Below, one piece after another: positions 1 through 30,380 of a DNA stretch of 30,380 bases. Numbering within the stretch: position 1 is the first letter of the stretch; each line of letters opens with the position of its first letter. The translations under genes and the position numbers were made by a program. The notes beneath the pieces are model-generated. The model worked only from the letters and a program-made list of their open reading frames with translations, was not told the DNA's origin and did not search any database. Source of the DNA: a virus; the IMG/VR virus record IMGVR_UViG_3300017593_000243, positions 1-30,380 of that record; one strand, 5' to 3'.

Positions 1-505
1 GATTCATACATTTATAATCATCACGTTCTTTTACAAAATCTTTTAAATCTCTAGTCCAATCTTGACAATATGGTTCTTTTGAAATACCGCCTTTCCAATG
101 CACACTATTGCAACCTGAATTATTTAACACCACACACTTAAAACAACGCTGCCCACGATTCCATTTATTCCACGTTTTTGTTTGAACATGACCTAAAGGA
201 CATATACAATCTAATTTCCCATGTGCTCCTATATATTCTGTAGACAATAACAACCAACCAGCATCACTAAAACTTTTCTTTATAATTTCCCAATCATTTT
301 TTTGTGCATTAGAAACTTTTTTTGAAGCACATTTTTTACATCTATGCCCATTTTGCCAACTGTTCCAGCTAATATTATCTCTATGTCCTTCTGGACAAAT
401 ATATTCTAATTTTCGTTTATTATTTATATATACTTTAGTCAAACATTCATAATTATTATTTTTAAAAGAATCTTGAATAAATTCAATTGTTGGTTTTTTT
501 CTCAT
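1..505 (-). CDS. HNH homing endonuclease with zinc-module repeats (3' end cut by window edge)
   Basis: Only the first 168 codons lie in the window. The protein starts MRKKPTIEF and has two ~59-residue modules, each with the pattern YICPxGH...W..W..G.RC..C (C, H, C, C zinc ligands; DUF723-like in style). A linker NSGCNSVHWKGGISKEPYC follows, leading into the start of an HNH domain (DYKCMN at the edge). It is a paralogue of the genes at 6504-7553 and 26313-27530, which show how it should end (an HNH domain with HHINYN and CRSCN). The ATG at 503-505 lies one base after the stop codon of the upstream structural gene, and the ribosome site is weak. Likely role: a free-standing homing endonuclease that spreads its own gene. 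Family call is firm; target is unknown. Confidence 0.85.
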   Translation of the reverse strand, partial: MRKKPTIEFIQDSFKNNNYECLTKVYINNKRKLEYICPEGHRDNISWNSWQNGHRCKKCASKKVSNAQKNDWEIIKKSFSDAGWLLLSTEYIGAHGKLDCICPLGHVQTKTWNKWNRGQRCFKCVVLNNSGCNSVHWKGGISKEPYCQDWTRDLKDFVKERDDYKCMN

Positions 506-506
506 A

Positions 507-1508
507 TTAATCTATTAATACTCCAGATATTCCTAACAATACTAATGATTTTATAACATTTTTAAGTTTAGCCTCTAAATTATCTAATAACTCTTTTCTT
601 ATTTTAAACCCACCTTCTGGATCATATTTAGATCCTTCATCTGATATGCTGGCTCCATCTTCAATAGAATCATTTAGAAGTTGTGCCCTAACTAAATCTA
701 TTGATGATTGTAAAATATAAGCTTCTGTAGTTACATTAGTACTATTTAAACCTGCAGGAATTGGACAACTATCATAAGCCTCCATAATTTCTCTATCACT
801 TTTAAGAAACGTATAATACCAAACATCCACACCATTTATAATTTCTTTTTCAATTTCTGTCCCACATAAATTTATTATTCCAGAACATGTTGTACAAACC
901 TCATCTATAAACTCAGTGAATTTTAAAAACATATAACCATTAACATTTGGATTAGTAGTAGTAGTAAATGACTTACCACCCATAGTTATAAATGCAGGCC
1001 ATCCTTTCTCATCTAATTGATATACTTTACCATCACCATGTATAGAGCTTAAAGCATCTTCACCATATTCTCTTCGTAAACCTATTGGATCTCCAATTAA
1101 TAAACGTATTCTATCTATAATTAATTTATCCGCAGAACCATATTCTATTTCTGGTGGAAATACTGGATCATAATATAAATCTCCTGGTTCTCCAAGTACA
1201 GGTGCTGACCAACCACTATATGAATTAGTTGTTGAATTATAATATCTAGATGTATACCAATCTTCAGATTCACCATTATGATCAGTAAAATAATACTGTG
1301 AAAAATCTGACCGTAACAAAATATCGCTAACTCCATCTCTTCCATTTACAACATCATGACCTGAAATAGTAGTGTATTCTGAAAACACGATCAAATCTGT
1401 AACTTCTGTATCTGGTGTACCTGTTCCTGTATATCTTCGTATTTGTATTGTATTAAATACTTGTAAAACAGATGCTAAATTATCAACTGTAAAAGTTAAT
1501 GATATCAT
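507..1508 (-). CDS. putative virion structural protein (tail/baseplate side)
   Basis: 333 residues; the ATG is preceded by a good TAAGGAG. I do not recognise a named family with certainty. The middle (about 125-205) has DKLIIDRIRLLIGDPIGLR and a GWPAFITMGG stretch that look like a conserved phage structural domain. The last ~50 residues are charged and helical. The N-terminus is beta-rich with Thr/Ser/Gly. It is the last gene of a continuous run of tail-side genes and is followed at once by an inserted HNH gene. Role in the tail or fibre apparatus is inferred from context only. Confidence 0.6.
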   Translation of the reverse strand: MISLTFTVDNLASVLQVFNTIQIRRYTGTGTPDTEVTDLIVFSEYTTISGHDVVNGRDGVSDILLRSDFSQYYFTDHNGESEDWYTSRYYNSTTNSYSGWSAPVLGEPGDLYYDPVFPPEIEYGSADKLIIDRIRLLIGDPIGLRREYGEDALSSIHGDGKVYQLDEKGWPAFITMGGKSFTTTTNPNVNGYMFLKFTEFIDEVCTTCSGIINLCGTEIEKEIINGVDVWYYTFLKSDREIMEAYDSCPIPAGLNSTNVTTEAYILQSSIDLVRAQLLNDSIEDGASISDEGSKYDPEGGFKIRKELLDNLEAKLKNVIKSLVLLGISGVLID

Positions 1509-1519
1509 TAAAATTCTCC

Positions 1520-4276
1520 TTACGTATTCTTTGGTGATGGAAATGTATGTATAACTCTATCACTATATTGTCTATCCATAATTACCTTCATATTAGGTGT
1601 AATAGGTACAAACCCAACATCTTTACTACCAACTACTCTCCCTTCAACTATTGGAGATGATATATTTGGAAGAATACTTTCCACCTTTATACTAGGACCT
1701 ATTTCTTTCCCATCTAAAGCTTTTGTTCCAATACGTTGTGCTTTTATTGCAGGATTACATACTGCAACTACTTCTGTAATTATTTTACCCATTACAAAAG
1801 TTATATCATCCATATATAAATCAATATTACCTTTAGATATAAAACTTAATTTATTAACATATTTTATTTGCCCGGCGGAAAAAGGTATATTAAAATCATT
1901 TAATGGTATATAAATTTTCTGCCATTGTTTTATTACAGTTAGATTAATATAATCATCTAACTTTAATATTTTACTATTTCTATTTAAACTTACTTGTAAA
2001 TGAGTATTTTGTTCCCAACTATTTACATAAACCCATAATAATAGAAAATCATAATTCGTAATATCAACATCTATCCATGTATATTTATAACTATCAAAAT
2101 GAAACTTTACACCATTAGAAAGACCCGTTAAATCTAACCCATTGGTGCCTGTATGCATAGATTCAGTATTTTCTATACCATAACCTACATGTGCCCAATC
2201 AGTACCTATATCGAGTGATCCTGTGCCATTCCATACATAATTAATAGAATCTGTTGGACAAACTGTAGAAACATAAATTATTTCATCATCATAAGTAGTT
2301 GTTCCATTACCTAATACATACCCTATAATTTTATAATATGAAACAGCAGTAAAAGAAATCTTTTTATCATTCTGTTCCAAATCTATTGGGCTTTCCCAAA
2401 CTTGTGTCCAAGGACCAACCCCAGTACCAGATACTGTATCTTGATAAATTTTCCACTGATACCTAGTAACAGTTCCATCGGATGATGTTCCTATTATATG
2501 TAAATTATAATAACAATTCTCTATACTTACATCTATTGTTGTTTCAAATACAACATCTTTTTCTAATTCTGATATATGTAAAGCCCAGCCATCATTCCAA
2601 TATCCAATTAATTTTACTGAGCAATCAGCAGATCTAGATATTTTTTCTAAATCATCACCATATCCTACATTTTCTGTGGTATCTGATGTACCATCATCTG
2701 TCCATACCCAATCATACTCTCTACATTCTGGTAAATGTTTTCCAACTCTACTTATATCTGTTGAAATATTTTCAAATATTATTCCACTACCTACTGTCGC
2801 TTGTGTTGGTAATTGATTAAAATTTATCACCGGACCAGAAAATAATCCTTGATTAAAAGTTTCTTGATGCCCAACAACATAATCTTCCCAACCATCATTC
2901 CAATTAACATTTATATCAACAACATGATCTCCTGGATTAGTAAAAGCCCCTAAAGTTGCTATATCTCCACACCAACTAGTACCTTCTCCAAAACTATGAG
3001 GAACATCAGAACTATAAATAATACCATTTAATATAGTAGTAGTATTACCATATACACCACTATCATTTATTTCCCAATCAATATCAACTATCCTATTATC
3101 TGGATTAGTACCAATATAACTAAAAACTACTGCAGTATCTGGTGTACTAATATTTTGACCTACAGCTTGATAACATTGTATATTAGGTACTGGTGGACCA
3201 TTAAAAGTATTTTGATTAAATGTTTCATTATAATTAATAATTTGAGAACTATGTCCATTATCCCAATGTATTACTATAGAAACTAAATGATTTCCTGGAT
3301 TAGTAAAGGCTCCATTTGATGCTGAGTGACCATTCCAAAAAGTTCCTATACCACTTGTATGATATACTGTATTACTACTATCTACATTATATATAGTTGT
3401 AGTAGTATCCCCATATATACCGGAATCAGTAATTATCCAATCTATACCTATAATAGAACCATTTATATCACTTCCTGTATAATTAAATGATACAACGGTA
3501 TCAGGTGTTATTATATTTTGTCCTACAGCCTCATTACATATTATATTAGGTACTGGTTCATGCCAAAATATATTTATAGTAGAACTTCCAGAAGTAGTAC
3601 ATCCACTCTCATCTAATACTTCTATATCAATATCATAAGTTCCAGCAGTATCCCATTGATGACTTGATGTTGCTGCTTCAGATAAACCTAAAGTAGATTC
3701 TGTATCTCCCCAATAATAATTAGTACCTGTAACAGTATTTATTAATTGTATGTTTTCACCATAACGAGTCCTATAATGATTCATAATTACACTGCCCGGC
3801 GATAAAATACCATTAAACGTCCAATAATGCACATCATAAGATGTATTGGTAGTAGAATAAGTAGTATCAACATACCCATGAATTGGAACATTATGTCCCC
3901 ATTGAAGTACAGAACATAAATTATCTTTTACTTGACAATCTTGTGTATATACAGAACTACCATCAATTGTTATTTCTACCGCGCCCCACTCGTCTAAAGT
4001 TAAAGCATTTCTATTATCTCCTAAAGGAACATCTTTCCAAAACACTATTATAACTTTTGAATTTGATAACACTATCCCGTTTTGCCCAATCCAATCTGCG
4101 TCCCCTAAATTTATATTAAAATATCCAGTACCTTCTACAATTCTTACAGTATTCCATTTTGGAGAAGACGAAGCTGTACCATTATTATAAAAAAATCCTT
4201 GGTATTTTATATTAGAATTAGAGATGACTTCATCCTTATCATAGACAAAACCACCAAATGTTATATTTAAAGCCAT
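1520..4276 (-). CDS. PKD-repeat adhesin / tail fibre-like protein
   Basis: 918 residues and the second-largest ORF body here. Residues about 184-238 resemble a PKD/Ig-like fold (HQWDTAGTYDIDIEVLD). Two tandem ~120-residue repeats follow at about 241-360 and 362-481; both start PVPNI.C..AVGQNI.TPDT and carry GAFTNPG.H, a W-[DN]-[DN]-G motif and ETFNQ. Another Ig-like segment follows (482-700), then a jelly-roll, carbohydrate-binding-like region (about 705-850: W.DVDITNYDFLLLWVYV, W.KIYIPLNDF, IDLYMDDITFVMG). PKD and jelly-roll modules are typical of surface-exposed glycan-binding proteins. I infer a host-adsorption fibre or decoration adhesin. No signal peptide is seen. It sits directly downstream of the 144-residue gene, with its ATG overlapping the preceding stop region. 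Confidence 0.7.
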   Translation of the reverse strand: MALNITFGGFVYDKDEVISNSNIKYQGFFYNNGTASSSPKWNTVRIVEGTGYFNINLGDADWIGQNGIVLSNSKVIIVFWKDVPLGDNRNALTLDEWGAVEITIDGSSVYTQDCQVKDNLCSVLQWGHNVPIHGYVDTTYSTTNTSYDVHYWTFNGILSPGSVIMNHYRTRYGENIQLINTVTGTNYYWGDTESTLGLSEAATSSHQWDTAGTYDIDIEVLDESGCTTSGSSTINIFWHEPVPNIICNEAVGQNIITPDTVVSFNYTGSDINGSIIGIDWIITDSGIYGDTTTTIYNVDSSNTVYHTSGIGTFWNGHSASNGAFTNPGNHLVSIVIHWDNGHSSQIINYNETFNQNTFNGPPVPNIQCYQAVGQNISTPDTAVVFSYIGTNPDNRIVDIDWEINDSGVYGNTTTILNGIIYSSDVPHSFGEGTSWCGDIATLGAFTNPGDHVVDINVNWNDGWEDYVVGHQETFNQGLFSGPVINFNQLPTQATVGSGIIFENISTDISRVGKHLPECREYDWVWTDDGTSDTTENVGYGDDLEKISRSADCSVKLIGYWNDGWALHISELEKDVVFETTIDVSIENCYYNLHIIGTSSDGTVTRYQWKIYQDTVSGTGVGPWTQVWESPIDLEQNDKKISFTAVSYYKIIGYVLGNGTTTYDDEIIYVSTVCPTDSINYVWNGTGSLDIGTDWAHVGYGIENTESMHTGTNGLDLTGLSNGVKFHFDSYKYTWIDVDITNYDFLLLWVYVNSWEQNTHLQVSLNRNSKILKLDDYINLTVIKQWQKIYIPLNDFNIPFSAGQIKYVNKLSFISKGNIDLYMDDITFVMGKIITEVVAVCNPAIKAQRIGTKALDGKEIGPSIKVESILPNISSPIVEGRVVGSKDVGFVPITPNMKVIMDRQYSDRVIHTFPSPKNT

Positions 4277-4711
4277 TTAATTTGATCCCCATGTTATAAT
4301 ATAAGGGCTTGATGATCCTACTATTTTTATCCAAAAACCCGAAAATTCTTTATTTACACCGTCTTCATAACACAATGAAAAATTATGTGGACTACTCTCT
4401 GGTGTTGATCCAACTACATAACTATAAAACATTTGAGCATCTCCGGTAAAAGTATTTGCCACTTCTACAATATCTGTTCCATATAAATCTGTTATTTGAT
4501 CCAACACATAATTTTTAAATTTAGCAACAGTAACTTCATCATGTATATGTTGATGTGTAACAAAATCCCAATAACCATACTGTATTGGAATTGAAACTAA
4601 CTGCCATGAATTTTCTAGCTCAAGACTTCCGCTTCCTATACCTCCACTAACGGTTGTAGTTACTCTTGAATAAAAATCGTAACCGGCTGAAGAAACATAT
4701 TTAATGTTCAC
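4277..4711 (-). CDS. hypothetical virion-associated protein
   Basis: 144 residues, starting at GTG 4709-4711. That start is supported by GGAGG seven bases upstream, which itself lies in the last codons of the upstream gene (stop at 4714). No family recognised. The sequence is beta-rich with many aromatic residues (WQLVSIPIQYGYWDF, GFWIKIVGSSSPYIITWGS). The WQLVSIP string resembles openings of C-terminal beta-sandwich repeats in secreted proteins, but I would not assign a function. Its position between an Ig-like protein and the PKD adhesin suggests a tail or adhesin component. Confidence 0.55.
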   Translation of the reverse strand: MNIKYVSSAGYDFYSRVTTTVSGGIGSGSLELENSWQLVSIPIQYGYWDFVTHQHIHDEVTVAKFKNYVLDQITDLYGTDIVEVANTFTGDAQMFYSYVVGSTPESSPHNFSLCYEDGVNKEFSGFWIKIVGSSSPYIITWGSN

Positions 4712-4713
4712 CT

Positions 4714-5244
4714 CTAAACCTCCGAACCCATACGGTATGGTAAATCATCTGTAACATTATTATACCAAGCCCAAACTACACCACTTGTTGTTGTTGTGTT
4801 CCAATTTACAGCACTATCATCTTTTATTTTTGTAACTAAATAATCAGTTTTATTTAAAGGAACTTTTCTAATTGTTTGTGAAGATGTCGGTATACTATTT
4901 TCTCTTACTACATCTTCTACAGAAATATTATAACTTCTATTTGATTTTGTTAATGCATAAATATTTTCTTCATTTACTATTATATCTTCGGTATTAGTTA
5001 AAAATCCAGAACATGTTGCATATACTATATAACGTCCATGATTTTGTATTGATACTTCTTTTTTATATACACCTGTTTCTACAGTAGACTCTATTAAAAT
5101 ACCACTAAGAGTTGGAGTTAGCGGTTGATCGTTAACATAACGAACATCATAATGTACTTCTTGCCCGGAAGCTAATTCACCAGTAGATTCATCTATTAAT
5201 ACTACTGTTATGGAAAATGGCTCCCCAATATTAACTCGTATCAT
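4714..5244 (-). CDS. Ig-like virion protein
   Basis: 176 residues. The N-terminal ~95 residues read like a single Ig-like/filamin-type beta sandwich (IGEPFSITVVLIDESTGEL, then TGVYKKEVSIQNHGRYIVYATCSGF), a layout seen in bacterial and phage proteins that model polymer properties. The C-terminal part is unrecognised, with a conserved-looking IRKVPLNKTDYLVTKIK. The SD is weak (GGGGTC near ATG 5242-5244). It is co-directional with the adhesin genes; assembly role is inferred. Confidence 0.55.
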   Translation of the reverse strand: MIRVNIGEPFSITVVLIDESTGELASGQEVHYDVRYVNDQPLTPTLSGILIESTVETGVYKKEVSIQNHGRYIVYATCSGFLTNTEDIIVNEENIYALTKSNRSYNISVEDVVRENSIPTSSQTIRKVPLNKTDYLVTKIKDDSAVNWNTTTTSGVVWAWYNNVTDDLPYRMGSEV

Positions 5245-5266
5245 CCATGACCCCTAAAGTATTTAA

Positions 5267-5821
5267 TTATTTTTTTTGCATTTCCCAAACAGTTTTAAAT
5301 TCTTTACAATTTAAAAATTCATCTGGCAATGTAATACCCTTACCATCTACATTAACTACATAATCATAACAACGATCAACAAATTCTGTACAATAAAAAT
5401 TTTTATTGTTTGAAGCAAAATCATAGTCATATTCACATGTATTTTCTTTATATAATTTAAGTGCTGTTTCTATTGCTTTACTATTTTTTTCTTCATTTTC
5501 ATTACGTAAAACAATTATATCATCACATCTTAAAAATACTAAAATATCATCTTTTGTTAATCCTTTACCAATCATATGTATAATAGAATTATCACCTACA
5601 TATATTCCTGCGTGAGACCAATAACCTTGTATTAATATACTTCCCAAATAATGATCATAACGTCTTAAAAGAACATCACCTGGTTGAATAATATCTAATA
5701 TTTCTCTTGTTTCTTTACCTTTAATATCATAATGAGAATCACCAAAAAAAATGATTCCTCCTTTATATAAACGAATGTCTGAAAACCATCGTAAAAACCA
5801 CTTTTTAAAATTATACCACAT
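5267..5821 (-). CDS. YiiX/YaeF-like permuted papain-fold hydrolase (NlpC/P60 clan)
   Basis: 184 residues. The layout matches permuted papain-like amidases (C92/DUF830 type). PGDVLLRR at about 47-54 opens the fold. WSHAGIYVG at 68-76 carries the candidate catalytic His70. DYDFASNNKNFYCTEFVDRC at 132-151 carries the candidate nucleophile Cys144. Members act on amide or ester bonds of peptides, lipids or cell-wall material. The N-terminal ~25 residues (KKWFLRWF...GGIIFF) are amphipathic or membrane-prone but not a clear signal peptide. It lies 16 bases after the metallophosphoesterase gene, so the two are probably co-translated. A lysis or envelope-remodelling role is possible; substrate unknown. 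Confidence 0.78.
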   Translation of the reverse strand: MWYNFKKWFLRWFSDIRLYKGGIIFFGDSHYDIKGKETREILDIIQPGDVLLRRYDHYLGSILIQGYWSHAGIYVGDNSIIHMIGKGLTKDDILVFLRCDDIIVLRNENEEKNSKAIETALKLYKENTCEYDYDFASNNKNFYCTEFVDRCYDYVVNVDGKGITLPDEFLNCKEFKTVWEMQKK

Positions 5822-5837
5822 ATTATTTTTTTCCTTT

Positions 5838-6500
5838 TTAATTTAAAGAATGAAGAACATATTTATTATTATCATTTATGCAATATGTTTTATGATATAA
5901 AAAATCACCTAAATTTATATATGTAATTGAATCTGTAGTGAGATGTTTGGGTAAATGTGTATGTCCCATAATAATTGTATTAAATTTTTCTCTATATTTT
6001 TTAACTGCTGCTTTTTCAATATCTAAAACCAGTGAATTATAATATTTCTTATCTTTTTTAACAGATATAGAGTGAAATAATCTAACTAACCAATTTTTAA
6101 TATTAATATTAAATCTTTCTAAAACCCAATGAATGGGAAATAATATTTTTGCTGTCCAAGAATACTTAGTCACAATAATATCAAATTCATGTCCGTGTAT
6201 AAAAACTGTGTTACCAAACCCATATTCTTTACAAACGTTAGCATTTGGGAATACTTCTTTTAATTTTTTAATATCTGGGTCATGATTCCCTTTAACTATA
6301 ATCACATTAGATAACTGTTGTATTTTTAAAATTATTTCATTATTTTTATCTAAAATATCATCAAAAGAATCTTCCCATATATCAAACAGATCTCCTAATA
6401 TTATTACTTTTTCAAAATTCTGTGATAATAAATTTAAAACATCTTGCTTAGATTTAAAAAGTGGACTACCTAAATGTAAATCTGACATATATAATTCCAT
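5838..6500 (-). CDS. calcineurin-like metallophosphoesterase (LpxH-like)
   Basis: 220 residues with all five metallophosphoesterase blocks: SDLHLGS (Asp7, His9), GDLFDIW (Asp37), GNHD (Asn72, His73), HGHEFD (102-107) and GHTHLP (His180, His182). Together these bind two metal ions. Spacing, the DLHLG and GDLFDIWE forms and the HGHEFD block are closest to the UDP-2,3-diacylglucosamine hydrolase (LpxH/YbbF) branch rather than to SbcD or Ser/Thr phosphatases. A basic, aromatic helical insert lies at about 112-150 and could contact membranes. GGAGGA six bases upstream of the ATG lies inside the last codons of the upstream HNH gene. The real substrate in a phage is unknown; such an enzyme inside a tail module is unusual. 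Confidence 0.85.
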   Translation of the reverse strand: MELYMSDLHLGSPLFKSKQDVLNLLSQNFEKVIILGDLFDIWEDSFDDILDKNNEIILKIQQLSNVIIVKGNHDPDIKKLKEVFPNANVCKEYGFGNTVFIHGHEFDIIVTKYSWTAKILFPIHWVLERFNINIKNWLVRLFHSISVKKDKKYYNSLVLDIEKAAVKKYREKFNTIIMGHTHLPKHLTTDSITYINLGDFLYHKTYCINDNNKYVLHSLN

Positions 6501-6503
6501 ATA

Positions 6504-7553
6504 TTATCCTCCATAAACATATCCGTATCTTCTGTGTAAAATTGCTTTATACCAAGCCTCGTGCCAATTACGATCTTTATTAGCTCTAATATTACAAGAT
6601 CTACAAACTGTTATAAGATTTTCTGGTCCGCAGGACTTTTTATTATAATTAATATGATGCACGTGTAACATATCATCTTTTCCCCAACAATCTGGATTCA
6701 TACATTTATAATCATCACGTTCTTTTACAAAATCTTTTAAATCTCTAGTCCAATCTTGACAATATGGTTCTTTTGAAATACCGCCTTTCCAATTAGGACT
6801 ATTACAACCTGATTTATTTATAATTGCACATGTTGGACATCTATATCCTTGCTTCCAACTATCCCAAGTTATAAAATGTCTATGACCTTTAGGACAAATA
6901 TATTCCAATTTTTGATAAGAATTTATATATATTTTAGTCAAAAGTTCATAATCGTATTCTTCAAAACATTCTCTGACAAATTCTATTGTCAATTTTCGAT
7001 CATTAATAGCACATGTAGGACACCTTCTACCATATTTCCAATTATCCCAATTCATTGAGTTTCTATGCCCATTTGGACAAATATATTCTAATTTTTGTTT
7101 AGAATTTATATATTTTTTTGTTATAAGGTTATATTTATCATTTTCAAAAGATTCTTTAACAAATTCTATCGAATGTTTTTTATTATTATTAAAACATGTT
7201 GGACATCTATGCCCTTGTTGCCAATTTGTCCAAGTCATAGAATGCCTATGCCCTTCTGGACAAATATAATCTAATTTTTGATGGTTATTTTTATACACCT
7301 TGGTTAAAAATTCATAACCATGTTTTTCAAAAGATTCTCTAATAAATTCTATAATTAATTTCATAGAATTATAATAACATGTTGGACATCTCTGTCCTTG
7401 TTGCCAATTTGTCCAAGTCATAGAATGCCTATGACCCTCCGGGCAAATATATTCCAATTTTTGTTGACTATTTATATATACTTTAGTTAAAAGAATATAT
7501 AATTCTTTAAAAAATTCATCCTGAACAAATTCTATTGTTAATTTTTTAGCCAT
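6504..7553 (-). CDS. HNH homing endonuclease with four zinc-module repeats
   Basis: 349 residues from the start MAKKLTIEF. A longer reading frame reaches 7601, but ATG 7551-7553 forms a TAATG overlap with the upstream stop and matches the start of the paralogue at 27530, so the short form is preferred. Four modules of ~59 residues (about 1-60, 61-119, 120-179, 180-238) each carry L..KxYxN..QKL.YICPxGHR...W..W..G.RCPTC, with C/H/C/C zinc ligands. A linker with NWKGGISKEPYCQDW follows, then an HNH domain (about 270-349) with C-x4-C, HHINYN, NLITVCRSCN. The modules probably bind DNA and the HNH domain cuts. It is free-standing, between two virion genes, with no intron signs. Confidence 0.9.
   Translation of the reverse strand: MAKKLTIEFVQDEFFKELYILLTKVYINSQQKLEYICPEGHRHSMTWTNWQQGQRCPTCYYNSMKLIIEFIRESFEKHGYEFLTKVYKNNHQKLDYICPEGHRHSMTWTNWQQGHRCPTCFNNNKKHSIEFVKESFENDKYNLITKKYINSKQKLEYICPNGHRNSMNWDNWKYGRRCPTCAINDRKLTIEFVRECFEEYDYELLTKIYINSYQKLEYICPKGHRHFITWDSWKQGYRCPTCAIINKSGCNSPNWKGGISKEPYCQDWTRDLKDFVKERDDYKCMNPDCWGKDDMLHVHHINYNKKSCGPENLITVCRSCNIRANKDRNWHEAWYKAILHRRYGYVYGG
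6507..6512 (-). promoter_or_regulatory. ribosome binding site for the metallophosphoesterase, embedded in the HNH gene end
   Basis: On the minus strand the last codons of the HNH gene read GGA GGA TAA. The GGAGGA is placed six bases before the ATG at 6498-6500, an ideal spacing. The selfish gene therefore ends in sequence that keeps the next phage gene translated. Confidence 0.7.
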
Positions 7554-8542
7554 TATCGACTCGCGTTGCGGTGAAAAACAAGTGTTGCCGAAACAGCCCA
7601 ATTATGATCTGCAACACTATCATTTGTAACAGTTGACATCTTTAATCGCATCCCTTGACCAAGCTGATCTGTATCAGAACAGCTTAAAGGCATGAACCCA
7701 CTATTTAAAAGTATTATTTTATTTGCAAATCTAGCAAAAACCATCTCCATTGGAAACATATTATATCTTCCAGTACCATATGGATTTGGTGTTATATTTT
7801 CAAATAAATTAGTACTTGAATTAAAATCAGCATCCCAAAAAGCTGTTGGTGGCTCATCTAAATCATTATTAGGCATATAAACTAATCCACCTGTTGGACT
7901 TGTTAAATCACTAGTTATCTCAACATTGCCATTTCCCTGTGCAGGAATTATCATATAACCATGATATAACGCATAATTAGTATTTGTTCCTGTAACTGTT
8001 ATTTCTGTAGATACACTAACCATTTCAAGAGAAATAGTATCACCATTACATTTATCCCACATCAAAAGTCCTTCATGAATCCATGTCTCATTTTTTATGA
8101 TATTAAAATCACACACAACAAAATCAGTTGCACTCCCTGAAATAGTATGCATTAATAAGAATTTTTCTCCACAACCAACATCATTTATATTTGTTATATC
8201 ATCTCCAGCCCCTGTCCAATATGTTCTAGTACCAATTTTACGAGATGTTTGATGAACTCTTAATTTACCAGAACGATCTCGTAATTCATCTGATAAATCT
8301 ACCTGTTGCACATCAACTTCAAAAGGTACACCATCATGTGTAGATACAATACCAGATAATGTTGTTTCATCTATAGTTGTAAGTGCGCTCTTAAATAAAA
8401 TATCACAAGCATCTGTGTCAGCATTTATATGATCTAATGCTATCACTATATCTGAACTTATTATTTCAGAATATAACTTACTTGTATCAACAACTCCATT
8501 TAAAAAATCTATTAATAAATAGTTATACGAAACTAAACTCAT
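7553..8542 (-). CDS. putative tail/fibre structural protein
   Basis: 329 residues; ATG preceded by GGAGAATAAAA. No family recognised. The first ~110 residues look like a mixed-fold attachment region (VVDTSKLYSEIISSDIVIALDHI). The rest is beta-rich with typical virion-fibre composition (TGTNTNYALYHGYMIIPAQGNGNVEITSDL). It has two T-[VIL]-S-G words (TTLSGIV, HTISGSA). It follows the 239-residue tail gene and its stop shares one base with the ATG of the inserted HNH gene. A receptor-binding or baseplate-distal role is inferred from context. Confidence 0.6.
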   Translation of the reverse strand: MSLVSYNYLLIDFLNGVVDTSKLYSEIISSDIVIALDHINADTDACDILFKSALTTIDETTLSGIVSTHDGVPFEVDVQQVDLSDELRDRSGKLRVHQTSRKIGTRTYWTGAGDDITNINDVGCGEKFLLMHTISGSATDFVVCDFNIIKNETWIHEGLLMWDKCNGDTISLEMVSVSTEITVTGTNTNYALYHGYMIIPAQGNGNVEITSDLTSPTGGLVYMPNNDLDEPPTAFWDADFNSSTNLFENITPNPYGTGRYNMFPMEMVFARFANKIILLNSGFMPLSCSDTDQLGQGMRLKMSTVTNDSVADHNWAVSATLVFHRNASR

Positions 8543-8564
8543 TTTTATTCTCCAATTTTAAATT

Positions 8565-9284
8565 CTATATCTTTTGTGCTTCTAATACAGCACTATAAAT
8601 TCTAACAGTATGACCTTTTCTATACGACCTCATTCTTAACATTATTATATGTATACCTTCATTTAAAAATACAGGTTTAAAACCACATAAAGGAAATCTT
8701 TGATAATTATGTTTATCTTTTGGTTCTATATAATACTCAGATATTATATTTTCCTCATCTTCATCTACTATTATCTGAAAACATGCTGTGTTTGATGTGT
8801 GTGAATAATTCCAAATAAAACTCCAACCAACCCTATACTCCCCCTCATTAGATATAGTTATTGGTAAACTAATTCTATTAACCCACGAAGTGGATGTAGT
8901 GCTCAATAACTTATCATCACTAATATAATGGTATCCAGAAACTATTTCATTAATAATACCAGATAAAGTAGTTACTTCTTCATTTATAGCATCTTGCACA
9001 ACCTCCGGTACCACGTGTAATTCTGTTGCTGAATTTTCACCTATACTTGTAACATCTGATCCAAATAATTGAACTATTCCAGTTTGAGAAGATGCCAATG
9101 TAACAGTTAGTATATTAGTTGGATTATTTTTATCGGTAAGTATACTTTTAATTAAACTTTCAACATTATTACCATCAACAATAACTTTAGCTTTTAAATA
9201 TTCATACCCGCTATTATGTATAATTTCAATAGTATCAGTATTAACAAATTCTTGTATATATACTAACTTAAGTATTCCTGCCAT
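8565..9284 (-). CDS. putative tail fibre-associated protein
   Basis: 239 residues from MAGILKLVYIQ. An upstream ATG would add eight residues, but ATG 9282-9284 overlaps the preceding stop as TAATG and has GAGAGAGGG upstream, so I chose it. The N-terminal ~85 residues form a small beta domain (TDTIEIIHNSGYEYLKAKVIVDG). A helical linker follows (VVQDAINEEVTTLSGIINEIVSGY), then a C-terminal beta-sandwich, TNF/C1q-like in rhythm (residues about 130-239: ISNEGEYRVGWSFIWNY, NEGIHIIMLRMRSYRKGH). This could be a fibre tip or head domain. Translationally coupled to the tailspike upstream. Confidence 0.55.
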   Translation of the reverse strand: MAGILKLVYIQEFVNTDTIEIIHNSGYEYLKAKVIVDGNNVESLIKSILTDKNNPTNILTVTLASSQTGIVQLFGSDVTSIGENSATELHVVPEVVQDAINEEVTTLSGIINEIVSGYHYISDDKLLSTTSTSWVNRISLPITISNEGEYRVGWSFIWNYSHTSNTACFQIIVDEDEENIISEYYIEPKDKHNYQRFPLCGFKPVFLNEGIHIIMLRMRSYRKGHTVRIYSAVLEAQKI

Positions 9285-11602
9285 TATACCCTCTCTCCAT
9301 GCATCCATTTAATACCAAAAATTTCAACTGTCCACACTATAAAATCTTTATTACCATCACCGTCATCATCTAATTCTAGTCTTATTGCTATCATGTCTCC
9401 TTCATAATAATTAGAAATATTTATAGGGTCTGATTCAATTGTAATTAATTTATTGTTTACAACAAAAGGCACACTCACACTTGTTGTTTGTGCTGCATTT
9501 GCTGTCAAAATTTCTGTATTAGCTAATGTACGTTCTACAGGAATCAAACCACCACTTGGATCTGCCTCTAAAACACCTTGTATCTCTATAGGTAAAACCG
9601 AAATTATTATGGTACCATTACTAGAAGACCCTGATTGTTCTGGATGTCCTATTATTTTAATAATTAATGGACTACCAGTAAAAATACCAAAAGGTAAATT
9701 AGCTTGCATATAAATAGCATCACCATTACTATTTAATTGATTATTTTTGAACATATGCCCCCAACCTGTAGAAACCCCTCCAGAACCAATATTTACATAA
9801 GCATTTGTTACACCACCAGTTTCACCAAAAATATTTCCTGTTGCTAAAATAGTCTGTTTAAACTTGGCTTTGCCATAATATGTATTATGTCCATCCTTAT
9901 GTATTCTAAATCTATGTGGTTGTAATTTTATCCACTCAAAAACTGGGCTATTAATAATCGAATACTTTATTCTAATTCTAATCCAATAAGTAGTAACACT
10001 ATTAATTGTTTTTTGCGCCCAATCATCACCTATGTCATAAGATATAAATTCTAAACTATTTGAACGTATAAATAATTCATTAGCATACGAATAACCATTT
10101 TCTACACTTGTACTCATATGTGTACACTCTACCCAATTTATACCATTCCAATATTCTGTTACAAAAGATCTTTTAGTTGTTTCTACTGCTGCAATTGTTT
10201 GATAAAATTTTATCCCACATGGTTTAAGATTTTCCGCAAATTCTGATCCAATTAAAATTGTATGTCCTATAGCAGTTCCTTGAAAACTAACAGTTGATCC
10301 AGAAATAGTAGATAATGCTGCTTCTGTAACATCAATTAAATTACCACCATCACTATTGCTAGAAGCTGTACTATCAGTAGTAAATACTTTCATACCTTTA
10401 TTATAACTTCTTCCATAACCAAAAACAGAATGGTTACTTCTATCTGGTTGGCCTACAGTTAAATCACCATAGACAGACATATGATTAGTTTGACTATCCA
10501 TAAACAAAGCGGTATACCCATTATAATTTACATGACCAAATAATTTTTCACCATCTACTTTACAACCTATAAATTTAATGATTGAGTCCATATCTTCAAT
10601 ATAAACTTGTTTCTGTGTATCATCACCGATATTAAAACCATTACCATAAAAACTAGACCCATTATTTAAACGAAAAACATTAGTACATGTATCTACACTT
10701 CCACCGGTAACATTCATTATACTATGATCATCCAAATAAAAACAATTAGTTAATGAACTAGATCTAGAAATTATAGAATTAGCATTAATACAAGTATTAG
10801 AACCTGATGATTTAATAAATGTTTCAACTATTGCCCCAGGCAAAATATATAAATTTCTTGCTTCACAATAACCATTTTCAATTACAAGGCATTCATTAAC
10901 ATTACCTATAAAATTAACGTCATAAAATCTTATCTGCATATTATCATTAGTAGATGCAAGACCTCTATTACAATCTCTAATTATTAAAGTAGAATTTGTA
11001 GATAAACCAGATACAGTAGCATTTAAAGCTGTACCACCTGTACAACCATTTAATTCAATATTATTTACACATGAACCATGATTCAATTCTATCAGATTTT
11101 CATTAACATTACCAGCAACTATTTTTGTAGAAAAAAGACCACCTAGACCTTTAATATAAGTAAAAGGATTCATAGATAACGGATTATTTTCAATATAATT
11201 ACCAGGACCTACCTCAATTACATACTTACAAGTATCACTGCTTCCTGATGTTGTAGAAAGAGCATGTTTAATAGTTAAATAAGGATCTTCCCATGTTCCA
11301 GAAGCAGTTAAATCATTTCCATTTTTAGCTACACATATTAAATGTTCTACACCAACACTACCTGACCCATCACTCATCTCTGACCATTCTGTGCCAGCGG
11401 CTGTTGAACGTAAATATTTACCTGTATCATATGTGCTTGGTGTATCTGTAAGTTCAACTATTGTATCTTTACCTATTTTTACATTCCCAACACCGTCCCC
11501 CATATATAAGTTTTTAGTATCAGTTGTAAAACCTGGCTCTGCTAAATCTAAAGTTGGTAATTGAGCTTGTGTCCCACGTCTTATTTTTATATCTACAGCC
11601 AT
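9284..11602 (-). CDS. tailspike with parallel beta-helix domain and Mtd-like N-terminal anchor
   Basis: 772 residues. Residues about 1-45 (IKIRRGTQAQLP...GFTTDTKNLYMGDG) match the short anchor domain found at the N-terminus of many phage fibres (major tropism determinant N-terminal type). Residues about 85-370 begin like a pectate-lyase/right-handed beta-helix (GTWEDPYLTIKHAL, YVIEVGPGNYIEN, YIKGLG) and continue in short Asn/Gly/Ser-rich rungs. The C-terminal half has beta domains for trimerisation or binding (YWNGINWVECTHMS, WIKLQPHRFRIHKDG). Such proteins bind and sometimes cleave surface glycans; no catalytic pair can be assigned by eye. It shares its anchor with the fibre upstream (11625-12791). 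Confidence 0.75.
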   Translation of the reverse strand: MAVDIKIRRGTQAQLPTLDLAEPGFTTDTKNLYMGDGVGNVKIGKDTIVELTDTPSTYDTGKYLRSTAAGTEWSEMSDGSGSVGVEHLICVAKNGNDLTASGTWEDPYLTIKHALSTTSGSSDTCKYVIEVGPGNYIENNPLSMNPFTYIKGLGGLFSTKIVAGNVNENLIELNHGSCVNNIELNGCTGGTALNATVSGLSTNSTLIIRDCNRGLASTNDNMQIRFYDVNFIGNVNECLVIENGYCEARNLYILPGAIVETFIKSSGSNTCINANSIISRSSSLTNCFYLDDHSIMNVTGGSVDTCTNVFRLNNGSSFYGNGFNIGDDTQKQVYIEDMDSIIKFIGCKVDGEKLFGHVNYNGYTALFMDSQTNHMSVYGDLTVGQPDRSNHSVFGYGRSYNKGMKVFTTDSTASSNSDGGNLIDVTEAALSTISGSTVSFQGTAIGHTILIGSEFAENLKPCGIKFYQTIAAVETTKRSFVTEYWNGINWVECTHMSTSVENGYSYANELFIRSNSLEFISYDIGDDWAQKTINSVTTYWIRIRIKYSIINSPVFEWIKLQPHRFRIHKDGHNTYYGKAKFKQTILATGNIFGETGGVTNAYVNIGSGGVSTGWGHMFKNNQLNSNGDAIYMQANLPFGIFTGSPLIIKIIGHPEQSGSSSNGTIIISVLPIEIQGVLEADPSGGLIPVERTLANTEILTANAAQTTSVSVPFVVNNKLITIESDPINISNYYEGDMIAIRLELDDDGDGNKDFIVWTVEIFGIKWMHGERV

Positions 11603-11624
11603 AAATTATTCCTTTTAAATGAAA

Positions 11625-12791
11625 TTAAATAAAACTACCACCATCTACTTTTACTACTTCTATTACTCCTAATGTATGATTTATAGAATCATTATCTATA
11701 GATATTCCTACACCACTAACTGTTACTGAAACAGGGGCTATAACATCATTTACGGCACTGTAAGGTAATACATTCAATAAAGATCCTCCTCCCCCACCGA
11801 TTCCATTTCCTTGTGCAGCTAATCTAAAATTATTTGAACCATCATCCTGTAAACCTGTTCCAATTAAATCAGAAATATTAACTGCAACATCATCAACATT
11901 AACAGTTACACCATCACCTGCTCCTACATCTATAGTGTTCCCTGTTTTTGTGAGACCTGCTCCGGCAGTTACTCCAGACAATCCACCAAATTCAGACCAA
12001 GCAGTCCCATCCCACCGCTCATAATAATTTGCGTTCATATTCCATGTTAAAGCACCTTCGCCTGTAACAGAAACATCATATACTACTTCAAAAGCACTGC
12101 CCATATACTCTACAATATCATTATTACTAACCCCTGCTATAGTTCCAAAATTAGCATTAAGATTACTTACGTTGGTTAAAATATATCTATCACCAGTCGT
12201 AGGTGATCCTCCAGGATCTAATATAGCATCTACTTGTTTATTTAAAACATCTTTTTGAAAATCTAATCCTGCTATTGCATTATCAATCTCATTGCCTATC
12301 TTCTGTGCGGACCATAAATCAGTAGCTGTAGTACTACCATCATTAATTACTCTATGCAAAGTAACATCATTTATATGGGTTCTAATTTCTTGTCCAGTAA
12401 CGTATACACCACTAACAGTTGTAGCTAAACGGTTAACTCTACCATCTGTAAGCTCTGTTTGCCTTACTCTACCATATACAGAACCATCTGAAACATCATC
12501 AAGATCTGAAATACCTCCCGATACATCTATCCAAAAAGAACCATCATCAACATAGGTTGCATCTGTATCTGAAGCATGGAAAAGTCTACCTGAAACCCCA
12601 GCACTTGGTCTATTAACAAATGTATCTACTATTACCCGACCAACTAAATGGAAATTTGATCCATCCGAAACAAAAACCTCTTTGGTATCTGTTGTAAACC
12701 CAATCTCCCCACTAACCATAGGAGTTACTCCACCCATTAAAGAGTCTAACTGTGCTTTTGTTCCACGTCTTAATCTAATTGTAATTGCCAT
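11625..12791 (-). CDS. tail fibre protein with Mtd-like N-terminal anchor
   Basis: 388 residues; AAAGGAG upstream of the ATG. The N-terminus (IRLRRGTKAQLDSL, GEIGFTTDTKEVFVSDG) is the same anchor type as in the tailspike. Residues about 165-280 contain WSAQKIGNEIDNAI, then FQKDVLNKQVDAIL, TTGDRYILTN, and YYERWDGTAWSEF, a layout seen in DUF2793-like fibre domains. The C-terminus is low-complexity, Gly/Asp/Val-rich beta (GVTAGAGLTKTGNTIDVGAG), typical of fibrous shafts. It probably trimerises on the tail. Followed 22 bases later by the tailspike. Confidence 0.75.
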   Translation of the reverse strand: MAITIRLRRGTKAQLDSLMGGVTPMVSGEIGFTTDTKEVFVSDGSNFHLVGRVIVDTFVNRPSAGVSGRLFHASDTDATYVDDGSFWIDVSGGISDLDDVSDGSVYGRVRQTELTDGRVNRLATTVSGVYVTGQEIRTHINDVTLHRVINDGSTTATDLWSAQKIGNEIDNAIAGLDFQKDVLNKQVDAILDPGGSPTTGDRYILTNVSNLNANFGTIAGVSNNDIVEYMGSAFEVVYDVSVTGEGALTWNMNANYYERWDGTAWSEFGGLSGVTAGAGLTKTGNTIDVGAGDGVTVNVDDVAVNISDLIGTGLQDDGSNNFRLAAQGNGIGGGGGSLLNVLPYSAVNDVIAPVSVTVSGVGISIDNDSINHTLGVIEVVKVDGGSFI

Positions 12792-12813
12792 ATTTATAAA
12801 TCTCCTTTATTAA

Positions 12814-13341
12814 TTAAAAATAACCCCCATCTATTATTCCACTACACACAACACCAGTTTCAGAACTATTTATAAATAATAATTTTTCTGCGTAGCTATT
12901 ATAAGAATTAAAGGTATCATCTAATTCAATAAAACTATCTGGTTTATTTTGTATCTTACCATCTAAAATACCAGAAACAGTACTTAACTCATTGTCCCTA
13001 GTAATATAATTTGGTATTTGTGAATTAGATAAAATACCAATATGGTCTACACCACTTAATGTGTGTGGGCCTGATTCAGCTGCTATTCTTAATCTTCCTT
13101 GTGAGTCTAAAGCAAAAGGCATCCAATTGCTATTATACTGTCCCATATTATGAGAAGAATTACGTATATACCCATTAGAATCTAAATTTTGTTCTTCTAC
13201 CTGTATAGTACCGGTTATAGTTGTTTCCGACTCCAAATTACCACTTACTTTAAGTTCTGGACCTTCAGACCCACTTATAGTTGCAAGGGGTTCACCAAAC
13301 GAATCAGTTAAAGTAACATCACCCTCTATAACTCTAAACAT
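12814..13341 (-). CDS. putative tail fibre/baseplate protein
   Basis: 175 residues; start ATG 13339-13341 overlaps the upstream stop (TAATG) and follows GGGGGGTG. The first ~60 residues are a Thr/Ser/Gly beta stretch (VTLTDSFGEPLATISGSEGP), with alternating short strands as in fibre shafts. No named domain. It carries three T-[VIL]-S-G words. Its place between two short connector-like genes and the first large fibre suggests a fibre base or linking protein. Confidence 0.5.
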   Translation of the reverse strand: MFRVIEGDVTLTDSFGEPLATISGSEGPELKVSGNLESETTITGTIQVEEQNLDSNGYIRNSSHNMGQYNSNWMPFALDSQGRLRIAAESGPHTLSGVDHIGILSNSQIPNYITRDNELSTVSGILDGKIQNKPDSFIELDDTFNSYNSYAEKLLFINSSETGVVCSGIIDGGYF

Positions 13342-13679
13342 TAAACACCCCCCATATCAAAGTCCCTCTCATATTCTATATTAATAACTTTACCGTAATG
13401 TCTATTAATTGTCCCAGTTACAGTTGCTATAATATAAGTTCCTGTATCATAATCATAAATACTTTTTATTGTTTGTGAGATATGTTTTCCAGAACGTATG
13501 AATACTGTACTGCTGACTTTAAATGTTTTTGTTACATCTCTCCACTCATCTACACTATAAACTTTCCCATTTAAACGAGTTAATTCAGAATATAAATCTC
13601 GATCATGTAATCCTTCATGTTCTTCTGGAGATACGAACTCTGCATCAAATACTTGCCCTTCTCGGATGACACTTCTCAT
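13341..13679 (-). CDS. small hypothetical tail/baseplate protein
   Basis: 112 residues, starting directly after the upstream stop, with AGAGG before the ATG. The N-terminal half is charged (EFVSPEEHEGLHDRDLYSELTRL). The C-terminal half is beta-rich (VSSTVFIRSGKH, YIIATVTGTINRHYGKVINIEYERD). No family recognised. Tight packing with neighbours suggests a component of the same structure. Confidence 0.5.
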   Translation of the reverse strand: MRSVIREGQVFDAEFVSPEEHEGLHDRDLYSELTRLNGKVYSVDEWRDVTKTFKVSSTVFIRSGKHISQTIKSIYDYDTGTYIIATVTGTINRHYGKVINIEYERDFDMGGV

Positions 13680-13943
13680 TTACGACCTCTCATATGTAGC
13701 TCTCATAACATCTGAATATTTAGGTAAATATATACTATCACAAATGAACCGTATTGTATTACTATTTAAAATTATAAAATCATCTGGAGAATATAAAGAT
13801 TGACCATTCCAAGTTATTACTATACTGTTTGATTTAAAATTATGTGGTGTTTGAAATGTATTGACAATCCCATTAGGATTAGGAGTAAGATATTGACCTA
13901 TTACTATGTTAGTTTGAATTTGTATTTTTCTTAATATAATCAA
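13680..13943 (-). CDS. small virion-associated protein
   Basis: 87 residues. The only workable start is TTG at 13941-13943, with TAAGGAAT upstream at acceptable spacing. The body (LTPNPNGIVNTFQTPHNFKSNSIVITWNGQ, then DDFIILNSNTIRFI) resembles the short beta module at the C-termini of phage structural proteins in which a polypeptide 'NG..LY..DDF' pattern recurs; the 432-residue protein at 14362-15660 ends with a similar module. Function unknown; structural role inferred. Confidence 0.5.
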   Translation of the reverse strand: MIILRKIQIQTNIVIGQYLTPNPNGIVNTFQTPHNFKSNSIVITWNGQSLYSPDDFIILNSNTIRFICDSIYLPKYSDVMRATYERS

Positions 13944-13963
13944 AATTTATTCCTTACCTTTAC

Positions 13964-14293
13964 TTAATCATCAGTATTTATTTTATCTTCATTATCTTCA
14001 CCATCTTCACTATTTTCAGACCTTATAACTTCCATTGTTTTTTGTCGTGCTTCATCTCTTTCAGCAGCAGCTATAATATTAGACACTAAATCTATTATTA
14101 TTTTTTCATTAGCTTTTAATTGGCTTATTTCACCTTGAATTATTTGACTAAGTTTTACTTTTTTTTCTATATCAGCACGAAATTTTTCTACTAATTGTAT
14201 TATAAATCCAATTTCAGATTTACTTAAAATCTCTTTATCATCAGCCTTATCTATAATACTACGTAATGTATTATTAGTTGCATTTATAGCCAT
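13964..14293 (-). CDS. small coiled-coil protein
   Basis: 109 residues; strong AAGGAGGAAAAGGT before the ATG. Almost wholly helical, with heptad-like stretches (ILSKSEIGFIIQLVEKFRADIEKKVKLSQIIQ, LKANEKIIIDLVSNIIAAAERDEA) and a very acidic tail (NSEDGEDNEDKINTDD). It begins just after a strong terminator-like palindrome, so it may be on a separate transcript or read through. It could be a chaperone or connector for tail assembly; no family recognised. Confidence 0.5.
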   Translation of the reverse strand: MAINATNNTLRSIIDKADDKEILSKSEIGFIIQLVEKFRADIEKKVKLSQIIQGEISQLKANEKIIIDLVSNIIAAAERDEARQKTMEVIRSENSEDGEDNEDKINTDD

Positions 14294-14309
14294 ACCTTTT
14301 CCTCCTTAA

Positions 14310-14345
14310 TAATTTTGGTGGTAGATTAATCTACCACCAAAATTA
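14310..14345 (-). terminator. 36-bp perfect palindrome, probable terminator
   Basis: A perfect inverted repeat (core GGTGGTAGAT / ATCTACCACC flanked by AATTTT / AAAATT) lies between the 432-residue gene and the coiled-coil gene. As RNA it forms a long hairpin with A/U tracts on both sides, so it can end transcription in either direction. It sits right after a probably abundant structural gene. Confidence 0.75.
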
Positions 14346-14361
14346 CAATTAATTAATTATT

Positions 14362-15660
14362 TTATTGTCTTACTACATAAGTTATATTTCTTCCTGCTTG
14401 AATATTAAACATAAACGTAACTGTAGTTGTACTTGCTTCATTATAGTCTCTATCAGAATTAACACCATTCACACCAGTACTTGCAGCAAGTAACTGGCCT
14501 CCTACATAAATATCTAAATTACTACCTTCTCTACCAGCTGTTCCGTCAGGAGTATATGTTATAGAGTAAGGTAATGTATATGGTACATTTTTATGAATCA
14601 ATACAGAAGTTTCTTCTACATATTTATCTCCAGATTGAGCATTTAAATCAGCTATTTCTTGATCTAACTTATCTAAAGAATCAGCAATACTTTCACCACT
14701 TGTTATATAATTTTGTTCGAGATATAATCTATCACCAACACCATCATTTAAATAATCAAGTGCAGATTTTAATGAAGATGGTCCAGAAGCCCCAGCATCA
14801 GAAAAAATATAACTTGCTGATACATTATTCCAAGGTTGTGGATTTTCATCATCATTATTTGCTCCAGTATATGACCATAAATTACTAATATCTTCTATAA
14901 GTTCTATGTCACCTTCCCAAGAAGATATAAAGTCTGTTCTAAGCCATTCATATTCTTCCATATCTGCCATAACTTTTCTATGTGGATAAACAAAAGAAAT
15001 ATTAGTAACATCCACACCAGAAACTGTTGAAAGATCACATGCCACATTATTAGCATAAAAACGAGCATAAACATCGGTACCAGTCCCTGTTCCACTAAAA
15101 TCAGCACCATCGTGAAATCTAGCGTATATTAACTCACCACTATTATTATAAATAGATGCATCTGTATCATTATTTACAACATCAATTCTACAAACAGTAT
15201 CATCTCCACCCTCATCATGATAACTACCATTATGTGCGGTACTAGCAAATATGGGTAGACCACGCCTATCGGCATCTGTAGCATAAGCTGTGGATAAATC
15301 TATCAAAACACCAGTAGATGTTCCACTTACAGTATATCCAGCAGCAGTATTATTATCAGTTACAGCCAATATAATAGTTGCTGAATCTAATGTGTTACCA
15401 CTAATATTATCTAAATTTAAATCTTTATTGGCTGTACTACTACTATCTGTATCTTTAGGATCAAAATAAGTACCTGTAGTATCATACCAATTGGTTGATC
15501 CTTTTACATCTTTTACTAATGTACGTAAATTATTTAAATCATCTTCTAAAGAACCTGAGATAGTTGGTTCTGCTACAGCAGATGAATTAACGTTGGACAC
15601 TACATCATTATAGGTAGCAGACCTCCTAATTTGCTCTAATTGCCTAATTAAACTTCTCAT
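14362..15660 (-). CDS. virion structural protein
   Basis: 432 residues; TAAGGAG before the ATG. The N-terminus is helical (RSLIRQLEQIRRSATYNDVV) and the middle is Asp/Ser/Thr-rich beta. The final ~90 residues (GSNLDIYVGGQLLAAS, then TTTVTFMFNIQAGRNITYVVRQ) form the small beta module frequent at the C-termini of phage structural proteins. The gene has its own good SD and is followed by a strong terminator-like palindrome, both fitting a highly made virion protein. Exact position in the particle is unknown. Confidence 0.6.
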   Translation of the reverse strand: MRSLIRQLEQIRRSATYNDVVSNVNSSAVAEPTISGSLEDDLNNLRTLVKDVKGSTNWYDTTGTYFDPKDTDSSSTANKDLNLDNISGNTLDSATIILAVTDNNTAAGYTVSGTSTGVLIDLSTAYATDADRRGLPIFASTAHNGSYHDEGGDDTVCRIDVVNNDTDASIYNNSGELIYARFHDGADFSGTGTGTDVYARFYANNVACDLSTVSGVDVTNISFVYPHRKVMADMEEYEWLRTDFISSWEGDIELIEDISNLWSYTGANNDDENPQPWNNVSASYIFSDAGASGPSSLKSALDYLNDGVGDRLYLEQNYITSGESIADSLDKLDQEIADLNAQSGDKYVEETSVLIHKNVPYTLPYSITYTPDGTAGREGSNLDIYVGGQLLAASTGVNGVNSDRDYNEASTTTVTFMFNIQAGRNITYVVRQ

Positions 15661-15732
15661 TAAATATTCTCCTTATCGATCAAATTTTTACTTCTATTAT
15701 TATTACTACTAAATTAAGGTTACATTAAACAA

Positions 15733-16221
15733 CTATCTTAAATCTAATTCCTGTATTCTTTTTTTTATTAACCTACACAATACTTCTTTTTGTGGTTTTT
15801 GTCCAGCTTCTTTTAAAGCATAAGTTAATACTTTAATATCTTTTACATCAAGAATACATTCTCTTGCTTTTCTTACTGGCCATCCAACTATTTCCTCTAT
15901 AGTTATGTCTTTCTTAGCTATTGCTGATTTTACTGTTGGTATATCAAAATTACCTTGTAAAGCTTTAGATTCACTATTAGGAGGTGTTATAACCACCTCT
16001 TCTTTATTTATCACCTCTTCTTCAAAAATAATTCCCCATCTACTATCATTTCTTAATTTTATTTCTCGTATCCAATTTACAAACTCAATACCTTTTTTTA
16101 AATTATATTTCTTACCATATTGTGCATATAACTCATTTAATGGTATTTTCTTGCCCGGTTGGACTGCCCGTTTCATTACATGTGCCCATGTTCTAGATTT
16201 ATTTATTACATAACCTTTCAT
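15733..16221 (-). CDS. putative virion-associated protein
   Basis: 162 residues; AAAGGAGAAG before the ATG. Helical, basic N-terminal part (RTWAHVMKRAVQPGKKIPLNELYAQYGKKYNLKKG). A linker follows (about 75-95) and then a helical C-terminal part with VKDIKVLTYALKEAGQKPQKEVLCRLIKKRIQEL. The opening looks like a compact DNA- or protein-binding domain, but no family can be named. Located between the membrane protein and the 432-residue structural gene. Confidence 0.5.
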   Translation of the reverse strand: MKGYVINKSRTWAHVMKRAVQPGKKIPLNELYAQYGKKYNLKKGIEFVNWIREIKLRNDSRWGIIFEEEVINKEEVVITPPNSESKALQGNFDIPTVKSAIAKKDITIEEIVGWPVRKARECILDVKDIKVLTYALKEAGQKPQKEVLCRLIKKRIQELDLR

Positions 16222-16272
16222 AATTCTCTTCTCCTTTTCTATTAATATTTTTTTACCTTTTCCAAAACTCTT

Positions 16273-16569
16273 TTAATAAAATAATTTATCAAAAATATTA
16301 TGACATACATTTGATAATCTATGGGTTAATAATATATACAGGACAAATAAACCATAATCATTATATGACATACTAATAATAATTATAGCTGCCCATACTG
16401 AAAAACAATAAGGACACTGTAGTATATTACTTACAAATTTACACAACCTATTCTTTTCACCTAAAAAGAAACCTCTTAGAGGACTGAAAAATTCTGATTT
16501 TACTACCAATTCAGTCAACGCCTCTATGCTTACTACAATAACAAAAATCTTAAAAATAAAATAATACAT
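16273..16569 (-). CDS. DUF1360-like small membrane protein
   Basis: 98 residues. One N-terminal hydrophobic helix (FIFKIFVIVVSIEALTELVV) and one or two more toward the C-terminus (SVWAAIIIISM, YGLFVLYILLTH). The LTELVVKSEFFSPLR and CPYCFSVW motifs match the DUF1360 pattern, a family of small integral membrane proteins with a Cys pair found in bacteria and phages. It probably sits in the host inner membrane. Function is not known; a role in lysis or superinfection control is only a guess. The SD is weak (AAGG). Confidence 0.65.
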   Translation of the reverse strand: MYYFIFKIFVIVVSIEALTELVVKSEFFSPLRGFFLGEKNRLCKFVSNILQCPYCFSVWAAIIIISMSYNDYGLFVLYILLTHRLSNVCHNIFDKLFY

Positions 16570-16584
16570 AAATGTAACCTTAAT

Positions 16585-17139
16585 TTAAAAATTAAAACCA
16601 AAAAATATAGCATTTATACCACTACACTCTTTTTCTTGGGATATAAGTTCTAAAACCTGATCATCTATAATATTAGAGGCTATGTGCTCATTAAAAAAAC
16701 CATTAAAAATTATTGTACTATTTGATACCTCAACATTATATGTCGTATCTGTTATAGTATCTGAACTTATTATTATTTTTACATTTTTAATACCTCTATC
16801 AGTATTAGTACCAGATTCATGGTTATTATTTATTACTATTTCATCACATAATATTGGTGTAACAAAAACACAAATTAAACGTTGATTACTATTACTACCT
16901 ATCGCCGAAGCCCATTCAGTATTTGACGGATTACCGATTTTAGACAGACCTGTATTAAATAAATTAGAAACTTCATATACAGCACTATACTGTGTTCCAT
17001 AAGTTGCAGATATATCAGAATCACCAATAGATTGTAAAACTGAATTTAATTTAAATTCAAAAGATCTTGACTGTAATATACTAGAATTGCCCCAATTATC
17101 AGCTATATCAAGGACTATGGATTTAATAGAATAAGACAT
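16585..17139 (-). CDS. discoidin/jelly-roll-like structural protein
   Basis: 184 residues; AAGGGGG before the ATG. The order of strands (SRSFEFKLNSVL, EWASAIGSNSNQRLICVFVTPILCDEIVINNNHESGTNTDRGIKNVKIIISS, split here by loops) resembles a galactose-binding, discoidin-like fold as used in carbohydrate-binding modules. No enzyme residues seen. It sits with other fibre genes, so glycan binding on the tail is a reasonable inference. Confidence 0.5.
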   Translation of the reverse strand: MSYSIKSIVLDIADNWGNSSILQSRSFEFKLNSVLQSIGDSDISATYGTQYSAVYEVSNLFNTGLSKIGNPSNTEWASAIGSNSNQRLICVFVTPILCDEIVINNNHESGTNTDRGIKNVKIIISSDTITDTTYNVEVSNSTIIFNGFFNEHIASNIIDDQVLELISQEKECSGINAIFFGFNF

Positions 17140-17154
17140 TTATTACCCCCTTTA

Positions 17155-17835
17155 TTATGCAAATGCAAGACTAGCCGCACCAAAATAAGATGCTCCATCA
17201 AAATAAAAACTAACAATATCAATACCACTTATTGTTGTTGTTAGCGTTGGTTCAGAACCACCAACCCATTTTACATTTGAAGGCCATGATATAATACCAC
17301 TATTAACAGTTCCATGATGTAATGATAAAAGTAAATTACATACATTACCTGGATTAGTAAACGTTAAATTTTCTGTACCTGGGCCAAAATTAAATCTCAC
17401 CTTATTACCTAACCCCCAATCTATATTAGTTGTAGAGGCTGTTCCAGATATAGTTTGTTCCATAAAAGTTATAGCGTTATTATCTGCATATAACTCTCCG
17501 CCTAGTTGTGGAGACAAATCATTAACAAGTTCAAATTCTAATAACCCGCCAGATCCTTCAGTCCCATCATGCATATGAATAGGCATACTTTGGTTTGAAC
17601 CCTTACCTATAATACCATATTTTATTGTTGTTAAATTCGAAGTAAGATTTGAAGATAACGCTGTAAGATCTACAACAGTATTAGAAGATAAATAACTGCT
17701 ACCAGATATAGTACCATATTTAAACCCATCACCACCACAATCACATTCTACTCTTCGTCCTTGATGTAAAACATCTGTATAAGAACCAGTAATAGAAAAT
17801 GTATGGTAATTAATATATGTTGCTTTAATAGACAT
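17155..17835 (-). CDS. tail fibre-like structural protein
   Basis: 226 residues from MSIKAT. A TTG two codons upstream is also open, but TAAGGAG is spaced eight bases from the ATG at 17833-17835, so ATG is chosen. The middle has PIHMHDGTEGSGG and DLSPQLGGELYADNNAI, common fibre wording. The last ~60 residues (SLHHGTVNSGIISWPSNVKW, then SGIDIVSFYFDGASYFGAA) match the frequent C-terminal fibre module in which 'WP..V.W.GG..P.LT' leads to 'G.D...F..DG..Y.G'. First tail-side gene after the endonuclease island. Confidence 0.65.
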   Translation of the reverse strand: MSIKATYINYHTFSITGSYTDVLHQGRRVECDCGGDGFKYGTISGSSYLSSNTVVDLTALSSNLTSNLTTIKYGIIGKGSNQSMPIHMHDGTEGSGGLLEFELVNDLSPQLGGELYADNNAITFMEQTISGTASTTNIDWGLGNKVRFNFGPGTENLTFTNPGNVCNLLLSLHHGTVNSGIISWPSNVKWVGGSEPTLTTTISGIDIVSFYFDGASYFGAASLAFA

Positions 17836-17922
17836 AAACAATACTCCTTAATTTAATATATCAATCTTCTAATAATATTACGGTTAGTTTAAACAACAAA
17901 AAATTGTACTTGGGGGAAAGAT

Positions 17923-18909
17923 TTATTTGCAAATCAAAGACGCTAAATAATGGTAACTACATTTTAAATCTTTATGTGACTTTTTATTATGACACTTTTG
18001 ACAACAAGCTATCCCATTATCTGGATCTAATGCATAAAATCCATGTGTCTTTTTTGGTAGAATATGATGTGCAGTATTTGCTACATCCCCACAATATTGA
18101 CAAATATAATTTTCTCTTTTTAGAACAACATCTCGCCAGATTTTTAATTCATAAATAGTATAATTTAAATTACTAACTACCATATTATTTATAGACCTAT
18201 TATGAATAAAACAAGAGTGTTTACATTTGTCAGAACAATAAAACCTATTATTGCCCCCATAATTACCTTTTAATGTTTGTATTCTATTTGTTACCGCTAT
18301 AATAGATGGTGTATACCATTTTCTACACCTATTATTTGTACATCTTACCTGTAAAATTTCTAAATTATTTTGTAATACACACCGTACTTCTTCACACCAA
18401 TCAATTTGTTTAGCATAAGTATTATACAAAGGAATATTTAATTTTTTAACCCCGCCTTTATAAGAACTATTATTTTCTCCAATATTTTTACCAATATTAT
18501 TCTTACTTATTTTATTTTTAGATTTTTCAGTATGATGTTTACCATAAAAATGATTATTCTTACCAGATCTAGAAATAGACATTTTTAATTTAGACTTTTC
18601 AGTATGTTTTTTACCTGTGCTCGATTTTTTCATTTTTTCTATTGATTTTTTAGAATGTTTTTTACCAAACCAAGGATGTTTTTCACCAGACATTGCTTTA
18701 CTTATTTTCTTCTTAGTATTTTCTGAAACAACCATTGATTTTTTTAAACAAGATATAGAACAATAATCACTCTCTCTTGTATGTACAGTTAAATAGGATT
18801 CACCACATCTTTTACAAGGATATTTTTCTACATATGTAGTATTATTTTTTCTTAAAAAACCATTACGTGTTAAATATAATCCTTCTAAATTACCCCAACA
18901 AATTCTCAT
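17923..18909 (-). CDS. HNH homing endonuclease with NUMOD3 repeats
   Basis: 328 residues. A zinc-finger-like start (CKRCGESYLTVHTRESDYCSISC) is followed at about 60-140 by several NUMOD3 repeats (SKKSIEKMKKSSTGKKH, TEKSKLKMSISRSGK), the DNA-binding helices of phage homing endonucleases. Another Cys-rich segment (CTNNRCRKWYTPS, FYCSDKCKHSC) leads to a C-terminal HNH domain: CQYCG, AHHILPKK, NGIACCQKCHNKK. The first 20 bases overlap the end of the next upstream endonuclease gene, to which its C-terminal half is clearly related. Free-standing; no intron sign. Confidence 0.88.
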   Translation of the reverse strand: MRICWGNLEGLYLTRNGFLRKNNTTYVEKYPCKRCGESYLTVHTRESDYCSISCLKKSMVVSENTKKKISKAMSGEKHPWFGKKHSKKSIEKMKKSSTGKKHTEKSKLKMSISRSGKNNHFYGKHHTEKSKNKISKNNIGKNIGENNSSYKGGVKKLNIPLYNTYAKQIDWCEEVRCVLQNNLEILQVRCTNNRCRKWYTPSIIAVTNRIQTLKGNYGGNNRFYCSDKCKHSCFIHNRSINNMVVSNLNYTIYELKIWRDVVLKRENYICQYCGDVANTAHHILPKKTHGFYALDPDNGIACCQKCHNKKSHKDLKCSYHYLASLICK

Positions 18910-19723
18910 TTTTCATACAATTCCTATTTGCCAACATACCAAAAGAATATTCTCCTGTATGCATTTGATTATGACACTTTTGACAACATGCTATTCCATT
19001 ATCTGGATCTAACGCTAAATAAATATTAATTTTTTTAGGGATTTTATGATGAGCAAGAATTGCTTTTTCCCCACATATTTCACACTTACCATTAGCACAT
19101 TCAATTACTTCTTTTGACCATAGTCTCAAGTCACTACTTTTTAAACTATTTCTATGTTTTCTAGGATTAACACCTATTGGATATTTCTTTTTATGAAAAA
19201 TACTACAATTAATTTTACACATATCAGAACAATAGAATCTATTTTCTCTATCTATATTACCTTTTATAAATTGACAACGTTGCTCACATACAATACGTTC
19301 AGGAATAAACCACCTATTACACAATATACATTTTACTTCTAAAATATTAAAATTGGATTTATTTCTTCTAACTTCTTCTACAAGTGATAATTGTTTTGCA
19401 TATGTGTCATACAATGGGACATTAAGTTTTACCACGTCACCTTTTGATTTTCTTTTAGAAATAGCAATACATTCTTCGATTGATTTCTTATTGCCAGTTA
19501 AAGATTTTGCTATTTTATTTCTAATAACAACTGATTTATTAGCACATTGCCTGCTACAAAAAACTCCAGGATAGAACGTTCTCATAAAATATGATTTACC
19601 ACATTCTTTACACTCTAAAATGAACTTGTAATAAACACTTCCACGTCTATATGAATCTAATTTATATGAGTATGAAAAATCATCTATTATTTCTAAACCA
19701 TTACTATCTAATAATATATTCAT
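18890..19723 (-). CDS. HNH homing endonuclease
   Basis: 277 residues. N-terminal zinc-finger-like segment (CKECGKSYFMRTFYPGVFCSRQC), one degenerate NUMOD3-like helix (RNKIAKSLTGNKKS), then the same Cys-rich middle as its neighbour (VKLNVPLYDTYAKQLSLVEE, CILCNRWFIPE, FYCSDMCKINC). It ends in HNH (CEICGEKAILAHHKIPKK, NGIACCQKCHNQMH). It starts two bases after the stop of the EDxHD-type gene, without a clear SD, so it probably depends on translational coupling. It and 17923-18909 are tandem paralogues that have kept the C-terminal half and diverged in the DNA-binding part. Confidence 0.87.
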   Translation of the reverse strand: MNILLDSNGLEIIDDFSYSYKLDSYRRGSVYYKFILECKECGKSYFMRTFYPGVFCSRQCANKSVVIRNKIAKSLTGNKKSIEECIAISKRKSKGDVVKLNVPLYDTYAKQLSLVEEVRRNKSNFNILEVKCILCNRWFIPERIVCEQRCQFIKGNIDRENRFYCSDMCKINCSIFHKKKYPIGVNPRKHRNSLKSSDLRLWSKEVIECANGKCEICGEKAILAHHKIPKKINIYLALDPDNGIACCQKCHNQMHTGEYSFGMLANRNCMKNENLLG

Positions 19724-19725
19724 TA

Positions 19726-20811
19726 TTACTTAAACCTTCCACTACCATTGCCTACCCCACCACCATTACCACGACCCTTACCACCTTTTTTACAAGGTCT
19801 ATTATTTTGATTCCTTCCGCCTGAAACACCTTTACCTGATCCATCTTTTCTATTCTTAGATCTATTCATATTATTACCTCTCAATAAAAAATTATTAACT
19901 GATAATTTACCAATACTGTCATTCCATTCTATATCACTAACTCTTAGTAATTCGATACGATTATTCTTACAAAATTTAGTTTTTATATTATCATTTTTAA
20001 TTGTAACTTCTTTTTGATGCCAATATACACCGTCACATTCAATAGCTTTATTTAAATCAGGTAAATATAGATCTAATTCTAAAAATTTACCTGTATTTTT
20101 ATTAAACACTATAGTTCTATCATTATAAACTACTTTACCATGATATATACTATTTACAAACTCTCTAACTTCTAATTCAAATCTTGATGTATAATTATTT
20201 TGTAAATAACAAGTCATACACCTTACTCCTGTTTTATTTTTTAAATCTCTAAAATTATGAAATGTTGTAGTCCATTCATGTCCTTTTGGGCATTTTAATA
20301 TAATTGGTAATTTGCTATTTATATATTCTTTTGACAATAAAATGTAACCACGTTCTTCTATATAATTTCTTATATATTCTATTGTATGCTTATTAGTTTT
20401 CCCACTAACATATTCTTTTGCGTTAGGGTTTAATTTTCTATAAACTTCCGCTCTTTTTAATAAACATTTTTCTCTATTATTCTTATAATATTTTCTTCCT
20501 TTTTCTATTAATTCATTTCTATCTCTTCTTTTATGACTATTAACATTTTTTCTTTTAACTCTTTCTTTCTCACAATCTAAATTACCACAATACACTTTCT
20601 TTTTATAATATGTAGAAAATTCATTACCACAAGCTAAACAATTTCTAATATATTCTTTATTATATTTCTTTCTATTTACTTTTTTCCATTGTTCTTTTTC
20701 CTTCAATCTTTTAGCTTTTTCTTTACAATCTAAACAATATTTTTGTGAACCAGAAGTGGGTATAAAAATATTTTCACACCCATCCATCTGACAATTTTTT
20801 TCTTTATACAT
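19726..20811 (-). CDS. EDxHD/PD-(D/E)XK-type homing endonuclease with Gly-rich tail
   Basis: 361 residues. Two Cys-rich fingers at about 7-30 and 58-80 (CQMDGCENIF...YCLDC; CLACGNEF...YCGNLDC), a basic helical linker, then at about 142-201 one copy of the zinc module found in the HNH genes (KCPKGHEW...RCMTC). Residues about 211-295 form a Vsr-like nuclease: FELEVREF (Glu), ELDLYLPD (Asp247), IECDGVYWHQ (His near 265), KNDNIKTKFCKNN and LLRVSDIEW. This is the layout of the I-Bth0305I (EDxHD) homing family. The last ~45 residues, beginning at an internal Met near 315, are a Lys/Arg/Gly-rich tail unlike the family. Lies directly downstream of the capsid gene. Confidence 0.82.
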   Translation of the reverse strand: MYKEKNCQMDGCENIFIPTSGSQKYCLDCKEKAKRLKEKEQWKKVNRKKYNKEYIRNCLACGNEFSTYYKKKVYCGNLDCEKERVKRKNVNSHKRRDRNELIEKGRKYYKNNREKCLLKRAEVYRKLNPNAKEYVSGKTNKHTIEYIRNYIEERGYILLSKEYINSKLPIILKCPKGHEWTTTFHNFRDLKNKTGVRCMTCYLQNNYTSRFELEVREFVNSIYHGKVVYNDRTIVFNKNTGKFLELDLYLPDLNKAIECDGVYWHQKEVTIKNDNIKTKFCKNNRIELLRVSDIEWNDSIGKLSVNNFLLRGNNMNRSKNRKDGSGKGVSGGRNQNNRPCKKGGKGRGNGGGVGNGSGRFK

Positions 20812-20835
20812 ATTAAATTCTTCTTAATTAATAAA

Positions 20836-20866
20836 ACTGCTCCCACATATAAAATATGAGAGCAGT
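20836..20866 (-). terminator. hairpin terminator after the major capsid gene
   Basis: On the minus strand ACTGCTC pairs with GAGCAGT, then after a small mismatch CATAT pairs with ATATG, and a TTTTATTAATT run follows. It starts 20 bases after the capsid stop codon. It would limit transcription into the endonuclease island. Confidence 0.65.
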
Positions 20867-20885
20867 AAATTATTTTATAAACATT

Positions 20886-21324
20886 CTATAAAGATCTATC
20901 AATTATTCCCATTCCTAACATACGGGCATCCAAACACGCAAAACCCTGATCTGACCATCCAAAAAACCCTTGCTTTTGTCGCCTAAGCAATGTTGGATCA
21001 TCGAATGCCTCATATTCCTTACGAATAGGCATTACTAATGAATCATTAGTTGAAAGATCAAATCCAAGAACTTGAGTTTCACCCAATGAATCTATTGTCC
21101 CATCGGCTGCTGTCTTATTAGGATTATCTGGTGTATAACTATTATAAGACCCTGTTCCATCAACAGTAAATTTCCCATATTCGGAGTCACTACTATTAAT
21201 ATTATAAAGTCCTACAGCTCCAAGATGTTGTACCTCATGGAGAGTTACATTCCAAATTTTACCCATACCAGATGCTGTAAAAATTTCACGCCTGGTAATT
21301 GGATCAATATCTGTCCTTTTATTC
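20886..21324 (-). CDS. major capsid protein, exon 3 (C-terminal part)
   Basis: Third exon of the split MCP (join 22563-23192, 21598-21608, 20886-21324). From the predicted splice site it reads as the last part of an ATG codon, then NKRTDIDPITRREIFTASG. The DIDPITRREIF block is the kind of conserved turn seen in HK97-fold capsid proteins of large phages. Translation ends QGFACLDARMLGMGIIDRSL. An internal ATG at 21266 opens the frame but has no SD, and the conserved residues lie upstream of it, so it is not a real start. Upstream in frame a TAA stop occurs at 21342-21344, inside the intron. Confidence 0.85.
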
Positions 21325-21597
21325 CATTTTAAAAAAATGAGTTACTGAATTTCTTCAATAACACTGCATATTACTATGCAGAGTAGACTATATCATCACC
21401 CTTTGAATCCGGGTGGCTAGCGCTAAAAAATTTATTACATTAAATAATACTAATAATAAATTTTAATAAGTCGTTACACCTTCTTGTTATACACAAGCTT
21501 GGCTCGGTATTGCCCTTATATTGATCCACGATAAAAGGGTGTTCACCGAATTCACTAACTTATCACCTATTTGTTTCCAAATAGGGCGACCATTTTG
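21325..21597 (-). ncRNA. group I intron 2 in the major capsid gene (no ORF)
   Basis: 273 nt. P1: exon CGAT (21598-21601) pairs with GTCG (21587-21590), with U.G at the splice site. P2: seven-base-pair hairpin 21566-21585. P4-P6 core: GGGCAATACCGAGCCAAGC (21497-21515), a textbook P/Q sequence. R: AACGACTT near 21468-21476; S: ATGATATAGTCT (21385-21396); GACT/AGTC form P7. P8: CACCC/GGGTG hairpin 21397-21415. P9: CTGCATA-GTAA-TATGCAG at 21364-21381. P9.1: nine pairs with a GAAA loop at 21341-21362. A simple AT-rich stem fills the P7.1 place (subgroup IA-like). Ends in G at 21325. Boundaries are inferred from pairing and reading frame. Confidence 0.82.
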
Positions 21598-21608
21598 ATC
21601 GGTCCATT
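21598..21608 (-). CDS. major capsid protein, micro-exon 2 (predicted, 11 nt)
   Basis: Predicted exon AATGGACCGAT between the two introns. Its 5' bases AATGG can pair with CCATT in intron 1 (P10). Its 3' bases CGAT pair with GTCG of intron 2 (P1). With these limits exons of 630, 11 and 439 nt sum to 1080 nt, an exact frame, adding residues N-G-P and the start of M between ADIR and NKRTDID. Purely inferred; splicing needs RNA evidence. Confidence 0.55.
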
Positions 21609-22562
21609 CTAATTGTTTATTCTACAAGTCATTTCTGCTTGTCCCCAATTTTTCAACTGGATATCGGAACATATCATCATCCTATTAATTAGGATGCAAA
21701 GCGCTATAAAGGTAATTTATAATTCATACATTCTACATCTTCAACAAAAAACTTTACAACATCAATAAAAGTAGAAACATCTTCTTTTTTATGGCATCTT
21801 AATTTGTAACCATAATCTTTAAATTTATCAATCATACCATTATGATTAACATTAAATTTTATATTAAATTTCTTACAGAAATATTCACTAATCATATTAC
21901 ACTCATCTTTAGTAAACCCATCAGTATGTAAACAAACTGTTCTATAAGTAAATTCACCTCTTTTATATGTATGTAAAGATCCATCATCCATATACCAAAT
22001 TGCTATAGATAATGGGCTTAATCTATTTAATATAGATTTTTTAACTATTTTCTTTGCGCCAGAAATTCTATTATTAATCGATGGTTTTCCACCAATATAA
22101 AAATCTTTATATATATAATGAAAATTTTTTCTATGTTTAATATAAGCATCATAACCCTTAAAAATCTTAGTCCCCATTTTTTTTATAGTATTATATATAC
22201 TTACATTATCAACATATGCCTTAATAAGTTCTATTTTCCAATCTAAATATTCTTTGGAATCTTCTTTATGTGTTATTCTCAATTCTGTTCTATTCCATAA
22301 AGGCCCTTTCTTAGATTTTTTTTCTGGACCTTTTATTAATTTAAATCTATTAAAACAACCATCTCCTAACAACATTCCTATTACAGCACAATTAAAATCG
22401 TATTTACTTCTAACTACTAAATTACCTTTTTTTGTTCTCTGAACTTTCATAGCTTTCTCCTATGCTTAGCTGCTGATTAGCTTATTTTTTCAATTTAGCT
22501 TTCCAGCAATTCACTTTGTTATTCATTCAATCATTACTGACTGAAGCCGCAAATGGTTTTTT
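21609..22562 (-). ncRNA. group I intron 1 in the major capsid gene (encodes LAGLIDADG endonuclease)
   Basis: 954 nt. P1: exon CCGT (22563-22566) with GCGG (22547-22550), U.G at the splice site. P2: TTCAGTCA-GTAA-TGATTGAA at 22526-22545. P/Q-like core AAGCTAATCAGCAGCTAAGC at 22464-22483. R: GTTCAGAGAAC at 22434-22444; S: ATGATATGTTCCG at 21665-21677; GAAC/GTTC make P7. P8 hairpin 21678-21696. P9 with GAAA loop at 21645-21660. P9.1 at 21624-21642. The endonuclease ORF fills the P7.1 place between R and the 3' strand of P3. Ends CAATTAG at 21609. Confidence 0.85.
21704..22450 (-). CDS. intron-encoded LAGLIDADG homing endonuclease
   Basis: 248 residues with two LAGLIDADG-type motifs: AVIGMLLGDG at 22-31 (Asp30) and LSPLSIAIWYMDDGSL at about 144-159 (Asp155/156), so one chain supplies both catalytic sites. 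The second motif, S-P-x-x-I-A-x-W-Y-M-D-D-G, is of the LAGLIDADG_2 kind. AGGAG lies six bases before the ATG. The first codons run through the R element of the intron core, and the TAG stop abuts the 3' strand of P3, so the ORF is tightly fitted into the ribozyme. It should cut intronless capsid genes near the exon junction and promote intron spread; a splicing-helper (maturase) role is also possible. Confidence 0.92.
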   Translation of the reverse strand: MKVQRTKKGNLVVRSKYDFNCAVIGMLLGDGCFNRFKLIKGPEKKSKKGPLWNRTELRITHKEDSKEYLDWKIELIKAYVDNVSIYNTIKKMGTKIFKGYDAYIKHRKNFHYIYKDFYIGGKPSINNRISGAKKIVKKSILNRLSPLSIAIWYMDDGSLHTYKRGEFTYRTVCLHTDGFTKDECNMISEYFCKKFNIKFNVNHNGMIDKFKDYGYKLRCHKKEDVSTFIDVVKFFVEDVECMNYKLPL

Positions 22563-23192
22563 ACGGATATCTGCAGCATCTTCCGGTGCCAAATACAAAT
22601 CTGTTAATACTCTACCTGTTCTTTTAAATCCTACTATCATTTTATTTATAAGTTCTTTTGATAAATATCCAGCACCTGTTGATGTTGGATTGATCTCATA
22701 AATAGGAGCTGGCCTTGAACCTAAAAGGCCCTTCCCTGAAAATGAAGATGTGGCGGCGGGTATAATTACTCGCCACCCACATTCTTCTTCATAGTTAGCT
22801 AAATCTTTAGCCGCTCTAGCTGCAGCTCTCTGTGGAATACTTATACGAGAATCTCTCGCATACGAAATTTTCCAATCTGCAGCAGCATCTATAGTAAAGG
22901 TAGGAACAACTACGTCCTCACCAATACCCTCAATAAAATTCTGAGCAATATATCCTAATCCAGGCAGTACCCAAACAGGGATCTCAAAATCTTCAGCTAT
23001 TGGATAAGAAGCTTGTGCTCCTGGCTCCAACTGCTCAACTGTAAACAATTGACGCATAATAGATTCAAGTTCTATTTTTTGTAATATCGGAATTGTTAAC
23101 GCAGCTGCAAATGCTTGATAAGCTGCCAAACCTTCTGAGGTCTGCACATTAGCTGTAGCTTTAAATAATTCTTTCATTTTCTGTTCGTCCAT
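22563..23192 (-). CDS. major capsid protein, exon 1 (N-terminal part)
   Basis: First exon, 210 codons, from MDEQKMKELF with a strong TAGGAGGAAT upstream. It holds the N-arm and much of the HK97-like fold (FAAALTIPILQKIELESIMRQ, GYIAQNFIEGIGEDVVVPTF, ISYARDSRISIPQRAA, VLTDLYLAPEDAADIR). The unspliced frame continues eleven codons (KKPFAASVSND) to a stop at 22527; those codons are intron. Joined to 21598-21608 and 20886-21324 it gives a 359-residue protein, a normal size for a capsid subunit. It follows scaffold and decoration genes, as expected. Confidence 0.87.
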
Positions 23193-23261
23193 ACTATAAT
23201 TCCTCCTATATTTATATTAATTAAGGAAACAAATTTAATTGTTTTCATCCTTTTTTTACTA

Positions 23262-23894
23262 CTATATCATTAATTTTACTCGTATTGGATATAATACTGT
23301 ATTAGCTACATTAGCTGCAGCTTTATTACCACTAACACCTCTTAAAACTCTTGCAACAACATCTGTACTCATTCTCTTACCATCATTGGTATTATCACTT
23401 GCAGTATCTGTAGAATTTGTCATTTTGCCTTCAGCATTAGCTGCAACATACATAAAATCACCAGGAGCTATTTTTGCATCAGTTTCTACTGTATAATGAC
23501 AAGTATCCCAAAGTCCATTATGTGCAACTCCAACAGGAATTTCTCTAGTTCCTGTAATAACACCACTAGCATTATACATGGCTTGAGCTATAACATCACT
23601 ACTTCCAAGATCTCCAGGAAGCATAAAGCCTGTAGGATGTACTTGATGGTAACCAGTTTTAACTTTTTGCATTGAAACACCAAAAGGAATTTGTTCAGAA
23701 GCAGTTAAAGCACCATACTCAGTAAACGTATTGTATCTAAGAACTTCAGATTCCTCATTAGTTGCATCACTTTTTAAATATAAAACAGAACCAGCATATG
23801 CGATAACACCGCCGACACCTTCTGATCCGGTGCCTGTCTGGGATGCGTATTTACAAAACTGATTCTCAATAACAGGTTGTCTAGGTATAAACAT
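23262..23894 (-). CDS. putative head decoration/stabilisation protein
   Basis: 210 residues; GAAGGAGGAATT before the ATG. Mostly beta, with Gly/Ala/Thr-rich turns (GVGGVIAYAGSVLYLKS, HPTGFMLPGDLGSSDVI, IAPGDFMYVAANAEGKM, VVARVLRGVSG). The phrase pattern 'APGDxVYVaaNGkl' and a C-terminal beta strand are usual in capsid decoration or stabilising proteins encoded beside MCP genes. Located between scaffold and MCP, which supports the call. Only context and fold style, not a firm family match. Confidence 0.6.
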   Translation of the reverse strand: MFIPRQPVIENQFCKYASQTGTGSEGVGGVIAYAGSVLYLKSDATNEESEVLRYNTFTEYGALTASEQIPFGVSMQKVKTGYHQVHPTGFMLPGDLGSSDVIAQAMYNASGVITGTREIPVGVAHNGLWDTCHYTVETDAKIAPGDFMYVAANAEGKMTNSTDTASDNTNDGKRMSTDVVARVLRGVSGNKAAANVANTVLYPIRVKLMI

Positions 23895-23909
23895 ATATAA
23901 TTCCTCCTT

Positions 23910-24599
23910 CTATGATTTGTCTGTAACCCAAGCAGCAGCCATTGCTTTTCCAAGATCTGTATAATCAGATACTACATCATCAGTATCTGCTTCCAGATTT
24001 AGTGCCGCTTGTTCAGAATTTTTACTATTGATATCCATATCTGGTGTAACCTTTGATTCAACACCACCATCAACATTACCATCAGATGTTCCCACATTCT
24101 CTTTACTAGCCAATTCTTCTTTAATAGATTTACGTAAGTCTATCAATTCTTTTTTGTAACTAGCAAACTCTTCATCACTCATTTCTCGAACTTTTTTAAG
24201 CTGCGTTAATTGATCTGTACTATTAACTTTACTTTCCTTCAGTTCAATAATACGTACATCAGCAGCCATATCTTTTTTCATTTCAACTACTTGAAGCTCT
24301 GAAGCACTTAATTTTGTAGTAACTTCTTCAATCTGTTTTTCAAGTTCAACTACTTTTACTTTCTCTGCTTCAATAGCTTCTGAATTTTCAGTAAGAGTTT
24401 CCTCTACCTCAGAAATTTTGGTCTCAAGATCTGTTATAACATTGTCTTTTTCAACAACAGACTCTGTGAGATCAGTTACTACCTTAGCAGACTTTTCAAG
24501 TGCTTCTTCAGTAAGTCGTTTTTTAGCAACATCTTCTTTTTCAGAAAATATCTCGGTCACCATTAACTCTATGTCTTTTTTTAAAACGTCTTTATCCAT
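23910..24599 (-). CDS. head scaffolding protein
   Basis: 229 residues; AAGGAGGAAAATTC before the ATG. Residues about 1-165 are an almost unbroken acidic coiled coil (VVTDLTESVVEKDNVITDLE, LEKQIEEVTTKLSASELQVV, EFASYKKELIDLRKSIKEEL). A short Gly/Asp/Ser linker follows and ends in a small helical tail (YTDLGKAMAAAWVTDKS) that may touch the capsid subunit. Size, composition and position between protease and MCP are those of a scaffold or core protein. It is probably cleared by the protease during maturation. Confidence 0.75.
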   Translation of the reverse strand: MDKDVLKKDIELMVTEIFSEKEDVAKKRLTEEALEKSAKVVTDLTESVVEKDNVITDLETKISEVEETLTENSEAIEAEKVKVVELEKQIEEVTTKLSASELQVVEMKKDMAADVRIIELKESKVNSTDQLTQLKKVREMSDEEFASYKKELIDLRKSIKEELASKENVGTSDGNVDGGVESKVTPDMDINSKNSEQAALNLEADTDDVVSDYTDLGKAMAAAWVTDKS

Positions 24600-24687
24600 G
24601 AATTTTCCTCCTTAAACTTTATATATTACAAAATTATAATTTTAACCCGAATATTGACCTTTTCCAAATACTTATATCTACACTACC

Positions 24688-25107
24688 TTAAGGTAATGCA
24701 GGCATATATGTATAATTTGATGTGCAATTCATATTTTCTATAACTGGATCTGTTCCTACCATAAATTTTACATCTACTTCAACAGAATTACTACCTGTAG
24801 ATTTAATAGTAAGTACATTACTTACTGTATCTTTTTCTATATACACAAACCCATCTTGAACACCACTTGTAACTGTTGCTTGAATATTAGCATATGAAGC
24901 TAACTCAAAACCATGGAATTTTATTCCACTAGCCAAAACAGTATCTGCTCCTAAAGAAACAAGTGTAGTTAATCCAAATGTGAATGGATATGCATGATTA
25001 TTTCCCATATTTCTATAAATAACTTTTAAATTATCATCACCATTTATACGTGTAATTTTAGGGATACTTTTTAGTGAACCCGTCTGTGCATTTCCTAATT
25101 GTGGCAT
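24688..25107 (-). CDS. small head-associated protein
   Basis: 139 residues; GAGGAGGG seven bases before the ATG. Beta-rich, with no charged coil (NLKVIYRNMGNNHAYPFTFG, VEVDVKFMVGTDPVIENMNC). No family recognised. Being encoded between prohead protease and scaffold suggests a capsid component such as a decoration or fibre-like head protein. The coding end overlaps a 12-base palindrome (TACCTTAAGGTA). Confidence 0.5.
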   Translation of the reverse strand: MPQLGNAQTGSLKSIPKITRINGDDNLKVIYRNMGNNHAYPFTFGLTTLVSLGADTVLASGIKFHGFELASYANIQATVTSGVQDGFVYIEKDTVSNVLTIKSTGSNSVEVDVKFMVGTDPVIENMNCTSNYTYMPALP

Positions 25108-25119
25108 ATTTGCCCTCCT

Positions 25120-26274
25120 CTACGATAAAGTTTTTACTGCCTCGTCTAAAGCAGCTTTTAGTTCATGTATTAACATTTCTTTATGTTTTTCACTATAATC
25201 ACAAGCCATTATATTTGAAATAACTTTACTAGCAGTTGCTTTTATTTGATTTCTCAAACATTTTGGATCAGTAGCACTCATAGAAAAGGACGTACATTCT
25301 TGTTTATACGTGGTACACCAATTCTTGTGTTTAATGCTACCATCTTTATTTAATACTTGTTTTTTGTAGCTAACACAAATACCGACTGTATCCTTATATT
25401 CTAAATTCGAATCTTCTGAATTTAAATCTTCTTCATTAATAATTTTATCATTATTATTAATTGTATCTTCTATATCTTCTAAGGTTACATTATTATTCAT
25501 ATCTTTTTCTAAAATAATACAATTATCTTTATCTATAATATCATTTTTGCCCGCATCGATATTTTGTTCATCAACCTTTTCAGAAGTCTCTAAAACTATA
25601 GACGGGGGATTTGCTGGTTGTTTAACAAAACCTACTCCAGCAAAATGTATACCCCTTAATACACGATCTATTTCACCATCAGCAACTTCTTTACCTTCTT
25701 TTATAACTTTTGCCTTTTTACCAAATACATCATCTTTTAATTCTAACCCGAAAAGTTTTGCATCCTGTTGATTCATTATAGTATCGCCAATTTTTATATC
25801 GTAATTATTATAAAAACATTCCATAGAAACTTTCCATTTTTTTTCATCAACTTCTTTTGCAATTTCTGGAAATCTATGTTTGTATACAACACCAGCTATA
25901 ATTATATGCATTTCTTTTTTATCTAATTCTGCTGTTTCTATACTTGCTAACTCTTTTAAATCCAAAGGTTTATGGTTACTATCTACATAAATTTTATCAT
26001 AAATATGACCCACTATTTTATCCTCTATATGTTCCATATCTACACCTTTACATTTTATGGTTGTTTCTGCAGCAACCATTTCGGACGGTAAAAAATAGGC
26101 ATGATTTAAATTTGCCCCACTACTTACAAAAACAGCAGAGAAATATAATAAATCAGCCTGTTTATTTTCGCCAATTGGCAAATTAATATTAGCAGATGCT
26201 AATTCAATCCGTTCTTGTGTAGGCTCTTCTATATTAATATTAGCCTCTAAATACATTTGCAATTTATTATCCAC
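25120..26274 (-). CDS. prohead maturation protease
   Basis: 384 residues, starting at GTG 26272-26274 with GGAGG upstream. The protease domain spans about 40-225: YFSAVFVSSGANLNHAYF, then DMEHIEDKIVGH with candidate catalytic His82, WKVSMECF with candidate Ser150, and HFAGVGFVKQPANP near 210-222, the last a signature of phage prohead proteases. A long acidic, Asn-rich linker (about 235-300) and a Cys-containing C-terminal region (CVSYKKQVLNKDGSIKHKNW, DPKCLRNQI) extend the protein beyond the usual minimal protease and may act in the core. It processes scaffold and capsid proteins inside the prohead. Confidence 0.8.
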   Translation of the reverse strand: MDNKLQMYLEANINIEEPTQERIELASANINLPIGENKQADLLYFSAVFVSSGANLNHAYFLPSEMVAAETTIKCKGVDMEHIEDKIVGHIYDKIYVDSNHKPLDLKELASIETAELDKKEMHIIIAGVVYKHRFPEIAKEVDEKKWKVSMECFYNNYDIKIGDTIMNQQDAKLFGLELKDDVFGKKAKVIKEGKEVADGEIDRVLRGIHFAGVGFVKQPANPPSIVLETSEKVDEQNIDAGKNDIIDKDNCIILEKDMNNNVTLEDIEDTINNNDKIINEEDLNSEDSNLEYKDTVGICVSYKKQVLNKDGSIKHKNWCTTYKQECTSFSMSATDPKCLRNQIKATASKVISNIMACDYSEKHKEMLIHELKAALDEAVKTLS

Positions 26275-26312
26275 CTCACAACCTCCAATTTTAAATTTTA
26301 TTATCTTTTATA

Positions 26313-27530
26313 CTAAATATATATATAATTGTATCGTCTATGTAAAATTGCTTTGTACCAAGCCTCATGCCATTTTCGATCTTTATTTGCTCTAGAATTA
26401 CAAGAACGACAAACAGTAATAAGATTTTCTGGTCCACAGGACTTTTTATTATAATCTATATGGTGGACAGTTAAATCTTTATAACTATTTAATAAACAAT
26501 ATGGATTTAAACATTTATGTCCATCACGTTCCTTAACAAAATCTTTCAAATCATTAGTCCAATCTTGACAATAAGGTTCTTTTGAAATACCGCCTTTCCA
26601 ATTCGAGTTACCACTACCAGAATTATTTATTTTCCAACATGTTGGACATCTATGACCACATTGCCAACTATTCCAATTCATTGAATGTTTATGACCTTTA
26701 GAACAAATATAATCTAATTTTTGATGACTATCAATATATACTTTTGTTAAAAGTTCATAATCATATTTTTTAAAAGCTTCGTTAACAAATTCAATGGTTG
26801 GTTTTATATTACCAAAACAATAAAAACATCTTTGACCCTGCTTCCAATCCCCCCAAGTTATAGAATGTCTATGACCTTCGGGACAAATATATTCTAATTT
26901 TTGGTGAAAATTTATATACACCTTTGTTAAAAGAATATATTTTTCTTTCTCAAAAGATTCTCTTATAAATTCTATTGTAGGTTTTACTTTTCCAAAACAA
27001 TAAAAACATCTTTGTCCTTGTTGCCAATTACCCCAAGTTATAGAATGTTTATGGCCTTTCGGACAAATATAATCTAACTTTTGTTTAACATTTATATACA
27101 CTTTAGTTAAAAGAATATATTTTTCTTTCTCAAAAGATTCTCTTATAAATTCTATAGTTAATTTCGCTTTTCTAGAACAATAAGGACATCTCACATTCTG
27201 TTGCCAATCACTCCAGGTTATAGAATGTATATGACCTTTAGGGCAAATATAATCTAACTTTTGTGTATTATTTATATATATTTTGGTCAGAAGTTCAAAT
27301 TTATCTTTTTTAAACTCATCTTTAATAAGATCAATTGTTAATTTTTCTTTGAAACAATAAAAACATCTTTGTCCACGTTGCCAATGCCCCCAAGTCATGG
27401 AATGTATATGACCTTTCGGACAAATATAATCTAACTTTTGTTTAGCATTTATATATTCTGTTGTTAAAAGGATGTAACCTTTTTTTTCAAAAGACCATCT
27501 TATATACTCTATTGTTAATTTCTTTGCCAT
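26313..27530 (-). CDS. HNH homing endonuclease with five zinc-module repeats
   Basis: 405 residues. Five ~59-residue modules, each with L..KxYI...QKL.YICxKGH.HS..W..W..G.RC..C (the third and fourth are near-identical through SFEKEKYILLTKVYIN). The linker NSGSGNSNWKGGISKEPYC leads to an HNH domain (CLNPYC, LTVHHIDYNKKSCGPENL, VCRSCN). Longest of three paralogues here. AAGGAG for its start lies in the last codons of the portal gene. It sits between portal and protease genes, a usual homing site in essential head genes. Free-standing; no intron features around it. Confidence 0.9.
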   Translation of the reverse strand: MAKKLTIEYIRWSFEKKGYILLTTEYINAKQKLDYICPKGHIHSMTWGHWQRGQRCFYCFKEKLTIDLIKDEFKKDKFELLTKIYINNTQKLDYICPKGHIHSITWSDWQQNVRCPYCSRKAKLTIEFIRESFEKEKYILLTKVYINVKQKLDYICPKGHKHSITWGNWQQGQRCFYCFGKVKPTIEFIRESFEKEKYILLTKVYINFHQKLEYICPEGHRHSITWGDWKQGQRCFYCFGNIKPTIEFVNEAFKKYDYELLTKVYIDSHQKLDYICSKGHKHSMNWNSWQCGHRCPTCWKINNSGSGNSNWKGGISKEPYCQDWTNDLKDFVKERDGHKCLNPYCLLNSYKDLTVHHIDYNKKSCGPENLITVCRSCNSRANKDRKWHEAWYKAILHRRYNYIYI

Positions 27531-27540
27531 ATAATTATCT

Positions 27541-29403
27541 TTATAACTCCTTTACAAATTTAATATATTGTTCTTCGGTAAGCACAACACTTGCACCTTT
27601 TAAAAACATGGCATATTCAATATCAGTCATATTTTTTACGCTTGTGGCTTTTTTAGGTTCTTTAACCTTTATTTTATCTTTTGGGTCTGTGCTTTTAGTT
27701 TTAGTTGTTACTTGTCCTTTTGGTCTACCTGTACTTGGTGTTCCTTTCGGAGCTTCCTGAGTTGGTTGTTTAGAATTTTGAAAGGGTGAACCATGTAATC
27801 CAAAAATACCATCTTGAACAACAGGTAATTCCTTCTCCATATTTTTTAATTCGTTTGGATAATCAAAACCAAGGGTCTCTAAAACTGTTTTATAACTTAA
27901 TGCTCTTCTATCTAAATAAGATGAAAGAATAGACATATATAAAACTGAATCTTTAAGTATGCTTTCATCCCATCTTATTTTTGGATATTTTTTAAAATTC
28001 AATGCCTCAGCAATTTGGGCATACTCACGATATATCCAACGAGTTACTTGCCTTCGAGCATAACTGATCTCTTCTCCGACCCCCTTCAGCAACATCTCCA
28101 TTTCAGATGTAGATACCTCTCCGACCCCATCAATTAATGCTCGTGGTACAGATAATCCTGCTGTTATTTCATTATTTACTTGTTTATATTTATCTTCACC
28201 TAAAATATTTTCAATTTCAGGTGATACAATTTTTTCAACCTGTAATGTATGATTCCAAACTACGGAGAAACTTTTGGAGCTAGTATTAAATAGATTTGCA
28301 ACAGCCTCAAGTTCTTGTTGAGAAACAACAGGATACTCATCATTCCCAATTGTTATTTTTAATATGTAATTAGTTATACCGTCTAATGTGCTCAAATCAG
28401 CATCCCGTAAAGATTTTTGATATTCAATAGCTTCAAATATTCGTCCAATTCTTGGTTTCGCATATCTTTCATAAGGTTGTTTTCTATATGAAATATTTCC
28501 TACCAATTTTGAATCTAATTTATACGGTTTAGAATCCTTAATAGCAGACTTTAATTCTGAAGGTAATGCTTTTAAAATTATCTTCTCATCATCAGTTAAG
28601 TCTTTTTGTGGCTTTTTAACTAAATCCTCTAATTCTTTTGGTATTTCCATAGAATAAGATTTCTTATCAAATAATAAACTACCATCTACAGAAATTAGTA
28701 AAGGGTTTAATACAGTATATGCCACAGGTAAATAATTTTTAGACCATGTATTTTTTTTAGCTGCTTTTAATGATTTATATTCTTTTGATTCTACTAATCT
28801 TTTTAATTCTTGTTCATATTCTAAATCATATTTTTTACCTAATTCACGTATGCGATTCACTTCTTTTCTTTCAGAAGCATTCATAAAAGATACTTTAGGT
28901 TCATATTTTGATACAACTTTAAATGTAAATACATTTCCAACTTTAAAGAAATCCAAAAATATCCATTCTAATACTTCATGAAATCCAACATCGTGAACCC
29001 ACGCATCATAAAACTTTTTTATATTATCATCATCTATATCATTTTCAAATCCTTTACTAGCTAGTGACGCTAATAAATTTATAGAGGATCCAACTAATGG
29101 TTCAGTATTATAATACTTCATAGCTTTTTTAGTAACATTTTCATAAGTATCTTCATGAACATTTTTTCCAACAGATAAATCTAAGTAATTTGATGATAAA
29201 GCAGTTCTATCAATAATTGAAGCCTTATCTTTATATACATTAGGAACTACAGAATCATCAAGAAACGCTAAAGTTTTTTGTGTTGGACGCAACATAAACG
29301 TAGATGTTCCTGAATCCTCATTTACTGAAATGGATTCTATACCAATCTCTGGGTATTTTTCTTTAAGTTCTGAAGTTAATTTTTCTAATTTTTTACTATC
29401 CAT
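27541..29403 (-). CDS. portal protein
   Basis: 620 residues; AAGGA before the ATG. Portal features: helix-rich N-terminal part with AMKYYNTEPLVGSSINLLAS, the WIFLDFFKVGNVFTFK segment, a wing with NYLPVAYTVLNPLLISVDG, and the core SLRDADLSTLDGITNYILKI, VVWNHTLQVEKIVSPEIENI and AGLSVPRALIDGVGEVSTSEME ('crown/stem' helices follow at RQVTRWIYREYAQIAEAL). The C-terminal ~100 residues are a Lys/Pro/Thr-rich linker and a short helix. It forms the dodecameric DNA gate of the capsid. Context (followed by protease, scaffold, MCP) is fully consistent. Confidence 0.88.
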   Translation of the reverse strand: MDSKKLEKLTSELKEKYPEIGIESISVNEDSGTSTFMLRPTQKTLAFLDDSVVPNVYKDKASIIDRTALSSNYLDLSVGKNVHEDTYENVTKKAMKYYNTEPLVGSSINLLASLASKGFENDIDDDNIKKFYDAWVHDVGFHEVLEWIFLDFFKVGNVFTFKVVSKYEPKVSFMNASERKEVNRIRELGKKYDLEYEQELKRLVESKEYKSLKAAKKNTWSKNYLPVAYTVLNPLLISVDGSLLFDKKSYSMEIPKELEDLVKKPQKDLTDDEKIILKALPSELKSAIKDSKPYKLDSKLVGNISYRKQPYERYAKPRIGRIFEAIEYQKSLRDADLSTLDGITNYILKITIGNDEYPVVSQQELEAVANLFNTSSKSFSVVWNHTLQVEKIVSPEIENILGEDKYKQVNNEITAGLSVPRALIDGVGEVSTSEMEMLLKGVGEEISYARRQVTRWIYREYAQIAEALNFKKYPKIRWDESILKDSVLYMSILSSYLDRRALSYKTVLETLGFDYPNELKNMEKELPVVQDGIFGLHGSPFQNSKQPTQEAPKGTPSTGRPKGQVTTKTKSTDPKDKIKVKEPKKATSVKNMTDIEYAMFLKGASVVLTEEQYIKFVKEL

Positions 29404-29418
29404 ATTTAATCCGATTCC

Positions 29419-29577
29419 TTATATTAATATTGTACCAGAAGTACCAGACACAGTTATTGGATCATCGGTACTTAAAGAATATTTTTTATAGTCGTGTCTA
29501 CCTATCTTATCATCAACATCATAAGATACCACACCTACAGCACGGTATTTAGTATAATCATCTTCTTTTGTAGCCAT
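29419..29577 (-). CDS. 52-residue small protein upstream of portal
   Basis: 52 residues, MATKEDDYTKYRAVGVVSYD to SGTSGTILI. GGAGGAA lies seven bases before the ATG, one of the best ribosome sites in the window, and the stop is 15 bases before the portal start. Acidic and polar N-terminal half, short beta-like C-terminal half with TVSGTSG. No family recognised. Possible head-associated or regulatory small protein; the strong SD and tight spacing make it a likely real gene. Confidence 0.65.
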   Translation of the reverse strand: MATKEDDYTKYRAVGVVSYDVDDKIGRHDYKKYSLSTDDPITVSGTSGTILI

Positions 29578-29610
29578 TTATAATTCCTCCATAAATTACT
29601 ATATAATAAT

Positions 29611-29731
29611 TGTAATAATACTTTAGTAGTAGTAAAATAGTAGTAAAGTACTTTAGTAATAAAGTAGTAATAATATTTTAGTAGTAGTAATACTTTAGTA
29701 GTAATAAATTCCAAACAGTAGTAGTAATAAA
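29611..29731. repeat. short irregular TAGTAG/TACTTTAG repeats in the leader
   Basis: The 193-base gap (29578-29770) has no gene. It holds a dense set of TAGTAGTAATA-like units (plus strand) with TACTTTAG at 29619, 29649 and 29691 and a variant TATTTTAG at 29674. It is upstream of the small protein and portal genes on the transcribed strand, so it may be a promoter region, protein-binding array or recombination hot spot. A shorter TTTAGTAGTAATAATA occurs in the opposite orientation near 15697-15713, upstream of the 432-residue gene. Confidence 0.6.
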
Positions 29732-29770
29732 CATACTCTAATTAGTAGACCACCATAATAAATTATTAAT

Positions 29771-30380
29771 TTAAAACGGTACCGATAAATTACATCCGTA
29801 ATTAATACCATCATTAGTTAATCCTATACTAGGCCCAATAAATGTATTATTAATTAATGGTAAATGCTTTCCTATGTTATATTGTATAGGTACTACCCCT
29901 ATTGTTGCTGAATCGGTATTACCACCTGTGTATACATTTAAAAATAATAAATCATTATCTACTTTTGTTCTTCCATAGGAAAATAAACTTATTCCTAATG
30001 TTGGTGCTATTGTTTCTGTTCCTGCTACTAATCCAAGATTTACATTTGGATTCCATCTAAATTTTTTAATTTTTATTTTTCTTTTTGCCCAAGTAACGTT
30101 ATCTACATTAATTGGATATTTTATATTAGCATATTCTTTTATAAAATCACTTCTTATATATGATTCTACAACTTTATCATAAGTACCATCTTCTCTTTCT
30201 GACATTACTATATTTGTGTATAGATCTAATTTAAATAGTTGTGATGTCCATCTATCTTCATTTTCATCTAATCCGAAATTATAATACACATTACCTATTG
30301 GGTATTTTTTACCTTCTATATCATTTCTAAATAATGTTGTTACATCATATGATTTTGTTTTATCTTTATCTCTATATATA
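29771..30380 (-). CDS. hypothetical beta-rich protein (5' end outside the window)
   Basis: The frame is open to the window edge: upstream of the first possible internal start (GTG 30287-30289) it still reads YDVTTLFRNDIEGKKYPIGN, so the true start lies beyond 30380. At least 203 residues. The C-terminal ~100 residues alternate polar and hydrophobic strands with Gly/Asn turns (PNVNLGLVAGTETIAPTLGI, HLPLINNTFIGPSIGLTNDG) and end in ...NLSVPF. A terminal Phe after amphipathic strands is a feature of outer-membrane beta-barrels. It could also be a virion protein. No family recognised. Confidence 0.5.
   Translation of the reverse strand, partial: IYRDKDKTKSYDVTTLFRNDIEGKKYPIGNVYYNFGLDENEDRWTSQLFKLDLYTNIVMSEREDGTYDKVVESYIRSDFIKEYANIKYPINVDNVTWAKRKIKIKKFRWNPNVNLGLVAGTETIAPTLGISLFSYGRTKVDNDLLFLNVYTGGNTDSATIGVVPIQYNIGKHLPLINNTFIGPSIGLTNDGINYGCNLSVPF

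Follow-up and report, generated by a model that had tools for sequence, protein, structure and literature searches.

The major capsid gene of the virus contig analysed here, a stretch of 30,380 bases that we call the window, lies on the minus strand (23192-20886) and is split by two distinct group I ribozyme cores, recognised by a scan with the Rfam model RF00028 and by reading of the sequence. The best explanation of the whole, to which comparative sequence analysis leads us to give a probability of roughly 0.6, is that two adjacent group I introns enclose a 12-nt exon encoding EWTD, that this exon is retained, that the upstream intron (intron 1) would end in an adenosine (omega-A), and that it has spread by homing. 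The two introns are unlike each other: intron 1 carries a homing endonuclease gene, intron 2 is small and has no ORF. A sequence-only reading had already described a capsid gene with two group I introns; the covariance searches detailed below bear this out for both.

The exon boundaries were defined by comparison with relatives of the capsid protein, collected from IMG/VR together with relatives of the intron endonuclease. Homologs read DIR-EWT[D/E]-TDIDP in 128 of 128 intact sequences, with no insertion; E211, W212 and T213 are invariant in all of them, with 122 carrying D at position 214 and the other 6 E. In the window, GAATGGACCGAT (EWTD) lies directly 5' of intron 2 and ACAGATATTGAT (TDID) ten bases inside the exon 3 of the sequence-only reading. 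The micro-exon should therefore be 12 nt long and exon 3 start at 21314, and the spliced capsid most likely comprises 356 residues, with EWTD and without NGPM or NKR. According to tblastn and profile comparison with the 128 intact homologs, exon 1 (22563..23192, minus strand) has 630 nt, covers residues 1-210 and ends in ...ADIR (ATC CGT^, where ^ marks a junction), and exon 3 (20886..21314, minus strand) has 429 nt including the stop codon and starts with ACA GAT ATT GAT. The micro-exon between them (21598..21609, minus strand) encodes Glu-Trp-Thr-Asp, residues 211-214; it is defined by conservation in the 128 homologs and by the GAATGG that follows the same intron in a second capsid locus, L082.

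We enumerated 10,869 native-length joins and scored them with the profile of the homologs. The top join was 630+12+429 nt (CGT^..ATTA^GAATGGACCGAT^..AAGG^ACAGAT) with a score of 96.5, tied only by a G/U-ended variant of intron 1 that yields an identical protein and is chemically implausible, whereas native-length joins with U/G at all four ends reached a maximum of 72.4. In the capsid of phage G, ADIRAWGQNEFDPVT aligns to ADIREWTDTDIDPVT, gap-free at the micro-exon region. Outside the clade residue 211 differs (A in phage G, K in Tunturi_5), while the W is kept in both.

These results modify the exon structure first proposed, with 630, 11 and 439 nt joining to 359 residues that contain DIR-NGPM-NKR-TDIDP. 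A micro-exon of about a dozen bases stands, but homology makes it 12 nt instead of 11, and the predicted protein is at odds with all 128 homologs. An 11-nt exon, AATGGACCGAT, with omega-G in both introns and continuing into GAATAAAAGG.. (NGPM-NKR) or, as the nearest repair, into GACAGAT.. (NGPM-TDID), would have four canonical ends and stay in frame in the window, also with exon 3 from 21315. It would, however, replace the conserved EWT, whose W extends to phage G and Tunturi_5, it scores 72.4 against 96.5, and its 3' end of intron 1 runs into a stop in L082, all of which makes it highly improbable. The 5' splice sites of that reading (22563^22562 and 21598^21597) coincide with the homology junctions. 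Its 3' ends are not borne out; it assumed that both introns end in G, an assumption whose apparent exception in intron 1 is visible only by comparison.

Intron 2 (21315..21597, minus strand) is a group I intron of 283 nt that starts with CAAAATGG and ends in ...AATAAAAGG; its class follows from RF00028 and its fold, its 3' end from homology. An Rfam scan over the whole window missed both introns, and a focused scan detected both, with intron 2 matching the full model (positions 1-253) at 21609-21364 with 75.6 bits (gathering score 50) and E=6.2e-19, and thus possessing a P3-P9 core; its folding relative to shuffled sequence gave z = -4.6. In P1 of intron 2 (21587..21601, minus strand), read directly from the sequence, exon CGAU (21601-21598) pairs with GUCG (21590-21587), with a U.G pair at the splice site. 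By homology intron 2 ends in the expected guanosine (AAAAGG^ACAGAT), most likely at 21315, 10 nt further than the 21325 first assigned. Ending nine bases earlier, with 21324 as the boundary (AAATGG^AATAAAAGGACA, so that GAT is joined to AATAAAAGG), would place NKR between EWTD and TDID; this join is in frame and also ends in G, and by direct sequence intron 2 has a longer tail after P9.1 than introns of the family. Yet no homolog has an insertion here, and the tail is of nearly normal length once the 15-nt hairpin CATTTTTTTAAAATG is discounted, rendering the earlier end distinctly unlikely. Five further loci with a core word in common with intron 2 (L208-L212) lack this capsid gene.

Intron 1 (21610..22562, minus strand) is a 953-nt group I intron that starts with AAAAAACC and ends in ...CAATTA, an apparent omega-A, as delimited by a partial match to RF00028, the copy in L082 and the homology junction. 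Its ORF (21704..22450, minus strand; 248 aa) encodes a LAGLIDADG homing endonuclease of the LAGLIDADG_2 type (PF03161, E=1.7e-26) and lies between both strands of P7 and P3, its start overlapping the 5' strand of P7 as well as P6a. With its core split by this ORF, intron 1 matches RF00028 only in part, over P4-P6 (22511-22431), with 40 bits and E=2.7e-8, under the gathering score of 50. The remaining elements can be read directly from the sequence. P1 (22547..22566, minus strand) pairs exon CCGU (22566-22563) with GCGG (22550-22547), again with U.G at the splice site; thus, the U at the 5' exon end is paired with a G in both introns (CCGU/GCGG and CGAU/GUCG), as had been noticed from the sequence, and both sites agree with the homology junctions. 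The P10 guide CCATTT (22556-22551, minus strand) lies within the P1 region. The 5' strand of P3 (22512..22518, minus strand), CAAAGTG, pairs with CGCTTTG at 21703-21697, past the ORF, and the 5' strand of P7 (22433..22439, minus strand), GAGAACA, would pair with TGTTCC at 21671-21666 in our reading of the core; the guanosine-binding pair in P7 is a normal G-C.

Comparison of copies supports this architecture. In the window, L082 and L083, P1 of intron 1 is unchanged (3/3 copies), and in the five 5' helices all 24 of 24 pairs are kept; five of the 24, in P2 and P5, are changed on both sides (compensatory changes relative to L083), a result reached in 1/500 shuffles. A covariance model built on the 5' core also picks it out immediately upstream of some 30 further LAGLIDADG ORFs. 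Together, the P4-P6 match, the covariation in P2 and P5 and the P3 and P7 strands on either side of the ORF identify a conserved P3-P9 core. Introns with the same 5' core and a LAGLIDADG ORF also occur at a conserved site, NTD^YEGEI, of a different phage gene in L104, L107, L111, L112, L115, L116, L117, L123 and L126.

The copy in L082, a locus without intron 2, occupies the same site and is likewise 953 nt long, with 94.9% identity to intron 1 of the window, 49 differences, no gaps and an intact ORF. The exons of the two loci are only 74-75% identical, indicating recent horizontal transfer of a mobile intron. An exact-pattern search with the P7/P9 region of intron 1 and with exon 2/intron 2 found no new copy of either intron, the hits in L206, L207 and L222-L225 being chance matches to the patterns, and a search for the endonuclease of intron 1 in bacterial genomes returned distant relatives only.

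A terminal guanosine is taught as a near-absolute rule for group I introns; it is near-universal, not definitional, and introns with omega-A are expected to splice poorly. To our knowledge, natural exceptions are confined to Coxiella, where Cbu.L1917 reportedly ends in A instead of omega-G (as Raghavan, Hicks and Minnick are said to have described in 2009). At the homology junction, intron 1 appears to end in A and thus departs from the rule: the sequence is ...CAATTA^ in the window and ...CGATTA^ in L082, both before GAATGG, these being the two copies from which the 3' end is known. In L083, the 3' half of intron 1 is missing and the guide reads CCACTT, for which the model predicts GAGTGG in the 3' exon. 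One base downstream, UUAG^ would be the chemically preferred, normal end, and it is there, at the G of 21609, that the sequence-only reading had closed the intron. In L082, an ATTAG^ end alters nine codons and then runs into a stop, and among the alternatives checked only ATTA^ gives a normal protein. With a normal capsid protein in the window, intron 1 extends from AAAAAACC to ...CAATTA.

The rest of the family points to an exception. Elsewhere in the same capsid family, about nineteen further introns are compatible with U/G ends, and U/G ends also fit eight LAGLIDADG introns related to intron 1 in another phage gene (at NTD^YEGEI). The A end thus looks like a derived feature and not like a misread family rule; it is probably a derived exception, which perhaps arose when one of two neighbouring Gs was lost. 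A missing G through sequencing error was considered and rejected, as the same end occurs in the L082 intron, which differs at 49 positions. In intron 1, P9.0 pairing speaks for omega-A; in intron 2, however, AAAAGG^ fits less well than AAAAUG^, and a family intron in L139 (site 61) breaks the P9.0 pattern; we therefore gave P9.0 little weight in placing 3' sites. As omega-G is near-universal and the binding pair in P7 a normal G-C, an omega-A intron of this kind should splice slowly. We nevertheless file intron 1 as group I on account of its core, since the terminal G is not definitional.

Three other accounts of this end have to be weighed. In the first, the 5' cut falls one base later and intron 1 ends in omega-G (CGTA^AAAAACC...ATTAG^AATGG), resulting in E211K and DIR-KWTD-TDID. 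Such a join is in frame and of native length in both the window and L082, the ligated CCGUAAAUGG would need one wobble less in pairing with the guide, and K is found at this position in the distant Tunturi_5 capsid (FRKWTQENID), E211 not being universal outside the clade. It is nonetheless fairly unlikely: the 5' cut would come after an A-U pair, a base beyond the U.G pair by which the site is normally fixed, the clade has E in 128/128 members, and other introns of the family fit a U at -1.

In the second, intron 1 closes at an omega-G further upstream (TTGTAG^AATAAAC[A/G]ATTAGAATGG), CGT being joined to AATAAACAATTAGAATGG in a spliced RNA that contains AATAAACAATTA. The exon would then measure 24 nt and add four residues before EWTD, NKQL in the window and NKRL in L082. 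This gives U/G ends and an open frame in both loci, and the single difference between them in the 94-nt 3' segment sits in this very tail. Against it, the 128 homologs and phage G are all without an insertion here, P10 would be lost even though the 6-bp GAAUGG/CCAUUU match sits precisely at the homology junction, and an A would precede omega where all other family introns but one have U or C. We hold this end to be unlikely, and all the rival junctions, whether they entail E211K or an NKQL or NKR insertion, to be less likely than the preferred model.

The third accepts the A end and takes it as a sign of decay: the G at the end of intron 1 was recently deleted, the insertions now splice poorly, and the capsid gene is decaying or its product made mostly by skipping. 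Poor splicing is what established knowledge predicts for omega-A introns, and the contigs are metagenomic fragments. However, the same end is present in two phages whose introns differ at 49 positions without gaps and with the ORF intact, and all exons are open and conserved, which renders decay very unlikely. We thus retain the reading in which intron 1 most likely completes splicing at A, as a derived exception common to two phages.

In the preferred model, the two introns use different bases of the micro-exon. P10 of intron 1, whose ability to pair CCAUU(U) with (G)AAUGG had been correctly noted, engages exon nt 1-6 (GAAUGG) through CCAUUU in 6 bp contiguous with P1, as seen directly in the sequence, while P1 of intron 2 uses exon nt 9-12 (CGAU); two bases separate them. 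The competition for the same bases suggested by the sequence-only reading is thus not supported, and both sites can be recognised. Capsid genes lacking intron 1 were probably cleaved at the boundary of codons 210 and 211 (CGT^GAATGG) by its LAGLIDADG endonuclease, which thereby spread the intron. Intron 2 would be a small, ORF-less intron whose insertion site lies 12 bp downstream (GAT^ACA). Self-excision would be expected of each ribozyme, with guanosine attacking just behind the U that forms the U.G pair of that intron and the freed exon attacking the 3' splice site in the second step; with the EWTD exon kept, the result would be the normal 356-residue capsid. As two cores are unlikely to act together on a 12-nt exon, splicing is probably stepwise, and its order may be enforced by the lack of space for two ribozymes on 12 nt. 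Were the exon skipped, the capsid would be exactly four residues shorter, with the frame kept.

Interruptions are common in this capsid clade. Of 159 capsid loci examined, which partly overlap and so do not amount to a census, 31 contain introns, some of them two to four; about ten sites are affected, and in L082, L083 and selected loci among L128-L200 these lie near residues 58, 61, 66, 71, 81, 90, 94, 137, 202, 210 and 214. In L083 (2600-2900), intron 1 and another intron near residue 202 flank a 24-nt exon (CCTGAGGATGCAGCCGATATCCGT), in a gene with at least four introns, indicating that micro-exons arose at least twice in this clade.

The protein encoded by the interrupted gene has a match in phrog_2522, 'major head protein', and a search with a profile built from 36 intact homologs recovers the solved major capsid of Bacillus phage G (6WKK) with E=2.5e-16, establishing homology; an AlphaFold prediction of the capsid gave no usable model (pLDDT 37). 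A tblastn search with the capsid of the window against 50,697 phage records produced no match at 1e-5, while an intact homolog as query matched phage G and Tunturi_5. No close relative was found in this isolate collection (50,697 records), although many IMG/VR contigs have this capsid. The introns reside in a tailed phage that has not been cultivated and is distantly related to the huge phage G. The capsid is distantly related to those of Bacillus phage G and Tunturiibacter phage Tunturi_5, and a portal-like protein upstream of it (27541-29403, minus strand) is closest, at a distance, to Bacillus phage G. Directly downstream of the capsid gene (17923-20811, minus strand) lie three consecutive free-standing endonuclease-like ORFs: one NUMOD3-HNH, one HNH, and one with weak matches to MTES_1575/PvuRts1I-like endonucleases. 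Elsewhere in the window, three repeat proteins (2-505, 6504-7601 and 26313-27530, minus strand) consist of repeats of ~60 residues (of the type LTIEFIRESFEKEKYILLTKVYINVKQKLDYICPKGHKHSITWGNWQQGQRC) followed by similar HNH-like tails, and their repeat number varies by copy.

Short exons between group I introns have precedents. In the virion-protein gene orf142 of Staphylococcus phage Twort, a 23-nt exon lies between the group IA2 introns I2 and I3, and both its inclusion and its skipping are known (PMC10136302). The gene described here resembles it in encoding a phage virion protein and in having two group I introns around a very short exon, but the exon has 12 nt instead of 23, the introns are dissimilar, and one has a LAGLIDADG ORF and an apparent A end. 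In the 23S rRNA gene of Coxiella burnetii, a 34-nt exon separates two unlike group I introns, Cbu.L1917 and Cbu.L1951, and is subject to skipping (PMC10136302). Coxiella also combines a short exon with dissimilar group I introns, one of which reportedly ends in A, yet in a bacterial rRNA gene, whereas here a mobile phage intron sits in a protein gene. In the major capsid gene of mycobacteriophage LittleE (Cluster J), RT-PCR confirmed a group I-like intron that contains a LAGLIDADG ORF (PMC3706429), but this is a single intron with U/G ends and its ORF on the opposite strand. Among the Bastillevirinae, rNDPL of phiNIT1 contains a small exon between two introns and TerL of SIOphi shows natural exon skipping; these are other genes, and the source, in the parts consulted, gives no exon size and reports no odd 3' end (PMC11878797).

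Among the reports found, the 12-nt exon is the shortest between paired group I introns. We would give even odds to the full proposition that intron 1 is a functioning, mobile phage intron that finishes splicing at an adenosine, beside the shortest exon among the reports found between two phage group I introns. If true, omega-A in a mobile phage intron would support both the high demand of a highly expressed structural gene and horizontal spread. The natural pair formed by the window and L082, together with the G-ending relatives, would provide material for testing what compensates for omega-A, and the 12-nt exon a test of how two ribozymes share one site. The clade as a whole, with capsid introns at about ten sites, offers a rich natural set for following the spread of phage introns.
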